Position numbers and translations under genes: made by a program | Source of the DNA: Candidatus Melainabacteria bacterium | GTDB taxonomy: Bacteria > Cyanobacteriota > Vampirovibrionia > Obscuribacterales > Obscuribacteraceae | Direction: 5' to 3' | Assembly (NCBI GenBank): GCA_013288645.1 | Contig: JABDBL010000011.1 | Span: forward strand, 1-64,000 | DNA: 64,000 bases | Part shown: positions 1 through 64,000 of the stretch, one piece after another | How positions within the stretch are numbered: the first letter of the stretch is position 1 | How the letters are laid out: every line of letters begins with the position of its first letter | Notes under the pieces: generated by a model | The model's database searches: none | Told to the model about the DNA's origin: nothing | Seen by the model: the letters and a program-made list of their open reading frames with translations, nothing else

Positions 1-606
1 AAAAGTGACGTTATGCCTGATTTTGATAGGGCTATTCCTCCCTTGCGACATTTTATTGATCTGGCTTTTGAAAATCGTTTAGAACTTAAGAGTTTGAACG
101 CACAGTTGCGGGTGAATAGTGCTAATTTACGCACTGCTTATGGCAATATCATTCCTAATCCTACTTTGACTTTTGGCAGGTCGTCTGCTGGAAACGTTTC
201 AGCTGGTCCTAAGCTAACTGCTATATTTTTCACGCTCAATGCCGAAATGCCTGTCACTAATTGGAACCAGGGGAATATTTATACTTATAAAGCTACAGAT
301 AAGCAGCTCCATTATCAGATAGGTGCTATCCGTAATCAGATTATTTCTGATGTAACAAGTGCTTACCAGAATCTGGTTGCTCAAAGAGAGAAGATACAGG
401 AATACCAAAATCACGTATTGGCCGATTCATATGAAGTGGCACGATTAGCTAGGCGTAGTTATGAAGTGGGCCAATCGGACATTACTTCAACATTGCAGGC
501 TCAACAAGCTAATGTGCAAATCCGTAGTCAATATCTTGATGCGGTTATGTCATATGCTTCAGCTTTTGCTGACCTGGAATTATCCAGTGGACTTCCGTTA
601 CAATAA
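1..606 (+). CDS. Outer-membrane efflux protein (TolC/CzcC type), 3' part only
   Basis: The reading frame is open at the first base, so this is the C-terminal part (about 200 residues) of a longer protein. It has the long amphipathic helices and short strands of the outer-membrane efflux (OEP/TolC) family, including a helix with the pattern AYQNLVAQREKIQEYQN and a closing block on yearly-repeated helix patterns such as ARLARRSYEVGQSDIT. In this family the protein forms the outer-membrane channel of RND or ABC tripartite exporters. The inner-membrane pump and adaptor would lie upstream, outside the window. The substrate cannot be told; a CzcC-like metal exporter is one option. A copy of the ACCA-N4-TGGTGC repeat lies just after the stop codon. 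Confidence 0.75.
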   Translation, partial: KSDVMPDFDRAIPPLRHFIDLAFENRLELKSLNAQLRVNSANLRTAYGNIIPNPTLTFGRSSAGNVSAGPKLTAIFFTLNAEMPVTNWNQGNIYTYKATDKQLHYQIGAIRNQIISDVTSAYQNLVAQREKIQEYQNHVLADSYEVARLARRSYEVGQSDITSTLQAQQANVQIRSQYLDAVMSYASAFADLELSSGLPLQ

Positions 607-617
607 GCTTAAATGAT

Positions 618-637
618 ACTATATGTGGTGCTAAAAT
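618..637 (+). repeat. Short palindromic repeat, copy 1 (ACTA-N4-TGGTGC)
   Basis: ACTATATGTGGTGCTAAAAT lies 12 bases after the efflux gene stop. It matches three other intergenic sites (22184, 28134, 59671) with the shared pattern ACCA-N4-TGGTGCYTA. This copy has one mismatch in the left half-site. Function unknown. Confidence 0.45.
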
Positions 638-677
638 CAATAATTACGACGAAAAATCTAACTTTGATTCTAACAAC

Positions 678-1586
678 TCAAGGCGCATGGGTACTGTAAT
701 TGAGTGGGACTGGAATACCAGCTGCTCTTGATTGCTCGCTTACAAATAAATTGATTTGTTGTTGTGCTGCTGAGGTATTGTGTGAGTTTAGAGCGAGTGG
801 AATAGCTATAGCTGGGGCAAGGTCGACAATGACGTTTCCAGCAGTTAACAAGGCTATTTGGCTATTTGAAATGCCTGATTCAGTTCCAGCAAGAGTTGAT
901 TTTGGTAATTTAGCTATTTTGGCAACATAAGCCCGACCAAAAGTAGGAGAAAAAGCAATGGTATTGGCATCGAATTCTATAGATGAATCAGTAGGAATGA
1001 CCTTGCTAGAATCGCTGGTAATAGTAAATACATAAGCTCTAGGTGAGTTTATATTTTTGATATCGGAAAAAGATAATTTTTGTATTGGACCAGTTTCTGG
1101 CTTAAAAGCAAAGGCATTGTCTAAACGCGATCTGATTCTGCCCCGCAATCTGTCACCAGATACAGTATCAATTACATCTATCGCATTTGTTGAACTGAGA
1201 TTGCTTAACCATTGTCCCTCTATGAAATAAACCAAGCCACGTAAATTGCTGCTTTTGCCCTGGACATCCACCTGTGCTTTTACAAGTGCGCCTGATAGAA
1301 CCACGCTACGATCGAAAAGCCAATCTGGGACGGCTAAAACATTTACTTCAGTATTTTTAAATTGCACCACAGCTTTAGGTAATAACAAAGAGCCAATCTG
1401 TTTTACAGGTACTTCGCCTGTAAAGTTGGCATTCTGATTATCAGAAGGTGCCGAATAAGTAACCGAGTTAGCTACAGCAGCCAAGTCTAAGCAATTAAAA
1501 GTTACTAAAACAGTCAATAACGCTGTTGTAATACCGCGGCGCCTAAACGTTGTTTTGTTTCTGGAAATATTTGTTCCTGACATCAT
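678..1586 (-). CDS. Exported protein of unknown function
   Basis: A 302-residue protein. The N terminus has a basic region (residues 5-18) and then a hydrophobic segment ending near AAVANS, consistent with a Sec signal peptide. The mature part is rich in beta-prone segments. Around residues 140-185 is a stretch (SGDRLRGRIRSRLDNAFAF, then LSFSDIKNI) that looks like a small SH3/LSm-like beta barrel, but I cannot assign a family. ATG ATG at the start gives two possible initiation codons (1586 or 1583), and no strong ribosome binding site is visible. It is divergent from the esterase at 1635 with a 48-base gap. Confidence 0.6.
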   Translation of the reverse strand: MMSGTNISRNKTTFRRRGITTALLTVLVTFNCLDLAAVANSVTYSAPSDNQNANFTGEVPVKQIGSLLLPKAVVQFKNTEVNVLAVPDWLFDRSVVLSGALVKAQVDVQGKSSNLRGLVYFIEGQWLSNLSSTNAIDVIDTVSGDRLRGRIRSRLDNAFAFKPETGPIQKLSFSDIKNINSPRAYVFTITSDSSKVIPTDSSIEFDANTIAFSPTFGRAYVAKIAKLPKSTLAGTESGISNSQIALLTAGNVIVDLAPAIAIPLALNSHNTSAAQQQINLFVSEQSRAAGIPVPLNYSTHAP

Positions 1587-1634
1587 ATTTGCTTTAAGTA
1601 CGCTATGATTTAAGCTGATTAGAGCGAGGTAAGA

Positions 1635-2627
1635 TTGCCTCGGGACTATATTGTAGATCAGTTAATTGTAGCATTTAAAATTCTCATGGTCCGTCATCAA
1701 AATCTTTTAGTAACCATTGCCATATTATGGCTAGCAGCCATTATCTTGGCCGTTAAGATGCAAATTCATCAAGCAGAAACGCACAAAAATTTAGCTAAGC
1801 ATATCTTATTTAATGGTCATAATTCTGTTATCACTATTGCCTATGGCCCACATCTCGATAATGAAGCTAATTTGCTTGACTTATGGTTGCCCGAAGAAGC
1901 GGAATCAGCGCATAGCAAAGCTTTGTATCCTGTAATTGTATTTATACATGGCGGGGCTTGGGATTCTGGTGACAAGTCGTTTATGCCCTTTCAGCTGCCT
2001 TTCAATAATAGAGGATATGCTGTGGCATCTATAAATTATCGTCTGACGCGCGAAGCTCCTTATCCGGCACAAATTGAAGATTGCAAGATTGCTATTAGCT
2101 GGTTACGATCCCATGCTAAGGTGTTTAAGCTAGATCCTGATCATATAGCGGTTTGGGGCATCTCGTCAGGCGGGTATTTAGCTGCATTGCTTGGTACTAC
2201 TTCTGATACCGAAGAACATCAGTGGGAATCCCCCGCAAATATTTCTAGCGCTGTCCAAGCTGTGTGCGATTGGTGTGGACCAACCGATTTAACAACGATA
2301 GCTCAGCAAGCAGGAACTAATTATGTGCTTTCGCATTCAATAAGACGATTGTTAGGTGGAACACCAGAAGAAAAGCCCGATATGGCTAAAGAGGCTAGTC
2401 CAGTGAGTTATGTCCATAAAGGATGCCCGCCTTTTCTTATAATGCATGGACAAAATGACACAATAGTGCCTGTCGAACAGAGCAAAGAATTGGCATCAAG
2501 ATTAAAGTCGGTTAGAGCTAATTGTGTTTTAGAACTAATTCCTCATGCCAATCATCATTTTGCTGATGCAACTAATGTGGCTCGTGTTATACAATTTTTT
2601 GATCTGGTTTTAAAAAAAAGCGATTAA
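1635..2627 (+). CDS. Membrane-anchored alpha/beta-hydrolase (carboxylesterase, BD-FAE/HSL-like)
   Basis: A 330-residue alpha/beta-hydrolase. Residues 23-40 form one hydrophobic anchor. The oxyanion motif HGGAWDSGDKS is at 105-115, the nucleophile elbow GISSG at 175-179 (Ser177), the acid in HGQND (Asp275) and the base in HANHHF (about His307), so the triad is complete. Family members hydrolyse short acyl or aryl esters; the substrate here is unknown. The start is TTG at 1635 because GAGGTAAGA precedes it at good spacing. An ATG at 1686 would remove part of the N terminus and lacks such a site. It converges on rpoD. Confidence 0.8.
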   Translation: MPRDYIVDQLIVAFKILMVRHQNLLVTIAILWLAAIILAVKMQIHQAETHKNLAKHILFNGHNSVITIAYGPHLDNEANLLDLWLPEEAESAHSKALYPVIVFIHGGAWDSGDKSFMPFQLPFNNRGYAVASINYRLTREAPYPAQIEDCKIAISWLRSHAKVFKLDPDHIAVWGISSGGYLAALLGTTSDTEEHQWESPANISSAVQAVCDWCGPTDLTTIAQQAGTNYVLSHSIRRLLGGTPEEKPDMAKEASPVSYVHKGCPPFLIMHGQNDTIVPVEQSKELASRLKSVRANCVLELIPHANHHFADATNVARVIQFFDLVLKKSD

Positions 2628-2637
2628 GTAATTAGCT

Positions 2638-3708
2638 TTAATCAATATATTCGCGTAAGCGACGGCTGCGGTTGGGATGCCTCAGTTTACGCAGAGCTTT
2701 AGCTTCAATTTGTCTTATGCGTTCGCGTGTTACACCGAAGAGCTGTCCTACTTCTTCTAACGTGCGTTGCCGTCCATCGTCTAGTCCAAAGCGCAAACGT
2801 AAAACGTTGCATTCTCTTGGTGATAAAGATCGCATAATATCAATGATATCTTCGCGTAATAATTCTTGCGTGACTGAAGTAGATGGTGTTTCAGTGTCTT
2901 TGTCCTCAATGAAATCACCCAAACGGCTATCTTGTTCTGTGCCTACAGGCGTTTCTAATGAAATGGGATCCTGAGCAATTTTGATGATATCCCGCAATTT
3001 ACTCAAAGAGATTTCCATTGCGGCGGCAATTTCCTCTTCGGTAGGCTTGCGGCTTTTATCTTGCGCTAACTTCCTCTGTATCTTTTTTAGTTTGTTGATG
3101 GTTTCAACCATGTGCACCGGTATGCGTATAGTTCTGGCTTGGTCAGCAATAGCTCTTGTGATGGCTTGGCGTATCCACCAGGTTGCATAAGTGCTAAATT
3201 TATAGCCGCGTTCATGATCAAACTTTTCGGCGGCTCTAATTAAGCCTAAATTGCCTTCTTGGATAAGGTCCAAAAAGAGCATGCCCCTACCGACATATTT
3301 TTTGGCAATTGAAACCACTAAGCGTAAATTAGCTTGTACCAATTTTCTTTTCGCCATTGCGCCTTCGGCGCCGCCGCTTTCGATTTTACGAGCTAAGTCT
3401 ATTTCTTGGTCAGCGGACAAAAGAGAGATTCTGCCAATTTCACGTAAATAAATACGCACTGGATCGTCTGAAGAAGATAATACTTTCGATATTTCTTCTT
3501 CAAACTCGGCGGGGTCTGCCTCGACTTTTTCTTCGAATTCGCTGATTATGGCAGGATCAGAGGCTATTAAAGGCAAATCATCCTCTATTTCGCCGTCAGA
3601 AGGCGAAAGTAGATCTTCCAAATCCGAGCGCTCACGGTTCTTACCCGCTTCTTCTAAGCGACCAAGCTTGTCAATGAATGTATCTTCTTTATCTCTTTTG
3701 GGACTCAA
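2638..3708 (-). CDS. rpoD: Primary RNA polymerase sigma factor (sigma-70)
   Basis: A 356-residue group 1 sigma factor. An acidic N-terminal region of about 75 residues precedes region 1.2 ([20 protein letters not shown]). Region 2 is complete ([52 protein letters not shown]), and region 4 carries the helix-turn-helix [19 protein letters not shown]. It is shorter than the E. coli protein because the long non-conserved insert is absent. The start is TTG with GGAGAAGG four bases upstream. The TTGA overlap with the dnaG stop implies translational coupling. It directs housekeeping transcription. Confidence 0.96.
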
Positions 3709-5621
3709 GAACCTTCTCCGCTTGTGCTATTGAGGCTTAGAACGACTTCTTTAAGTTTTTCCTGCACTTGTTCTATTTCTTCCATATTCGTTATAGTTGG
3801 CAAGGTCAATCTTTCTAGGCGATTCAATTCTGATATTTTACTCTGTAATAGGTTAGTCTCGTGTGAGTCATTACTAGAACTAAGTCGATTACGTATTGTT
3901 TTTGTTAAGGCCAAAATTCGCTCCTTCATAAGTTTTACCCTAGATTGCAGCAATAAGACAGGTACTGAGATTTTTTGTTTCTCAATTTCTTCGGCTTTAA
4001 GCACAATTTCGACTAGAGCTGACGATATTTGAGGTTCTGGAGCAAAATAATCTAGTAATTTCCTTTCTAAATCTGTGGTGTCATTAAAACCGTTGCCTAA
4101 TTCATATATAGTTTTAATGATTTTATTGTGAGAAGTTGTCATCAATTCTTCTGTGGAGAGTGATTTGAAGGCAAGTTCGTAATTTTGTTTGTTAGATAAG
4201 AAAGAAGCAATCAACCAGCGTTCGGCGTCGATTAATCCGTCAGCTGGACGAAAACGCTCTTTGGCTGATATTGGTTTGCTCGTATATTGGCTATTTGTAC
4301 GGTTTGTTTGCTCTTTGCGCTGGCTGCCCACATCTGATGAGAGGCTGTCTTCTTGTATATCGAATTTATTAGCGATTTGGCGAATATATTCACTGCGGGC
4401 TACCGCATTGCTTATTCTCGCCAAAATAGGGACAACTTTACGCGCAGTTTCAATCCGACCATCACGCGTTTGATTATTGCAGCTAGCTGTTGCCTGACTC
4501 AATTCATATTCGATTAATGGTTGAGAATTTTCTAAAGCCTGCTTAAAAAGCGATGGGCCATCAGGCGAACGTAGACATTCATCAGGATCTTTACCGCCAG
4601 GGATGCTTACTACGCGCAAATCTAAACCGATGCCTGCGGCCAATTGTTCTAAAGTCTGTGCACCCTTTTCTGTAGCTTTTATACCCGCACTATCTGCGTC
4701 AAAGGCCAAATAGACACGTTTGGAATCAGTATGGCGGACAAGTAATTTACCTTGTTCATTGCTCAAGGCTGTGCCTAAAGTGGCGACAGTATTGGTAAAA
4801 CCAGATATATGAGCAGTAATTGCATCGAAGTATCCCTCAACAACGATCACTGAGTCTTGAGCTTTAATGGTGTCTTTGGCTAGGGAAAAGGCGAAGAGAT
4901 GCTCACCCTTCTTATAAATGAGACTTTCAGGCGAATTCAAATACTTGACTTGATCATTACCCAGTGTTCTGCCACCAAAAGCAATGACACGTCCTTGCTC
5001 GTCAGTAATAGGAACAATTAAACGATTGCGGAACAGGTCATAATAACCATGCCCTTCTGTTCTACTGCGGGACAGTCCGGCTTCCTCAAGAGTAGCAGCA
5101 CTTACTTTGTTACTGGTAGACAAGTAATCGGTCAAAGCATCCCAGCTAGCCGGTGCGAGTCCGAGCCTAAATTTTTTTATTGTGCTTTCTTCGACACCAC
5201 GACTGGCCAGATATTGTCTAGCCGCGGCACCTTGATCCGGGTCCTTGAGCAATTTGCCGTAAAACTCACAAGCTTGTTCGTGGAGTAATAAAAATAAACT
5301 GCGTCTTTTATATTCTGTTTTCTCTTGCTCTGTTTCTATCACACTGACGCCAAATTGATGAGCCAATTCTTTTACGGCATCAAGAAAGCCCAGTCCTTTT
5401 GTCTTTTGCACAAAAGCAAAAACATCTCCCCCTTCACCACAACCAAAACACTTAAAGATGCCTTTTTCAGGGTTAGCATGAAAGGAGGGTGTTTTTTCTT
5501 TATGAAAAGGACAAAGACCTTTATAGTCTTTGCCTATTCTTTTAAGCATTACCACCTGCGATACAACTTCAAGGATATTGGCCTTGTTGCGAACGGCAGA
5601 GATAACGTCGTTATTGATCAA
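3705..5621 (-). CDS. dnaG: DNA primase
   Basis: A 638-residue primase that makes RNA primers at the replication fork. The CHC2 zinc finger is at residues 37-65 ([18 protein letters not shown], then CFGCGEGGD). The catalytic core follows, with the Toprim acidic motif [10 protein letters not shown]. The C-terminal third is helical and fits the DnaB-interaction domain. The start is TTG, with AAGGAG nine bases upstream. It is the first gene of a dnaG-rpoD unit, which is the core of the macromolecular synthesis operon; the usual rpsU is not seen upstream. The stop codon overlaps the rpoD start. Confidence 0.96.
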
Positions 5622-5751
5622 AAAAGATATCTCCTTGCTACTATGCTGATGTAGCGGACAAAATTTTGAGAATTGATTTTACTCATAGTACGCTAAAGCC
5701 TGGAAAAAGTTCAGCAAGGTCGTCAAGATATATTAAAATTTGGTGGAATAT

Positions 5752-6672
5752 ATGGTTTCGCAAAGTGAATTAGAAAGCCTTATAACTGAGGAGCGCAATT
5801 CTCGCACAAAGGATTTAGATCTTTTAAATACAGTAGATCTTGTGACTAGAATTCAAGCTGAAGATGCTCAAGTTGTATCGGCTGTGCAAAACGCAATTCC
5901 TGCTATAGCTAAAGCTGTGGATTTAATTGTTGGCGGTCTAAGAAAAGACGGCAAACTAATTTATTTTGGTGCTGGCACAAGCGGCAGATTAGGCATTCTG
6001 GACGCTTCAGAGTGTCCACCAACTTTTGGCGTCGATTTGGGTTTAGTCTCTGGTTATATTGCGGGCGGTAAAAAAGCTGTATTTCAAACGGTCGAAGGAG
6101 CCGAAGATCATGAAGAGTTAGGCGAACAAGACGTGATAGCGGCAAAAATAAAGCAAAACGATATTGTTTGTGGTATCACTGCTAGCGGCAGAACGCCATA
6201 TGTGATTGGTGCTCTGCGCAAAGCCAGAGCGTGCGGTGCGTATACAATTGGCATTATAAATAACAAAGTAGAAAAGGCAAATATACTCAGTAGTTTGTGT
6301 GATGTTACCATTGTTCTAATTACTGGGCCGGAGGCTCTTACAGGTTCAACAAGAATGAAAGCGGGCAGTGCCCAGAAAATGGTTTTAAATTTACTTACTA
6401 CTTGTTCGATGGTGCGCTTGGGCAAAGTCTACGAAAATTTGATGGTAGATTTGACTCCCACTAATTACAAGCTCAAACAAAGGGCAAGTGCCATTATTTC
6501 ACTTTTGTGCTCTATTCCTCGTCCAATTGCCGAAGAATCTTTAGCTGCTGCAAAAAATAACGCTAAAACTGCAATATTGATGAATAAGAAAGAAATCGGC
6601 ATAAGCCAGGCGCAGCGGCTTCTAGCAAAAAACAGAGGCTCTTTGCGATTGTCTTTAGAAGACAACTCGTAA
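5752..6672 (+). CDS. murQ: N-acetylmuramic acid 6-phosphate etherase
   Basis: A SIS-fold etherase of about 306 residues that cleaves the lactyl ether of MurNAc-6-phosphate to give GlcNAc-6-phosphate in peptidoglycan recycling. The family signature GAGTSGRLGILDASECPPTF is intact, as are ITASGRTPYVIGAL and GSTRMKAGSAQKMVLNLL. The ATG at 5752 is preferred because GGTGGA lies five to six bases before it; in-frame TTG 5740 and GTG 5743 are alternatives. No anmK, nagZ or PTS gene is adjacent, so the source of MurNAc-6-P is outside the window. It is transcribed divergently from dnaG. Confidence 0.95.
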   Translation: MVSQSELESLITEERNSRTKDLDLLNTVDLVTRIQAEDAQVVSAVQNAIPAIAKAVDLIVGGLRKDGKLIYFGAGTSGRLGILDASECPPTFGVDLGLVSGYIAGGKKAVFQTVEGAEDHEELGEQDVIAAKIKQNDIVCGITASGRTPYVIGALRKARACGAYTIGIINNKVEKANILSSLCDVTIVLITGPEALTGSTRMKAGSAQKMVLNLLTTCSMVRLGKVYENLMVDLTPTNYKLKQRASAIISLLCSIPRPIAEESLAAAKNNAKTAILMNKKEIGISQAQRLLAKNRGSLRLSLEDNS

Positions 6673-6683
6673 AGACACGTTTT

Positions 6684-6902
6684 CTAGGCCGATTTGGTTT
6701 TTTCGGAAGCCGGAGAAGCAAAATTCAATTTCAGTATTTTTGACCAAAAGCTTGGCACGCTTCGTATTTGAACGTTTTGCGCTGGCAGCACTTGTTTAGT
6801 TTGACGAGGAATCTTATAACCACAAGTTGGACAAAGAGGTTTTGTCGCCATCATTCTAAAATTGCACCGCGGGCAAAAATAGTAATGCATATCTCCGCAC
6901 AC
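6684..6902 (-). CDS. Small zinc-ribbon protein
   Basis: A 72-residue protein with two CxxC knuckles, FCPRC near residue 9 and LCPTCGY near residue 23. These would bind one zinc as a ribbon, and a basic tail follows. The start is uncertain: GTG at 6902 lies directly after AAGAAGG, while ATG at 6890 gives the tighter protein MHYYFCPRC. It converges on murQ with an 11-base gap. Many such proteins are adaptors or nucleic-acid binders, but nothing here fixes the role. Confidence 0.65.
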   Translation of the reverse strand: MCGDMHYYFCPRCNFRMMATKPLCPTCGYKIPRQTKQVLPAQNVQIRSVPSFWSKILKLNFASPASEKTKSA

Positions 6903-7124
6903 ACCTTCTTATAATTTAGTCTTAAAACGAGTATAACACTTGCCAGTGGCCGAGAAGACGTTTGCTCACATATTTACCCTACATTTTATCTTCCCGAGCA
7001 AGGAATCTCCAATATAGGTCAAGTTAGCAAATCTTTTGACTTTATTGATTGCCCGCTTTATTGTTCCCATTAGCTGGTTATAATCGATGCTATCTTCAAT
7101 TAGATTATATATAAGGAGACATAC

Positions 7125-7331
7125 ATGGGTAATGTATACAAAATGACTGAGCTTGTTGGCACCTCGTCGAAAGGCTTTGATGATGCGGTAAAGGAGGCTG
7201 TCGAACGTGCATCTAAAACTATCCGACATATGGGATGGTTTGAGGTTGTTGATCAAAGAGGACTAATTAAAGAAGGACAAGTGGCGGAATTCCAAGTAAC
7301 ACTGAAAGTGGGATTCAAGTTAGAAGATTAG
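7125..7331 (+). CDS. Dodecin (flavin-storage protein)
   Basis: A 68-residue dodecin. The sequence has the family pattern: VYKMTELVGTSSKGFDDAVK, then an alpha helix, then TIRHMGWFEVVDQRG with the tryptophan that stacks on the flavin ring, and a closing strand. Dodecins form hollow dodecamers that bind flavins in the cytoplasm and buffer free FMN or riboflavin. AAGGAG is placed well before the ATG, and a TATAAT hexamer is present at 7079-7084. The gene is monocistronic. Confidence 0.93.
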   Translation: MGNVYKMTELVGTSSKGFDDAVKEAVERASKTIRHMGWFEVVDQRGLIKEGQVAEFQVTLKVGFKLED

Positions 7332-7394
7332 GGAGAAGCCTCCTCGCCATTGCTTGCTCCGCTAACCATACCGTTGCTAGTCAAGATGATTGTA

Positions 7395-7420
7395 GCAACT
7401 AGCGCAGCTACGCTAGTTGC
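7395..7420. other. Perfect 10-bp stem-loop after dodecin
   Basis: GCAACTAGCG and CGCTAGTTGC pair perfectly around a six-base loop. ATACCG at 7368-7373 can pair with CGGTAT at 7420-7425 to close a larger structure. There is no strong T tract, so it could be a weak terminator for dodecin or a leader structure for the MerR gene that begins 43 bases on. Confidence 0.45.
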
Positions 7421-7463
7421 GGTATAAATAAATAACTGAAACTTAGGGGTATCACTTTAACCA

Positions 7464-8360
7464 ATGGACTTACTGTCAATAAACTCAGTGGCCGACAGAC
7501 TTGGACTTTCTGTACATCAGTTGCGGCGCTGGGAGCTTATGTTCAGTTTAGAAATTAGGCGTGGGCGCGGGCAGCAGCGTCAATATAGGGCTGAAGATGT
7601 ATCGGTTTTAGAACGTATTAAAGAATTGGTTGAACAAGGCTGGCCAACTTCTCAAATAAGACCTCAGCTTGAGGCTGAAGGATTATTAACACCGAAGCTA
7701 ATTGGATTACCCTCGCCTGTTGGCGATCAAGAAATTTTAGTGGAATCCGTTGTGGGTTTGCGCAGCTTTGTAGAGCGGAAATTTATTGATCTCTCTCGCC
7801 AAATTGAAGAATTGCGCCAATTGTTTATTACTATCAGTCTTAAGCAAGAATTACAGGACGATTTAGATTCTCCTTGGCAACCATTATCTAAAGAGTTAAC
7901 GAGCGATTCTAGACAAAGTCAAGCTGAAGAGATTGCTATTGGTCCCAATATTGGTTTACCGGCTATTGGTTCACTAATAAATCCACCAATCACCTCTGCC
8001 ATGGCTTCTTCTAATGCAAATCCTCAAATGAGCAGCTATACGAACGTTCCGACTGTAAGCGCTCCATTAAGCAGTGATTCTGACGACGGTGTTCCCATCG
8101 TACCGGAAGTCCTGGCAAATCCAGAAAAGGTAGAAAGCAAAGGACCTGCGGCAACGGCTATGGGTTTGGGAGAAATTACCGATCAAAATTACTTAACTAT
8201 ATTAGGGCGGGCTTTAGATTTAGTGGCTTGGACAGATGAACAAGCGGATAATTACTCAAATAAAAACTTTGGGGTAGCTCACTGGGACGAAATGGGACGG
8301 AGCCACGCGGAGCGTCTAATTAACCATTTAGCCGAACTTTATGAAGGCAAAACTGCCTGA
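7464..8360 (+). CDS. MerR-family transcriptional regulator
   Basis: A 298-residue protein. The first 70 residues are a MerR-type winged helix: SINSVADRLGLSVHQLRRWE (recognition helix and arginine/tryptophan turn), then the wing RRGRGQQRQYRAEDV and LERIKELVEQGWPTSQIRP. The middle (about 90-240) is low in complexity and rich in Ser, Pro and Asn, so probably disordered. A short helical region ends the protein. No cysteine effector site of the metal-sensing type is seen, so the signal is unknown. It lies 8 bases from the next gene and is likely co-transcribed with it. Confidence 0.8.
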   Translation: MDLLSINSVADRLGLSVHQLRRWELMFSLEIRRGRGQQRQYRAEDVSVLERIKELVEQGWPTSQIRPQLEAEGLLTPKLIGLPSPVGDQEILVESVVGLRSFVERKFIDLSRQIEELRQLFITISLKQELQDDLDSPWQPLSKELTSDSRQSQAEEIAIGPNIGLPAIGSLINPPITSAMASSNANPQMSSYTNVPTVSAPLSSDSDDGVPIVPEVLANPEKVESKGPAATAMGLGEITDQNYLTILGRALDLVAWTDEQADNYSNKNFGVAHWDEMGRSHAERLINHLAELYEGKTA

Positions 8361-8368
8361 TATGGCTT

Positions 8369-8857
8369 ATGCCTGAAATTAAAACTACCAACGTATTAAC
8401 GCGCGATGAGCTAAAAGAAGCTGTAGCTAATTGTCGCAAGCAGAATAAAACTATTGTGGCTACAAATGGTTGTTTCGATATTTTGCATGTTGGACATTTG
8501 CACTTGCTAAATCAAGCCAAGGCTTTGGGCGACATATTAATAGTTGGGATTAACAGCGACCAGTCGGTAAGTAAGCTTAAAGGACCCGATCGTCCGGTAG
8601 TAAATGAAAATGAACGGGCGCAGATAGTTGCTAATTTAAAGGCAGTTGATTTTGTTTCTATATTCGATGAAGATACAGCTGTGGAATTGCTCAGGCCTTT
8701 AAAGCCAGATATTTATGTCAAAGGCGGCGATTACAATTTAAAAAATTTGCCCGAAGCAGAACCGGTGATGTCTTGCGGTGGCAAAGTTAAATTTGTAGAA
8801 TTAGCCCCACGTAAAAGTAGCACCAGCTTAATTGATAAAATCAAATCGCTTTCTTAG
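8369..8857 (+). CDS. rfaE2: D-glycero-beta-D-manno-heptose 1-phosphate adenylyltransferase (RfaE2/HldE C-domain type)
   Basis: A 162-residue nucleotidyltransferase. TNGCFDILHVGHLHLLNQAK contains the HxGH motif of the cytidylyltransferase-like fold, and VGINSDQSVSKLKGPDRPV and YVKGGDY match RfaE domain II. It would transfer AMP from ATP to heptose 1-phosphate, making ADP-heptose for LPS core or for surface glycans. The kinase domain is not fused, so this is the stand-alone form. It follows the MerR gene by 8 bases; no other heptose gene is in the window. A related pantetheine- or glycerol-phosphate transferase is less likely given the DRPV and KGGDY motifs. Confidence 0.88.
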   Translation: MPEIKTTNVLTRDELKEAVANCRKQNKTIVATNGCFDILHVGHLHLLNQAKALGDILIVGINSDQSVSKLKGPDRPVVNENERAQIVANLKAVDFVSIFDEDTAVELLRPLKPDIYVKGGDYNLKNLPEAEPVMSCGGKVKFVELAPRKSSTSLIDKIKSLS

Positions 8858-9003
8858 AATTCCAGCAGGTCATTTTTCAAATTTTTATATTTGTCGGTGG
8901 CAAATTTTTTGTTAACTGCGCCAAAATCAATGTTGGAACTTTTAGAAGTGGTGACTGTTATAATGGCTTGCCTAATGGGTTTGGAATATCATTAAATATC
9001 GAT

Positions 9004-9030
9004 CTGATCCGAAAATGGTCATTTTTGGCA
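9004..9030 (-). repeat. 27-bp dispersed repeat, copy 1
   Basis: The reverse complement of this stretch matches 34189-34215 at 23 of 27 positions. Shared core on that strand: CATTTTCGGATCAG, preceded by TGCC. Both copies are intergenic and contain a short imperfect hairpin (CCGAAAA / TTTTCGG in copy 2). Confidence 0.5.
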
Positions 9031-9053
9031 TTGTTTAAAGTGAACAATAAATC

Positions 9054-9404
9054 CTAAGACTCAGGCGGTGTATATTCTTCCCAAGATGGGAGTCCAATCC
9101 TTTTGGCTTCACTGGCAAGACGTTGCGACATAAGCCACCCCCCAATTATGCCACAGGCTATCCCTGGACCCAATATTGGATATGACTTCGAAAAAGCCAG
9201 TCCTATGATGTATATAACGCAACTGCATACAGAGCCCGCAACAATGGCAATAAGTACAAAGTTAGTGACGAAGTTATTAAACATAAGTGGACGAACTGTT
9301 AAACCACAACACCAAAGAAGCCGAGAAAACGGAGGAGCAAATAATGAACGTTTCACGTTCTTATGTTCCATATCTTTTATAAAGCCTGCGATTTTTTTAT
9401 CCAT
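9054..9404 (-). CDS. Small integral membrane protein, unknown function
   Basis: About 116 residues from ATG 9404 (MDKKIAGFIKDMEHK). Two hydrophobic segments, around FVLIAIVAGSVCSCVIYIIG and PILGPGIACGIIGGWLM, predict a two-helix hairpin, followed by a short charged tail ending EEYTPPES. The start is uncertain: an in-frame ATG at 9476 would add 24 residues, and further upstream starts would run into the preceding TPR gene. It lies directly downstream of that TPR gene on the same strand and may be transcribed with it. Family not recognised. Confidence 0.55.
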   Translation of the reverse strand: MDKKIAGFIKDMEHKNVKRSLFAPPFSRLLWCCGLTVRPLMFNNFVTNFVLIAIVAGSVCSCVIYIIGLAFSKSYPILGPGIACGIIGGWLMSQRLASEAKRIGLPSWEEYTPPES

Positions 9405-9489
9405 GTATGAATTTATACCCAATGAGTTAAAGAATAAATCGACCGTCCGATATCGTACGTTATAGTTTAGATTCATCAAACGAGCGCTA

Positions 9490-11820
9490 TTACATAGCAT
9501 TATTTTTGCTTTGCGAGAGCAAATTAATTCTGCGTTTGGCATCAGTAACGTAGCTCGCTTGTTGGGAGATTTTAATTGCTTGTTCGTATTCTTCCAGGGC
9601 TAAGTTTTTATTGTTCATTTTTTGCAGAATGAGTCCCATACGGTAATACGCTTCACCTAATTTATCGTCGTGTTTTACAGCTTCCTTATATTGAGCCAGA
9701 GCTTTTTCCAAATCTTTATTGATTTCATAAGCAGTGCCCAAATTGTAATGAGCACTGGCTAAATTGGGATCTAGAGTGATAGCAGTCTGCCAGTTTTTGA
9801 TTGCCGCGAGCAAATTATTTTTTGCTCGCATAGCTGCGCCGATGCCGTTATAGGTGATTGCGTCCTTAGGACTAAGAGCTAATGCTTTATGGAATTCGAC
9901 CATGGCTAGGTCGTATTTATGCAGTTGGTTATATATCAATCCAAGATTGCTATAAGCCTCAGCTATTTTTCCATCAGCTTCAATGGCCGCCTTATATTCT
10001 GTAATTGCTTCTGTTAGTTTGCCATTTAAATGAGCACGTACAGCGGCATTATAGTGGTCAACAGCCTCATCATCGAATTTCGGCGGGAAATAGTTCTGGC
10101 CCCCAACATGTGCTCTTTGTGCTTTTAATTTGACCGCCGCTGACATTTGAGCGTCTCCTTCGCTTTCTGGTTCGCTGCCAGCATTACTTATTGCAGCACT
10201 GGTTAAGCTATCAAGCGGATTGGGGGGAACGCTGGCTAACTTTTCTGTTTTTTCAACTTTTTCTTCAGGCTTTGCGGCAACATCTTTTTTATCGACTTTT
10301 TCATCATTCGGCTTCTCAGCAACATCTTTTTTATCGGTACTCTCGTCCACTGGCTTAGAGAAGCTAGTTTTGAAATCTGAAGCGAAAGAATTGTCAGCGG
10401 TTTTGCTTTCAGTGGAAACTGGTTGACTGGGTGTATTGTCAGCTACCGATATTGGCGGTTTAGGGTTGGCAGCTTCTAGGTTAGCTTTTTCTTTCAACAC
10501 TTGCTCGACAGATAAGGGAGTAATAACTGGCTCATCACTAGCCTTATTTTCTACTGAGCTAGCTGGAATTTTAGGTAATTCTGAGTTAGTACTTTCGATA
10601 GTTTTATTGACACCCATAGCTGCTAATTGATTGTCTTTGCTAGCAGGAGCAACTTCTGGACCGGTAATTTCTGGTTTGAGAGTTGCTACTGCTGAATTAG
10701 GGTCAGAGGTCACGGAGGTGTTTGCAGGAACTGGATTTATAGCTGGTGTTAGAAGAATATCTTTTGCAGAAGATGATTCGCTAACACTTGTTGGTGTTGT
10801 TACTGCAGCTGTTTCTGTCATTGCAGGCACTGAAGTGGGTGATTTAACAGGTGCAGTAGCAACTGGAATAGCAACCGAACTGTTTGATGCAGCCAGCTCA
10901 CCACTATTTGGGATGGATTGCGGGGCAGCAACAGGTTGGGCCGCATTTCCCTGCTTAACTGAGGTTGCGGTTTTTTCGTTAGAAGCAGTAGTTGTAATGT
11001 CAGTATTAGCAGGAGCGCTTTGTTTGTTAGTTGGTTTATTGTGTCCGAACGGATTGATACTAGCAATTTTGCCTAAATTTTTTCCGGCATTAAGACTGGA
11101 CGTCCAAGCGTCTTTGATGCTGTTTACTGTTTTTGCTTTGATGCCCTTTTCTGAGTCTGGTGTTGAACTTGCGCTTGCATCTGTTGCACGAATGTCTTTT
11201 GGTGCACTTTTGCTGGTGTCAACAACTGGGTTCTTCTCATCAACCGCGCCATTGTTTGAAGCGCTTGGGGTTTTGTTAGTTTCGGAAAGGGTTAAATTGA
11301 TTACAGCTGATGCTTGATCGATTTTCGCTAAGGATGGTTGTGCTGAAACGTTAGGTGAAACACCGATACGTATCCTTGATTTTGTGCCATCACTTGCAGT
11401 GGCGTAGGACAGACTGTTCAATTCTGGATAGAATTTCATTAATTCGTCTAGAACTGCTTTTGCTTTGGGTGTTTTGTCAACAGCGAAAGAGGTTTGGGGA
11501 AATTCAAGCACGATATCGTGCTTCTGTCCGGGATAATCTCTTAACTGCGGTTCAACAGGACTTAAGTGCGCGGGATTATCAAATTCAATTACAAGCTGTT
11601 TATTTTCATTGACGTAGATATTTCGGATTGCCACAGTATTAACATTGACTGGTTTAGGGCTGACTGTGTTAGAGGCTATTGAACCGTTATTGACGGCACT
11701 AGGTGCTGTCGTTAATTGCTCAGCGCTAAGTACGGGTAGCCTCATGGAATAATTAGATATAAGAGAAAGTCCGAGTGCTAAAGGCAATTGCACTTTTAAT
11801 TTGTTGGAAAATTTCATCAT
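9490..11820 (-). CDS. Exported AMIN-like/TPR protein with long disordered linker
   Basis: A 776-residue exported protein. Residues 1-33 are a signal peptide (LPLALGLSLISNYSM, then VLSAEQ). Residues about 60-180 are beta-rich (VAIRNIYVNENKQLVIEF) and resemble an AMIN domain, which in other proteins targets the cell wall or secretins. Residues about 185-590 are a Ser/Thr/Pro/Ala/Lys-rich linker that includes near-repeats KKDVAEKP and KKDVAAKP. Residues about 595-765 hold four to five TPR units (AEAYSNLGLIYNQLHKYDLA, ASAHYNLGTAYEINKDLEKA). ATG ATG start with AAGGA upstream. The likely role is a periplasmic scaffold at the envelope; the partner is unknown. Confidence 0.8.
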   Translation of the reverse strand: MMKFSNKLKVQLPLALGLSLISNYSMRLPVLSAEQLTTAPSAVNNGSIASNTVSPKPVNVNTVAIRNIYVNENKQLVIEFDNPAHLSPVEPQLRDYPGQKHDIVLEFPQTSFAVDKTPKAKAVLDELMKFYPELNSLSYATASDGTKSRIRIGVSPNVSAQPSLAKIDQASAVINLTLSETNKTPSASNNGAVDEKNPVVDTSKSAPKDIRATDASASSTPDSEKGIKAKTVNSIKDAWTSSLNAGKNLGKIASINPFGHNKPTNKQSAPANTDITTTASNEKTATSVKQGNAAQPVAAPQSIPNSGELAASNSSVAIPVATAPVKSPTSVPAMTETAAVTTPTSVSESSSAKDILLTPAINPVPANTSVTSDPNSAVATLKPEITGPEVAPASKDNQLAAMGVNKTIESTNSELPKIPASSVENKASDEPVITPLSVEQVLKEKANLEAANPKPPISVADNTPSQPVSTESKTADNSFASDFKTSFSKPVDESTDKKDVAEKPNDEKVDKKDVAAKPEEKVEKTEKLASVPPNPLDSLTSAAISNAGSEPESEGDAQMSAAVKLKAQRAHVGGQNYFPPKFDDEAVDHYNAAVRAHLNGKLTEAITEYKAAIEADGKIAEAYSNLGLIYNQLHKYDLAMVEFHKALALSPKDAITYNGIGAAMRAKNNLLAAIKNWQTAITLDPNLASAHYNLGTAYEINKDLEKALAQYKEAVKHDDKLGEAYYRMGLILQKMNNKNLALEEYEQAIKISQQASYVTDAKRRINLLSQSKNNAM

Positions 11821-12133
11821 TTTTATATCCTTGCGCTATCTATTCTGTATCTATTAAGTAAGTAAAACGGCTAAACAATCGGGTTTATGGTTTGATGTAT
11901 AGTGTCGCATCTGAGTTATTAAACAGTAAAGTCTACTGCAGAGCTTTACTTCTTCCTAGCCTAATTTTTTAATTAGTTTTGTTTGACAATATGGGTTTGG
12001 ATGAGTCCTGTATAAGCTTTTGTACTATTGCTTTAAGTAATTAAATAATTTAGGCGTCTTTTGTTGGTTCTCATATAGAATTTGCTACTCTAAGGGGGTT
12101 CCAAGTGGATATATTGGGGGAGTTCCGTAAATT
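11821..12133. other. Divergent intergenic region (313 bp)
   Basis: It separates the AMIN-like/TPR gene from the aldolase gene, so it must hold two promoters. A TTGACA hexamer is at 11983-11988 and TATAAG at 12011-12016, but the 22-base spacing is not canonical. GTAAAG and CTTTAC at 11926-11949 can form a short hairpin. No gene is seen. Confidence 0.4.
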
Positions 12134-13204
12134 ATGCCGGTCATGACTGAATTATCTAAAATCGAAAAAGCTTTGGCTGATAAGGCTGATTATTACTTAA
12201 ATCACAAAAGTACGACTATTCCCAAAGGAAGTTTGCACTTGCCAGGCCCAGATTATGTGGATCGTATCTATGCTCCTTCAGACCGGTCGCCGCGAGTTTT
12301 GGCTAATATAGAGAGAATTATAAATACCGGCCGCTTATCGGGTACTGGTTATGTATCAATTCTGCCTGTAGATCAAGGCATTGAGCACTCAGCAGGGGCA
12401 TCTTTTGCTAAGAATCCATTGTATTTTGATGGTGAAAATATAGTCAAATTGGCCATCGAAGGCGGTTGTAATGCAGTTGCTTCTACTTTTGGAGTGCTCG
12501 GTTCAGTGTCTCGCAAATATGCACACAAAATTCCTTTTATTTGCAAACTCAATCATAATGAGTTTCTGAGCTACCCTAATCATTACGATCAAATTTTATT
12601 TGGTACTGTGGATCAAGCATGGGAATTAGGGGCAGCTGCTGTGGGTGCCACTATTTATTTTGGTTCCCAGGAGTCTCGCAGACAAATTCAAGAAATTGCT
12701 GTTGCTTTTCACGAAGCACACCAATTAGGTATGGCTACGATTCTCTGGTGCTATTTACGCAATCCTGCTTTTAAACAAGGTGACACCGATTATTCTTTAG
12801 CCGCCGACCTTACAGGACAAGCTAATCACTTAGGGGTGACAATTGAAGCAGACATTATCAAGCAAAAAATGCCTGAAAATAATGGTGGCTACAATGCGTT
12901 GAAGTTTGGCAAAACTGATGAAAGAGTTTATTCTCAATTGACTAGCGATCATCCTATTGATCTGACACGCTACCAGGTGGCTAATTGCTATATGGGTAGA
13001 GCTGGATTGATAAATTCTGGCGGTGCATCATCCGGTGCAAAGGATATGGATGAGGCCATCACTACCGCTGTCATAAATAAAAGAGCTGGTGGTATGGGGC
13101 TGATATCTGGACGCAAAGCTTTTCAAAGACCAATGAAAGAAGGTATTGAATTGCTTAATGCCATACAGGACGTATATTTGTGTCCTGAGGTAACAATTGC
13201 CTAA
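12134..13204 (+). CDS. fbaB: Class I fructose-bisphosphate aldolase (DhnA/FbaB type)
   Basis: A 356-residue TIM-barrel aldolase of the DeoC/LacD/DhnA group. Typical blocks are [62 protein letters not shown] (carrying the candidate Schiff-base lysine region) and [16 protein letters not shown]. It splits fructose 1,6-bisphosphate into DHAP and glyceraldehyde 3-phosphate, or runs in reverse in gluconeogenesis, without a metal. GGGGGAG lies 11 bases before the ATG. The stop overlaps the start of the next gene by 8 bases. Confidence 0.92.
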
Positions 13205-14165
13205 ACAGGCTTATGCGTTAATCGTAATTCTATTTACGGTATTTTGTGCAGATAAATCGATTGCTGCTCCAGTCCGGATTGACGATTGTAAGATCGGTCA
13301 ACAGTTAAATTTGCCTATATATGAATGGGTTGATAAGAGCATGCCACGGAAAGGCACTATTGTTGCTGTTCATGGCTTAACTCTTTATGCGGACTGTTGG
13401 GACAAGTGTGCCCGCCACTTAGCGGCAAATGGCTTTCGAGTGTTTGCTCTTGACCAAAGAGGTTTTGGACGTTGGAATACAGAAGGAAGTAAATTCGGCG
13501 GCGATGACAAAATAGAAATTAGTCAAAGCCAGCAAGATCTCTTGGATTTTGTTATCACCCTGCGCCAGACCCATCCTAATCAAAAGCTCTTTTTATTAGG
13601 AGAGAGTCTTGGATCAAATATGGCTTTATTGCTTATCAGTGAACATCCTGAATTAGTAGATGGTGCAATTCTCTCAGCCTTGTGTTATAAAAATCGAGTC
13701 CATGCTAAACCCGGACATTGGCTAAAGGATTTTGCTAAAGAAGTAGTTAAACCTAATGCGCCCGTGAACCTAATACCATATTCAGCACCATATCTAACTA
13801 ATGATCCAATTGTAGCTAAAGCATGTAATGCTGACCCAATGATCGATAGGACAATGACACCAGAAGATCTGGTTAAAATCGATATTCTTAATAACAAAGC
13901 TATCTCTGCTGCCAAATCATTGCCAGCTAGTTTTCCCTTGTTGTTTATATCTGGGTTGCAAGATGCCATGTTTAAGTCAGTTGACTTACCTAATTTAATG
14001 CTTAAGCTTGGTTCGAAGAATGTTTCGCTTCGTCTAATCAAGGGAAAGGGACATCTATTACTCGAGCATCAAAAAGTCGACCCACAAATTAGTGCAATAA
14101 TAGATACCTGGCTTTCTAAGCAGCTAAAAGATGGGCGGACTGCTAAGGCTTCTGTACCAAACTAA
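13197..14165 (+). CDS. Exported alpha/beta-hydrolase (serine aminopeptidase/lysophospholipase-like)
   Basis: A 322-residue hydrolase with a Sec signal peptide ([18 protein letters not shown]). The fold motifs are [19 protein letters not shown], the nucleophile elbow GESLGSN, the acid in SGLQDAMF and the base in [10 protein letters not shown], so the triad is present. It resembles monoacylglycerol lipase/S33 hydrolases; the substrate is unknown, and the signal peptide places it outside the cytoplasm. TTG at 13197 is the start, with GAGGTAACAA inside the end of the aldolase gene; the 8-base overlap suggests translational coupling, though no functional link to glycolysis is evident. Confidence 0.82.
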
Positions 14166-14367
14166 CTAATTACCCAAAAATACAGTCATTTTTTATAAAT
14201 ATGGTTAATGCGTGTTCTCGCTTTTGGATTTGGCAAAGTTAGCCATAACCAGTAATTTTATCTTTCGTCTTGAGCCAAATTAAACTGGCATTAGGACAAA
14301 AGCACTTGCGTTCGAGTAGAACCGAACAATTTTGGACCGGGCAATTTAATTTATCTGCTTGTCAGAA

Positions 14368-14814
14368 TCATGTTGGCGGTGGCAAGGAAACTATACCAAA
14401 CCAGAAATTTTCAACTGTTTTGACAACGTCACAAAACTCAGTAAAATCTACAGGCTTCACTATATAACAATTAGCACCAAGGTCATAAGCAGCTACAATA
14501 TCTTGCTCTCTTATTGAAGTGGTTAAAACAATAACTGGAATGCGACGAAGATCCTTATCTGCTTTAAGTTCAGCTAGCACCTCTCTACCGTCTTTAACAG
14601 GTAAGTTTAAGTCAAGCATAATGATGTCTGGTCGTCGCGCATCAACGTACTTGTCTTGCTTTCGCAAGAAACGCATTGCATGCACACCATCGCCGACAGT
14701 ATGTATAAAGAAGGGCAATTTAGTATCCGAGAGAGCCTCTTTTGTGAGAAGTACATCTGCTGGATTGTCTTCAATAAGTAAAATTTCTATCGGGCGTTTC
14801 TTCCGGTCAATCAT
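14368..14814 (-). CDS. Single-domain response regulator, Rcp1 type
   Basis: A 148-residue receiver without output domain. [18 protein letters not shown] carries the acidic pocket, [13 protein letters not shown] the phospho-acceptor aspartate, VLTTS the switch threonine and CYIVKPVDF the lysine. The NPAD signature and the extended C terminus are those of the cyanobacterial phytochrome partner Rcp1 subgroup. The start codon overlaps the stop of the histidine kinase gene by 8 bases, so the two are a cognate pair. Output must come by protein contact or onward phosphotransfer. Confidence 0.92.
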
Positions 14815-16405
14815 TGAATTTATTCTCTGTAGGCAAAGTGAAGTAAAATATTGTGCCCTTACCTATCTCAGATTCTACCCAAATTTTACCATTGTGTCTT
14901 TCTACTATTCTTTTACAGATGGTAAGTCCCATTCCGGTACCCGGATATTTATCTATTGTATTAAGACGCTTAAATGGTTGAAAAATGTGGTCATTATATT
15001 TTTGCTCGAATCCAATGCCATTGTCGCGCACTGATATTAGCCAATGGTCTTGCTCGTTTTTAGCTTCAATATGTATTTCCGGACTTTTGTCTTTACAGAA
15101 TTTGATTGCGTTATTAATTAGGTTTTGGAATAATTGTACCAACTGAGTTTTGTTACCTGGTAAAACTGGTAGATCATGATACGTGATTTGTGCTTTGGTC
15201 TCTTTAATGTGAACTGCCAGATTCTCTATAGTTATTGCGACAGCCTCTGACAAGTTAGTAGATTGAAAGATTAGACCGTCACTATTAACATGCGAAAGAG
15301 AGAGGAGGGCGTTTATGAGATTGCGCATACGAATGGCACCGTCTACAGCTAAGTTAATTAAATCATTGGCATCGTCATCTAATTTGTCTTTATATTTCTT
15401 TTCTAGGATTTGTAGACAGCCTGCGACCCCTCTTAATGGTTCCTGCAAGTCATGTGACGCTATATAAGCAAATTGTTGAAGCTCAAGGTTTGAACGTTCC
15501 ATTTCGGCTAGCGCTATTCGTCTTTGTTCTGCTCTTTTGTGTTCGGTGATATCGCTACTTATTGCTAGAACAGCGACTGGATGTCCTTGCTCATCACATT
15601 TTAGTGCTTGTCTACTAGCGGTTACTATCTTTTGTCCATCGGACCTATAATCAGTCAGTTCACCGTTCCAACGTCCTTTTTCAATTAATTCTTTTTGGAT
15701 TTGCTCTCTGGGGATATCAAACTCGGTTTTCAATAGCGCGTAATAATTATTTTCCAGAGCTTCTTTTTGAGTGTATCCATATACTTCTTCAGCACCAGAA
15801 TTCCAATAGCGTATTGTTCCTTCCAAATCACGCACCACAATGGCATCATGGCTAAGGTTGAGTAATTCTGCTTGCGCTTGTAGCTCAGTAGTAATTTTAC
15901 GATCGCGTTTTATTGACTCTTCGAGTTTTCTATTTAATTCCTCCAACTCTTTTGGACCTCTAAGCTCAAGCAATTTTGGTATCAATGGCCATAAAATCAG
16001 AGCAGTGGCCAAAGATATTAATGCCGTGCCGGCGTCTATAGATGCTTCGGCCCAATAAAATGGTTGATATAGTGTCCAAATTTTCATTAAATGAGTTGTG
16101 CCGCAAGCAATGATGAACATGCCGAAGAGTTGAAATATCCAAGGATAAGGAAGCTCTCTTTTATGGCGGACGAAATACCAAAGAGCAAGAGGAATAGCAA
16201 AATATGCGAGTGCAATACCTAAATTGGCTAATATCAGGAATATTAGTAATGCCGGATCCCAATTTAGACAGAATCCGTGAGGCATAAAACTACTATGTCG
16301 AATGTGACCGGAATCTTGTGCGTAACAATTAGGGGCTAGGGTAATTATTGATGCAGTGTATATCAATAAGACACAGCTAAATAAATTGCGTTGCATTGTG
16401 AGCAT
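14807..16405 (-). CDS. Sensor histidine kinase with ethylene-receptor-like membrane domain
   Basis: A 532-residue kinase. A signal peptide (1-29) is followed by [12 protein letters not shown] and three membrane helices (about 52-78, 88-110, 120-142) that align with the ethylene-binding domain of ETR1 and bacterial homologues: [15 protein letters not shown], then [16 protein letters not shown]. The copper ligands of ETR1 (Cys65, His69) correspond to Cys101 and His105, and Tyr32 to Tyr68, but the residue equivalent to ETR1 Asp25 is Asn61. A PAS domain (about 182-295), HisKA with His318 in ASHDLQEPL and a full HATPase ([22 protein letters not shown]) follow. It is paired with the Rcp1-type receiver and divergent from the hybrid kinase. 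Ligand unproven. Confidence 0.9.
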
Positions 16406-16584
16406 TTTTCAATTAATTTTGTGAGAAAAGGTACAGCAGTTAAATTTGCTAGGCTTAAATTATATCTGCTGCTAAGGTAATTAGGGCAAATGTGACAACC
16501 CTTTTGCGGCAGCTTGACAATTGTAAAAAATTTACTCTCCACTAGATAATCTCAACTGATACCATTGTTTTATTAGGAGGTGAT

Positions 16585-19557
16585 ATGACGCTTAGAAGAC
16601 TATTCTTTCTATTTTTTGTTCTAGCTATGGCATTTATGGCGGCGTTGGCCTTTGTTAATGATAGACAGGAAAGAGTGCAGCACGCGCTCGTTGCTAGCGA
16701 GCAAAGTCGTTTTTTATCGTCTAAATTGGCCCATGGGCTAAAACAGAGTTCAGATCAGTTAACTATTATGGCCAGACTATATGCAATTACTGGCAGACAA
16801 GAATATTTGAACTATTTCCATGAGATTTTAGGTATCAGAGAAGGTAAACTTCCTCGTCCTGTTGATTATACAGTTACTTACTGGGATCAGGTTTTAGGAA
16901 GCGGACAAAGACCGAGCGCTTATGGTCCTCCTCAAAGTTTTAATTCAATATTGAATAGTCTAAAGCTAACTGCGGAAGAAAGCACTTTATTGGCCGAAGC
17001 GGCAAACAGATCCAATGCTTTAGTTTCCTTGGAAGAGCAGTCTTTTAATGCTCGCAAGGGATTATTTAAAGATAGCAAGGGTAATTATTCAGTGCGTGGC
17101 AAGCCTGATCTCAGATTATCAGTCAATTTATTGTGCGGGGATGAATATTTGCATGCGAAAGCGGAAATAATGCGTCCTATTCAGAAATTTATGGATATGG
17201 TTAATCAGCGTACCGAAAAAGAAAATATAGATCTCGCTCAAAATTATGAATTATGGATTAATGCTGAATTGATACTGGCTGCAGTATCATCTGTTATTGT
17301 TCTGATTCTCTTTTTGAAAACCTTTGAATCATTGCTTAAGCCAACTTTTGAGCTGGTTAAACAAGCCCAAAAACTAGAAATGGGCGATTACTCTAGCCGC
17401 AATTATCTTAAAGTGAATAACGAGATTGGGACGCTTGCCAAAGTTTTTAATAATATGGCTGGAGCTATCTCAAGCGAAATCCGTCGCCTAAAGGAAACGC
17501 AGGATAGTTTGACTTTATATGCAGAGGAACTGCGTAAATTAACTACAGAATTAGAGCAGGCTAAAGAGGCAGCGGTCAGTGCAAATGAATATAAAAGTCG
17601 CTTCTTAGCTAATATGAGTCATGAAATTCGTACACCAATGAATGCCATTATTGGATTAACATATTTGCTGCGCCAGACCAAATTAACTGATCGTCAATCT
17701 GACTATCTTTATAAATTGGAGACTTCAGGCAAATCATTATTAGCCATAATCAATGATATTTTGGATTATTCAAAAGTTGAAGCCGGCAAATTGCAATTAG
17801 AGAATGTTGATTTCAGATTAGATGAATTATTGCATAATTTGGCTGCTATTCTTTCTGTGAATGCTGGTAACAAAGACGTTGAAATATTATTTTCGATAGA
17901 CAGTGATGTTCCAGCTCAATTGAACGGTGATCCACTGCGCTTGCAACAGATCCTTATGAACCTTGCCGGGAATGCGATTAAATTTACCCAGGAGGGAGAA
18001 ATTGTACTTGCTGTGCGAGTAAAGGAAAGAAAAAATGACAATATGGAATTAGAATTTGCTGTCAGTGATACTGGTTTAGGAATGACTGAAGAACAAATAC
18101 GCCATGTCTTTGAGGCGTTCACGCAAGCTGATACGTCAACTACCCGCCGTTTTGGAGGCACTGGTTTAGGTTTGGCTATTAGTCGCAAACTAGTTGGCTT
18201 GATGGGGGGGCAAATGACGGTTGAGAGTATGCCTAATAAAGGAAGTGTATTTAAGTTTAACGCTTTTCTATCTGTGCCCAAGCAACCCTTAACAATAGAA
18301 AGTACGTCTGTTGCAAATTTACCTGTAAAATTACAAGTTCTTGTAGTCGACGATAATGTTACTGCGAGGGAAATTGTATCTTCAATAGCTTCGTCGTTTG
18401 GTTGGATAGTCAATAGTGCCTCCTCCGGGCAAGAGGCGATTCATATGGTAGAAGAATCAATTGCTCGGAACAATCAATATGGACTCATAATTTCAGATTG
18501 GAAAATGTTCGATATTGACGGCATAGAAGTTATAAACACTGTTAAAAAATTGGACAAAAGCGGTAAACCTCCTTTAGGTATTTTATTGACATCACATGCA
18601 CATGATGCTTTAGCACAAGCTGAGAAAGCCGAGGATATCCTGGATGGCTTTTTAACCAAACCACTTACAGCTTCTGATCTTTTAAATGCGGTTGTTAATG
18701 CTTATCATAAAACCCCAGTCGTTAAACCAATGCAAAGCGATCACAGATTAGTCAGCCAATTGCAGGGGGCTAGGCTGCTTCTTGTTGAGGACAATCTAGT
18801 TAACCAGGAAGTTGGTATAGAAATATTGAAAGCGGCTGGAGCAAACGTAGAGATTGCTAATAATGGGCAAGAAGCCTTGGATAAACTACAGTCCAATGGT
18901 ACTAAATATGATGCTGTATTGATGGATCTACAAATGCCTGTTATGGACGGATACCAAGCAACGCAAAAAATTAGATTATTGGAAAAATTGAAAATGATAC
19001 CAGTTATTGCCATGACGGCCGATGTGTTACCTGCTGATCGTGAGCGGGCTTTGGCTGCCGGTATGAATGATTTTATTGGTAAGCCTTTTGCTCTAAACGA
19101 GCTATTTAGTACTTTGCGTAAATGGTTACCCAATATAGATCCGAATTTAAAAACTACAAGTGTGGCTATCACAGAAAAAAAAGATATTGAATCAGGGTTG
19201 CCGGAATTTTTGGGTGAATTGCACGTAACGGAATCGATTGCCAGATTTAGTGACGTCAAAATCTATTTAACCATAGCTCAGCGCGTGATAGAAACAGAGG
19301 GACAAACGGCTCAAAATATTGAACAGGCTTTTGCTTCTCGGGATTATCAAGAAGCAAATCGACTTGCTCATTCTTTAAAAGGAATTGCGAGTTATATAGG
19401 TGCTCCAAATCTGACTAATGCAGCAGGGGAACTTGAGGATGCATTGAAAGCATTGGATCTGGAAGCGGTGCCTAGTCTTTTGATCTCGGTTAAAACTCTT
19501 TTGCCACAGGTGATAGGAAATCTTACTCAACTGGTAAACTTGAGCAAACATGAATAA
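16585..19557 (+). CDS. Hybrid histidine kinase with two receivers and Hpt domain
   Basis: A 990-residue membrane kinase. TM helices at about 5-23 and 229-246 flank an extracytoplasmic sensor of about 200 residues. HAMP (250-305), HisKA with His346 in [12 protein letters not shown], HATPase ([24 protein letters not shown]), receiver 1 (Asp638 in IISDWKM), receiver 2 (Asp781 in [11 protein letters not shown]) and a C-terminal Hpt (His929 in [12 protein letters not shown]) follow. All phosphorelay residues are present. Receiver 1 lacks the usual MDxxMP context. AGGAGGTGAT directly before the ATG is a very strong ribosome binding site. It is followed after 48 bases by the receiver-kinase fusion, its likely phospho-acceptor. 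Confidence 0.95.
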
Positions 19558-19605
19558 GATTCGTTTTTATGATCCTCTAAGAATAGGCATATAAGTAAAG
19601 CACGC

Positions 19606-21183
19606 ATGAGTTTAGATAAATATACTCTTTTAATTGCAGAGGATCACGACATTACTAGGCTTGGTTTGCGATTGACTCTAGAAAAAATGCCGGATGTCGA
19701 AGTGGTGGGTGAGGCTATTGATGGAGACTCAGTTTTAGTTCAAGTAGAGCAGTTTCAACCTCGTATTATTCTTATGGATGTTAACCTGCCCGGTATAAGT
19801 GGCATCCAGGCTACTAAATTAATAAAGAGCAGCCATCCAAATACTGGAATAATCATGTTTACGAGTGATTCGTCAGATGAGACGGTTTTTGCTGCCCTGA
19901 GCGCTGGAGCAGATGGCTATTGTTTAAAGAACGTCGCCGCTGATCAATTGCATACAGCTATAGAATCTGTGGCAAAGGGTGCAGCTTGGTTAGATCCAGG
20001 TATCGCGCAACGTGTGTTACGTGCTCAAGTGACAGCGAAGCAACAAGAAGAACAAAATCGATTGGCGGTTAACAAAGATCCTATTAGGCAAAACACGTTC
20101 CTTGATCAAGACCAACTTCGTCTTTTAGAGCTAATCGAACAAGGTATGAAACTAGATCAAATAGCTGATAAATTTGAGATATCGCAAGCTTCTGTAGAAG
20201 AAAAATTAAGAACCATTCTTGCAAGTCTTACACCACAACCCGCTCATGTGTCTGCGAAGCCAGCTTTGGAAAAAAAATTACTGGGGACTGAATCCACTAT
20301 ACAGTCTGGGTCTACGTCCGAACAGCCAGGCCAAATTGTACCAGGCATCGTTCTAGCTGGGAGATTTATGATTGAAGCGGTTTTGGGATCTGGCGGCATG
20401 AGCACCGTATATAAGGGCAAAGATTTATCTATAGGAAGAACTGTTGCTATAAAAATGTTACATCAACAAACGTTAAAAGAGGACAAAGAAATACAACGAT
20501 TTTTGTTAGAAGCAAAAACCGCAAGTGCTATAAGTCATCCAAACATTATTACTATATTTGATTTTGGATTAACTTCAGCGGGACAGCCTTATATTGTTAT
20601 GGATTATATTGACGGTGTAAGTCTTGATCAATTGATCCAAGAAAAGAAGCTTAATCTCGCTAGGACTTTAGATATTTTTGTTCAAGTCTGTGATGCTATG
20701 ACTGCTGCTCATAAAAGAGGCATAATCCATCGAGACTTAAAGCCATCAAATATAATGCTTATAAAAGGTGATGAAGACAGAGATGTGGTTAAGCTAGTCG
20801 ATTTTGGTATGGCGAAATTTATCATTGAAAGTGAAGATTTGAAATTAAGCAAAACTGGTGATCTATTCGGTACGCCACTTTATATGAGTCCAGAGCATTT
20901 TCGTAGCGAAAAATTAGATCCTTGCAGCGACATTTATTCTCTTGGCTGTGTTTTATACGAAGCGTTGTCTGGGGCACCACCTTTTAAAGGACTCTCATTA
21001 TATGAACTAATGAATTCGCATATACATGAAGAGCCATCACGTTTACCTTTTCTTAGACCGGAGATTGCGATACCTCCTGAACTTGAGTCTCTACTTTTTA
21101 ACATGCTAGCTAAAGATGTAAAAATGCGTCCGCAATCTATGACCGATATTAAATCAGCATTGCTAAAAGTTTTGAAGACTTAG
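19606..21183 (+). CDS. Receiver - HTH-like - Ser/Thr protein kinase fusion
   Basis: 525 residues in three parts. Residues 1-125 are a NarL-type receiver (acid pocket AEDHD, Asp58 in ILMDVNLPG, Thr86, Lys108). Residues 165-208 resemble a LuxR-type helix-turn-helix (LLELIEQGMKLDQIADKFEI) but look degenerate. Residues 250-525 are a complete Hanks-type kinase: GSGGMSTVYKG loop, Lys283 in VAIKM, HRDLKPSN (Asp377), DFG (Asp399), activation segment ending GTPLYMSPE. No membrane helix is seen. The 48-base gap to the hybrid kinase with its terminal Hpt suggests that phosphorelay input controls Ser/Thr kinase output. Confidence 0.93.
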   Translation: MSLDKYTLLIAEDHDITRLGLRLTLEKMPDVEVVGEAIDGDSVLVQVEQFQPRIILMDVNLPGISGIQATKLIKSSHPNTGIIMFTSDSSDETVFAALSAGADGYCLKNVAADQLHTAIESVAKGAAWLDPGIAQRVLRAQVTAKQQEEQNRLAVNKDPIRQNTFLDQDQLRLLELIEQGMKLDQIADKFEISQASVEEKLRTILASLTPQPAHVSAKPALEKKLLGTESTIQSGSTSEQPGQIVPGIVLAGRFMIEAVLGSGGMSTVYKGKDLSIGRTVAIKMLHQQTLKEDKEIQRFLLEAKTASAISHPNIITIFDFGLTSAGQPYIVMDYIDGVSLDQLIQEKKLNLARTLDIFVQVCDAMTAAHKRGIIHRDLKPSNIMLIKGDEDRDVVKLVDFGMAKFIIESEDLKLSKTGDLFGTPLYMSPEHFRSEKLDPCSDIYSLGCVLYEALSGAPPFKGLSLYELMNSHIHEEPSRLPFLRPEIAIPPELESLLFNMLAKDVKMRPQSMTDIKSALLKVLKT

Positions 21184-21348
21184 TTAGCTACCATATTCAA
21201 TTTTATAGATTAAGGAATTGAGAGCTTGCCTTGGTGTCAAGTGGAATAAATAAAATATGGCAAGAGCTGTAAGAATTTAAGATGGCATGATCGACAGAAT
21301 TGGATGTTAGGGTAAACTGACTTAATGGATTGAGTCGAGGTATCTTTG

Positions 21349-21561
21349 ATGAAAGCCAAAATGAGAAAAGGGCAGAAGCCTCCAGAGCCGGGCGAATATC
21401 AATGCCAGAAATGTAATTGTCGATTCAAACCTAATGGGAACAAATTAATTTGTCCCGAGTGTGGCAGCTCTAAGCAAGATGAATTGATCCCGATTTATAT
21501 GGAAAACGATCCGGAGGAAGAACAAATGTATTCTGAAGCTGATTGGCACGGTGGAGATTAA
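21349..21561 (+). CDS. Small zinc-ribbon protein with acidic tail
   Basis: A 70-residue protein. YQCQKCNCRF and LICPECGSS form a two-knuckle zinc ribbon after a basic N terminus (KAKMRKGQKPPEPG), and the C terminus is acidic (ENDPEEEQ). It is rubredoxin- or regulator-like in size, but the spacing does not fix a family. ATG 21349 is preferred over the adjacent TTG at 21346 because GAGG lies eight bases before it. It stands alone after the kinase fusion. Confidence 0.7.
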   Translation: MKAKMRKGQKPPEPGEYQCQKCNCRFKPNGNKLICPECGSSKQDELIPIYMENDPEEEQMYSEADWHGGD

Positions 21562-21764
21562 GGTTTATACTATGCACTTAACAAGTGCCCCGAATTTGAC
21601 AGATAAAAGCTATGCCACTTGGCTAATGATTAAATTGGTATTTAATTATTCGGACTTACAATCTATATTTTTATATGCTATAAATTTTGCCATTCAGTGT
21701 AACCTAGCCGCACTATTAGCGGTCGTACCCATTGAGTCAAGTCAATTAATAGGGAGGACATATT

Positions 21765-22055
21765 ATGTCTAAATATTCGTATGCTGTTTTATTGGGCATT
21801 AGCTTATTCACTATCAATGGTGCTTTTGCGGATGAAGCTACTACAACTACTACAAAAACCGATAGTCCTGATTATAGTTCCACAAGGACAGACTCTACTA
21901 CTATCGAAGATAAACCAAATTATGTGAAAAGCGAATCGACTAAGGCGGAAGTTACTCCTTATGGTCAAGAAGTGACCACAAAAAAATCTTATAAAAAGAT
22001 ACCTAATGTACAAAGAACTACTCGAACAGATACTGAAACCACTGTTAATCATTAA
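21765..22055 (+). CDS. Small exported Thr/Lys-rich protein
   Basis: A 96-residue protein. AVLLGISLFTINGAFA is a clear signal peptide. The mature part is rich in Thr, Asp, Lys and Tyr (for example TTTTTKTDSPDYSS) with no predicted fold, so it is likely an unstructured periplasmic or surface protein. GGGAGGA lies seven bases before the ATG. A terminator-like hairpin follows the stop. Its composition recalls the exported protein at 28750-29166, which also ends in a T/K-rich tail. Confidence 0.75.
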   Translation: MSKYSYAVLLGISLFTINGAFADEATTTTTKTDSPDYSSTRTDSTTIEDKPNYVKSESTKAEVTPYGQEVTTKKSYKKIPNVQRTTRTDTETTVNH

Positions 22056-22085
22056 AGCTTATTAGATCAGGAGCTTTTTAATTTG
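22054..22085 (+). terminator. Probable Rho-independent terminator
   Basis: AAAGCT (22054-22059) pairs with AGCTTT (22072-22077), followed by a T-rich stretch. It overlaps the stop of the small exported protein gene. The stem is short and AT-rich, so it is weak. Confidence 0.45.
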
Positions 22086-22183
22086 CTCAAGAGAGTCTGC
22101 CTATGGCAGGCTCATCTTGGCGTTTACGTAAGATGTGACATCATTAAGGATTAGCTAACTTATCTACGGGTTAAAATAGTGTC

Positions 22184-22204
22184 ACCAAATCTGGTGCCTA
22201 AAAT
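22184..22204 (+). repeat. Short palindromic repeat, copy 2 (ACCA-N4-TGGTGC)
   Basis: ACCAAATCTGGTGCCTAAAAT. This copy ends exactly where the recognisable part of the polX/PHP remnant begins (22205), which may mark a rearrangement point. Confidence 0.5.
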
Positions 22205-22466
22205 ATCGGTATTGATTTAGCAACTGTTGTTTTAGAAACTAATGGTGATCCGCACAAAATGGATTTAGAACTATTTTGGCTGCGACAAGCGAGTCAGTTT
22301 GGGATTAAATTTGTTATCTCCGATGCTCATTCTCCAAGTGATTTATTAAACCTACATGGCGTGATGTGCAGGGCTAAGAAAAAATGAAATATTAAATGCA
22401 TTAGCCTACAAAGAGTTTAGAGAACTGATGCGACCACAAGTTAGTCAGAAGTTTTCTTGCGCCTAG
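22205..22466 (+). pseudogene. Remnant of a PHP-domain protein (PolX C-terminal part)
   Basis: No intact gene is present, but translation from 22205 gives IGIDLATVVLETNGDPHKMD, then a helix, then FGIKFVISDAHSPSDLLNL and GVMCRAKK before a TGA at 22385. This matches the last part of the PHP phosphoesterase domain of DNA polymerase X family proteins, which reads E-x-N-x-x-P-x-R-x-D and later SDAHS. A +1 shift restores the frame as EILNALAYKEFRELM up to TAG at 22464. The 5' part is missing. It looks like a truncated, frameshifted fossil. Confidence 0.6.
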
Positions 22467-22583
22467 ATTAATTATCAGATGAACAACGCGGTCGCGTGTT
22501 AACATTCGGGTAAAGTTAAGTTAGCTGTCCAATCATAAATACAAGCTAAGTGCGTTACGATGTTTTGCGTAAGGAGTATAACT

Positions 22584-22769
22584 ATGCCTGACACTAAAAA
22601 AAGTCCTGTTGAACATGAAAAGAAAGAGCATAAAGGGAGTTGTGATTCAGAAAAGCCTCAAACTTGTGATAAAGAAAAAATGACTGAAGATAAATCACAA
22701 AAGCCTCAATCTGACCAAAAAAGCGCCCAGCATGATACGGGGCATAAGCATGGAAGTTGCTCGCACTAA
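22584..22769 (+). CDS. Small Lys/Asp/His/Cys-rich protein
   Basis: A 61-residue, very hydrophilic protein with CDSEKPQTCDKEK and the tail GHKHGSCSH. Three cysteines and several histidines suggest metal binding or thiol reactivity, but no family is recognised. ATG 22584 is preferred over 22560 because AAGGAG sits seven bases before it. It converges on the HxlR regulator, with a bidirectional terminator between. The His/Cys tail recalls the GSSCSTSGHSCA tail of the rhodanese at 23400. Confidence 0.6.
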   Translation: MPDTKKSPVEHEKKEHKGSCDSEKPQTCDKEKMTEDKSQKPQSDQKSAQHDTGHKHGSCSH

Positions 22770-22780
22770 TAATTAAGACT

Positions 22781-22812
22781 AAAAAGAGGGGACAATTGGA
22801 CCCTCTTCTTTT
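22781..22812. terminator. Bidirectional terminator between convergent genes
   Basis: AAGAGGG (22784-22790) pairs with CCCTCTT (22801-22807), with an A-run on the left and CTTTT on the right. It serves both the His/Cys-rich gene and the HxlR gene. Confidence 0.65.
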
Positions 22813-22829
22813 AAGGGTCCGTATACACT

Positions 22830-23207
22830 CTAACTAACTTTAGTTTTCAATTTGCTATTTTGCTCAATTGCTCTATGACGAGCGGCAATTAATTCAGAAG
22901 AATGTTTACGAGCCCATTGCTCTAATTTTTCCAAAGCTGGTAGTAAGGTGCGTCCCACTTTAGTCAATGAATATTCGACGCGTGGTGGTACTTCTGGATA
23001 AACTTTACGACTGACAAGCCCATCTGCTTCTAGTTCACGTAACTGTTGCGTTAATACACGTTGGGTGACGCCTTGTAAAGAGCGCATTAGTTCATTAAAA
23101 CGCATTGTGCCATCGCATAAGCGGTAAATAATTAATACCTTCCACTTATCAGAAATCATGGCAATTGCTGCCATAATGGGGCACTCAAAACAATCAATAT
23201 CAAACAC
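22830..23207 (-). CDS. HxlR-family transcriptional regulator
   Basis: A 125-residue winged-helix regulator. CFECPIMAAIAMISDKWKVL is the HxlR start pattern, followed by RFNELMRSLQGVTQRVLTQQ and LEADGLVSRKVYPEVPPRVE with the wing. Cys6 and Cys9 lie where YodB/HypR-type members carry a redox- or electrophile-sensing cysteine. GTG start with GAGGTAGTATT upstream. It is divergent from a rhodanese gene, with an inverted repeat typical of this family in between, so it probably controls both itself and the rhodanese. Confidence 0.92.
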   Translation of the reverse strand: MFDIDCFECPIMAAIAMISDKWKVLIIYRLCDGTMRFNELMRSLQGVTQRVLTQQLRELEADGLVSRKVYPEVPPRVEYSLTKVGRTLLPALEKLEQWARKHSSELIAARHRAIEQNSKLKTKVS

Positions 23208-23318
23208 AATACTACCTCACTTGGATTTTAATATAACCTTATTAAACTCAATTATGCTCGCAGGTGGGCATTCTTTACCAATAGTATCTAATTGGATAGT
23301 ATCATACATTAAGGTACC

Positions 23319-23332
23319 TACTTGTAAAAGTA
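23319..23332. promoter_or_regulatory. Candidate HxlR operator
   Basis: TACTTGTAAAAGTA is a perfect inverted repeat (TACTT-N4-AAGTA) in the intergenic region between the HxlR gene and the rhodanese gene. Regulators of this family bind dyads of this kind. GTACCTAC occurs twice nearby (about 23315 and 23381). Confidence 0.5.
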
Positions 23333-23399
23333 TACTATAGCTTCTAGTATTATGTGTGTAAGACGATAGTGCTTATGAAAGTACCTACGGGAGGTTAAT

Positions 23400-23819
23400 A
23401 TGGCTGTCGAAACAGTGTCTAAAGAATCAATAAAAGCGGCGGAACATTTTCAAGCTAAGCTTAATTTTGAGAGCAATCCTTATGCTCTTAAAGGAGCTCT
23501 AGACAAAGGTGAGAAAGTGCAAATTATTGATTTGCGCACGCCAGAACTCTTTGCTCAAGGGCATGTTCCTGGGGCCATTAATGTGGATTATGAAAAACTG
23601 GAACAATATTTACCTAATATTGATGCAAGTACTACGACAGTGGTTTATTGCTACAGTTTGTTATGCAGTTTAGCTACCAAAGCTGCTTTAGTTTTGGCCC
23701 AACACGGTTATAAAGTTAAAGAATTAGCCGGTGGCTGGGATTCATGGGTTGAACACGAAATGCCGACTGAAAAGACCAAAGGATCGAGTTGTTCTACCAG
23801 CGGACATTCCTGCGCTTAG
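23400..23819 (+). CDS. Rhodanese-domain protein with Cys/His tail
   Basis: A 139-residue single-domain sulfurtransferase. VQIIDLRTPELFAQGHVPGA is the CH2A motif. The active loop starts VVYCYSLLCS, so the likely catalytic residue is Cys84, with a second cysteine (Cys89) in the loop in place of the usual charged or glycine residues. LAGGWDSWV closes the domain. The tail SSCSTSGHSCA adds further Cys/His. GGGAGG precedes the ATG. Control by the divergent HxlR regulator suggests a role in thiol, sulfide or electrophile stress. Confidence 0.9.
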   Translation: MAVETVSKESIKAAEHFQAKLNFESNPYALKGALDKGEKVQIIDLRTPELFAQGHVPGAINVDYEKLEQYLPNIDASTTTVVYCYSLLCSLATKAALVLAQHGYKVKELAGGWDSWVEHEMPTEKTKGSSCSTSGHSCA

Positions 23820-23846
23820 TTTTTCTTACATAATGCAAATCCATTC

Positions 23847-23874
23847 AAGCAAGGGCAGTTTAATGTCCTTGCTT
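23847..23874 (+). terminator. Hairpin after the rhodanese gene
   Basis: AAGCAAGG (23847-23854) pairs with CCTTGCTT (23867-23874) in the gap between two convergent genes. There is no long T tract. Confidence 0.5.
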
Positions 23875-23878
23875 CGAA

Positions 23879-25267
23879 TTAATTACCAATCATCATTTCA
23901 ACTTGGTCGAGAGTTTTTAGCCTTTGTAGTAAAAGCTGCTCAGGTAATTTGCCTTGTCGGCTTAATTTTCGTTGAGTCAGTGTTTCATCGATAAAGTACC
24001 AGCTTGTTGCTCCTAATCCAACCACTGATCCAGCCCCTGCTGTAATGGCACCAGCAAAGGTGAGATTATTTGCTGTTCTTATTCTATTTTTATTTCCATA
24101 ATAAGCTGCTGCACCTAGAATATCTTGTGTCAAATAGGAGCCTGAAATTAATGGTCCGAGAGTAACTGATTGCAAGGCAATTTTATCGTAACGTCTTAAA
24201 TAGTCCATTTCCGCTCCCAAGTATTCGTCGTATTTTTGATTCCATAGATCGTAAGCAGTTAGTCTAAGTCTAATGTGACCGGCGCCGGTAAGATCAGAAT
24301 CGGTAGTTTTTACTACTTCTTTATGTAATAGATCTAAGTTATCTGCACTGGCAGTTTCGATATCATAAGCTTTCTGTTGAATTGTTTGATAAATTTTTCT
24401 TGCATAATGTTTGTAAAGTAATTTCCGAGCAAAATAGCTAGCAGGCGCACTGAGAATTGAGATACTGTCACCAGTTATGCCCGTTACAATAGATGAACTT
24501 GCTAGCTGAACATTTTGGAAGCTTCTGATGGCTAAATACGCTGCTGCTGAAAAAACAGCATTGCTTGCTGTGTTTAAAGTGTAATAGACGTTCTCACTTG
24601 CTTGATAGGCTTTTATATCGGCATAAACATGTACAAATTCGTATACGCACCAGTCACGATAATCTTTTAGCAAATCTCCTTCGACCGTATTTATCCTGTA
24701 AACAGGACTATCTTTTTCTCGATTTAGAAGCTCATTTCTTTTTGCCAGTAGTTGATCAATTTCTCTTATCTTATTTTTTACGACAGTCAAAGCGCTCTGC
24801 GGATCTTCTTTGTGTTTTTTATTTTTCAAAGCAATATAGCCATTTGAACACAGTTCTGCCAGTGAGCTAGCCCCACCGATTATGCTTCCAATGAGTTCGA
24901 CTGTGTATCCGCTTTTAAGATGATTGCTTGAGATTTTTGCTGGTGTATCTAAATGCTTTCCTGTTTCTTGGAGAGCAACAATATCACCACCTAGAAATAA
25001 CCCTAGTGAAGCTTGTTGACCAAGAAAATATCTCAATCGTCTTAACTTTGGTTCTCTATTACCAATGATTTCGTAATTTAAACAAAACCGTTCGAGAGCA
25101 ATTTCTTGTTTCAATATTTCAATAGTCGTTGAGCATACGGTGCTATCCACCACAACGGTGGATTCAGAAGCAAAAGCAGTAACGAAGCTTATGTTGTGAA
25201 GAATGGCAATAGATAAAGCTATGCTATAGCTGTTTATACAAGTTCGTTTAATACTCAAAGTGAACAT
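23879..25267 (-). CDS. Exported protein with several hydrophobic segments, unknown function
   Basis: A 462-residue protein that starts with a hydrophobic signal-like segment (SIALSIAILHNISFVTAFAS). A helical, charged middle region (LTVVKNKIREIDQLLAKRNE, then EKD) suggests coiled coil. Several Ala/Gly/Ser-rich segments (VELIGSIIGGASSLAELC, NNLTFAGAITAGAGSVVGLG) look like membrane helices. No family is recognised. ATG at 25267 is only 4 bases after the stop of the upstream glycosyltransferase gene, so the two are co-transcribed and may act in the same envelope process. Confidence 0.7.
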   Translation of the reverse strand: MFTLSIKRTCINSYSIALSIAILHNISFVTAFASESTVVVDSTVCSTTIEILKQEIALERFCLNYEIIGNREPKLRRLRYFLGQQASLGLFLGGDIVALQETGKHLDTPAKISSNHLKSGYTVELIGSIIGGASSLAELCSNGYIALKNKKHKEDPQSALTVVKNKIREIDQLLAKRNELLNREKDSPVYRINTVEGDLLKDYRDWCVYEFVHVYADIKAYQASENVYYTLNTASNAVFSAAAYLAIRSFQNVQLASSSIVTGITGDSISILSAPASYFARKLLYKHYARKIYQTIQQKAYDIETASADNLDLLHKEVVKTTDSDLTGAGHIRLRLTAYDLWNQKYDEYLGAEMDYLRRYDKIALQSVTLGPLISGSYLTQDILGAAAYYGNKNRIRTANNLTFAGAITAGAGSVVGLGATSWYFIDETLTQRKLSRQGKLPEQLLLQRLKTLDQVEMMIGN

Positions 25268-25271
25268 GCAA

Positions 25272-26879
25272 CTAGGGCCGCTGGCTATGATAAACTAAAA
25301 CTAGCTGAATCGGGTCCCCTGGTTGTGCTTCGTTTACAAGCTTGCAACCAGGAAAATTGAGCCAGCTAATGTTTTCGTTTTCTAATATCGTAAATTTTGA
25401 TTTATCAATAGCGGACAATTCATCAAAATGAACTTTTGGCATTAAAGCTACAAAGGGGCTAGATGAAGATGTAATTTTGACCAATTTTGCTTGGTCGCAC
25501 CATGCCGGTATATGTCCACTTTGAAATATTATGTAGTCAATAAGCAAATATTGGCCATATAAATCAGTATGGAAAAATAAGCATGTTTGAGGTGGAAGTT
25601 TTTTTATTGGTGCAGCAAAATTCAAGAATGTGTTGTTTTTGGCTTTTACTGGAAGGAAAACAAAAGTGTATATGAGGATACCTATAATAAAGCCGAATGC
25701 TATTGTCAGATACAAAGCCGCTAACTTTTTAGTGGAGAAACGGCTCTCTAAGTTGGTTAGAGAATGTGCCGTTATTATAGAGAGAGCTGGATAGACAGAT
25801 AAACTATAATAGCCCCAGTTGCTACGCGATAAGCTAAAAAACAATGTACTCAAGCCAACCCAGAACATCATTAGTAAAAGGAATTTATTTACCGAAGTGA
25901 ATTTTTTTTGCACTAAAGTGGAAATGATTAGGCAACACAATGCCGGAATCGCTAAGATCGTCCATGGCAAGAAATTTCCTAGAAGATTAATCAATATGTA
26001 AGTTGGCTTATGACCAAAATTGTACGAGCTAGTTCCTCCGATAAAGCGGCCAATATTTCCTTGTAGATATAACCAATTGAAAGCTGACAAGCCATATTCT
26101 TTGCAGACAGCCAAATGCCAAGGAATTAGTACTGCGAGAAAAACAATTAAACACAAGAACAAGTCTTTAATTGATAGGTTTGGTTTTTGCCTAAATACAA
26201 GCAAACTTATAAGAATGGCACCACCAGGAATCAAAATGGCCACCGGACCTTTTGTCATCCAGCCAAGCGCAAAGGAAAAGGTCATCAAAAAAAGATAAAG
26301 CTCTCGCTTTGGAGGATCTTTAAAGATAGCCATATATGCAGAGAAAATCGCAAGGTTGGTAAATAAGCAGAGCAACATATCGGGCATCGCTATCACTGCA
26401 AATTCGCAAAATCCTATATTAGTAGTCAGAATAATTGCGCTAAGAAGCGCGGTTTTTTGACCTATGACTTTTTTGATAAATATGGCGGTTATCGCGATGG
26501 TTAAAGTAGCTGCCGCAATGGAAACGGCACGTGCGTTGAGAAGAGATACTCCAAACAATTTATAAGAACTGATGACGAGCCAATAAAAGAACGGAGGTTT
26601 ATCAAAATAAGGAACGTTATAAAGCAGCGGCATGACGTATTGCTTGTTCACAAACATTTCGCGCGCACCTTCTACAAAACAAGATTCTGCTCTGGCAAAT
26701 CCTTGTAATTGAGCAGCACGCAGAGTTTCAAGCAAAATCGATAAAAGAATCAAGATTGCCAACTGAGCATAAAAAAGCAGGTTCTGGGTGTCTACGTGTT
26801 TATTTGCTGCTTGATGACTTATTTGTTCAGCAGATATATTCATGACTATTGAATGAAGAGCACCGGTACAATCGGGCAT
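25272..26879 (-). CDS. Membrane glycosyltransferase, GT39/ArnT-like (PMT family)
   Basis: A 535-residue polytopic protein with about 11-12 predicted membrane helices. The first extracytoplasmic loop has AESCFVEGAREMF and YFDKPPFFYWLV, the pattern around the catalytic acidic residue in ArnT and related lipid-linked-sugar transferases. Such enzymes take a sugar from a polyprenyl-phosphate carrier and attach it to lipid A, protein or glycan outside the membrane; the acceptor is not known here. The start is uncertain: ATG 26879 or ATG 26843, neither with a good ribosome binding site. It forms an operon with the next gene. Confidence 0.85.
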   Translation of the reverse strand: MPDCTGALHSIVMNISAEQISHQAANKHVDTQNLLFYAQLAILILLSILLETLRAAQLQGFARAESCFVEGAREMFVNKQYVMPLLYNVPYFDKPPFFYWLVISSYKLFGVSLLNARAVSIAAATLTIAITAIFIKKVIGQKTALLSAIILTTNIGFCEFAVIAMPDMLLCLFTNLAIFSAYMAIFKDPPKRELYLFLMTFSFALGWMTKGPVAILIPGGAILISLLVFRQKPNLSIKDLFLCLIVFLAVLIPWHLAVCKEYGLSAFNWLYLQGNIGRFIGGTSSYNFGHKPTYILINLLGNFLPWTILAIPALCCLIISTLVQKKFTSVNKFLLLMMFWVGLSTLFFSLSRSNWGYYSLSVYPALSIITAHSLTNLESRFSTKKLAALYLTIAFGFIIGILIYTFVFLPVKAKNNTFLNFAAPIKKLPPQTCLFFHTDLYGQYLLIDYIIFQSGHIPAWCDQAKLVKITSSSSPFVALMPKVHFDELSAIDKSKFTILENENISWLNFPGCKLVNEAQPGDPIQLVLVYHSQRP

Positions 26880-26986
26880 ATAATACTAGCATGTGCTTGT
26901 CATCAAGGTGCCAGTCCTTACTCAAGTATTTATTTGAAACTTATTAGCAGAAAACAATGCAGTTTGCTGCTATTTAATGCTTTCTC

Positions 26987-27883
26987 TTATTTGAATGATT
27001 GTTGCTTTTCAGCAGGTAAAGTCTTTGATACCTTGTTAAGAGCGCTGATTATTTCTTCCATTGTCTGATATCTTTGTTTGGCTTCTTTAGCTAAACACTT
27101 AAATACAATCTTTTCTATTGCTTGACTAGTCTTTGGCTCAATGCCGATATCACCAAATTTAGTCGGCATTTCTTTTGTGTGCTTAAAAATTGTTACCATC
27201 GGAGTTGGTCCTTCTAAAGGTGGTTTTCCCGTTAATACTTCGTACATCAGAATGCCTAAAGAATAAATGTCCGATCTTTGATCAACAGTTCTACCCATGC
27301 ATTGTTCGGGACTCATATAAAGAGGACTGCCAAAAATGTCGCCGGTCTTTGTAAGCTTTGTTCCAGCTATAGTATTTTCAGTGATAATTTTTGCAATACC
27401 GAAATCGATTATTTTTACTGAATACCCCTGGCCTTCTTTATTTGTCAGTACTATATTGCTCGGTTTTAAATCACGATGAATAATATTTCTGGCGTGAGCA
27501 TAGGCACAGCCGTCTGCTATTTGTTTGAATATAGAAATAGCGTCGTGGATCGATAGTTTTGCTTCGGTATCGATTATATCGGCTAAAGATTTTCCAGCAA
27601 GAAATTCCATAATCATGAACGGTTGCCCATTCCACTCTCCAAAGTCACTTACTGAATTTATGTTGCTATGTTCCAGCCTTTTTGCGGCAATTGCTTCTTG
27701 TCTAAATCGTTTGAAATTTAGTTCGTCATTAACTAATTCGGGCAATAGTATTTTGCAGGCAACGATTTTATTTAAATTGAAATCATTCGCTCTGTAAACA
27801 ATGCTTTTGCCGCCTTGACCTATTGGTTCGAGAAGCCCGTATCTATTATTAAGCTTTAAACCACTGGCGTTGTTTATATCCAT
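26987..27883 (-). CDS. Soluble Ser/Thr protein kinase (Hanks type)
   Basis: A 298-residue kinase consisting of the catalytic domain only. Gly loop IGQGGKSIVYRA, Lys44 in VACKILLPE, HRDLKPSN (Asp138), IIDFGIAK (Asp160), GSPLYMSPEQ and RSDIYSLGILMYEVLTGKPP are all present. There is no membrane helix or extracellular sensor, unlike PknB. ATG 27883 is preferred; a GTG at 27922 would add 13 hydrophobic residues. Its kinase domain resembles that of the receiver-kinase fusion at 19606 (shared KLTKTGDIFG/KLSKTGDLFG activation-loop wording), so the two are close paralogues. Confidence 0.92.
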   Translation of the reverse strand: MDINNASGLKLNNRYGLLEPIGQGGKSIVYRANDFNLNKIVACKILLPELVNDELNFKRFRQEAIAAKRLEHSNINSVSDFGEWNGQPFMIMEFLAGKSLADIIDTEAKLSIHDAISIFKQIADGCAYAHARNIIHRDLKPSNIVLTNKEGQGYSVKIIDFGIAKIITENTIAGTKLTKTGDIFGSPLYMSPEQCMGRTVDQRSDIYSLGILMYEVLTGKPPLEGPTPMVTIFKHTKEMPTKFGDIGIEPKTSQAIEKIVFKCLAKEAKQRYQTMEEIISALNKVSKTLPAEKQQSFK

Positions 27884-28353
27884 ATATTTAACAAAGCAAA
27901 AGAGTATTAATAAATTTCGCACTCATGACAAGTGTTCAAAAGAAGCTGCTATTAACATACCCAAACTTTTGTACTTTATGACAGAAAGATCACTAGCTTG
28001 TCATTTTTTTCTTGAGCCAGTCAAATAATTTCGTCTTTTTAGTCTTTTAGAAGGAAAAGAGTGGTATGAAAGCTGTCCTTACTTTGTAATTTTCTAAATG
28101 ATATTTGATGAAAAAATCTTTTGATAAATGGGTACCACATATGGTGCTAATTATAGCTTTACCATTCTTATTTTCTTACACAACAAGATTGTTTAAGCAG
28201 TTATTAAAAAGCGTAAGTAATCCAAACGTCCTGGAGTAATATTTTTCTATCAATAAGAAATCCTAGTATCTCGACCTCGATTCTGTTCTTGTACTTCCTA
28301 TTTTCTTAAGACTCGGTACCCATACGACAGGTAAAATATCGGAGGGATAATCT
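27884..28353. other. Divergent intergenic region (about 470 bp)
   Basis: It lies between the kinase and the KGG protein gene. It holds repeat copy 3 (28134-28150) and an open frame from ATG 28108 to TAA 28237 (43 residues, one hydrophobic stretch MVLIIALPFLFSY). That frame has no ribosome binding site and overlaps the repeat, so it may be chance. Nothing else is recognised. Confidence 0.4.
28134..28150 (+). repeat. Short palindromic repeat, copy 3 (ACCA-N4-TGGTGC)
   Basis: ACCACATATGGTGCTAA, same pattern as the copies at 618, 22184 and 59671. Confidence 0.45.
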
Positions 28354-28581
28354 ATGCCAAATACAGATAATGAAATTCGCGAAGAAACCGGAATTAAAGT
28401 TGACGAAAGTAATCGTGGGCCTCGCTCTCGCGGGTTTGCTGCTATGGGTGTGGAACAAAGAAGAGAAATCGCTAGTAAGGGCGGAAAGGCTGCACATGAA
28501 AGAGGTACTGCTCATGAATTCACTTCAGAAGAAGCCAGGCGGGCTGGATACAAAGGTGGGCAAGCTCGTCAAAGCCGTTAG
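28354..28581 (+). CDS. KGG-motif stress-induced protein
   Basis: A 75-residue hydrophilic protein with two KGG-type motifs, EIASKGGKAAHERG and RAGYKGGQARQSR, separated by EFTSEEA. This is the arrangement of the YciG/GsiB-like general-stress family, whose members are induced by salt, acid or desiccation and have no known enzymatic role. CGGAGGG precedes the ATG. A hairpin with stem AGATCAA/TTGATCT starts about 30 bases after the stop and may terminate it. Confidence 0.88.
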   Translation: MPNTDNEIREETGIKVDESNRGPRSRGFAAMGVEQRREIASKGGKAAHERGTAHEFTSEEARRAGYKGGQARQSR

Positions 28582-28749
28582 TTTACTCTACTAACCATAA
28601 GCTAGAGAGATCAAATGTTTTGGAATACTTGATCTTTCTTGATATATAAGGATTAGAGGTGTGTCCGTCAAAAGTAAGAGCTGAAGAATCTGAATAACAA
28701 TCTTAAAATAAAAGAGAAGTAGTTATAACATTTTAAAGGCGAGGCATTT

Positions 28750-29166
28750 ATGTTTTGTCTTTGGGTTATTATCATTGTTACATCAATAATAAGGATAAAG
28801 AGATTTATGCAGCGATCCAAAATTTTAACTTATGCTCTAACACTTGGCCTTTGTTGCGGAAATAACATACAAGCGAATGCCGGTGATGCTACGGATATCG
28901 AGGAAACCAAAAGAGTTGATTTGCCCTTCATACATATTGGAGTGAGAAAGCACGTTGACGGACAGAAAGATGTTGATGTGAGAGCGCCTTTTGTGCGCGT
29001 GCACAATCCAGCTGGTTCGAACAATGCGCAAGTGAAGGCGCCTTTTACAAAGATCAATCATACGGAAACTTCAAATCAAGCAAAGCCTGGGACCAATACA
29101 ACCACAGTCTCTAAAACTAAAGTAAAACAAGATACTGTCGTTACCAAAACTAACAAAACCCAATAG
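28750..29166 (+). CDS. Small exported protein, unknown function
   Basis: 138 residues from ATG 28750, which has GCGAGG six bases upstream. ATG 28807 is an alternative that gives a textbook signal peptide (MQRSKILTYALTLGLCCGN, then NIQANAG). The mature part has two similar phrases, DVRAPFVRVHNPAG and QVKAPFTKINHTE, suggesting an internal duplication. The tail is rich in Thr, Lys and Val (TTTVSKTKVKQDTVVTKTNK). No family recognised; probably an extended periplasmic protein. Confidence 0.65.
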   Translation: MFCLWVIIIVTSIIRIKRFMQRSKILTYALTLGLCCGNNIQANAGDATDIEETKRVDLPFIHIGVRKHVDGQKDVDVRAPFVRVHNPAGSNNAQVKAPFTKINHTETSNQAKPGTNTTTVSKTKVKQDTVVTKTNKTQ

Positions 29167-29556
29167 GTTCTTAATTGACGGCAAAAAAGAATAGTCAGAG
29201 GTTGCTAACAGTACTGCATCCTGACTGCTTGTGACATATAACCCTCTCTTTATAAATAATCAAACTGATTGACCGTATTCACATGGGTCCAGAATTGCGC
29301 AAGTGACCGAGTCGCTAGTGTATTATTAGTTTTAATCACCCCGCTCTTCGTCTTAGAACTGAGGCAGGGTAATTGGAGTATATGAATTAAGGAGTATAAG
29401 TAAAAATAAAGTGGTACGAATTAGTCGATTAACTTGAAGAACAAACAACTTACCAACTGTATAAAAGAGTACTCCGGAATACTAACACCTAAAAGGACGG
29501 AAAGCGGTAGATTTAATTTACACGTAAGAAAACTTTTTACTTCATAGGAAGATTTT
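29167..29556. other. Intergenic region upstream of pirin (390 bp)
   Basis: No gene is seen. It contains an imperfect 16-bp palindrome at 29468-29483, described separately. Confidence 0.4.
29468..29483. promoter_or_regulatory. Imperfect palindrome upstream of pirin
   Basis: AGTACTCCGGAATACT pairs with itself at 7 of 8 positions per half. It lies 74 bases before the pirin start and could be an operator; the regulator is unknown. Confidence 0.3.
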
Positions 29557-30258
29557 ATGTTCAAATTGCGAAAATCAAATGAGCGTGGATATACACAACT
29601 TAGTTGGTTAGAAAGTTGGCATACATTTTCTTTTGATTCTTATTACGATCCAAAATATGATCATTTTGCCTGTCTTAGAGTCATAAATGAAGATACTGTC
29701 GCTCCAAAAGCTGGTTTTGGCACGCATCCACACAAAAACATGGAAATCCTTACCTACGTTTTGCAAGGTGTGCTGGAGCATAAAGACAGTTTGGGCAATG
29801 GTTCAATTATTAAACCAGGCGAGTTACAGCGTATGAGTGCAGGGACAGGCATTTTCCATAGCGAATATAATCACTCGCAGGATAATCCGGTGCATTTATT
29901 GCAAATTTGGATTATACCTAATCGGCATGGTCTAATTCCTGGCTATGAACAAAAACAATTCGATATTAAATATGGTGCTGGCTGGAAGCTAATTGCTTCT
30001 GAGCAAGGGTCCGAGGGCTCACTTAAAATACATCAAGATGCTTTTGTATATACAACTAAATTAGAGTCTGGCGAAAATCTAGCCTATAACGTAGATCGGC
30101 AAAGAGCCGTGTGGTTACAAATTGCGGAAGGAAATTTGCTAGTGAATGACAATCAAATGTCAGCAGGGGATGGAGCAGCAATAAGCGAATTAAAATCAAT
30201 AGAACTAGTAAGTTCCGCAAGTTCGCACATTCTATTATTTGATTTAGCGGCAAAATAG
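29557..30258 (+). CDS. Pirin-family bicupin protein (YhaK/quercetinase-like)
   Basis: A 233-residue bicupin. The metal-binding N-terminal cupin is complete: GFGTHPHKNMEILTYVLQG, then GTGIFHSEYNHS, which give the His-His...Glu and His ligands of iron-binding pirins. Bacterial pirins can act as quercetin 2,3-dioxygenases or redox-sensitive regulators; the sequence does not tell which. AGGAAGA lies close to the ATG. Full length for the short (about 230-residue) group. No gene partner. Confidence 0.92.
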   Translation: MFKLRKSNERGYTQLSWLESWHTFSFDSYYDPKYDHFACLRVINEDTVAPKAGFGTHPHKNMEILTYVLQGVLEHKDSLGNGSIIKPGELQRMSAGTGIFHSEYNHSQDNPVHLLQIWIIPNRHGLIPGYEQKQFDIKYGAGWKLIASEQGSEGSLKIHQDAFVYTTKLESGENLAYNVDRQRAVWLQIAEGNLLVNDNQMSAGDGAAISELKSIELVSSASSHILLFDLAAK

Positions 30259-30423
30259 GTGCTAGTAACGTGGGTATACCCTTACAGATAAGTCCTTACA
30301 AATAAAGGCAATCATCCACGCATGCAAGAAATGGTTGATGCGGCCGGCAAAGAAAATACTGGTGTATTTGGCGATGCTATGAATAAGAATCGAGTCGGAT
30401 TAGTTTCGATGCTCTTCTACTGA

Positions 30424-31509
30424 CTAGAGAGATAAGCTCGATCGGTCATTTTCTATACGGCGCATCTTTACTGCGTTAGCGAGGGTGTCGAGTACACGTA
30501 CGCTTTCTTCCCAGCCTATGCAGCCATCCGTAATACTTTGTCCATAAGTGAGCTCTTTACCTGGTTTTAAATCTTGCCGGCCACCCACTAGATGACTTTC
30601 AATCATGACACCAATAATACGTGAGTCACCGTTGCTAATTTGAGAAGCAATTTCAGCACATACAGGAATTTGATTTTCGGCTTTTTTACTGCTATTGGCA
30701 TGACTAGCATCAATCATTAGATATTGTGCCAGCCTGGCTTTACTTATTTCTTGGCAGGCTGCATTAACACTTTCGGCATCGTAATTGGGGCTTTTGCCAC
30801 CACGCAAAATAATATGACAATCTTCATTGCCATTTGTAGATACAATTGCTGAATGTCCTTCTCTAGTCACTGATAAAAAATGATGAGGATGAGAAGCAGC
30901 TTTAATAGCATCAATGGCAATTTTTATATTACCTTCTGTGCCGTTTTTGAAACCGACCGGACAAGAGAGTCCTGAAGCTAATTCGCGATGAGTTTGTGAC
31001 TCGGTAGTGCGCGCACCGATTGCACCCCAACTGACTAGATCGGCAATATATTGCGGAGTAATCATATCAAGAAACTCACACGCTGCCGGTATTCCCAGTT
31101 CATTAATATCCAAAAGCAATTTGCGGGCAGTTCTTAAACCTTTATTGATTTTGAAGCTACCATCGAGATCGGGATCGTTAATAAGACCTTTCCAACCAAT
31201 AGTTGTGCGGGGCTTTTCAAAATAAATACGCATGATGATTTCTAAATCACGTTCGTGCTTGTGGCGCTCAACTTGGAGGCGAGAAGCATATTCTTTAGCT
31301 GCTTGGGCGTCATGGATTGAACAGGGACCAATAATGACCATTAGGCGATCATCTGCTCCATGGAGAATACGGTGTATGGACTGCCGTGTATTAGTGGTTA
31401 ACATGGCAGCCTGTTCTGAACAAGGAAATTCATGCAGCAAATCCATGGGAGGCATGAGTTCTTTCATCTCTCGGATTCGCAGGTCAGACGTATTGTAGAT
31501 TGTATGCAT
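30424..31509 (-). CDS. 3-deoxy-7-phosphoheptulonate (DAHP) synthase, class I (AroF/G/H type)
   Basis: About 361 residues. It condenses phosphoenolpyruvate and erythrose 4-phosphate in the first step of the shikimate pathway. Conserved blocks are IIGPCSIHDAQAAKEYASRL, RIYFEKPRTTIGWKGLINDP, GARTTESQTHRELASGLSCP and LMIDASHANSSKK, with metal and PEP ligands in place. The N-terminal extension is that of the allosteric E. coli-type enzymes; the feedback amino acid cannot be told. ATG 31509 is used; an in-frame TTG 31518 is possible, and neither has a clear ribosome binding site. No other aro gene is adjacent. Confidence 0.93.
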   Translation of the reverse strand: MHTIYNTSDLRIREMKELMPPMDLLHEFPCSEQAAMLTTNTRQSIHRILHGADDRLMVIIGPCSIHDAQAAKEYASRLQVERHKHERDLEIIMRIYFEKPRTTIGWKGLINDPDLDGSFKINKGLRTARKLLLDINELGIPAACEFLDMITPQYIADLVSWGAIGARTTESQTHRELASGLSCPVGFKNGTEGNIKIAIDAIKAASHPHHFLSVTREGHSAIVSTNGNEDCHIILRGGKSPNYDAESVNAACQEISKARLAQYLMIDASHANSSKKAENQIPVCAEIASQISNGDSRIIGVMIESHLVGGRQDLKPGKELTYGQSITDGCIGWEESVRVLDTLANAVKMRRIENDRSSLSL

Positions 31510-31685
31510 TAGTGTCAATTCATAAAGTATTTGCTATCAGTATTATCAAGTTCTAATTATCAAAATTTACACCGCAGGTCAGTTTGCACTGCTTCCAGTA
31601 AAATATCTCTTACTGTTTTATCATTACAACGAAGCTAATACAATTCTTCGGGTCAAGTAGTATCGGTTCGTGAAGGAATTTTGGC

Positions 31686-32441
31686 TTGATACAGAAACTG
31701 ACACAGCGACTTCCCGGTGCTGACATAGGACGATGGCTTGCTCCATTGGGACAGGCTATGGTGCTTGCCCTTGGTACTTTTAGCATTGAATCTGTGTCGA
31801 ATTTTTCATGGGGCGAATACAGAAAGGCTTGTCGTTGGATGGGACCCGGATCATTTCATTTAGTGGCTCTAGCAGCTGTTTTTGTGGCTAGTTCTTTGGT
31901 AATTCAGCTTGTGGTTGAATTGAAAAAATATCACGCGCAAGACGTTATCGGTGCAGTAATTTCACTTGGATTATTGCGTGGAATCGGACCGCTGACAGTA
32001 GGATTAGCATTGTGCGCCAGAATAGCGGCCTATATTGCTAAAGAAGCAAAACCTTATAAGGCGAATGATTTGAGGCGTGAGTTTTCAAAAAAGTTTGTAC
32101 TGCCTCGCTTATTAGCGGCTTTAACTGTGGCTTTACCTCTTGCCGCTTATGGTTTACTGATAGGCTTTATTACTTCTGCTCTAGTTTCAGTTGTTATAGG
32201 TGGTGGTTCTACAAACTACTTTTTCCAGTCTGCAAGGCAGGCAGTACATGATAAAGATATAGCAGCATATTTCATTAAACTGGCTTTTGCTTTTCCGATA
32301 ATAGCTGTTTTCGCTGGCTGTGTTTCTGGGCTCGGGCAAACTGACAAAGGCTTTTCAGCAGCAGCTAATGCAGTGACCGCAACATTTATTTGCGGATTTT
32401 TCGCTAATTTAGTAATTACGATCGCGTTATTTCTAATCTAG
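31686..32441 (+). CDS. mlaE: MlaE-family ABC transporter permease
   Basis: A 251-residue membrane protein with five to six helices. The pattern LGLLRGIGPLTVGLALCARI, then a conserved cytoplasmic helix, and GFITSALVSVVIGG matches MlaE/YrbE permeases, which move phospholipids between the inner and outer membranes together with MlaD and an ATPase. The usual glutamate before LALCARI is replaced by Gly-Leu, so the sequence is divergent. TTG start with GAAGGAA upstream. The mlaD gene follows after 22 bases; no MlaF ATPase gene is in the window. Confidence 0.85.
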   Translation: MIQKLTQRLPGADIGRWLAPLGQAMVLALGTFSIESVSNFSWGEYRKACRWMGPGSFHLVALAAVFVASSLVIQLVVELKKYHAQDVIGAVISLGLLRGIGPLTVGLALCARIAAYIAKEAKPYKANDLRREFSKKFVLPRLLAALTVALPLAAYGLLIGFITSALVSVVIGGGSTNYFFQSARQAVHDKDIAAYFIKLAFAFPIIAVFAGCVSGLGQTDKGFSAAANAVTATFICGFFANLVITIALFLI

Positions 32442-32463
32442 TCAATTTGAATGGGAAAATAAA

Positions 32464-33603
32464 TTGCTAAAAGACGAAGAATTAAGAAACGATGGATCAC
32501 TGGGAATTTTTACGGCGGTGGCTTTGGTATTGCTGTTCTGGGGCTTTTGTTGGTTTAAGAGCTATTCCCCCCTTGGTGTGCAGCAACATGTTAGAGTTAT
32601 TTTCCCCAAAACGGCAGGCTTAAATGAAAATGCCGATGTGTTTGCGGACGGCGTAAGAATCGGCTGCGTAGAAAAAATAAATTGGTTACAAGAAGGCAAA
32701 GTTCTTGTCGGTTTGCGTATTATTCATCCTAAGATAGTTATTCGTCAGGGAGCGCGTTTTGATATTCTAACTAATGGCTTAGTCGGCGCTAAATATGTTG
32801 ATGTTACATTGCCCGAATCAATTGATTCGCCACCACTAGATGAATCAATCACTGTAGTCGGCGAGAAACCAGTACTTAACGAAATTGTTATAAGCAAACT
32901 TGCGGACGAATTAAGCAAGCTCGATATAGATCGTATTCGTCGAGATTTAACTAATGATAGAAGAATCCTTAAAGGTGCTGTGGATAAATTCTCCATTCTT
33001 GCTGATAAAACAATGCCTGTCATGGATCGAGCTTTGCCACTGGAGAGCGAGATAAGTAGTTTAACCGTAAGTTTACGGCGCACTTCTGCGAAACTTGATA
33101 GATTGCTTAGCGCTGAGCATATTTCGCCTGAATTAAAAGAAACCCTGAGACAAGCTAATGAAACCGCCCGCAGTGCACAAGCAGCAATTCACGAATTAAA
33201 TATTACCCTCGGTGATGGTAAACTGCGAGAAGATCTTCTTAGCGCAATGAATCAATTCAATCAGTCAACAGATCATTTGCAAAACTCTATGAAAATGCTA
33301 AGAGAATTTAGTGGCGATGAAGAATTACGTGCTGATACAAAACAAATGTTACGAGATGCTCGTATTGCCATGGAAAAACTGGATGAAGTATTTAGCAATC
33401 CTACTTTTGGCTCCGATTTAAAAACAACTCTGCAAAAAACCAGAGCTGCAGTGCAAAATATTGATTTGGTAGCCCAGCAGTTGAATCAAATACTAAATAA
33501 AAGACACCCGCTTATCCATATGCTTTTTGGCAGACCAGGCTATATAAAAACTGAGTCTAGCGAAATACACGGGACTTTGCCCGATGCTGATTTGTCCAAA
33601 TAA
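32464..33603 (+). CDS. mlaD: MlaD-family (MCE domain) lipid-transport protein
   Basis: A 379-residue protein with one N-terminal membrane helix (IFTAVALVLLFWGFCWF), then an MCE domain at about 38-125 (VRVIFPKTAGLNENADVFAD, then GVRIG and DILTNGLVGAKYVDV), then a long helical region (about 180-350) with coiled-coil character. It would be anchored in the inner membrane and bind lipids in the periplasm as a ring. The helical tail is longer than in E. coli MlaD and closer to the cyanobacterial/plant TGD2 form. TTG is the only workable start; only a weak GGGA precedes it. Confidence 0.88.
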   Translation: MLKDEELRNDGSLGIFTAVALVLLFWGFCWFKSYSPLGVQQHVRVIFPKTAGLNENADVFADGVRIGCVEKINWLQEGKVLVGLRIIHPKIVIRQGARFDILTNGLVGAKYVDVTLPESIDSPPLDESITVVGEKPVLNEIVISKLADELSKLDIDRIRRDLTNDRRILKGAVDKFSILADKTMPVMDRALPLESEISSLTVSLRRTSAKLDRLLSAEHISPELKETLRQANETARSAQAAIHELNITLGDGKLREDLLSAMNQFNQSTDHLQNSMKMLREFSGDEELRADTKQMLRDARIAMEKLDEVFSNPTFGSDLKTTLQKTRAAVQNIDLVAQQLNQILNKRHPLIHMLFGRPGYIKTESSEIHGTLPDADLSK

Positions 33604-33640
33604 GGTGGCGAAGCTTTCTGATTTGGATTCATGACCAAAT

Positions 33641-34018
33641 CTAAGCAGACTCAGATCCAGTTTGTTTTGCTTTTGCTAGTCGTCTTTTAGTTATTGTATT
33701 AACAGCAATAAATACAATGCCCAATAGTGCACTAACTATTGAGATGATGATTTCAAAGTTTGGCTGTATCCCGATACGATCGCCAGCTAAGTGGACTACA
33801 GAAGAAAATAACAATGCATACAATCCATATAACCACCAGCGCATACTTTTATCGTTAACATATTTTTTCCACTGATAACAGGTGAAGAATACGCATCCAA
33901 GCAAAATAAACATATGATTATCTGTGAAACAGGCAGAAACATGCTTGCAAGGTAACATGAGTGCAATGCCAATAAGCAAGATACATAGAATAGGGGCGAT
34001 CACGTTAGCTTTATTCAT
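33641..34018 (-). CDS. Small integral membrane protein, MerC-like in size
   Basis: 125 residues with four predicted helices (IAPILCILLIGIALMLPC, HMFILLGCVFFTCY, WWLYGLYALLFSSVV, IIISIVSALLGIVFIAV) and a basic tail. Cysteines lie in or next to helices 1 and 2 (PCKHVSACF, LLGCVFFTCY), which could suit a MerC-type metal carrier, but the family is not certain. ATG 34018 is preferred over TTG 34021 because GGAG lies five bases before it. It converges on mlaD. Confidence 0.55.
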   Translation of the reverse strand: MNKANVIAPILCILLIGIALMLPCKHVSACFTDNHMFILLGCVFFTCYQWKKYVNDKSMRWWLYGLYALLFSSVVHLAGDRIGIQPNFEIIISIVSALLGIVFIAVNTITKRRLAKAKQTGSESA

Positions 34019-34188
34019 CAATGCTCCTATATGTTAACTATTTATCTTTATACCCTGAGATATCTATTTATTTGCTAACTGTGTCGAAAATGATGTTTGG
34101 AATTGTTTGCACTTAAAAAATTGGGTTGTTATGAAAGCGCTTGCCCGCCAGTTTAGGCAGATTCAGATTATCATAAAAGATCTAAGAG

Positions 34189-34215
34189 TGCCGAAAACGG
34201 TCATTTTCGGATCAG
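34189..34215 (+). repeat. 27-bp dispersed repeat, copy 2
   Basis: It matches the reverse complement of 9004-9030 at 23 of 27 positions. It contains the hairpin CCGAAAA-N6-TTTTCGG and lies about 90 bases before the TPR-like gene. Confidence 0.5.
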
Positions 34216-34306
34216 TTGTTACTAGACTGCCTAATCCGCAGAATTGCTCAACATACAGTACGTTTTGATATACTAATTCTCAGGACGTATAGGGTGGATC
34301 TGGTTG

Positions 34307-35086
34307 ATGCTTGAGTCAAAAAAATACCTAGCGATAGTTTTAGCTATCTTCATAATTGTGGTCATAGGCTTAGCGTATTATATGGTTCAACATAACGTCT
34401 ATGTGAATAATTATGTGTACCATACACTATATAAGTTCGACACTGAGATTGAAATGCATCTAGCTAGCGCGGAATTAGCTTTAATGCGTACAACGAATGT
34501 GCAGAAACGTGATTTGAATAGCGCTTCTTATAAACTTGCTTGTTCGTATATCAAGAATCGTCAATATGCATTAGCTCTTCCCGTGATCGAACAACTATTA
34601 GAAACTGGAGGTAATGGTCCTTATCCAATTACATACGATGAATTGATAGATAGAGCGCACCATGCTTGTCAGTGGACACAAGACGAAAGAGAATTTGAAA
34701 CGTTTTTACTTAGAATGTACAGCAATGGGGGAGTTCCTTCTTACGGACACAAAAAGATTTTTTCCTCATTGTTAGAATTTTACGAAACTCATCAAAGGAT
34801 GGGTGACGCTGAACAATTATGCCGGCAAGAGATAGCACGAGGCGCAGTTGGAAGAGGTAACCTTTGTCTAGCTCAAGTTTATGCTGATGAAGGGCAAGTA
34901 CAAGAAGCAGAAGCAGTTTATAAAGAGCTTCTAAATCGATGGCCAAATAATGCAAATACTAGCACTGTTCTTAAGGACTATCGAAAATTATTGCTAGGAA
35001 TGGGCAAACGTTCAGAGGCTAATGAAATTACGGAACGTCTAAAAAAGCGTTCGAACTATGGTATATGCGGTGAAAGTCTCTGGTGA
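34307..35086 (+). CDS. Membrane-anchored TPR-like protein
   Basis: A 259-residue protein. One N-terminal membrane helix (YLAIVLAIFIIVVIGLAYY) anchors a helical domain with TPR-like pairs, clearest at ASYKLACSYIKNRQYALALP and NLCLAQVYADEGQVQEAEAV. The C terminus is basic. The TTG at 34304 is an alternative to ATG 34307; AGGGTGGA is the putative ribosome binding site. Probably a periplasmic-facing scaffold; partner unknown. Confidence 0.65.
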   Translation: MLESKKYLAIVLAIFIIVVIGLAYYMVQHNVYVNNYVYHTLYKFDTEIEMHLASAELALMRTTNVQKRDLNSASYKLACSYIKNRQYALALPVIEQLLETGGNGPYPITYDELIDRAHHACQWTQDEREFETFLLRMYSNGGVPSYGHKKIFSSLLEFYETHQRMGDAEQLCRQEIARGAVGRGNLCLAQVYADEGQVQEAEAVYKELLNRWPNNANTSTVLKDYRKLLLGMGKRSEANEITERLKKRSNYGICGESLW

Positions 35087-35144
35087 ATTGGCACGAGCGT
35101 CTCATAACGTACATTATTTGTTATTAAATGGAGTCATCAAGCAT

Positions 35145-35528
35145 TCAGCCGCGCTGGATAAGTTGTTTTTCGAGAGTTTGTGGTTGTAGTGCTTTGGCGA
35201 GAATGGCTATGCTCAATTCTGGCTTACACGTAGTACCGCAAGTAAAGCAATCCCAAAATACTAGATTTGATTCTGGATAAGTGTGTAAACTGGCATGGCT
35301 TTCGGCGAGCACTGTTAGTGCGGTAACTCCTTGAGGCTGAAATTTGTGCGAGCACACTTCTAGCACTGTGGCGCCGGTGGCTATGGAGGCGTCGTAAACA
35401 AGAGAACGTAAACTGTCTTCGCAGTCTAGTATATTAGCAGCACAATTTTTGAAAGTAACAAGTAAGTGTTTGCCGCTCGGCGGATATTGAATTTCTTGAG
35501 TTGGGACTATCGTTTTAAGTATTTCCAT
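35145..35528 (-). CDS. speD: S-adenosylmethionine decarboxylase proenzyme
   Basis: A 127-residue prokaryotic-type AdoMetDC. The self-cleavage site ESHASLHTYPE is intact; cleavage before the serine makes the pyruvoyl group. The catalytic cysteine context FWDCFTCG is present. It supplies decarboxylated AdoMet, the aminopropyl donor for spermidine synthesis. It is the third gene of an operon (speE-like, FemAB-type, speD) and starts 11 bases after the FemAB-type gene, which makes a functional link to the first gene very likely. Confidence 0.95.
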   Translation of the reverse strand: MEILKTIVPTQEIQYPPSGKHLLVTFKNCAANILDCEDSLRSLVYDASIATGATVLEVCSHKFQPQGVTALTVLAESHASLHTYPESNLVFWDCFTCGTTCKPELSIAILAKALQPQTLEKQLIQRG

Positions 35529-35539
35529 TGACTGATTCT

Positions 35540-36610
35540 TTAGGCTAATGCTAATTCTGGAGCGGAATTAGTTTGTACGTTTACTTCTTGTACTACTTTT
35601 ATAAAGGTGTCAGCTAAAGTATCTAAGAAGAAATATTCTTGAGCACCAATAAGTGTTACTGGCTGTCCACCGAATTGACTTTTAAATTGTGAAAAGCGAG
35701 CATAGCGATGGTCAGGTGAACGAAAACGATCATAGCCATAAAAATCATAGGTGATGCAACCGGCTTGTTTGGCTAATTTCATAGAGTGCCATTGCAAAGC
35801 GTAGCCACCCATTAGGTTACGTTTATTGTCGGCAATGCCACCATATAAATATGTTGCTCTTGTGCCGTATATGATTAAGAGTAGAGTGCCTAGTGTGTCG
35901 CCTTCATGTTCGGAGAATAAGAATTTTGCATGATTGCCGGGTAGTAAATTATTGGCTAAATTTTGAAAGTATGATTTTGGTTCTAGAGCGAAATCATCTC
36001 GTGTACTTGCTTCTTGCATGACTGTGTAGAAGCGATCTACTACATTAACACTGCTATCTTCGGATACAGTTATTCCGTTACGCTGAGCTAATTTTATGTT
36101 ATAGCGACCTTTCTCTTTCATTTGTGCTAATAAAGATTCTTCGGATAAGCAAAGATCTATATAAAGAGTTTCGCGCGGTACTAAATCTACTGGGGCTCTG
36201 CTGAATTCGCGCAAATAAGAAGGAATAGGTCCTTCAAGGCGGGGTTCTATCCGTAAAGCCATGGCTGGAAATTGGTCATTGTTGGACTGAACAGTGTTCA
36301 AGATAAGGGCAAGTAATTCACGGGTTAATGCTTGGTCTGCCCAAGGTAGAACCGGGCCTTCAGGAGCAATGAGAATATTGGTACCGTTTTCTTTTTTTGC
36401 TTTGTAGAATAAAGCACCAGCAATTAATTCATCGCTTTTAAAGATTCCTAAATGAAGAGTGTCCAGTCCTTGTTGTTTTTTGGCTTGAGCCCAGTAAAGG
36501 CTTTGCATAATGCCGCTAATAGGATTTGTGCTAACCAGTTGTTCCCATTGTTTGCCTAATTCTGAATTTGGATCTAAGTTTGTTAAGGTACGAAGACTAA
36601 GAGGGCTCAT
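35540..36610 (-). CDS. FemAB/FemX-type aminoacyl (or acyl) transferase
   Basis: A 356-residue protein with two GNAT-like halves. SGIMQSLYWAQAKKQQGLD starts the family, and EKGRYNIKLAQRNGI followed by YLYGGIADNKRNLMGGYALQ and YDFYGYDR are conserved FemAB blocks. Relatives add amino acids from aminoacyl-tRNA to the peptide of lipid II; others make different amide links. The gene overlaps the stop of the spermidine-synthase-like gene by 14 bases and precedes speD by 11 bases. This placement inside a polyamine operon is unusual; its acceptor or donor could involve spermidine, but that is inference. Confidence 0.85.
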   Translation of the reverse strand: MSPLSLRTLTNLDPNSELGKQWEQLVSTNPISGIMQSLYWAQAKKQQGLDTLHLGIFKSDELIAGALFYKAKKENGTNILIAPEGPVLPWADQALTRELLALILNTVQSNNDQFPAMALRIEPRLEGPIPSYLREFSRAPVDLVPRETLYIDLCLSEESLLAQMKEKGRYNIKLAQRNGITVSEDSSVNVVDRFYTVMQEASTRDDFALEPKSYFQNLANNLLPGNHAKFLFSEHEGDTLGTLLLIIYGTRATYLYGGIADNKRNLMGGYALQWHSMKLAKQAGCITYDFYGYDRFRSPDHRYARFSQFKSQFGGQPVTLIGAQEYFFLDTLADTFIKVVQEVNVQTNSAPELALA

Positions 36611-38534
36611 TGTTTGAGTCCTTATCGCCTGAATCTTCTAAAGACTGAAAATTAGCAAAAGCTATTTTTGCTAAATCTATAGCTAGGGGCGTTTGCAAAA
36701 TTTCTTTATCCAGAGCAGCAATTTGATTATTAGCTTTTTGAATGGTTAATTGCGTGCGGCGGATAGCTTCAGTTCTTTCTATTTTATGAATACCGAAATT
36801 TACTAATACGTCTGGAGAAGACTTATATTCCTGCAATTCTTGTTCGAGAATTTCTTTTTGAGCAAGAATGTCCTTTTGATTTTGCAATAGTCTATTTTTT
36901 GTAGCTTCGACATTGCGCTCTAGTATAGATAAATAGGATGATTTGTTTGTATTTATATCATCCGGTAAGAAACCGCTTGTATTAGGTTTACTGAAAGTTT
37001 TGGACGGACCTGGTTGCTTGAGAGTTCTAGTGCCAGAAGATCCTGGAGCTTGTTTGATAATAGTTGTTTTCCGATTTGTATAATTAACACCCCGGTTCCA
37101 ATAAGGTCCATTAACCCAGGCACCATTTACATAGCCACCACGTCTGCCAACATTGTTTCCGCGATTCCCCCGGTTCCCAGCCGCAGCGTTATGATGACCA
37201 GCTCCGGCAGCAGGATGTTCTCCTTTGCCGTATACGCTGTCGGGATAAAGAACGTTGCCAACTATTATGACAAGAGTTAGTATGGTAATTACTCTTTGTC
37301 CTAAAGCCATAAGTGATAGATGGTCGCCTGCCCATTCTTGCAATTTGTCGCGCAGGAGCTCAAGTTCGGTAACTAATTGTGCGGGCAATTCTTTTGCTCG
37401 TTTCAGTAATTTAGCTACTAAGTCTTGTAAGTCAATGCCTTCCAAAAAGGAAGTTGGATTTTGCACGAATTCTTCTATTAATTCAGGCGGACATTGACTC
37501 TGCAGTGCGGGCATAAGTTTTAACATATCTTCCAAGAGTAGTTGCGAATCTGCGTCATCGCTAAGGTTCATTTGGGCCAAGGCAGAGCTTAAGCTAGGCG
37601 GCAAAATGTTTTTGCCAGTGTCGGATTCAGGAATAGAGTTTATATCAATATTGAATGAAAGCGAACTGAATGTGTTACCAGAGGTGGTGTAGGAACTGGC
37701 ACTGTTAAAATAATGTATTAAAATACTACTGCCAGCTTGGGCTGGAGCAGATTTTGATTGATAGGCAAATATCTCTTTGGGAAAAACGAAAAGCTCAAGA
37801 AGTTGAGCAATGTCTTTGATAAAGTTTCTTGGTTCTACTAAGGATGAAGTGGTCTCAAATTCTTGAGATAGGATAGGTTGCTTGGAAGCAATAAAAAAGC
37901 CCCAATCAGCTCCAAAACCTTTAGCAGTAAAAGAAGGTATTTGCACATGGTAAGGACGAACGTGCAAGTTGCCTTTGCTGATGCTATTACACACACTCCA
38001 AAATGCCTCAGGAGTAGCAAGAGCTGATACGCCGTTAATGGATAATACGCCACTAGGTGATAAAAGAGAAGAAAGCTTAGCATACCAGTCAATGCTGTGA
38101 AAACGGGCTGACTCGGCATCATCAGGCACCGTGAGGTCGCTTATGATCAGATCATAGTGAGGATTTGACTCAAGTGCTTTGTCAATAAAATTCCAGGCAT
38201 CTTCTATATGTATAGATAGACGGGGATCAGACAAGCTGGATTTATTTATATCGGCGAAATTGTCTCGAGCGTAATTTAAAATCTCAGGATCATAATCTAC
38301 TAAGTCTACTTTATTGATTTGTTTTGACTTAAAAAGCTCACGAGCAACTAAACCATCTCCGCCACCAATAATTAAAACATTCAACTGTGCCTGAATGCGC
38401 TGGCTGGCTAGAGCTAATGCTGGTAGAACTAATCCTTCATGGTAAATATGTTCATCTTTACTGTCGAATTGCAGATCATTATCGATATAAAGTGCAATAG
38501 ATCCGTCTTCTCCAGGTTCGAGCGAACTAGACAT
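36597..38534 (-). CDS. Spermidine-synthase-like domain fused to a membrane helix and extracytoplasmic coiled coil
   Basis: 645 residues. Residues 15-215 are an aminopropyltransferase: DEHIYHEGLVLPAL, LIIGGGDGLVARELFKS, LVDYDPEILNYAR and YDLIISDLTVPDD. Asp133 (the catalytic base position) is kept, but the usual D-x-T-D-P has Val in place of the second Asp, so substrate binding may differ. Residues 235-405 are helical. A membrane helix at 413-430 is followed by an Asn/Gly/Arg-rich stretch (445-485) and a coiled coil (about 520-625). ATG 38534 is chosen for its GGAGG seven bases upstream. First gene of the speE-like/FemAB/speD operon. Confidence 0.85.
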   Translation of the reverse strand: MSSSLEPGEDGSIALYIDNDLQFDSKDEHIYHEGLVLPALALASQRIQAQLNVLIIGGGDGLVARELFKSKQINKVDLVDYDPEILNYARDNFADINKSSLSDPRLSIHIEDAWNFIDKALESNPHYDLIISDLTVPDDAESARFHSIDWYAKLSSLLSPSGVLSINGVSALATPEAFWSVCNSISKGNLHVRPYHVQIPSFTAKGFGADWGFFIASKQPILSQEFETTSSLVEPRNFIKDIAQLLELFVFPKEIFAYQSKSAPAQAGSSILIHYFNSASSYTTSGNTFSSLSFNIDINSIPESDTGKNILPPSLSSALAQMNLSDDADSQLLLEDMLKLMPALQSQCPPELIEEFVQNPTSFLEGIDLQDLVAKLLKRAKELPAQLVTELELLRDKLQEWAGDHLSLMALGQRVITILTLVIIVGNVLYPDSVYGKGEHPAAGAGHHNAAAGNRGNRGNNVGRRGGYVNGAWVNGPYWNRGVNYTNRKTTIIKQAPGSSGTRTLKQPGPSKTFSKPNTSGFLPDDINTNKSSYLSILERNVEATKNRLLQNQKDILAQKEILEQELQEYKSSPDVLVNFGIHKIERTEAIRRTQLTIQKANNQIAALDKEILQTPLAIDLAKIAFANFQSLEDSGDKDSNNEPS

Positions 38535-38736
38535 ATTTAATCCTCCAGATGTGTCATTAGAACACGTCAATTCTACTGGAGGAGCGCCTTTGAACCAAAT
38601 GCTTGACTATATTTGCCGCATATCGACAAGCAGCTGTAATAGCCTTCAATGATAAAAAAATAAAAGAAGATTACTATCTAGAATATAGTTTTATGAGCTT
38701 GAGGGGTACTTAAAGAGTGTGACGGAGCGGAGGGTT

Positions 38737-39039
38737 CTAAAATTCTGGCGGTGCGTATATGTTCAGTGTTCTTAAGGTCTCATCACTATTGTTTTTTATC
38801 TGATGAGTTTCGCCAGCTGTTATCAGCAACAAGGTGCCTTCATATAACTCGATCGATTCTCCTTCAACAATGGCTTCACCTTCGCCGGCCATGACGTATA
38901 GCCATTGATCTGCATGATGTTTGTTATCGGGTCCGCCTTCGCTGTCCCCTGGTTTAATGGCCATTGTAGCCGCTTGTGACTTCTTGGTTTCCGCCAAAAC
39001 GTTAAAGCCCGGTTTTACTCTCACTTCTACATGTTTCAT
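38737..39039 (-). CDS. Small cupin protein
   Basis: A 100-residue single cupin. The first motif is seen in HHADQWLYVMAGEGEAIVEG and the second in GTLLLITAGETHQIKN, which give the His, Glu/Gln and His metal ligands in a beta barrel. Small cupins of this group include sugar isomerases, dioxygenases and binding proteins; no specific activity can be inferred. GAAGG lies ten bases before the ATG. It is monocistronic, divergent from the MFS operon. Confidence 0.85.
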   Translation of the reverse strand: MKHVEVRVKPGFNVLAETKKSQAATMAIKPGDSEGGPDNKHHADQWLYVMAGEGEAIVEGESIELYEGTLLLITAGETHQIKNNSDETLRTLNIYAPPEF

Positions 39040-39262
39040 TCTTTGCTACCTTCTAGCCCATCCGGTCTTGCTCAATTTAATAATATATATTAGTCAGTCC
39101 AATTTATCGTCTCATAATTGTTAGTAAAGGCTTCTTGGCCATCCATCTTTACATATCAAGAGATTTTGTAAGGATTGTGTTGGATTATCGTCCATAGTGA
39201 AAAAAAATCACTAAAATGTGGAATTAAAATATACAGTAGAAGGGCGTTTTTCCGAGGTCGAA

Positions 39263-40549
39263 ATGTTCGGTAAAGCTATAGGTCCAAAAAATAATAAGTT
39301 AGATTTCATATTATTGGACTTACTTAATCTATTTATTGCTCCTTTAGGTGGAGGGGCTGGTGCATATGTAGCCTATTATTTTGCCTCCAGCCATCATTGG
39401 AATGCAGGGCAAATAGGTATGCTTTTATCCATTATGGCCATGTGTTTGGCCGGTGCTCAGATTCCAGCCGGGTTAATAATAGACCATTTTCCCAAGAGGA
39501 ATCAAATAACAGCTTTAGCCTTGGGAGTAATCGCTATTAGCTGGCTCTCAATGTTAATATTTCCGCTACAGCCAGTAGTTCTGGTTTCTCAAGTTTTAAT
39601 TGGTTTATCGTGTGCTTTTTTTGCTCCAGCGTTGGCATCAATAACCTTAGGTTTAGTTGGTTATGAGGGTTTAGAGCATCGTTTAGGAAGAAACGGCATT
39701 TTTTCCCATATTGGCAATATGGTGACGGCTGTGCTGGTGGGGTTGTGTACAGCTTATTTGAGTGGACAAGCTATCATTGGATTATTAATATTCTTTTCGC
39801 TCTTGGCGGCTCTTTCGGCATTAGGTATACGCAGACAAGCTCCCATTATTAATAATGCTTCGGCAAAAAGTTTAGCTCAAGATTGTGGGGAGCGCTTTCA
39901 CCCTTTATTAAAGGGTTTGCAAGGTTTATTTAGCACCCGAGGTTCGCGGATATTTGCCATCGCTGCGCTAATGTATACCTTTGCTAATGCTTCAATGTTG
40001 CCACTTATGGTGCAATTAATATCTAAACAAGGGGCAAGTGCAGCAGCGGTTCAACTACCGTCATCACTTTTATTGACCGAATTGGTTATGATCCCTGTTT
40101 GTTTCTTAGCTAGCAAGTATGCTCGCTTGGGCAGACGCCCTTTGCTTATTTTGAGTTATCTTTTTCTGGTATTGCGCGGATTAGGTTTCACTTTCATTAA
40201 AACGCCTGCCATGATGGTTGCCATGCAAATTTTAGATGGCATGAGTGCTGGTATTTTTGGCTTGGTTGTTACTTTAGTAATCGCTGATTTTTGTCGGCAT
40301 AATAACCGTTTTAATTCCACATTGGCTGCTTTATATATGGTCCTGACCCTTGCCAATGGCTTAAGCGAGTTTAGCTCAGGAATGCTTGCCAATAATTTTG
40401 GTTTCAGCACAGCGTTTGCTATATTAACTGTCATAGCGACTGTTGGGCTTGTGATAATCGTAGCTTTATTACCAGAAACCCGGCAAGCGAGTGAATCTAT
40501 ATTGGCGGAAAGTAAAAATGGGCTATCTGTTGCTGCTACCGAGACTTAA
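39263..40549 (+). CDS. MFS transporter (first of two paralogues)
   Basis: 428 residues with about 12 helices. IAPLGGGAGAYVAYYF and LLSIMAMCLAGAQIPAGLII, then DHFPKRN (the loop 2-3 motif A region), and a repeat in the second half (VMIPVCFLASKYARLGRRPL) define an MFS drug/metabolite transporter. ATG 39263 is preferred over GTG 39218 because GAGG lies five bases upstream. It is closely related to the transporter at 41609, with the same helix 1-4 wording. First gene of a four-gene operon with gaps of 12, 18 and 1 bases. Substrate unknown. Confidence 0.88.
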   Translation: MFGKAIGPKNNKLDFILLDLLNLFIAPLGGGAGAYVAYYFASSHHWNAGQIGMLLSIMAMCLAGAQIPAGLIIDHFPKRNQITALALGVIAISWLSMLIFPLQPVVLVSQVLIGLSCAFFAPALASITLGLVGYEGLEHRLGRNGIFSHIGNMVTAVLVGLCTAYLSGQAIIGLLIFFSLLAALSALGIRRQAPIINNASAKSLAQDCGERFHPLLKGLQGLFSTRGSRIFAIAALMYTFANASMLPLMVQLISKQGASAAAVQLPSSLLLTELVMIPVCFLASKYARLGRRPLLILSYLFLVLRGLGFTFIKTPAMMVAMQILDGMSAGIFGLVVTLVIADFCRHNNRFNSTLAALYMVLTLANGLSEFSSGMLANNFGFSTAFAILTVIATVGLVIIVALLPETRQASESILAESKNGLSVAATET

Positions 40550-40561
40550 TTTGCCTACTAG

Positions 40562-41590
40562 ATGATAGGCGTAGGTCATATTATAGTGCGGATATTTATT
40601 GCTATGGGCCTATTGTTGTCCATCGGTCAGACTGTTGTTTATAGCCAGTCGATGGACAAAAACAAGGTGGAGGACGCGATGTCTAAGCCCTTATATTTTA
40701 GTGCGCCTGAAACTATTTATCCTTCCCCAGCATGGGTTCTGTCTGCTGCCATGGCGGACGAACAAGAAAACGATACAGCTATATTGTCTCAATTTGACCC
40801 TTTGTGGCAAGAAAACTTAGTGAGTGGGAAATTTGAGCAACTTCAATCGATAATTATTCCTGGCGGCATAATTGATGTCGTAAATAACCTAGTTTATCTG
40901 GAGAATGGCACAAACGATATTGTTGTACTTGATATAAAGACAGGACAAATAATGAGTCGTATAAATTGTGTTTGTTGTCCTTTAGCTGTTGTTGATAATG
41001 ATCTGTTGGCTTTGTCTAGAACAAAAGATGATGCGCAATCGAAGTATGACTTGTTAATGCTTGATGGCAATAATCCCCGCAGCAAAGCACGATGGGGAAC
41101 AATTTCATTACCGGATTGGCTAGCGCTGCCGGCTGATGGCGAGAGACAAAAGTTTATTTTCAATGCCCATTGCTATAACTATGTGCTATCAGTAGCATGG
41201 CAAGCTAGTCGCAGACAAATGTTTCCTAATCCACTTTCATTAATAATTCCTGCCATGGCACAGCCTGCGGCTCTCCAGGGTAATTTCAATTGTGATTTAA
41301 AAAACCAGACTATTATCAGTCAATCGATGCAAGAAGGCGACGCAGATTTTTTAGGCTATTTAACAGCTAACGAAAATTTGCCTCCTCAGATAGTTTTAGA
41401 TTCTGACACTATTGCCATTAGAAAGTATAATTATTACTTGTTTTCTCTGATCCGTTCTTATCCTCCAGAGCATAATATTTCCAATGCTGGCGTAGTAGTA
41501 AAGCTAGAATTGCGCGTTAAGGACATGCGGACAGGTAAAATATTGTGGTCACATATTTTGCCTGCTACATTCATGCCCTTAGCTATTTAG
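40562..41590 (+). CDS. Exported protein with beta-propeller-like repeats, unknown function
   Basis: A 342-residue protein with an N-terminal signal peptide or anchor (IIVRIFIAMGLLLSIGQTVV). ENGTNDIVVLDIKTGQIMSR and the closing VKDMRTGKILWSHILP look like PQQ-type beta-propeller blades, but the rest is too divergent to assign. Cys-Val-Cys-Cys follows the first blade. It lies between two paralogous MFS genes (12 and 18 bases away), so it may be a periplasmic partner of the exporters or a binding protein for their substrate. Confidence 0.7.
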   Translation: MIGVGHIIVRIFIAMGLLLSIGQTVVYSQSMDKNKVEDAMSKPLYFSAPETIYPSPAWVLSAAMADEQENDTAILSQFDPLWQENLVSGKFEQLQSIIIPGGIIDVVNNLVYLENGTNDIVVLDIKTGQIMSRINCVCCPLAVVDNDLLALSRTKDDAQSKYDLLMLDGNNPRSKARWGTISLPDWLALPADGERQKFIFNAHCYNYVLSVAWQASRRQMFPNPLSLIIPAMAQPAALQGNFNCDLKNQTIISQSMQEGDADFLGYLTANENLPPQIVLDSDTIAIRKYNYYLFSLIRSYPPEHNISNAGVVVKLELRVKDMRTGKILWSHILPATFMPLAI

Positions 41591-41608
41591 TTGTAAAATT
41601 CTTGTCTA

Positions 41609-42871
41609 ATGCAAAATATAAATTCCTCGGAAGAAAAATCTTCGAACAAATTAGCGCCCAATTTAAGGGCTTTGGATATGTTATGTTTGTTTTTAGCTCC
41701 CTTAGCGGGCGGAGCGAGCAATTATATGGCTCTTTTCTTCTCTTCCAGTTTGCATTGGAGTACTAATAAGATTGGCATTCTGCTGGCTATTATGTCCATT
41801 GCCATTGGTATAGCTCAAATTCCAGCCGGGGTATTAATAGATAAATCATCGCATTTAAAGCGAATAACTATGATCGCTTTGAGTCTATTAATTTTAGGAT
41901 GGCTCTCTATTTTAATTTATCCTGTTTTTTATACAGCAATCGTTGCTCAAGTATTGATAGGTGCCACCTGCGCACTATTTATGCCAGCCGTTGCATCTAT
42001 TACTTTAGGATTAGTAGGTTTCAAAAATTTTGATGTGAGATTGGGACGCAATGGTGTTTTTTCGCATGCCGGGAATTGCTTGACGGCAATGTTTGTTGCT
42101 TTTTGCTTAGGTATGTCTGGAAGCTGGTCTGTGTTATTGCTTTTCATAGTCTTTGCTTTTTTTGCGATAATTGCTACTAGTCGAATCGACAGAGACTGTA
42201 TTGATTATAATTATTTGCACACGCGAACGGCAAACCATACAGGAGTACACCCTCTTTTAGGCGGATTCGCTAGTCTGCTAAAATCAAAAACATCGGTATT
42301 TTTTACAATTGCTGCTCTTTTGTATACATTTGCTGATGCTTCGATGCTACCGTTAATGGTGCAGCGCATTGCTAGTATTGACTCTAAGTCTTCGAATGTT
42401 CATGTACCTATAGCGCTATTCTTGACTGAAATGGTAATGATTCCTGTATGTTATGCTGCGGGAAAGCGTGCCAAGTTCGGGAGAAAACCGCTTTTAATTA
42501 TTAGTTATTTGTTTCTGTTGATAAGGGGATTTTCTTTTACTTTTACCAGCGATCCTAATATGTTGGTTGCTTTACAAGTTTTAGATGGTATAAGTGCGGG
42601 CATATTTGGCTTGATGCTTACACTTGTTATATCCGATCTGTCAGTGGATACAGGCCGTTTTAATGCCACTCTTACTACTATGGGTATGTTCTTTACTTTA
42701 ACAAATGGCGTGAGCAATTTGATTTTCGGTTTTGCTACAGGCAAGTTTGGCTATCCAGTAGCATTTTCCACTATGGCTGTCTGTGCCGCTATAGGTGGAA
42801 TAATAATCTGGACGTTAGTGCCTGAAACCGTGAAAAAAAATTTGATATTAGTTCCGGGCATGGAGGTGTAA
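41609..42871 (+). CDS. MFS transporter (second of two paralogues)
   Basis: 420 residues with about 12 helices. LAPLAGGASNYMALFF and LLAIMSIAIGIAQIPAGVLI, then VRLGRNGVFSHAGNCLTAM and VMIPVCYAAGKRAKFGRKPL, match the transporter at 39263 block by block, so the pair arose by duplication. The two have clearly diverged at the sequence level, which argues against a recent copy. Conserved motif GRNGxFSH in helix 5 may be family-specific. It ends one base before the next gene. Confidence 0.88.
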   Translation: MQNINSSEEKSSNKLAPNLRALDMLCLFLAPLAGGASNYMALFFSSSLHWSTNKIGILLAIMSIAIGIAQIPAGVLIDKSSHLKRITMIALSLLILGWLSILIYPVFYTAIVAQVLIGATCALFMPAVASITLGLVGFKNFDVRLGRNGVFSHAGNCLTAMFVAFCLGMSGSWSVLLLFIVFAFFAIIATSRIDRDCIDYNYLHTRTANHTGVHPLLGGFASLLKSKTSVFFTIAALLYTFADASMLPLMVQRIASIDSKSSNVHVPIALFLTEMVMIPVCYAAGKRAKFGRKPLLIISYLFLLIRGFSFTFTSDPNMLVALQVLDGISAGIFGLMLTLVISDLSVDTGRFNATLTTMGMFFTLTNGVSNLIFGFATGKFGYPVAFSTMAVCAAIGGIIIWTLVPETVKKNLILVPGMEV

Positions 42872-42872
42872 A

Positions 42873-43607
42873 GTGAAAGCAAAAATACGATGGTCTAGAT
42901 TTTGTCCTGTTCTGTTGATGCTGTTTATGTCTTGCTCAAATGTTTCTGCGGAAAACTCATCGGATGTTTCTCTGAAATCTGGAAATATTTCTACAAACGT
43001 GAACAATACCGCCAGCGGTGCCATGCCCACTAAAGTTCTTAAAGGTAAGGTTCAGATCGTTAACCTAGAGTTGCAAGCGTTAGAAGATATAGGTCCCTAC
43101 GTAAAGGCTATTTTGAAAACAGCTAGTAGTCTATATGATGAAGTGACCTTTCAACCAGTACGAGTATTGACACAACCAACCATGATTGGTGCTGGAACTA
43201 TTACAAATATTCCTATCGGAACAGAACCTACAGGACCTCCTCGACCTGTAACCAAACAACAGCTCAATTCAGCGATAAATAGTATGAAACCTACCATAGA
43301 TCTATTGAAAAAGAATGTTGACGAATTTATGAACGGCGAAAAACAGTTGAATTTGCCGAACGATCTAGTGGCGCAATTAGATCCGCAGTTCACACAATGG
43401 ATAGGATTAGTAAATCGAATTTCTGCCCAGGAAATTGAACTAGTAAGCATTAGCCAAAATCCTCCATACGACAATCTAGAGGTAGCTAAAACTGCGCTCA
43501 TTATCCAGGACAGTGCTAAGAAGTTAGATAAAGTACGATCATCGATTTACAAAGTAATGCGCAAAGAAAGAAAGAAAATCGCTGCGCACAGAAGTAAAGA
43601 CAATTGA
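42873..43607 (+). CDS. Probable lipoprotein, unknown function
   Basis: A 244-residue protein. VLLMLFMSC gives a lipobox-like end to the signal peptide (Cys21), so it may be lipid-anchored. The mature part is Asn/Ser-rich, then helical (TASSLYDEVTFQPVRVLTQP, then a Pro/Thr-rich loop, then a long helical stretch) and ends very basic (MRKERKKIAAHR). GTG start with GGAGG six bases upstream, within the end of the MFS gene. It closes the four-gene operon and could be a periplasmic partner of the transporters. Confidence 0.7.
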   Translation: MKAKIRWSRFCPVLLMLFMSCSNVSAENSSDVSLKSGNISTNVNNTASGAMPTKVLKGKVQIVNLELQALEDIGPYVKAILKTASSLYDEVTFQPVRVLTQPTMIGAGTITNIPIGTEPTGPPRPVTKQQLNSAINSMKPTIDLLKKNVDEFMNGEKQLNLPNDLVAQLDPQFTQWIGLVNRISAQEIELVSISQNPPYDNLEVAKTALIIQDSAKKLDKVRSSIYKVMRKERKKIAAHRSKDN

Positions 43608-43638
43608 GCCCAGAAGGCTTTAGGAATGTTTAGGGTTC

Positions 43639-44049
43639 TCAGCTTTTTTCATTTGCTTCGTCAGAGGTAGGATATGCGCAAATAACTAGATGAATGCCCA
43701 TCTCTGCAAGAAGCGACAAATCAGTTGGAGTGAATTCCAAAGAGGCCACAAATTGCAGAGAGTCCCCCACAGTAATTCCAACCGAAAGTTCTGTTAACAA
43801 TTCGGCCCCGCTGAAGCACACAGTGCTATTTCTAAAGGTCGTTAGCTCAGTACGAATAAGCTTAATCAACTCGCCGGGACTCGCCGCATCAGCAATGGTA
43901 AAGGAACGACCAGAGGATTGGTAAAAGCTCCCGCGCGGGGCTGAATCGCCCTTCTTCCAAGTCGCTTTAGGGATAAGGTTTAGTGTAGTTTGCAAAGAAT
44001 CTAATGCCTGATCATTTGTGCTACTAATTTTTAATGTTGCTACATTCAT
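43639..44049 (-). CDS. DUF4279-like protein
   Basis: A 136-residue protein whose start, LKISSTNDQALDSLQTTLNL followed by ATWKKGD, and later LTELSVGITVGDSLQFVASL and LLAEMGIHLVICAYP match the layout of DUF4279, a small alpha/beta domain of unknown function found widely and sometimes as an immunity protein. No toxin gene is adjacent. It converges on the MFS operon. The assignment is from recalled pattern and should be taken as tentative. Confidence 0.6.
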   Translation of the reverse strand: MNVATLKISSTNDQALDSLQTTLNLIPKATWKKGDSAPRGSFYQSSGRSFTIADAASPGELIKLIRTELTTFRNSTVCFSGAELLTELSVGITVGDSLQFVASLEFTPTDLSLLAEMGIHLVICAYPTSDEANEKS

Positions 44050-44184
44050 AATGTAAAACCACTCTCCGGATAAATTTTTTGAGGTTTGTAATTTATAGCC
44101 TTTTTAGATATTGGTTATTATAGGACAAAATATTCAACATACTGTAAAACCTGTCGCAGAATAATGGTGTTGCGGTAGGTCCTG

Positions 44185-45345
44185 TTAGTTAGAAAAGGCT
44201 TGTTCAAGATCTGTTTTTAGATCTTCAACATTTTCTATGCCGACAGAAAGTCTTATCAATCCATCGGAGATACCGGCTTTCTCTCTTATTTCTTTTGGAA
44301 TTGAGGCATGAGTCATAATAGCTGGATGTTCAATTAAACTTTCAATAGCACCTAAACTTTCTGCCAAAGTAAAAATCTTGCAGCGCTTGAGCATTGATTC
44401 TGCTGCAGATAGTCCACCTTTGAGAATTATAGTAATCATGCCACCATAATTATCTTTCATTTGACGCAGGGCCAGCTCGTGCTGTGGATGACTTTTTAAG
44501 CCGGGATAAATTACACGTTCTATTTCTTTTCTTGTTTCTAGCCATACAGCAAGATGTGCTGCATTTTCACAATGTCTCTGCATACGCAATCCAAGAGTCT
44601 TCATGCCTCGATGCATAAGGAAACTATCAAAAGCCCCAGCAATACTGCCGACAGCATTTTGAATAAAGCCTATCTTTTTTGCTAATTCTTCATTCGCGGT
44701 GACAACAGCTCCACCAATAACATCAGAATGTCCATTAAGATATTTAGTAGCCGAGTGAAGAACAATATCCACGCCAAGTTCTAATGGACGTTGTATCCAT
44801 GGCGTAGCAAAAGTATTGTCTGCTACAGTTATAATATTATGTTTTCTTGCCTCTCTCGCTATAGCAGCGAGATCAATCAGTTTGAGCAAAGGATTAGTTG
44901 GAGTTTCTACCCAGATCATACGTGTTTCAGGACCTATGGTGGGAGCCAAGTTTTTTGGATCTGTTAGATCAACATAAGTAATATTTAGCCCAGCCGACTG
45001 TTTGCGCACACGCTCAAACAGTCGGTAGGTACCACCATAAAGATCGTCAACAGAAATAATATGTGATCCACTCTCTAATATTTCAAGAACCGAGCCTGCA
45101 GCTGCTAAACCAGAAGAAAAAGCATAACCATATTTACCACCCTCTAGAGCAGCTATCGCTCTTTCAAAAGCAAAACGAGTTGGGTTATGACTGCGTCCAT
45201 AATCATAACCTTTATGTACACCGGGAGCTTCTTGAGCATAAGTTGATGTGGCATAAATAGGAGTTATTACAGCGCCAGTAGTTGGATCTGGATATTGTCC
45301 TTCATGGATAGCACGTGTATTGAATTCAAGCTTATTTTTACTCAT
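44185..45345 (-). CDS. Cystathionine gamma-lyase/gamma-synthase (PLP, Cys/Met metabolism)
   Basis: A 386-residue fold-type I PLP enzyme. YDYGRSHNPTRFAFERAIAA and GYAFSSGLAA bind the cofactor phosphate, WVETPTNPLLKLIDL the pyridine ring, and HSATKYLNGHSDVIGG holds the Schiff-base lysine. It would cleave cystathionine to cysteine, 2-oxobutyrate and ammonia; gamma-synthase activity cannot be excluded. The ATGA overlap with the upstream cystathionine beta-synthase gene argues for the lyase role in reverse transsulfuration (homocysteine to cysteine). Confidence 0.92.
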   Translation of the reverse strand: MSKNKLEFNTRAIHEGQYPDPTTGAVITPIYATSTYAQEAPGVHKGYDYGRSHNPTRFAFERAIAALEGGKYGYAFSSGLAAAGSVLEILESGSHIISVDDLYGGTYRLFERVRKQSAGLNITYVDLTDPKNLAPTIGPETRMIWVETPTNPLLKLIDLAAIAREARKHNIITVADNTFATPWIQRPLELGVDIVLHSATKYLNGHSDVIGGAVVTANEELAKKIGFIQNAVGSIAGAFDSFLMHRGMKTLGLRMQRHCENAAHLAVWLETRKEIERVIYPGLKSHPQHELALRQMKDNYGGMITIILKGGLSAAESMLKRCKIFTLAESLGAIESLIEHPAIMTHASIPKEIREKAGISDGLIRLSVGIENVEDLKTDLEQAFSN

Positions 45346-46745
45346 GCTTTCTGGGTCCCTTTGCGCAAATAATTTACGAAATCCAGTGGCGTAATGAGTC
45401 CTACGAAGTTTCCTTGTTCAACAACTAGTGCTACTTGTCCAGCTTCAAAGATTGGTACTAACTTGTTGATTGACGCAGTTACTTCTAAGGTTACTAATTT
45501 ATTTATCATAACTGAGCCCACCTCAACATTGAAGCCATTGGGATTACCAACTACTGCGCGCAAAAGATCGGTTTCATCTATAAGTCCAATGATGCGATTG
45601 TTTTCAATTACAGGAATTTGAGAAACATCAAACGTTTTCATCTTGCCGTAAACGCGCTCAAGGGTATCTGATGATAGAACTGATACAACTTCGTTTTGTG
45701 AATAAGACCGAGAAATAAGATCACGTAAATCATCACTTTTATTTTGATCTAGCAGTCCGTGGTCGTTCAACCAATATTTATTGTAGATTTTTGATAAATA
45801 TTTGTTGCCACTGTCACAAACAAAAGTGAGCACTCGTTTGGGAATTTTTTGCGCTCGGCAATAGCGCAGGGCAGTCGCTATCAAAGTTCCTGAAGAAGAT
45901 CCGCAGAAGATACCTTCCTTTAATAAGATGTCGCGAGAGACAGCGATACTTTCTGAATCAGGAATTGAGTAAGCCTCTTTTACAACCGACAAGTCACAAT
46001 TGTCGGGAATAAAGTCTTCACCGATTCCTTCTACCAACCAAGTTCCTGCTTCATTCATTATTCCCTCATTGAAATAAGGAGCTAGGGTGGAACCTTTTGG
46101 ATCAGCCAATATCATCTCTACATGGGGTGCTTGGCGTTTAAAGAAATGGCCTAATCCAGTTAATGTACCTCCTGACCCAACTCCACAGACAACAGCATCC
46201 AGTTGATGGTCCATCTGAGCCCAAATTTCAGGACCGGTAGACCGTTCATGGGCAAGAGGATTATCGGGGTTCTCAAATTGGTTAACGTAAAATGCGTCTG
46301 GTATCTCGGCAGCCATACGCTTAGCTTTATCTACATAGTAATCGGGATGTCCCTTGCCAACATCAGAACGGGTCATTACTATTTCAGCACCCAGCGCCTT
46401 GAGATGAGAGATCTTTTCTTGGCTTACGCGGTCAAATATTACTAAGATCAGGCGGTATCCTTTTTGACCGGCTACTAATGCTAAAGCGAGTCCAGTGTTA
46501 CCAGCAGTGGCTTCAATTAAGGTTCCACCAGGCTTAAGTCGTCCATCTCGCTCTGCTGCTTCGACCATCGATAATGCAATACGATCTTTAATAGAACCAC
46601 CAGGATTTTGGCTTTCTAATTTCAAAAATAGCTGACATGGTCCAGTATCGATATTACGGACCTGAATAATAGGCGTATTACCGATAAGTTTTAGAACAGA
46701 CGAGATATTAGATGGTTTATTAGAAGCGGTAGCGGAGTATGTCAT
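45342..46745 (-). CDS. Cystathionine beta-synthase with CBS pair
   Basis: 467 residues. The N-terminal fold-type II PLP domain has NPGGSIKDRIALSMVEAAER (lysine), EATAGNTGLAL and GVGSGGTLTGLG. The C-terminal 110 residues are two CBS motifs (FDVSQIPVIENNRIIGLIDE and VALVVEQGNFVGLITPLDFV) that may bind AdoMet or adenylates. It makes cystathionine from serine and homocysteine. Length and CBS pair fit cystathionine beta-synthase rather than cysteine synthase. There is no heme-binding extension. It is the first gene of a two-gene transsulfuration operon with cystathionine gamma-lyase. Confidence 0.93.
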   Translation of the reverse strand: MTYSATASNKPSNISSVLKLIGNTPIIQVRNIDTGPCQLFLKLESQNPGGSIKDRIALSMVEAAERDGRLKPGGTLIEATAGNTGLALALVAGQKGYRLILVIFDRVSQEKISHLKALGAEIVMTRSDVGKGHPDYYVDKAKRMAAEIPDAFYVNQFENPDNPLAHERSTGPEIWAQMDHQLDAVVCGVGSGGTLTGLGHFFKRQAPHVEMILADPKGSTLAPYFNEGIMNEAGTWLVEGIGEDFIPDNCDLSVVKEAYSIPDSESIAVSRDILLKEGIFCGSSSGTLIATALRYCRAQKIPKRVLTFVCDSGNKYLSKIYNKYWLNDHGLLDQNKSDDLRDLISRSYSQNEVVSVLSSDTLERVYGKMKTFDVSQIPVIENNRIIGLIDETDLLRAVVGNPNGFNVEVGSVMINKLVTLEVTASINKLVPIFEAGQVALVVEQGNFVGLITPLDFVNYLRKGTQKA

Positions 46746-46946
46746 TATTTTGTTCTCTAAAGTGCTCCCGAATTGGGAACTGTGTTATTAACCTGAGTCT
46801 TGACTGAAGTGCATTTTTCAACACAGTCGGGGCTAGAATAGGTTCAACAACAGCAGCAACACTGGAACATTTTATGATTTTTCTCCGTTAGCAAAGTTCT
46901 GATTATACGATTTCATATATTATAGTATCAATAATGTGTAAAGCAA

Positions 46947-47408
46947 TTATCCATGCTGTCGCTCTTTTTGTTTGACGATTTCTATTGAACAGGGAGAGTG
47001 ACTAGCAACTTTTTCTGCCACGCTGCCTAAAACAACTTTTTGTATTCCCTTGCGTCCGTGAGAACCAAGTACTATCAAGTCAGCGTCCCAGTTTGTTGCT
47101 TCTTGAAGAATTGAATCTGTGACTAATCCATCTATAATTTTGCCTGCAACATCGACATGTCCTGTAGACTTCTTAAATTGATTTACTTTTGTTTTGACTA
47201 GTTGGTCACAATAATCACGAAACTCTGTATTTGCTTCAGTTAGTGCTGATGCTAATTTTGCTGATAATGCATAACTGTAATCGTAAACTATTGGCTCGAC
47301 TATCATGATGATTTGGAATTGAGCACCTTTGGGCCAATGTCTTTGTGCAACGGAATCTAATGCCAATGTCGAGCATGGTGAATCGTCGATGGCAATAAGT
47401 ATTTTCAT
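46947..47408 (-). CDS. Universal stress protein (UspA family)
   Basis: A 153-residue single Usp domain. KILIAIDDSPCSTLALDSVA begins the fold, and DLIVLGSHGRKGIQKVVLGS is the ATP-binding signature (G-x2-G-x9-G-S), so this is an ATP-binding type. Usp proteins are made under starvation or stress; the specific role is unknown. ATG 47408 is selected over 47444 because GAGGAG is placed well upstream. Monocistronic. Confidence 0.92.
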   Translation of the reverse strand: MKILIAIDDSPCSTLALDSVAQRHWPKGAQFQIIMIVEPIVYDYSYALSAKLASALTEANTEFRDYCDQLVKTKVNQFKKSTGHVDVAGKIIDGLVTDSILQEATNWDADLIVLGSHGRKGIQKVVLGSVAEKVASHSPCSIEIVKQKERQHG

Positions 47409-47600
47409 TGTTTCTCCTCGGTTAATTATTATGAGCACTCTCAAAGACTTACCGGGTTCCGATTGTCAAGCTATATGATATTTAATTGCTAGCTAGTTTA
47501 CCTGGATTACTTTGTTTCTGCTAATGCCTATCCCAGTGGCTGCTGAGGATACAATTCTAAGTCAAATATTTTATAACCGAGTTTAGTGTTTTGGCAATTT

Positions 47601-47640
47601 TATATAGTCATCCTTTTGGAGGATGACTATATATTTTTAG
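47601..47640. terminator. Strong 13-bp hairpin with T-rich flank
   Basis: TATATAGTCATCC (47601-47613) pairs perfectly with GGATGACTATATA (47621-47633) around a seven-base loop; TTTTT follows at 47634-47638. It sits upstream of the candidate RNA and downstream of no annotated plus-strand gene, so it may end an unseen transcript or belong to the RNA below. Confidence 0.6.
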
Positions 47641-47654
47641 TCGAGTAATAATGA

Positions 47655-47757
47655 AGTAGTGTCAATGAGAGACTGTGCAGCGCAGAGACACTCACTTGGT
47701 GGGGAAGAGCTGCCTTCTAACCTTGTAGACGCCGGTTTTACCGGCGTCTTTGTTATT
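47655..47757 (+). ncRNA. Candidate structured small RNA with terminator
   Basis: Three consecutive hairpins: 47658-47692 (outer stem AGTGTC/GACACT, inner CTGTG/CGCAG), 47698-47722 (GGT..GAAG/CTTC..ACC) and 47727-47749 (AGACGCCGGT/ACCGGCGTCT, perfect). The last is followed by a T-rich stretch and reads as a Rho-independent terminator. No protein gene lies just upstream. It does not match the 6S, SRP, tmRNA or common riboswitch cores that I know. No promoter could be assigned. Confidence 0.4.
47727..47757 (+). terminator. Rho-independent terminator
   Basis: Perfect 10-bp GC-rich stem AGACGCCGGT / ACCGGCGTCT with a TTT loop, followed by TTGTTATTCT. It would end the candidate small RNA. Confidence 0.7.
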
Positions 47758-48295
47758 CTCTTATCTATGACTCTAAAGTCAAACCGGCCAAGTTACGTCA
47801 GTTTGATCAGGTATGCCATCTTCGAAGGTATCAATATTTAATGACTTTTCTTTTGTTAGAACAGCTGATATTGCCTTTCAAAAGTTATTTGAAAGACATA
47901 AAAGTGAATTGACAGCTAACGTAAATACATCAGTGCTTGCTTGAGCACGGATAATAAATGTACCAGAAAAACCGTATTTGTAAAGATGCCCATTTGATTA
48001 CCGAAGGCGCCCAGGCTATCGATTTAAGGTCCATTGAATAGCGAGCTATGCAGGATAAGCGCAATGAAAAGCAAGAGAAACTTTGACATCTGGCTCTGCT
48101 TGTGCGACGATGTTATAGTCCTGAGCTAATAAACGGTGATTGAGAAGCTAGCTGGTTCTGGTTGTTACCGTCAAATTCGCAAATAGCGAGTTTATGAAAT
48201 CAAAGTAATTCAGGTCAACTTTTAATAACTAGAACCCTAAAATACTCAAGCCGGCTTTTCATAGAAAGCTTGCTTTCACCGTAAAGGATTTGAAA

Positions 48296-49471
48296 TTGAC
48301 AAAATTTATTAAGCTTGGTTTATCCGAGCCAATTGCCGTTGCTTTAAGAGAGTTTGGATTTACTGAACCAACCGAAATTCAAGAAAAAACCATTCCAATC
48401 ATATTATCCGGCAAAGACTTGATGGCATCAGCGCAAACTGGGTCTGGCAAGACAGCAGCATTTGCTCTACCAATAATAGAACATTTACAAGCGCCAAGTG
48501 GCAGACCTAAGGCACTTGTTTTAGTGCCAACCCGCGAATTAGCTGTGCAAGTTAAAGAGCAAATCGAGCGCTTCGCAAAAAATGGCAGATTACGTTGCGT
48601 CACTTTATATGGTGGCACTGGATATGGTCCTCAAATAAAAGCCTTAAAACGAGGTGTAGATATTATTATTGCTACTCCGGGCAGATTGTTCGATTATGTA
48701 CAACGTAAGTTTGTGGATCTTTCAAAAATTGAAATGTTGGTGCTTGACGAAGCTGATCGTTTAGTGGACATGGGCTTTATGCCTCAAGTCAGGAAAATAG
48801 TGCAAGGGTTACCGACTGATCGTCAAACTCTAATGTTTTCAGCCACAATTGATAGTCGTATTGAGCGTATTAGTGCCGAATTTCTTCGTAACCCTGTTAT
48901 GGTACGGAGCAGCGCTAAACAAATCGAACCAAGTACAATTGACCAGCAGATTTTTCACGTTAAAGAATCTGGTAAGGATGCTCTATTGCTTGAATTAGTG
49001 CAAAAGCAAAATATGTCGTCTGTTCTGGTTTTTACAAGAACCAAACGCCGCGCAACCTGGGTAAAAGGTAAATTACGTGCTGCCAATGTATTGGCAGAAG
49101 AAATTCATGGCAATATTTCACAGAATCAGCGCGAGCGCACATTGCAAAGATATCGTGATGGTGCTTTCCCCGTGTTAGTAGCGACTGACGTTGCTGCGCG
49201 CGGATTGGATATTCCAGCAATAAGTCACGTAATCAATTATGATTTGCCCGATTCTGCGCATGACTATGTTCATCGTATAGGTAGAACTGGTAGAGCAGGA
49301 CGTTCTGGAGTTGCACTTTCATTTATCGATGAAGGTCAAAGATATTTGATACGTGATATTGAAAAGATAATAGGTCGTGTATTAGATCCAAACGCACCAC
49401 CGTCTCGTCCAGGAAATGCGCAGACCAGGCGTTTTAGACCGCGCTCACGCAGCAGACGTCGTATCGGATAA
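48296..49471 (+). CDS. DEAD-box ATP-dependent RNA helicase (RhlE-like)
   Basis: About 391 residues with all helicase motifs: Q motif GFTEPTEIQEKTIP, AQTGSGKTAAF, PTRELAVQV, TPGRL, DEAD, SAT, VLVFTRTKRR, VATDVAARGLDI and HRIGRTGRAGRSG. The tail is short and Arg-rich (RRFRPRSRSRRR), which suits RNA binding. It unwinds short RNA duplexes in ribosome assembly, mRNA decay or cold adaptation. Of two in-frame TTG starts, 48296 lies seven bases after AAGGA, while 48290 is too close to it. It follows the long intergenic region. Confidence 0.94.
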   Translation: MTKFIKLGLSEPIAVALREFGFTEPTEIQEKTIPIILSGKDLMASAQTGSGKTAAFALPIIEHLQAPSGRPKALVLVPTRELAVQVKEQIERFAKNGRLRCVTLYGGTGYGPQIKALKRGVDIIIATPGRLFDYVQRKFVDLSKIEMLVLDEADRLVDMGFMPQVRKIVQGLPTDRQTLMFSATIDSRIERISAEFLRNPVMVRSSAKQIEPSTIDQQIFHVKESGKDALLLELVQKQNMSSVLVFTRTKRRATWVKGKLRAANVLAEEIHGNISQNQRERTLQRYRDGAFPVLVATDVAARGLDIPAISHVINYDLPDSAHDYVHRIGRTGRAGRSGVALSFIDEGQRYLIRDIEKIIGRVLDPNAPPSRPGNAQTRRFRPRSRSRRRIG

Positions 49472-49557
49472 ATAGGCAAACAATTTATTTGGCAATGTGT
49501 CCATTTCATTATCAAATACTTGAGTACTTGTTTTTTCTTTGTACTTGCTTGATTCAC

Positions 49558-49758
49558 TTAAGACGCATTTGTTGCTAGCTGAGTTAGAGTGTTGGCGGTC
49601 GTTGAAAAAGAATTTTTTATTGCTGTTGCAAAAATGCTGTGTCCGACAGCTAAAGTGGCGGCAACTAAAAATGCAACAAAGGCTAAGACAGCACCATATT
49701 CTGTGATACCTTGTCCTGAATCTTCGTCAAAAAATGTATGGATAAAATAGCTAAACAT
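49558..49758 (-). CDS. Flp/Fap-type pilin
   Basis: A 66-residue pilin precursor. The prepilin site and hydrophobic helix read DEDSGQGITEYGAVLAFVAF, with Glu five residues after the conserved Gly, as in the Flp (type IVb) family. It would be cleaved by TadV-like prepilin peptidase and polymerised by a Tad machine. No other tad gene is within this window, so the assembly apparatus must be elsewhere. AAGGAG is well placed before the ATG. The leader is longer and less basic than average. Confidence 0.85.
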   Translation of the reverse strand: MFSYFIHTFFDEDSGQGITEYGAVLAFVAFLVAATLAVGHSIFATAIKNSFSTTANTLTQLATNAS

Positions 49759-49961
49759 AGAGATCTCCTTGAATCTTCGTTGGACTGCCCCAGCGTTGAT
49801 TTAACAATTGATATTGTCTGCAAGTTACGTGGCAATTCTGTGACTGCATGCAAAGATTGGATTAAATAATCTAAGATTCTAAGACTGCTCTATCATCTTC
49901 TGTAGTGACAACATTATCCGATAATGGTGTTGCATATAATAACGAATAGAGCTTAGTCTAT

Positions 49962-51770
49962 TTAATTTGATTCGAGTTCCTCCCAGCGTCGGAACAAGCT
50001 TTCCACTTTTACTTTGGCTGCCGCGTGTTTTTCGCTGAGGTCTTTTAATTGTGTGTGATTGCTGACAATATGCGGTTGAACCATTTCGCTTTCGATCTGT
50101 ACAACCAGAGCTTCTGCCTCTTCAACCTTTTTTGCCATTGCCTCTAATTCACGTTTTTCTTTAGTTGATAAGCCCGCGCGTTCTTTCTTCTGCCCAGCAG
50201 GTTTGTCCTTATTTTGCTTAGTCTGCTTTTCTGGTGCTACATTATTCCGTTCTGTATTCGATTCTGTTAATTCTTCAAATTGTTCATAGTCAGCGAAATA
50301 TTCTGTTTTCCCCGCGCCGGTAAGGGCTAAAATTCTCTTTGCTACAGCACTGAGCAACATTCGATCGTGGCTAACTATAATTACAGCACCGGGAAAATCG
50401 AGCAAGCTTTCCTCCAATACTTCTAAAGATGGAATATCTAAGTCATTTGTTGGTTCGTCTAAAATTAGAATATCTGCAGGCTGACGCATTAAATTGGCAA
50501 TTTGAATACGAGCGCGTTCACCCCCGGATAAATAATTAATAGTTAAGTGAAGCTGATCGGTGCGGAAAAGAAATTTCTTAGCCCAGGTGGCTACATGAAT
50601 ATTTCTGCCACGATAAGCCACTGAATCGCTATCAGGGCTGAGGGCTTTTGCCAAAGTTTTGGTCAGATCCAGTTGCTCCCTGTTTTGATCAAACCAAACT
50701 ATTTTTAAATTCTCGGCCCGCTTTATAGTGCCTTTATCGGGTTCGATTTGTCCCACGATCAATTTTAAAAACGTCGTTTTACCACTGCCATTAGGACCTA
50801 CAAGACCTAATCTGGATCCTGAGGTAAGCAAGAGATCTAAATTGTTAAACAATTTTTGTTCGCCAAATGATTTGGCTATGCCCTTAATCGAGATTAGTTC
50901 TTTTGTCTTTCTGCCAGAGGAATCAAAACCTATATCTATTTGAGCATTTGATAAGGCGTTTCGCTGTTTTACTTCCGCTAGTTCATCAATAAGCTTGCCC
51001 GCCTCTCTGATGCGTTCACGCGATTTAGTTTGTCTTGCTCTAGCGCCTTGTTGTAGCCAAGCTACTTCTCTGCGTACTTGACTAGCTAATGCTTGCTGTA
51101 AATTTTGCTGAGCAGTTAACTGTTCCTGGCGGGAAAGAAGGAATTTACTGTAATTACCATTAACGCTTAAAAATCCCTGCGGATATGCGGGATTAACCTC
51201 AATAATTCGGTTGGTAGTGTTTTCGAGAAATACTCGATCATGGCTGACTAAAACAAAAGGGAAATAACAGGATTTAAGAAATTGTTCAAGCCAAATAACT
51301 CCTTGCAAGTCCAGATGATTTGTAGGTTCATCAAGGAAAAGCAGCTCTGGTTGTTTAACTAAAGCGCATGCAAGAGACAATCGCTTACGCCAACCGCCAG
51401 ACAGTTCTTTGACTTTGCCTTCGGGAAACTGTATTTTGCTCAAGGTCGAATCTATAGAGGCTTCTCTCTCGTGCTCGGAAAATGTGATCTGAGCAGCTGA
51501 ATCTTTAATTATTTCAACTGCAGTCTTATACTCGTCGAATACATCCTCTTGCCCCATATATACAATGCGCAGCTTCCTGCGGGTCACCACTTCCCCTGCA
51601 TCTGGGTCAACTAAGCCAGCTAGGATTTTCAGCAAAGTTGACTTACCTGTGCCATTTGGACCTATTAGGCCAATGCGTTGACCATCTTCGATGCCAAAAG
51701 ATATATCTTTAAACAGCGGACGTGAACTATAACTTTTGCTAATAGATTTGCAGCTGGTTAGGATTCCCAT
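49962..51770 (-). CDS. ABC-F family ATPase (Uup-like)
   Basis: 602 residues with two ABC cassettes and no membrane helix. Cassette 1 has GPNGTGKSTLLK, LSGGWRKRLSLA and LFLDEPTNHLDL; cassette 2 has GPNGSGKTTFLK, LSGGERARIQIA and LILDEPTNDLDI. The inter-domain linker (QLTAQQNLQQALASQVRREV, then Arg/Gln-rich) is the P-site-tRNA-interaction region. A charged coiled coil from about 510 to the end marks the Uup subgroup. Members act on stalled ribosomes or branched DNA rather than transport. Confidence 0.93.
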   Translation of the reverse strand: MGILTSCKSISKSYSSRPLFKDISFGIEDGQRIGLIGPNGTGKSTLLKILAGLVDPDAGEVVTRRKLRIVYMGQEDVFDEYKTAVEIIKDSAAQITFSEHEREASIDSTLSKIQFPEGKVKELSGGWRKRLSLACALVKQPELLFLDEPTNHLDLQGVIWLEQFLKSCYFPFVLVSHDRVFLENTTNRIIEVNPAYPQGFLSVNGNYSKFLLSRQEQLTAQQNLQQALASQVRREVAWLQQGARARQTKSRERIREAGKLIDELAEVKQRNALSNAQIDIGFDSSGRKTKELISIKGIAKSFGEQKLFNNLDLLLTSGSRLGLVGPNGSGKTTFLKLIVGQIEPDKGTIKRAENLKIVWFDQNREQLDLTKTLAKALSPDSDSVAYRGRNIHVATWAKKFLFRTDQLHLTINYLSGGERARIQIANLMRQPADILILDEPTNDLDIPSLEVLEESLLDFPGAVIIVSHDRMLLSAVAKRILALTGAGKTEYFADYEQFEELTESNTERNNVAPEKQTKQNKDKPAGQKKERAGLSTKEKRELEAMAKKVEEAEALVVQIESEMVQPHIVSNHTQLKDLSEKHAAAKVKVESLFRRWEELESN

Positions 51771-51824
51771 TTATACATCGTGGACAGTATTGTAGAGCAG
51801 CAGAGCAAGTTGAGACTAAAATGA

Positions 51825-51926
51825 CTAGCGATTACGTTTTTTCTCTGCTTTAGAAGCCTTCTTTTCTTTCATTGTTTTTGTAGCCTTTTTCTTAACTTCT
51901 TTTTTTTGTTTTTGTCCTTTTGCCAT
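51825..51926 (-). CDS. 33-residue lysine-rich peptide
   Basis: ATG 51926 to TAG 51825. The product begins MAKGQKQKKEVKKKATKTM and ends EKKRNR; over 40% of its residues are Lys or Arg. AAGGAG lies six bases before the ATG, which is as good a ribosome binding site as any in the window and supports a real gene. It lies 54 bases upstream of the ABC-F gene on the same strand and may be its leader gene. Such peptides often bind RNA, DNA or ribosomes. Family not recognised. Confidence 0.6.
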   Translation of the reverse strand: MAKGQKQKKEVKKKATKTMKEKKASKAEKKRNR

Positions 51927-52074
51927 AATTTGCTCCTTGTAAAGCTTAGCAGTGCTTTATATACGATCATATCAACGATTCGTGGTTTATATCCAGAGTA
52001 ATTGTACATCTAACGTTTTAGAATTTAGAGACGATGTTATATTTAAGTATATTATTTCGACTGGTATATTTTTG

Positions 52075-52539
52075 GTGAAAATCTGGATCGATGCTGACGC
52101 TTGTCCTAATGTAGTTAAAGACATCATCATTTCTGCTGCCAATAAGCGAGCAATAGATGTAATCTTTGTGGCAAACAAGCAACTGACTTTGCCAGCTTCT
52201 AAACATTTAATCCTAATTCAAGTGGACAGTGGACCAGATGCAGCAGACATTTACATTAAAGAAAATGCAAAAAAGTTTGATTTGGTGATCACGCAAGATA
52301 TACTTCTTGCTCATTCTTTGGTGGCAGCAGATGTAGTGGCTATAGATCCGCGTGGGAGAAAATATACTGAAAACAATATTGGCCAAGTTGTTGCTACACG
52401 CAATCTTATGCAAACTTTAAGAGATAGCGGTGAAATTACTGGCGGACCCAAACAATTTGGCGACAAAGAAAAACGAGCATTTGCTGCTGTGTTTGATCAG
52501 GAACTTACTAAACTTCTAAAAAATACTAAGATTACTTGA
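52075..52539 (+). CDS. YaiI/YqxD-family protein (UPF0178)
   Basis: About 154 residues. KIWIDADACPNVVKDIII at the start, and VDSGPDAADIYIKENAKKFD and VVAIDPRGRKYTENNI define the family, which has a PIN-like fold with clustered aspartates and unknown function. The reading frame is open well upstream, but homologues start at this point, so GTG 52075 (or TTG 52072) is used. Twelve bases separate it from the methyltransferase gene, so it might be read with that cluster. Confidence 0.88.
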   Translation: MKIWIDADACPNVVKDIIISAANKRAIDVIFVANKQLTLPASKHLILIQVDSGPDAADIYIKENAKKFDLVITQDILLAHSLVAADVVAIDPRGRKYTENNIGQVVATRNLMQTLRDSGEITGGPKQFGDKEKRAFAAVFDQELTKLLKNTKIT

Positions 52540-52551
52540 CTTATCAATGTA

Positions 52552-53322
52552 GTGGCTTATCGTGTTATAGACGCCATTTACTGTAGAATGACTGAACCAA
52601 TTGCACAATGGAGTTCGATCATGCTGCGTACCCGGCGAGCTGAATTAATGGACGATCCAAATTTAGACCCTCTACTACATAGCGAGGCTTTGCGAGGACT
52701 GGCACAATTAAATTTTTTCAGTTTTACAGGCAATGAAATTTGGCAGCAATTAAAAATTTTTTCTGAGCACAACCGATCGCAAGCAATTCGGGTATTAGAT
52801 TTGGCAACAGGTGGCGGTGATATACCGATAATGCTTGCAAAGCGAGCACGTTGCGCTGGACTAAACTTTGAATTTGTTGGGGCGGATATAAGTCCCACGG
52901 CTGTTCGCTTTGCAAATGAGAGAGCAACAAAGGAAAAAGCATCTGTGTCTTTCCTTGAGCTTAACGTCCTAAACCAGAACATTCCGCAAGGCTTTGATGT
53001 AATAATGACTTCGCTATTTACGCATCACCTAGATCCAATGCAAGTAATTGATTTATTGGTGAAGATGAGGAGCGCAACTAACCAGCTTGTGCTTGTTAAT
53101 GACCTAATTCGTGGTGCGTTTTCTTTAACAATTGTTTCATTAGCAACAAAAATTCTAAGCAACTCCAAAATAGTCCATCACGACGGACCTGCTTCTGTCA
53201 GAGCCTCTTACACTATAGATGAAATGAGAGATATGGCTAAGCAGTCCGGCCTAGACAACTGCATAATTCACCATTCTTTTCCGTGTCGTATGTTACTTGT
53301 ATGGAGAAAGTCATATGAATAA
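52552..53322 (+). CDS. SAM-dependent methyltransferase of a type III polyketide cluster
   Basis: A 256-residue class I methyltransferase. RVLDLATGGGDIPIMLAKRA is motif I, FVGADISPTAVRFANER the acidic loop region, and DVIMTSLFTHHLD motif post-I. The N-terminal segment RRAELMDDPNLDPLLHSEAL is typical of the methyltransferases found next to type III polyketide synthases. It probably O- or C-methylates the resorcinol or pyrone product. GTG 52552 and ATG 52588 or 52621 are possible starts; none has a good ribosome binding site. The stop overlaps the next gene. Confidence 0.87.
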   Translation: MAYRVIDAIYCRMTEPIAQWSSIMLRTRRAELMDDPNLDPLLHSEALRGLAQLNFFSFTGNEIWQQLKIFSEHNRSQAIRVLDLATGGGDIPIMLAKRARCAGLNFEFVGADISPTAVRFANERATKEKASVSFLELNVLNQNIPQGFDVIMTSLFTHHLDPMQVIDLLVKMRSATNQLVLVNDLIRGAFSLTIVSLATKILSNSKIVHHDGPASVRASYTIDEMRDMAKQSGLDNCIIHHSFPCRMLLVWRKSYE

Positions 53323-54490
53323 CCAGACAATTGATGAATTTAGTAAAAAAATGTGGGACTGCATTGTGATTGGAGCGGGACCTGCTGGTGCTATAGCAGC
53401 TCGACAAATAGCTAAGGACAATAAAGAAGTGTTGTTAGTTGATAAAGAAATTTTCCCTCGTGTTAAAGTTTGTGGTTGTTGTGTTAATAGTTCGGCCGTT
53501 AATGCGTTAGAAACTGCTGGTTTGGCCCACATATTGGAAGAGAATGGTGCCCTTCCATTATGCACTATTCGTCTTTTTAATAAGAAGAAAAATGCTGATT
53601 TAGCACTACCAAAAAGTTTTTCTCTGTCCCGGGAAAAATTTGACATGGCACTAATTAATGCTGCCGTTGCTTGTGGTGTTAAATTTTTATCTGGTGCCAA
53701 TGCCAAAGTTCTATCGTTAGATGTATTGCCGGCGATACAAATACAAAAAGATGAATCTGCGCCTGTTCTACGAACGAAGTTAGTTATAATCGCTGACGGG
53801 TTGTCAGGAAAATCGCTTTCTCTCTTGCCGCAATTCGATCCACTAATAAAGGGCCATTCGCGATTTGGTGCCAGCGTGATTTTAGATCGAAGCCCTGATT
53901 ATATTGAAGTTGGGAAAATCTATATGGCTTGTGGAAACGGTGGCTATGTAGGGATGGTAGTACTCGAAGATGGACGCTTAAATGTGGCTGCTGCGCTTAG
54001 CCACAAATTTTCTAGACAGTTTAATGGTCCAGGAGCTGCGGCTGTGCAGTTGTTGACAGATAACGATTTACCCATACCAAAACAATTAGCGAAGACACAT
54101 TGGACAGGAACGAGTTTACTTACCCGCACTAGACTAAGGGTGGCTGGTCAAAGGTTATTTGTAATTGGGGATGCGTCTGGATATGCGGAGCCATTTACTG
54201 GTGAAGGGATCGCTTGGGCTTTATGGTCTGGCTTAAGTGTATCTAGCTTAGCAATCGAAGGTATAAAGAATTGGACTCCGCATTTGATGAAGAAGTGGCA
54301 TTACCTACAAAACAATTTGGTTTTTTGCCGGACTCGCTGTCAGATTATAGCCTTAATATTGCGCAATAACACACTTAGGAGCTTGCTAGTTAACTTATGT
54401 GCTGCACTGCCTATGGTGGTGGATCCCGTAGTTAAGATAATAAGTGGATCAAATATCATCGATCAGCCTTTTAACAGAGGATGGAAATGA
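53315..54490 (+). CDS. FAD-dependent oxidoreductase (monooxygenase/geranylgeranyl-reductase-like)
   Basis: A 391-residue flavoprotein. VIGAGPAGAIAARQIAKD is the dinucleotide-binding motif and FVIGDASGYAEPFTGEGIAW the second FAD motif of group A flavin monooxygenases. CGCCVNSSAV after the PRVKVCG sequence resembles the geranylgeranyl-reductase family. In type III PKS clusters such enzymes hydroxylate the phenolic ring to a quinol. ATG 53315 has GGAGAA seven bases upstream and overlaps the methyltransferase stop by 8 bases. Coupled by ATGA to the polyketide synthase. Confidence 0.88.
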   Translation: MNNQTIDEFSKKMWDCIVIGAGPAGAIAARQIAKDNKEVLLVDKEIFPRVKVCGCCVNSSAVNALETAGLAHILEENGALPLCTIRLFNKKKNADLALPKSFSLSREKFDMALINAAVACGVKFLSGANAKVLSLDVLPAIQIQKDESAPVLRTKLVIIADGLSGKSLSLLPQFDPLIKGHSRFGASVILDRSPDYIEVGKIYMACGNGGYVGMVVLEDGRLNVAAALSHKFSRQFNGPGAAAVQLLTDNDLPIPKQLAKTHWTGTSLLTRTRLRVAGQRLFVIGDASGYAEPFTGEGIAWALWSGLSVSSLAIEGIKNWTPHLMKKWHYLQNNLVFCRTRCQIIALILRNNTLRSLLVNLCAALPMVVDPVVKIISGSNIIDQPFNRGWK

Positions 54491-55566
54491 GTGTTGCGGT
54501 AATTGGATTAGGAACTGCGGTTCCAGCTCACTCGATATCTCAAAACGAATCTTGTGATCATGCCAAAGTATATAGTTGCGCGAACGAGCGCCAGGGCAAG
54601 TTAATTGAAGAGCTTTATAGTCGCACTGAAATTGGCAAACGTTCTAGCGTCCTGCTAGCGGCAGAAAAGCAAGAGATTGGTGTTGAATTTTTTCCAATCC
54701 CTAGCGATCTTTATGACAAAGGACCAGGTACAGCTGAGCGCATGCGAACCTACAATTTGCACGCGGCTAATTTGTCTGCGCAGGCTTGTAGATTTGCTAT
54801 GCAAGACTCTGATATAAATATCGATAAGATTAGTCATTTGGTGACGGCTTCCTGTACTGGTTTCTCTGCGCCTGGATTTGATGTGCAGTTGATCGAATCG
54901 TTATCGATGAATCGGAATGTTTCTCGTACGCACATAGGATTCATGGGCTGTCACGGTGCAATGAACGCTTTGCGCGTGGCTGAAGGTTATTGTGGGTTAA
55001 ATAAACAGGCGACAATTCTGTTATGCGCGACTGAAATTTGTTCTGTTCATTTTCAATATGGATTGCAAAGAAATGATCTTATAGCTAATTCGCTTTTTGC
55101 TGATGGTTCAGCAGCATTAGTGCTGAATGGCACATCTGAAGGCAAAATTAAATATTTAGGTTCGCTGTCCTACGTTATACCGAATTCTCATGATGCCATC
55201 ACCTGGCAAATAAGCAATAATGGCTTCGTTATGACGCTTTCTTCGTATGTAAGAGCTCTAATTCAAAGGTATTTACCAGGATTTCTTGTTGGTTGGCTTA
55301 AGCAATATTCTTTAACTTTGAAAGATATTGCTAGTTGGGCGGTTCATCCGGGTGGTCCCCGAATAATTAATGCTGTTCAAACATGTTTATCTCTGCCGTC
55401 TTCTTCTCTGGAGATCTCCCGTCAAGTGTTAGCAGAGTACGGCAATATGTCATCGCCAACCGTGCTTTTTATACTGCAGCGGTTGCTTCAATCGGGGAAT
55501 GCTATGCCCTCTGTAATGCTTGGTTTTGGACCAGGACTGACGATAGAAGCTGCTCTTTTTGCTTAA
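54487..55566 (+). CDS. Type III polyketide synthase (chalcone/stilbene-synthase-like)
   Basis: A 359-residue thiolase-fold enzyme. The catalytic triad is complete: Cys155 in FMGCHGAMNAL, His287 in WAVHPGGPRII, Asn320 in AEYGNMSSPTVLF. VTASCTGFSAPGFD matches bacterial members. It condenses an acyl starter with malonyl-CoA units; bacterial relatives with long-chain starters make alkylresorcinols and alkylpyrones. The four-base ATGA overlap with the flavoprotein gene and the preceding methyltransferase suggest a pathway to methylated phenolic lipids or quinones, as in the Streptomyces srs genes. Confidence 0.93.
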   Translation: MSVAVIGLGTAVPAHSISQNESCDHAKVYSCANERQGKLIEELYSRTEIGKRSSVLLAAEKQEIGVEFFPIPSDLYDKGPGTAERMRTYNLHAANLSAQACRFAMQDSDINIDKISHLVTASCTGFSAPGFDVQLIESLSMNRNVSRTHIGFMGCHGAMNALRVAEGYCGLNKQATILLCATEICSVHFQYGLQRNDLIANSLFADGSAALVLNGTSEGKIKYLGSLSYVIPNSHDAITWQISNNGFVMTLSSYVRALIQRYLPGFLVGWLKQYSLTLKDIASWAVHPGGPRIINAVQTCLSLPSSSLEISRQVLAEYGNMSSPTVLFILQRLLQSGNAMPSVMLGFGPGLTIEAALFA

Positions 55567-55895
55567 AGTATTAACTTAGCGATTTCTTTTTTGAGACGCA
55601 ATATAGTCTTTTGTGCTCTATCGGCAACAAAAGGATTAATGTCTTTGGTAAGAAAATCTAAAATGCTTCTGTGGACATGATGATTTTCAGCAATCGCATA
55701 GCGTAAATCGGCACTTGCATCTTTAGCTAATTGCATGGAAGTAAAAGCGCTCGTGTTCTCATTATCTGCTACGGCTATGCGCACTTGCAAATTATGATGC
55801 ATGGAAAGACGATTGAGAACAGAAGCCGTAGTAAAGGCGTTGCTGGCAACGTATTTTGCTCCCATCAGCCCCAAAGTCCTGGTTAAAGTAGCCAT
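55563..55895 (-). CDS. LRV/HEAT-repeat-like small protein
   Basis: A 110-residue alpha-helical protein. LQVRIAVADNENTSAFTSMQ and then ASADLRYAIAENHHVHRSIL fit the leucine-rich-variant pattern (V-R-x-A-V-A-x-N-x-x-T). ATG 55895 is preferred because AGGTG lies seven bases upstream. A protein-binding role is likely but the partner is unknown. Its 3' end overlaps the last 4 bases of the type III PKS gene in a tail-to-tail manner. Confidence 0.7.
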   Translation of the reverse strand: MATLTRTLGLMGAKYVASNAFTTASVLNRLSMHHNLQVRIAVADNENTSAFTSMQLAKDASADLRYAIAENHHVHRSILDFLTKDINPFVADRAQKTILRLKKEIAKLIL

Positions 55896-56500
55896 AGTTA
55901 TCACCTATTTGTCTTAAATATGAGTTTCAGACTAGGTAGAAATAACCGTAGCTCTAACAGAGCCTCAAGTAGTGTGTTACGTGTTTTACACCCCATCTAT
56001 AGGCTGTATTATAAGCTACTATGCTTAACAAAGCTAATTAAACTGATTGAAATGCTATAAACAAGCCTTTAAATATTCGTCAATGGCTAAATCTAAAGCA
56101 AAACCTGCCACACTTTACTATCCTTTAGAATGAAGAGAGCAATTTGTCTGCACAGTTTGATAGATATGAGGGAAGAGAACCAACTAAAAAGTATCGCACT
56201 ATAGACGGTGGCACATTATCTTTTTGAAGGTTTTTAGCATTGAGTGCATAATTTATAGATAATGAATATAGAGAATCTCTGCATAGAAAATTAGATTATC
56301 AGACAGATAATTTTCTTCTTGGCTAGGGTATAGAGAGATGACGGGAGTTTCAAAGCTCTCACTTCTAGGTTTTCAGTGGCGTATTTATCAGCTCGAATTA
56401 TTAAAAACATTCTGCAAGCAACAAATAGTCTGATTTTTTTTAATCAAGAAGTTAGACTTCTATGCAATTTTTATCGAGCAACTTTTTAAGGGAGTGACTT
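55896..56500. other. Intergenic region upstream of the guanine-deaminase-like gene (about 600 bp)
   Basis: No gene, RNA or strong hairpin is recognised. A 16-codon frame at about 56083 is too short to support. Confidence 0.4.
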
Positions 56501-58030
56501 ATGAAGAGAAGAGCCAATAAAAACAAATTCTTAGTACTATTGAATTTGTTATTGTTCATTTGTTTTAGCAATGTGTATGTGCCTGCAATGAGCGCAGAAA
56601 GTCAGCTAAAAGGTATACGTGGTGCGTTTTTCGATTTTGTCGATGATCCGTGGAAGCATGTAGGGCACGATGAAGAAGCAGCTCGTTTTTATCAAGATGG
56701 ACTTCTTGTTCTAGATAATGGAATTATCAAGGCTTTCGGTTCTTATTCAGAAATTGCTCCAGAATATCCTGGTATTAAAGTCACCAATATTCCTGGTCGC
56801 TTGATTGTTCCCGGATTTGTTGATGGACATGTGCATTTTCCACAAACAAGAGTTCTTGGTGAATTCGGCTTGCAATTGCTTCCTTGGTTGCAAGAATGGA
56901 TTTTTCCCGAAGAAACGAAATATAAAGATCCAACATATGCTGCTGAAGGAATTAAACACTTCTTTGACAATATGTTAGCTAGTGGCACTACAACCGTACA
57001 AGATTTTGGTACTTCTTATCCTAGCGCTATAGAAGCTTACTTTGATGAAGCAAGCAAACGCAACATGCGTGTTATATGCGGTATAGCTGGTATCGACAGA
57101 AATGCACCGGCGGATTTCATTATTACTCCAGATCAATTTTATTCTGAGGGTAAACGATTGATACAAAAGTATCATCGTCATGGCAGAAATCTTTATGCCA
57201 TCACCCCACGCTTCGCTTATGGTGCTTCGCCTGAGTTATTGGCTAAGTGTCAGCAATTGCATAAAGAGTTTCCGGATTGCTGGATAAATACTCATGTATC
57301 TGAAAATCCTACCGAAACAAGAGGAGCGGCAGCTGAACACGGATGTCCTGATTATTTAGCCTGTTATGAAAAATATGATCTAGTAGGACCTAAATTTACA
57401 GCAGGTCATGGTGTTTGGCTCTCAGACAGTGAAATGGATCGTCTTTCTAAAGCGGGCGCTTCTATTTCGTTTTGTCCTAATTCCAACACTTTCCTCGGTA
57501 GCGGTCTTTTCCGTCTAGGAGCAGCTACGGATCCTAATCGTCGTGTTCGTCTCACTTTTGGTAGTGATATGGGCGGCGGAAATAGCTTTTCTATGCTAAA
57601 TGTATTAGATCAAGCTTACAAAGTAGGCATGTGTAATAACACAATGCTTGATGGCAGTGTCGATCCACGTTGGCACAATGAAGTTGAAGCTGAGCGCAAT
57701 AAGTTAAATACTTATCGTGCTTTCTATTCACTGACATTAGGTGGCGCACAAGGTCTATATTTAGATGATGTAATAGGCAACTTTACTCCTGGTAAAGAAG
57801 CTGATTTTGTTGTTCTAGATTGGAATGGTGGACCGCCTGCTCAAGCTTGGCATCAATCTCTCATTTGCGATAAACCAGCAACAAAAGAACAAGCAGCCCA
57901 ATTACTGTTTGGTGTAATGGCTGTTGGTGATGATCGCGCAGTTGATGAAACTTGGGTTATGGGACATCGCCTTTATAAACGCGGTCAACTAGCTAGTCTT
58001 GCTAATAAAGCAGCAGGAGACGGAAAATAA
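56501..58030 (+). CDS. Exported guanine-deaminase-like amidohydrolase
   Basis: 509 residues. Residues 10-32 form a signal peptide (FLVLLNLLLFICFSNVYVPA), which is absent from normal cytoplasmic GuaD. The rest is a full amidohydrolase: GFVDGHVHFPQ (His110, His112), ITPRFAYGASPELL, NTHVSENPTE (His265, Glu268), TAGHGVWLSD (His303) and LTFGSDMGGG (Asp356), all the zinc ligands and catalytic residues of guanine deaminase. It would convert guanine to xanthine, or act on a related amine, outside the cytoplasm. A good GGGAG site precedes the ATG. A 16-bp terminator-like hairpin follows the stop. Confidence 0.85.
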   Translation: MKRRANKNKFLVLLNLLLFICFSNVYVPAMSAESQLKGIRGAFFDFVDDPWKHVGHDEEAARFYQDGLLVLDNGIIKAFGSYSEIAPEYPGIKVTNIPGRLIVPGFVDGHVHFPQTRVLGEFGLQLLPWLQEWIFPEETKYKDPTYAAEGIKHFFDNMLASGTTTVQDFGTSYPSAIEAYFDEASKRNMRVICGIAGIDRNAPADFIITPDQFYSEGKRLIQKYHRHGRNLYAITPRFAYGASPELLAKCQQLHKEFPDCWINTHVSENPTETRGAAAEHGCPDYLACYEKYDLVGPKFTAGHGVWLSDSEMDRLSKAGASISFCPNSNTFLGSGLFRLGAATDPNRRVRLTFGSDMGGGNSFSMLNVLDQAYKVGMCNNTMLDGSVDPRWHNEVEAERNKLNTYRAFYSLTLGGAQGLYLDDVIGNFTPGKEADFVVLDWNGGPPAQAWHQSLICDKPATKEQAAQLLFGVMAVGDDRAVDETWVMGHRLYKRGQLASLANKAAGDGK

Positions 58031-58054
58031 AAACTAAAAAATAAGATGGTTGAA

Positions 58055-58092
58055 GTCGGCTTATTTACACTGATTTGTGTGAATAAGCCGAC
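58055..58092. terminator. Strong hairpin between the deaminase and flavoprotein genes
   Basis: GTCGGCTTATTTACAC (58055-58070) pairs with GTGTGAATAAGCCGAC (58077-58092) with one G-U pair. An A-rich stretch lies on the left, and AATTTATAA on the right. It probably terminates or attenuates transcription of the deaminase gene. Confidence 0.6.
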
Positions 58093-58139
58093 AATTTATA
58101 ATGACAATTAGCAGTTTAGTAAGGAGTCTTTAATAAGTT

Positions 58140-59666
58140 ATGGTTGATGAAAAGAAGAGTATAAATCGCCGTGCATTTTTATCCAAAGGTATTGTATTGG
58201 CCGGATCGTTGTCATTATTCTCGCGAGTGATTAGCGGTCCTGTCTTAGCTCAAACTGCTCATCAAGCTAAGCTAGACCTAAGTTCTTTGCAGGGCAAATT
58301 CCAAGGACAATTAATTGCACCCCAAGATCCCCAATTCAATCAAATTGCTTTTGATGGTTTGTGGAATGAGCTTCGTCCTGCCCGCATACCACAATTAATT
58401 GCTCGGGTTGTGGATGAAAATGATGTTTCTGCCGTTATTAAATATGCTCGGGCTAATAAACTTAAAGTAAGTGTGCGTGGTGGAGGACATAGTTGGTGTG
58501 CGATGTCTAATCGCGATGGTGGCATTCTTATTGATCTTGCTAATCTCAATAAAGTGATTTCAATTGATGCCAATAATTGTAAAGCTATTTTGCAGCCAAT
58601 TTTGAGCAACAGAGAGGTGCAAGCAGCTTTGAAACCATACGGACTCGCTTATCCCACGGGACATTGTCCTACTGTTAAAGTGAGCGGCTATTTACTTAGT
58701 GGAGGTATGTCCTGGAACCAAGGAGCTTGGGGACCGGGTGTTGGCAGTGTAGAAGCAGTGGAATTAGTGACCCCAGAAGGTGAAATCATTACAGCCAGTG
58801 CTGATCAAAATCAGGATTATTATTGGGCTGCTCGCGGTGCTGGGCCTGGCATGTTTGCAGTTGTTACACGGTATCACCTTAAATTGTATCCGTTGCCGAA
58901 AGCTATCGTAGCCAGTACTTACTACTATCCTTATGAAGACATTTCGGCTGTGTGTGATTGGCTGGGGCCTTTGGCGCGTACGCTGCCAAACAATCTTGAA
59001 TTGAGTGCGGGCGTTCTCGCTGCACCGCCTGAATTAGCTGAGCAATGTAAATCGAGCAACGGAAAAGTATTTATGGTATCGGCTGTTTTATTTGCTGACA
59101 GCCAAGAAGAAATACAGGCTGCTTTAAACCCACTTGATACTTGTCCTATTATTGGCAAGTGCTTATCTAAATCTGTTGCTAAACCAACAAACTTTGAATC
59201 CTTGTTTGATGCATCGGGTGCTTTGTGGCCACCAGGGCTACGTTGTAAGGTCGATGCATTATTCTATCGATCTAGCTTAACGGAGACATTTAATGTCATA
59301 AAAGATCATTTTCTCAAAGTTACATCGCCAGAAGCCTTAATTTTTATTTCGGTCTTTACTGGCAAAGATGGTTTGGCGCCCTTGCCTGATGCGGCTTTTT
59401 CAATGACAGCTAAATTATATGGTGGCCCTTGGACAATGTGGAAGGAGCCTTCAGCTGACGAGGAAAATAAGCAGTGGCATCAACAATGCGTAAAATTATT
59501 GCATCCATGTATTAGTGGACACTATATTTCAGAATCGGAAATAGTGGAACATCCAGACTATATCAAGGCTTCATATAAAGAAGCAAACAGAAAACGTTTG
59601 GCAGAACTTAGAACAAAATATGATCCAGAAGGGGTGTTCTTCAACTACTCCGAGGGATTGGGCTAA
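58140..59666 (+). CDS. Tat-exported berberine-bridge-type FAD oxidoreductase
   Basis: 508 residues. INRRAFLSKG and the hydrophobic stretch after it form a twin-arginine signal peptide, with cleavage near VLAQTA. The PCMH-type FAD domain contains VRGGGHSWC (His117) and PTGHCPTVKVSG (Cys176), the two positions that link FAD covalently in the bicovalent flavoproteins. The C-terminal YDPEGVFFNYSEG is the BBE motif. Members oxidise sugars, alcohols or phenols with oxygen. The substrate is unknown. AAGGAG is 13 bases before the ATG, rather far. Confidence 0.9.
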   Translation: MVDEKKSINRRAFLSKGIVLAGSLSLFSRVISGPVLAQTAHQAKLDLSSLQGKFQGQLIAPQDPQFNQIAFDGLWNELRPARIPQLIARVVDENDVSAVIKYARANKLKVSVRGGGHSWCAMSNRDGGILIDLANLNKVISIDANNCKAILQPILSNREVQAALKPYGLAYPTGHCPTVKVSGYLLSGGMSWNQGAWGPGVGSVEAVELVTPEGEIITASADQNQDYYWAARGAGPGMFAVVTRYHLKLYPLPKAIVASTYYYPYEDISAVCDWLGPLARTLPNNLELSAGVLAAPPELAEQCKSSNGKVFMVSAVLFADSQEEIQAALNPLDTCPIIGKCLSKSVAKPTNFESLFDASGALWPPGLRCKVDALFYRSSLTETFNVIKDHFLKVTSPEALIFISVFTGKDGLAPLPDAAFSMTAKLYGGPWTMWKEPSADEENKQWHQQCVKLLHPCISGHYISESEIVEHPDYIKASYKEANRKRLAELRTKYDPEGVFFNYSEGLG

Positions 59667-59963
59667 ATGCACCATATTTGGTGCTAGATTGTCAGAGTCA
59701 AGAGATACTCAATTGGTTTTTGAAAAATAAAGATAATAGTAAATTCAAGAAGAGAATTTACTTTAGATTGAGTTTAGTTTATATCTTTGGGGTATTATAA
59801 ACCCATTTTTATCATCATTATTCTGCACAATTCTTTTAGTTGTAATTATGTCGCCGACAAGCTGTCAAGATCCATCGATCATAAATTTATTGCAGCGAAC
59901 ATAAATGACTCCACTAATATGCGCGACAATAGCACAAGTTCTCATAATATAAGGAGAGAAACT
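59667..59963. other. Intergenic region upstream of the peroxiredoxin (297 bp)
   Basis: It carries repeat copy 4 and a possible promoter: TTGAGT at 59768-59773 and TATTAT at 59793-59798, spaced 19 bases. An open reading frame from 59787 runs into the peroxiredoxin, but the real start is at 59964. Confidence 0.4.
59671..59688 (+). repeat. Short palindromic repeat, copy 4 (ACCA-N4-TGGTGC)
   Basis: ACCATATTTGGTGCTAGA, directly after the flavoprotein stop. Its left arm extends to GCACCA, giving the most symmetric copy (GCACCA-N4-TGGTGC). Confidence 0.5.
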
Positions 59964-60440
59964 ATGCTTAAAGAAGGTCAAAAATTTCCTCAATTTAAAC
60001 TCAAGAATCAAGATGGCAAAGATGTCGGCTTGAAAGACTTCACTGGAAAATGGCTCGTAGTTTACTTCTATCCGAAAGATGATACTCCAGGATGCACCAT
60101 CCAAGGTAAGTCATTCACGGCTACTAAAGAAGAATTTGAAAAGGCAAACATTCAAGTATTAGGCGTTAGTCAAGATGATGTTGCATCTCACAAAGACTTC
60201 TGCGACAAGTTTGCTTTCAAAATTGATTTGTTAGCTGATACCGAAAAACATTTGCTCAAAGAAACAGGTATTGGTCAAAGCGAATACAAAGGCAATATGT
60301 ATTGGGATCGCACAACATTTGTTGTAAATCCGGAAAGCACCATTGTGAAAGTCTATCAAAAGGTAACTCCAGATGGACACGAACAAGTCCTACTAAAGGA
60401 TATAAAAGGACTGCAAAAAGCAGCTCATCCAGTTCATTAA
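59964..60440 (+). CDS. bcp: Thioredoxin-dependent peroxiredoxin (BCP/PrxQ type)
   Basis: A 158-residue peroxiredoxin. VVYFYPKDDTPGCTIQGKSF carries the peroxidatic cysteine (in PGCT) with its Thr and Pro. The resolving cysteine five residues on, common in E. coli BCP, is absent (GKSF instead); the only other cysteine is in HKDFCDKF. It may therefore be an atypical or 1-Cys form. AAGGAG lies nine bases before ATG 59964. It reduces hydroperoxides in the cytoplasm. Confidence 0.93.
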   Translation: MLKEGQKFPQFKLKNQDGKDVGLKDFTGKWLVVYFYPKDDTPGCTIQGKSFTATKEEFEKANIQVLGVSQDDVASHKDFCDKFAFKIDLLADTEKHLLKETGIGQSEYKGNMYWDRTTFVVNPESTIVKVYQKVTPDGHEQVLLKDIKGLQKAAHPVH

Positions 60441-60507
60441 AGTCCTGAATCAATAGATAGAATTCACTGAGGCATGGTTGCAATACACTTAGAGAGATCG
60501 TTAGTAG

Positions 60508-61095
60508 ATGAATCAGCCATTGCCTCAGATCTATTTAGCTCGCCATGGTGAAACGGCTTGGTCAGTTTCCGGACAACATACCGGGCTGACAGATATTCCT
60601 CTTACTAAAAATGGAGAGGAAAATGCTAAACGTTTAGGCGAACGGCTTCGAAGTATTACTTTCGAAGCTGTTTATTCTAGTCCTCTGATACGAGCAAAAC
60701 AGACTTGTGAGCTAGCTGGCTTTGGCTCTGTAGTTCAAATAGATCCAGACTTAGTCGAATGGGATTATGGAAACTATGAAGGACGCACGGTTATAGAAAT
60801 ACATAAAGAACGTCCAGATTGGAATATTTTTCGTGATGGATGCCCGGCAGGAGAATCAATAAGCGATATAAGCATGCGAGCAGATCGGTTAGTTTCTCGT
60901 CTGAAGGAAATTGATAAGGGTAATGTGCTTTTATTTTCGCATGGACACATGTTACGCATCCTTGCTGTTCGTTGGTTGGCATTACGTGCTCAAGATGGGC
61001 GTTTATTTACTTTGGCTCCGACTTCATTAAGCATCTTGGGTTACGATCATAATTTGAATGAGCCTGCTATTCGTCTTTGGAATCAGACTTGCTGA
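60508..61095 (+). CDS. Histidine phosphatase family protein (phosphoglycerate-mutase-like)
   Basis: A 195-residue protein. IYLARHGETAWSVSGQHTGL holds the RHG motif with the phospho-acceptor histidine; VYSSPLIRAKQTCELA, VEWDYGNYEG and LFSHGHMLRILAVRWL complete the active site. The G-Q-H-T-G segment fits a broad-specificity phosphatase (acid phosphatase/fructose-bisphosphatase-like) better than a mutase, and the length is close to that of CobC/GpmB relatives. No pathway gene is adjacent. Confidence 0.9.
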   Translation: MNQPLPQIYLARHGETAWSVSGQHTGLTDIPLTKNGEENAKRLGERLRSITFEAVYSSPLIRAKQTCELAGFGSVVQIDPDLVEWDYGNYEGRTVIEIHKERPDWNIFRDGCPAGESISDISMRADRLVSRLKEIDKGNVLLFSHGHMLRILAVRWLALRAQDGRLFTLAPTSLSILGYDHNLNEPAIRLWNQTC

Positions 61096-61261
61096 TTATT
61101 TCAAACGGGTACACAGCTTCAAGAAATTTTCAGGCAAAGAAAACTGATTAAATATGTGCGATCAGCTACAGATTCATAGAATTTTCACAAAAGGCAAATA
61201 TAATCGGACACTGCCTCGACTTTAACATCATCTGTATTGCAAATCGGGAGTAGCAATTGAT

Positions 61262-61594
61262 ATGCCATTTGACTCGGTTGAAGATGCTGCTGTGTATTTT
61301 GTGCTTGAACATTGGGAGCGTGAACATATAACTTGGCAGCAGCGTCCACCTGTGTATTCTTTGTGGACAGACAGTCACTATGAATGGGCAGTTGCGGCTC
61401 TAAAAAATAATCCCAGGCTTTTAATATTGCTTACTGCACTGTTTAGTTTGGAATCTTTTGATTATGCAATGTCGGAAGATAATAAACTAAAAGAAAGGTG
61501 GCAAACTTTTTGCAGACAAGTCTGCCATGCTAGTCCTGCAGGAATGGAAATATGGCAAGGGTACGTTGAAAGATTTCTAAAAAGCTGGCCTTAA
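61262..61594 (+). CDS. Small conserved-looking protein, unknown function
   Basis: 110 residues, soluble and mostly helical, rich in Trp (WEREHITWQQRP, LWTDSHYEWA). There is no signal peptide and no motif that I recognise. GGGAG is 12 bases before the ATG, rather far. It precedes the TPR gene by 44 bases on the same strand and might be co-transcribed. Composition and codon use do not differ from neighbours. Confidence 0.6.
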   Translation: MPFDSVEDAAVYFVLEHWEREHITWQQRPPVYSLWTDSHYEWAVAALKNNPRLLILLTALFSLESFDYAMSEDNKLKERWQTFCRQVCHASPAGMEIWQGYVERFLKSWP

Positions 61595-61638
61595 TCAAAG
61601 CCAGAAAGGAAGCAACGAAACAAATAAGGAGAACTTTC

Positions 61639-62778
61639 ATGGCTAATAAATTACTAATATTGAGCAGCATAATATTCATAGGCTTCGGTGCTGGAGCTAA
61701 AGTAGGAGAAGCAAGTGACGGCGAACGGTCGGCAGGTACAGGCATTGCACCTATGGGTGATGCATTTGGAACGGGCGGTCCGTGGCGCAGGTTTCATATC
61801 GAGACTATTCCACAATTGGGTTTGCCGCAGGCAAAGAAGCTAATTGAGCTTGAGCTGGAGAGGCGAACAAATAAAAGTCTTGGGACTGATGGTGACTCTG
61901 TTAATTTGATCAGTGCTTTAGGACAGTTTGCTGCGTATTCTGGGGACGCAAAGAACGCTATTGATTATCTTTCAAAGTCAACCGCCCAAAGAGAAAAAAA
62001 TAGTGATACTAAAAGCAGTGCTTATTTTTACGATCTGGCTGGACTGGCAGAAGCGCATTTAGCGGCTGGTGATTACAATGCGGCTATAGAAAAATTCAAG
62101 TTGTTAATGCCATTAATGTCGAAAACTAATGGCGAAATGAATGTTTATTGGCTCGACTTAGCGCAAGCATATGCAGATGCGGGGCAAACACAAAAAGCCG
62201 AGGAATTATGTGACCAGGTATTAGCAGCAGCATGTATCCAGAAGCCACAGGATCCTGCTTTGGATAGTGAAACGATGTATATTGGAGAATGGTATTTGCA
62301 GCGTCACAAGTATGAAAAAGCGGAGCAGCTTTTTCGTAAAATCATTGCTAGTCGCGATTCAGAATGGACAAAAGAGCAGACCGAAATGGACCTTCTCAAA
62401 TGTTTTATTGAACAGCGAAAAATAAAAGAAGCATCCCTCTTTATGCATAAACGTCCAATCATTATTAAGCTTTATCCGAATAGTAAGATTATTTCTTTCC
62501 GCAGCAGTCCTTATCTGGAGGCATTGCCGGGATCTTGCTACCGCATACCGAATACTAAAGTGCCAGGGTTAGAACAATACGGGGCTGGTTTGAAGGCATT
62601 GGAATTAAATAACATACAGGAAGCCGAAAGGGATTTTAAAGAGGCGACTAGATTGCCGGATTCTCGCTACAAAGACTTAGCCTTAGTAGGGCTTGCCAAA
62701 TGTTACCAACTAGAAGGAAACGATGAGGCCATGATAAACTCGCTTGCAGATTCTATGGTGCTTGACAATAATTGGTGA
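61639..62778 (+). CDS. Exported TPR protein
   Basis: A 379-residue protein with a signal peptide (LLILSSIIFIGFGAGAKVGE). A short Gly-rich region follows, and then helical pairs of TPR type: LISALGQFAAYSGDAKNAID, DLAGLAEAHLAAGDYNAAIE, WLDLAQAYADAGQTQKAEEL and, near the end, GLKALELNNIQEAERDFKEA. These suggest a periplasmic or surface scaffold. AAGGAG precedes the ATG at normal distance. No enzyme motif is present. Confidence 0.82.
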   Translation: MANKLLILSSIIFIGFGAGAKVGEASDGERSAGTGIAPMGDAFGTGGPWRRFHIETIPQLGLPQAKKLIELELERRTNKSLGTDGDSVNLISALGQFAAYSGDAKNAIDYLSKSTAQREKNSDTKSSAYFYDLAGLAEAHLAAGDYNAAIEKFKLLMPLMSKTNGEMNVYWLDLAQAYADAGQTQKAEELCDQVLAAACIQKPQDPALDSETMYIGEWYLQRHKYEKAEQLFRKIIASRDSEWTKEQTEMDLLKCFIEQRKIKEASLFMHKRPIIIKLYPNSKIISFRSSPYLEALPGSCYRIPNTKVPGLEQYGAGLKALELNNIQEAERDFKEATRLPDSRYKDLALVGLAKCYQLEGNDEAMINSLADSMVLDNNW

Positions 62779-62915
62779 TGCACCTTATTGATTTTTAAAA
62801 ACGATTGGCAATTTCAGTCAATAGTTTGTGGCAGGCTGCAGATCGATAAAAACTGTTTGGTAACTCAATGATCGATATCTTCAAGGGATATAATATCTCT
62901 GTCGTGGAGATGGGT

Positions 62916-64000
62916 ATGCCGGAAGATAAAGAACAAACTATTCGCGATTTGTTAGATAAGACTGAAAGCTTTGGCAACAAGACTGCCATACTTACTTTCG
63001 GGCAAGAAGATAGTCGCAAATTGAGCTTTGAGGAGCTATTGAAATTAGTGCGTGGCCTTGCTGATGGATTATCAAAAGTCGGGCTAAAGCACCAAGAAAC
63101 TGTAATGCTATTAGCTGGCAACAGCCGCGAACTGGTTATAGCTTCGCTAGCGGTTATTTATGCTGGTGGAATTTGTGTGCCTGTCGATCTTCAATCGAGT
63201 GACGAAGTACTGAATCATATTATCGAAGACAGTGAAGCGAAGCATATTTTTGTTGATGCTAAAGGCTTAGACAAATTGCAGAGATTGCATAGAGACAAAC
63301 ATATGAAAGTCATTCGCCTCGACAATGAAAACGAATCCGACAATTGGCATGAATTATTGTCCAAGAAGATTAACCACGATGATGATCTTAAAGCAGAGGA
63401 TCAGGCAGTTTTATTTTATACTTCTGGTACAACCGGTTTGCCCAAAGGCGTGCCATTAACACATACAAATATAATTTTTCAGATTTATGCTGAGCAAAAA
63501 ACTAATCTGTTGCAGCGTACTGATAAAGTGTTGCTTCCCCTGCCACTGTTCCATGTTTATCCTTTTGTTGACGGACTTTTGGGGCCCATCTCGCTGGGGT
63601 TGACAGTAATTTTTCCGAAAGCGGTAACAGGACCTGAAATTATTAGAGCCATTAAAGAAGGCAAAGCTACTGTGCTTGTAGCTGTGCCAAGGCTATTGCG
63701 TGCTTTGTATGCAGGGATAGAAGTTAAAGCTAGGTCTAATAATATTGATAATACTGCATTTGATGTAGCGAATCAATTATCCAACTTCATGAATATCTTG
63801 GGAATAAATATTGGTAAAAAGCTTTTTGGCAAAGTACATAAACGATTTCCTACTTTAAGATTATTAGCTTGTGGTGGCGCTCTTCTAGAACCGGATTTAG
63901 CAAAAAAATTAATGGCTCTTGGTTGGCAGGTGGCGGTCGGTTACGGGTTAACTGAAACTGCTCCTTTGCTTACCTTCCGTCTGCCCGGCAATAGAGATTT
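62916..64000 (+). CDS. AMP-dependent acyl-CoA synthetase/ligase, 5' part
   Basis: The gene runs off the window end after about 361 codons. LFYTSGTTGLPKGVPLTHTN is the phosphate-binding (A3) motif and VAVGYGLTETAPLL the A5 motif of the ANL superfamily; the order and spacing suit a long-chain fatty-acid-CoA ligase. It would activate a carboxylic acid via an acyl-adenylate. ATG 62916 follows GGAG at a six-base distance; ATG 62868 is an in-frame alternative without such a site. The C-terminal lid domain is outside the window. Confidence 0.88.
   Translation, partial: MPEDKEQTIRDLLDKTESFGNKTAILTFGQEDSRKLSFEELLKLVRGLADGLSKVGLKHQETVMLLAGNSRELVIASLAVIYAGGICVPVDLQSSDEVLNHIIEDSEAKHIFVDAKGLDKLQRLHRDKHMKVIRLDNENESDNWHELLSKKINHDDDLKAEDQAVLFYTSGTTGLPKGVPLTHTNIIFQIYAEQKTNLLQRTDKVLLPLPLFHVYPFVDGLLGPISLGLTVIFPKAVTGPEIIRAIKEGKATVLVAVPRLLRALYAGIEVKARSNNIDNTAFDVANQLSNFMNILGINIGKKLFGKVHKRFPTLRLLACGGALLEPDLAKKLMALGWQVAVGYGLTETAPLLTFRLPGNRD

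Follow-up and report, generated by a model that had tools for sequence, protein, structure and literature searches.

The SpeE-like and FemAB genes found in the window, the 64,000-nucleotide stretch of DNA analysed here, form a conserved pair that recurs in four phyla. In this pair the folds of both enzymes and their donor or catalytic residues are kept, and residues known to bind the acceptor are lost. The host is an uncultured relative of cyanobacteria. The residue patterns suggest that both enzymes probably modify some other amine-bearing component of the cell envelope, rather than make spermidine for the wall. The specific reading favoured here, a membrane-associated two-enzyme module in which the SpeE-like protein and FemAB modify an envelope acceptor, is tentative.

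Gene layout

Three open reading frames follow each other on the minus strand in the order SpeE-like, FemAB, speD (positions 35145-38534), as the first-pass annotation had described. The FemAB start overlaps the SpeE-like stop by 14 nt, and an 11-nt gap separates FemAB from speD. The family assignments are PF01564 for the SpeE-like protein (E=3e-28), PF02388 for FemAB (E=6e-35) and TIGR03330 for SpeD. About 385 additional C-terminal residues, including a membrane helix, set the SpeE-like gene apart from a plain SpeE.

Table 1. Genes, domains and key residues of the locus (window positions)
Feature	Position	Strand	Remarks
SpeE-like gene	38534..36597	-	645 aa; GGAGG precedes ATG; domain, membrane helix, low-complexity linker and C-terminal helical hairpin
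Aminopropyltransferase-like (SpeE) domain, residues 1-260	37755..38534	-	PF01564 match 28-219; start of N-terminal beta domain missing
D133, equivalent of catalytic Asp173 of human spermidine synthase	38136..38138	-	kept in 56/56 module proteins
V136, at the putrescine-anchoring Asp176 position	38127..38129	-	Asp in 0/56 module proteins
Predicted transmembrane helix, residues 408-433	37236..37313	-	hydropathy; helix 413-429 in AlphaFold model
Motif N-x(3)-P-D-x(2)-[FY]-[AG]-K-G at helix end	37221..37256	-	42/47 full-length module proteins
C-terminal two-helix hairpin, residues 527-635	36630..36956	-	AlphaFold model, pLDDT mostly 80-97
FemAB gene	36610..35540	-	356 aa; FemX-type tandem GNAT fold without helical arm
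E210, at the FemX Arg211 (UDP-MurNAc-pentapeptide binding) position	35981..35983	-	same register in two other comparisons
K310, inferred equivalent of catalytic FemX Lys305	35681..35683	-	invariant; 56/56
speD	35528..35145	-	S-adenosylmethionine decarboxylase proenzyme, 127 aa; TIGR03330 score exceeds curated cut-off
S77, predicted self-cleavage (pyruvoyl) serine in AESHASLHTYPE	35298..35300	-	Ser/His/Cys equivalents conserved in module SpeDs

Recurrence and evolution of the pair

SpeE-like and FemAB genes are neighbours at 56 distinct loci of Obscuribacterales, cyanobacteria, Herpetosiphon, Armatimonadota and Omnitrophota. At all 20 loci where the upstream sequence is long enough, the SpeE-like gene is the next gene upstream of FemAB and has the same orientation. 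Among 292 evenly drawn Cyanobacteriota genomes there are 8 further ones with a module FemAB; all 8 likewise have the SpeE-like gene, and 5 have SpeD within about 4 kb. The order at the 20 loci and the co-occurrence in the 8 genomes indicate that the pairing is not due to chance. SpeD is found near the pair at 11 of 30 Obscuribacterales loci, in a six-frame HMM search that picks up the speD of locus L035, and at 19 of 28 others. FemAB and the SpeE-like protein are the constant core and speD is optional; SpeD, the least constant member, is ruled out as the core of the system. The first-pass annotation had suggested that the three genes could be one system and had named recurrence across genomes as a check; the pair does recur, with FemAB as its most constant member, and speD accompanies it at some loci. 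It had also made the model depend on FemAB being present in the operons of relatives. At one locus, L128, SpeE-like and SpeD genes occur without FemAB. Since L197, conversely, has FemAB without the SpeE-like gene, the two enzymes may be separable.

In the SpeE-like and FemAB trees each partner forms one clade and the main subclades match, so that the pairing was probably formed once and inherited together. The FemAB of L230 is a module member in the FemAB tree, and the module SpeE branches beside 7TM-SpeE. Outside Obscuribacterales, DUF4178 is found upstream of the pair at 22 of 28 loci and DUF350 downstream at 20 of 28; both are absent from the form of the module in the window genome. In cyanobacteria the pair lies between DUF4178 and DUF350, which makes it a version, with FemAB, of the envelope module already known as SpeE/DUF350/DUF4178(/SpeD). 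No published mention of FemAB together with a spermidine synthase was found in the literature covered, outside which most subscription journals lie. The carriers include cultured Nostoc, Anabaena, Calothrix, Leptolyngbya and Herpetosiphon aurantiacus DSM 785, in which the product can therefore be sought directly.

The SpeE-like protein

The model of the SpeE domain has a pLDDT of mostly 85-98 and is matched by Foldseek to 1uir with E=3e-16. The protein scores far under the cut-off of every curated spermidine-synthase model (105 vs 249.6 bits for TIGR00417 and 212 vs 472 for PRK03612). In human spermidine synthase, D104 holds the aminopropyl group, D173 deprotonates putrescine and D176 anchors the diamine end; in K. 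lactis numbering the three residues are D98, D167 and D170 (PMC10146546). The equivalents of D104 and D173 are each present in all 56 module proteins. The Asp of the D176 position is replaced in every one of them, whereas all 40 SpeE relatives compared from the same class, be they canonical, soluble or of the 7TM type, keep it, and the Thermus triamine/agmatine enzyme also has it. The SpeE-like protein appears to retain the residues of the decarboxylated S-adenosylmethionine (dcSAM) site and to have lost the diamine-anchoring Asp, a pattern that suggests an acceptor other than a free diamine. The D104 equivalent fits dcSAM but does not strictly require it, and S-adenosylmethionine might also be the donor.

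The FemAB protein

FemAB chemistry is the acylation of an amine with aminoacyl-tRNA as the donor. The module FemAB reaches 121 bits with PF02388 (cut-off 24) and its model superimposes on FemX with a Foldseek TMq of 0.77-0.83; the FemX equivalog cut-off is far out of its reach (71.7 vs 500 bits). In FemX, K36, R211 and Y215 bind the acceptor and K305 and F304 are catalytic (PMC4964394). The K36 equivalent is kept in 66 of 67 module FemABs. The R211 position is occupied by Glu in 67 of 67, against Lys in 19 of 21 other FemABs, and the Y215 position by Phe in 46 of 56. F309 and K310, corresponding to F304-K305, are invariant, the K305 equivalence being drawn from the conserved FK motif, just before which the sequence alignment to FemX ends. 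The module FemAB appears to act on an acceptor other than UDP-MurNAc-pentapeptide, and a positively charged one would go well with the Glu that takes the place of R211. Taken together, the losses at D176 and R211 point to both enzymes working on other acceptors than their usual ones.

SpeD and polyamine-route genes

The processing and catalytic Ser, His and Cys (S63, H68 and C83 of T. maritima) are present in SpeD, in AESHASLHTYPE...FTCG. Its FQPQG segment carries a Pro missing in SpeDA-like paralogues, a candidate for the Pro that separates AdoMetDC from the SpeDA arginine decarboxylase (PMC10407285). A polyamine-independent role of SpeD is credited to Li et al. 2019 in PMC11237479.

A search for two putrescine-route genes, agmatinase and SpeDA-type arginine decarboxylase, found neither in the window genome or in its 96%-complete sister, and nspC of the carboxyspermidine route, an alternative source of spermidine, has no match above the cut-off. 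The window genome contains a second protein of the PLP decarboxylase fold, possibly an ornithine/arginine decarboxylase; further routes to putrescine may exist. The absence of agmatinase and SpeDA, together with the replacement of D176, speaks against the first-pass view that the SpeE-like gene makes spermidine.

Proposed function and alternatives

The following sequence of events is proposed. SpeD would supply dcSAM by decarboxylating S-adenosylmethionine. The SpeE-like protein, held in the membrane by its helix and with its catalytic domain in the cytosol, would take the 3-aminopropyl group of dcSAM and place it on an acceptor amine at the inner membrane, the acceptor being something other than a free diamine. 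FemAB, of the FemX type, would next use aminoacyl-tRNA to acylate one of the amines of that acceptor, possibly the newly added aminopropyl amine, so that an envelope component would end up with an aminoacyl-aminopropyl side chain. The use of dcSAM and of aminoacyl-tRNA, the shared acceptor and the order of the steps are the parts that we infer. Action at the envelope is plausible given a membrane-anchored SpeE-like protein and a FemX-type partner. The 19 of 30 Obscuribacterales loci without SpeD beside the pair are counted against the mechanism. One candidate for the acceptor, though an unlikely one, is a wall precursor linked to a lipid.

Less likely than this mechanism is that the SpeE-like protein makes a polyamine, perhaps from agmatine or a longer amine, which FemAB aminoacylates into a soluble or exported conjugate. 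In the near-complete genomes G008, G019 and G022 no SpeE-family match is better than the module protein; all three also have agmatinase genes, accompanied by a SpeDA-like gene in G008 and G022. Among FemABX relatives there are enzymes that acylate cationic amines of natural products (PMC12945691), structures of Sbb17/Sba18 with streptothrisamine are among the fold matches of FemAB, and the Glu at the R211 position would suit a cation. However, D176 is kept in every SpeE compared outside the module, including the enzyme acting on triamine/agmatine, and the membrane anchor and the DUF350/DUF4178 linkage indicate the envelope.

The first-pass model, in which FemAB links spermidine made by the SpeE-like protein to peptidoglycan, is improbable as stated. 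It fits the gene order, SpeD, the FemX fold and the membrane anchor, and polyamine on the D-Glu of peptidoglycan does exist in Negativicutes (PMC10628300). It is opposed by the changes at D176 and R211 and by the lack of agmatinase and SpeDA in the window genus. The chemistry is also reversed: FemAB acylates amines, whereas the polyamines known from cell walls are joined by an amide bond to a carboxyl of the stem peptide. Furthermore, PF04230 pyruvyl transferases occur in 47 of 48 genomes of the lineage and are available for SLH proteins, so that SLH anchoring can be explained without a polyaminated wall. A related idea, that a polyaminated wall replaces the pyruvylated polymer as the outer-membrane tether for SLH, was set aside: PF04230 (47/48) and SLH (45/48) are present in relatives regardless of the module, and their presence or absence cannot tell it apart.

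There is little to recommend an S-adenosylmethionine-dependent amine methyltransferase with SpeD serving another pathway, which has a precedent in the C-terminal domain of METTL13, a repurposed SpdS relative (PMC6109062), and accords with weak matches to generic methyltransferase profiles, but leaves the full conservation of the D104 and D173 equivalents and the repeated linkage of SpeD in unrelated arrangements unexplained. Least probable is a regulatory membrane protein that senses the state of the envelope or of the polyamines by binding dcSAM and controls FemAB or the DUF350 partners without catalysis, since a pure sensor need not keep the invariant D173 equivalent, even though the membrane anchor, the large, variable, predicted extracytoplasmic tails and the Psp-type context of relatives (PMC11237479) would agree with it.

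SpeE-like membrane proteins sit in envelope-stress operons, and the module adds FemAB to them as a constant second enzyme that, by its chemistry, narrows down what the product can be. Should the acceptor be a wall precursor, the module would represent a new cell-wall modification; if it is not, FemX-type and SpeE-type enzymes would both have moved to a new acceptor.

Comparison with known systems

The 7TM-SpeE/DUF350/DUF4178 operons are known envelope operons (PMC11237479), which share with the module a SpeE domain on a membrane protein, DUF4178/DUF350 neighbours and, often, SpeD. The module protein differs in having no N-terminal 7TM region: it starts at the SpeE domain and has one helix near residue 420 with the N-PD-AKG motif. 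7TM-SpeE keeps DFPDP (13/13), whereas the module SpeE has lost D176. FemAB as a constant partner is a feature of the module, and the window form is without DUF4178/DUF350. PspA and CesT-Tir did not come up at the loci inspected, in a look not aimed at these families. In the PspA operons described in the same paper, SpeD and DUF350 also accompany an amide-bond-forming enzyme; this is a glutathionylspermidine-synthetase-like ATP-grasp ligase where the module has the presumably aminoacyl-tRNA-dependent FemAB.

With the FemABX proteins (FemX of Weissella, FmhB/FemX of Staphylococcus) the module FemAB has in common the tandem GNAT fold, K36, the inferred K305 and a score above the Pfam cut-off, but it differs in the Glu that never varies at the R211 position, in the Phe that mostly replaces Y215 and in lacking a helical arm. 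The FemX-like natural-product transferases VlmA, DhpH-C, PacB, Orf11 and Sbb17 have the same fold and use aminoacyl-tRNA to acylate small amines as their acceptors (PMC12945691). They act in antibiotic clusters, whereas the partners in the module are SpeE-like, SpeD, DUF350 and DUF4178. The polyaminated peptidoglycan of Selenomonas and Veillonella (PMC10628300) resembles the proposed product in that both would place amine groups on the envelope; there, however, a diamine is amide-linked to the D-Glu carboxyl, and FemAB chemistry runs the opposite way.

The SpeE-like/FemAB pair and its recurrence

The first-pass annotation described a SpeE-like gene, a FemAB gene and speD running in one direction, and the coordinates and family scans bear out both the identities and the layout. 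The first two genes overlap by 14 nt, and 11 nt separate FemAB from speD.

Genes of the triad in the window
Gene	Position	Strand	Basis
SpeE-like	38534..36597	minus	family scan
FemAB	36610..35540	minus	family scan
speD	35528..35145	minus	family scan

The SpeE-like gene exceeds spermidine synthase in size. Beyond its SpeE domain, some 150 residues lead to a membrane helix (408-433), after which come low-complexity sequence and a helical hairpin. The motif ending the helix, N-x(3)-PD-x(2)-[FY]-[AG]-K-G (window:37221-37256), is kept across phyla (42/47) and looks similar to a signal-peptidase site. At window:39218-42871, an unrelated 342-aa gene lies between two similar MFS transporter genes, with the appearance of a tandem duplication.

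The three genes had been proposed as one system; across genomes it is the pair that recurs, at 56 distinct loci that form the comparison set, and speD is inconstant, following the pair in 11 of 30 Obscuribacterales loci. The module FemAB is present in 27 of 48 genomes of the family, counting the window genome (assembly of 2.8 Mb, 72% complete), and the SpeE-like gene is immediately upstream in all 20 family loci with enough sequence. This FemAB is absent from all 31 sampled genomes of the class outside the family and from the sister species (96% complete). Among named genomes, the closest FemAB relatives belong to Obscuribacterales and unclassified 'Cyanobacteria bacterium' MAGs, and on that basis the window most likely comes from an Obscuribacterales organism; the pair occurs in the cyanobacteria Nostoc, Anabaena, Calothrix, Leptolyngbya and Pseudanabaena, as well as in Herpetosiphon (Chloroflexota), Chthonomonas (Armatimonadota) and one Omnitrophota genome, and FemABs scoring below about 315 bits have no SpeE-like neighbour. 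Eight further genomes with the module FemAB came from 292 drawn evenly across the phylum; all eight have the pair, and five have SpeD within about 4 kb of it. There are two exceptions: L128:5945-8177, where SpeE-like and SpeD genes adjoin in a genome (G033) devoid of any module-type FemAB, and L197:5941-7005, a module-type FemAB of an Acaryochloridaceae MAG with no SpeE-like neighbour.

In FastTree phylogenies with local support, the module SpeE proteins form a single clade adjoining 7TM-SpeE and the module FemABs a single clade separate from other FemABs. The main subclades of the two trees match, and the pairing therefore probably arose once.

Active sites of the two proteins

In solved enzymes, D104 and D173 (human spermidine synthase numbering) hold and activate aminopropyl transfer, and D176 secures the distal end of putrescine (PMC10146546). 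The equivalents of D104 and D173 are each kept in 56/56 module SpeE-like proteins, but that of D176 is lost: none of the 56 has Asp there, the residue being Val, Tyr, Phe, Cys, Ala, Leu, Trp or Ser. This position is Asp in all canonical (20/20), soluble (7/7) and 7TM (13/13) SpeE compared. The simplest inference from these sequences is that dcSAM is still the donor and that the acceptor would no longer be a free diamine. A shift of an SpdS-like domain to a different amine is already known from METTL13 (PMC6109062).

The predicted FemAB structure (pLDDT 92) matches FemX (TMq 0.77-0.83), followed by FemA and the aminoacyl-tRNA-dependent transferases of streptothricin-type antibiotics. In FemX, R211, K36 and Y215 together bind UDP-MurNAc-pentapeptide (PMC4964394). 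K36 is kept in 66 of 67 module FemABs. The FK motif, whose equivalence to F304-K305 is presumed, is kept too. The R211 position is Glu in 67/67, in the same register in further alignments. FemABs that lack a SpeE-like partner have Lys there in 19 of 21 cases, and both FemX and FmhB have Arg. Both comparisons thus give the same picture, in which donor-side and catalytic residues are kept and acceptor-side residues are changed. This parallel change is the central new observation.

SpeD and putrescine supply

The Ser, His and Cys required for processing are all present in the window SpeD. The family also has another type of SpeD, which is without the proline of the F-x-P motif and adjoins agmatinase in several genomes (G022:C12:23619-24887, G038:C463, G031:C9, G008:C35). 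These features fit the SpeDA arginine decarboxylase, reported for Vampirovibrio (PMC10407285), and suggest a putrescine route together with SpeB. A search of the incomplete window genome (72%) and of its sister turned up no SpeDA-like gene and no agmatinase; other putrescine routes may exist there.

Proposed function

SpeD would supply dcSAM to the SpeE-like domain, which would sit at the inner membrane and aminopropylate an amine of an acceptor, and FemAB would acylate an amine of that acceptor from aminoacyl-tRNA. As a whole this scheme is tentative, its likelihood somewhat short of even. The pairing, residues and folds are observed; the donors, step order and envelope location are postulated, and a single acceptor may be common to both enzymes. 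The strongest rival, in which the SpeE-like enzyme still makes polyamine and FemAB aminoacylates it to a soluble or exported conjugate, is unlikely; it ranks first among the alternatives because in three near-complete genomes the top SpeE-family match is the module protein. The first-pass proposal that FemAB joins spermidine made by the SpeE-like protein to peptidoglycan is improbable, being at odds with the way FemAB chemistry runs as well as with the changed acceptor sites of both proteins.

Relation to 7TM-SpeE operons

Of 28 loci not belonging to the Obscuribacterales set, 22 have DUF4178 upstream of the pair, 20 have DUF350 downstream of it and 19 have SpeD no more than 4.5 kb away. All three are known partners in 7TM-SpeE operons (PMC11237479), and the window triad can therefore be read as a pared-down version of a 7TM-SpeE-type module variant that contains FemAB. 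Known 7TM-SpeE operons are linked to PspA (PMC11237479), and a polyamine-independent role of SpeD is attributed to Li et al. 2019, as cited there. At six Leptolyngbya-type loci (L198, L199, L200, L208, L211, L221), a DUF1611/DgcN-like gene, of a family named for the N-acetyltransferase DgcN, lies upstream of SpeD.

Obscuribacterales relatives also have a separate 7TM-SpeE operon of the known kind. At L145:6242-14529, and similarly at L146-L159, it comprises 7TM-SpeE, two DUF4178 genes, a band-7/SHOCT protein, an FAD amine oxidase and DUF350, with SpeD close by. A search of a literature library that takes in few subscription journals found no mention of FemAB together with spermidine synthase.
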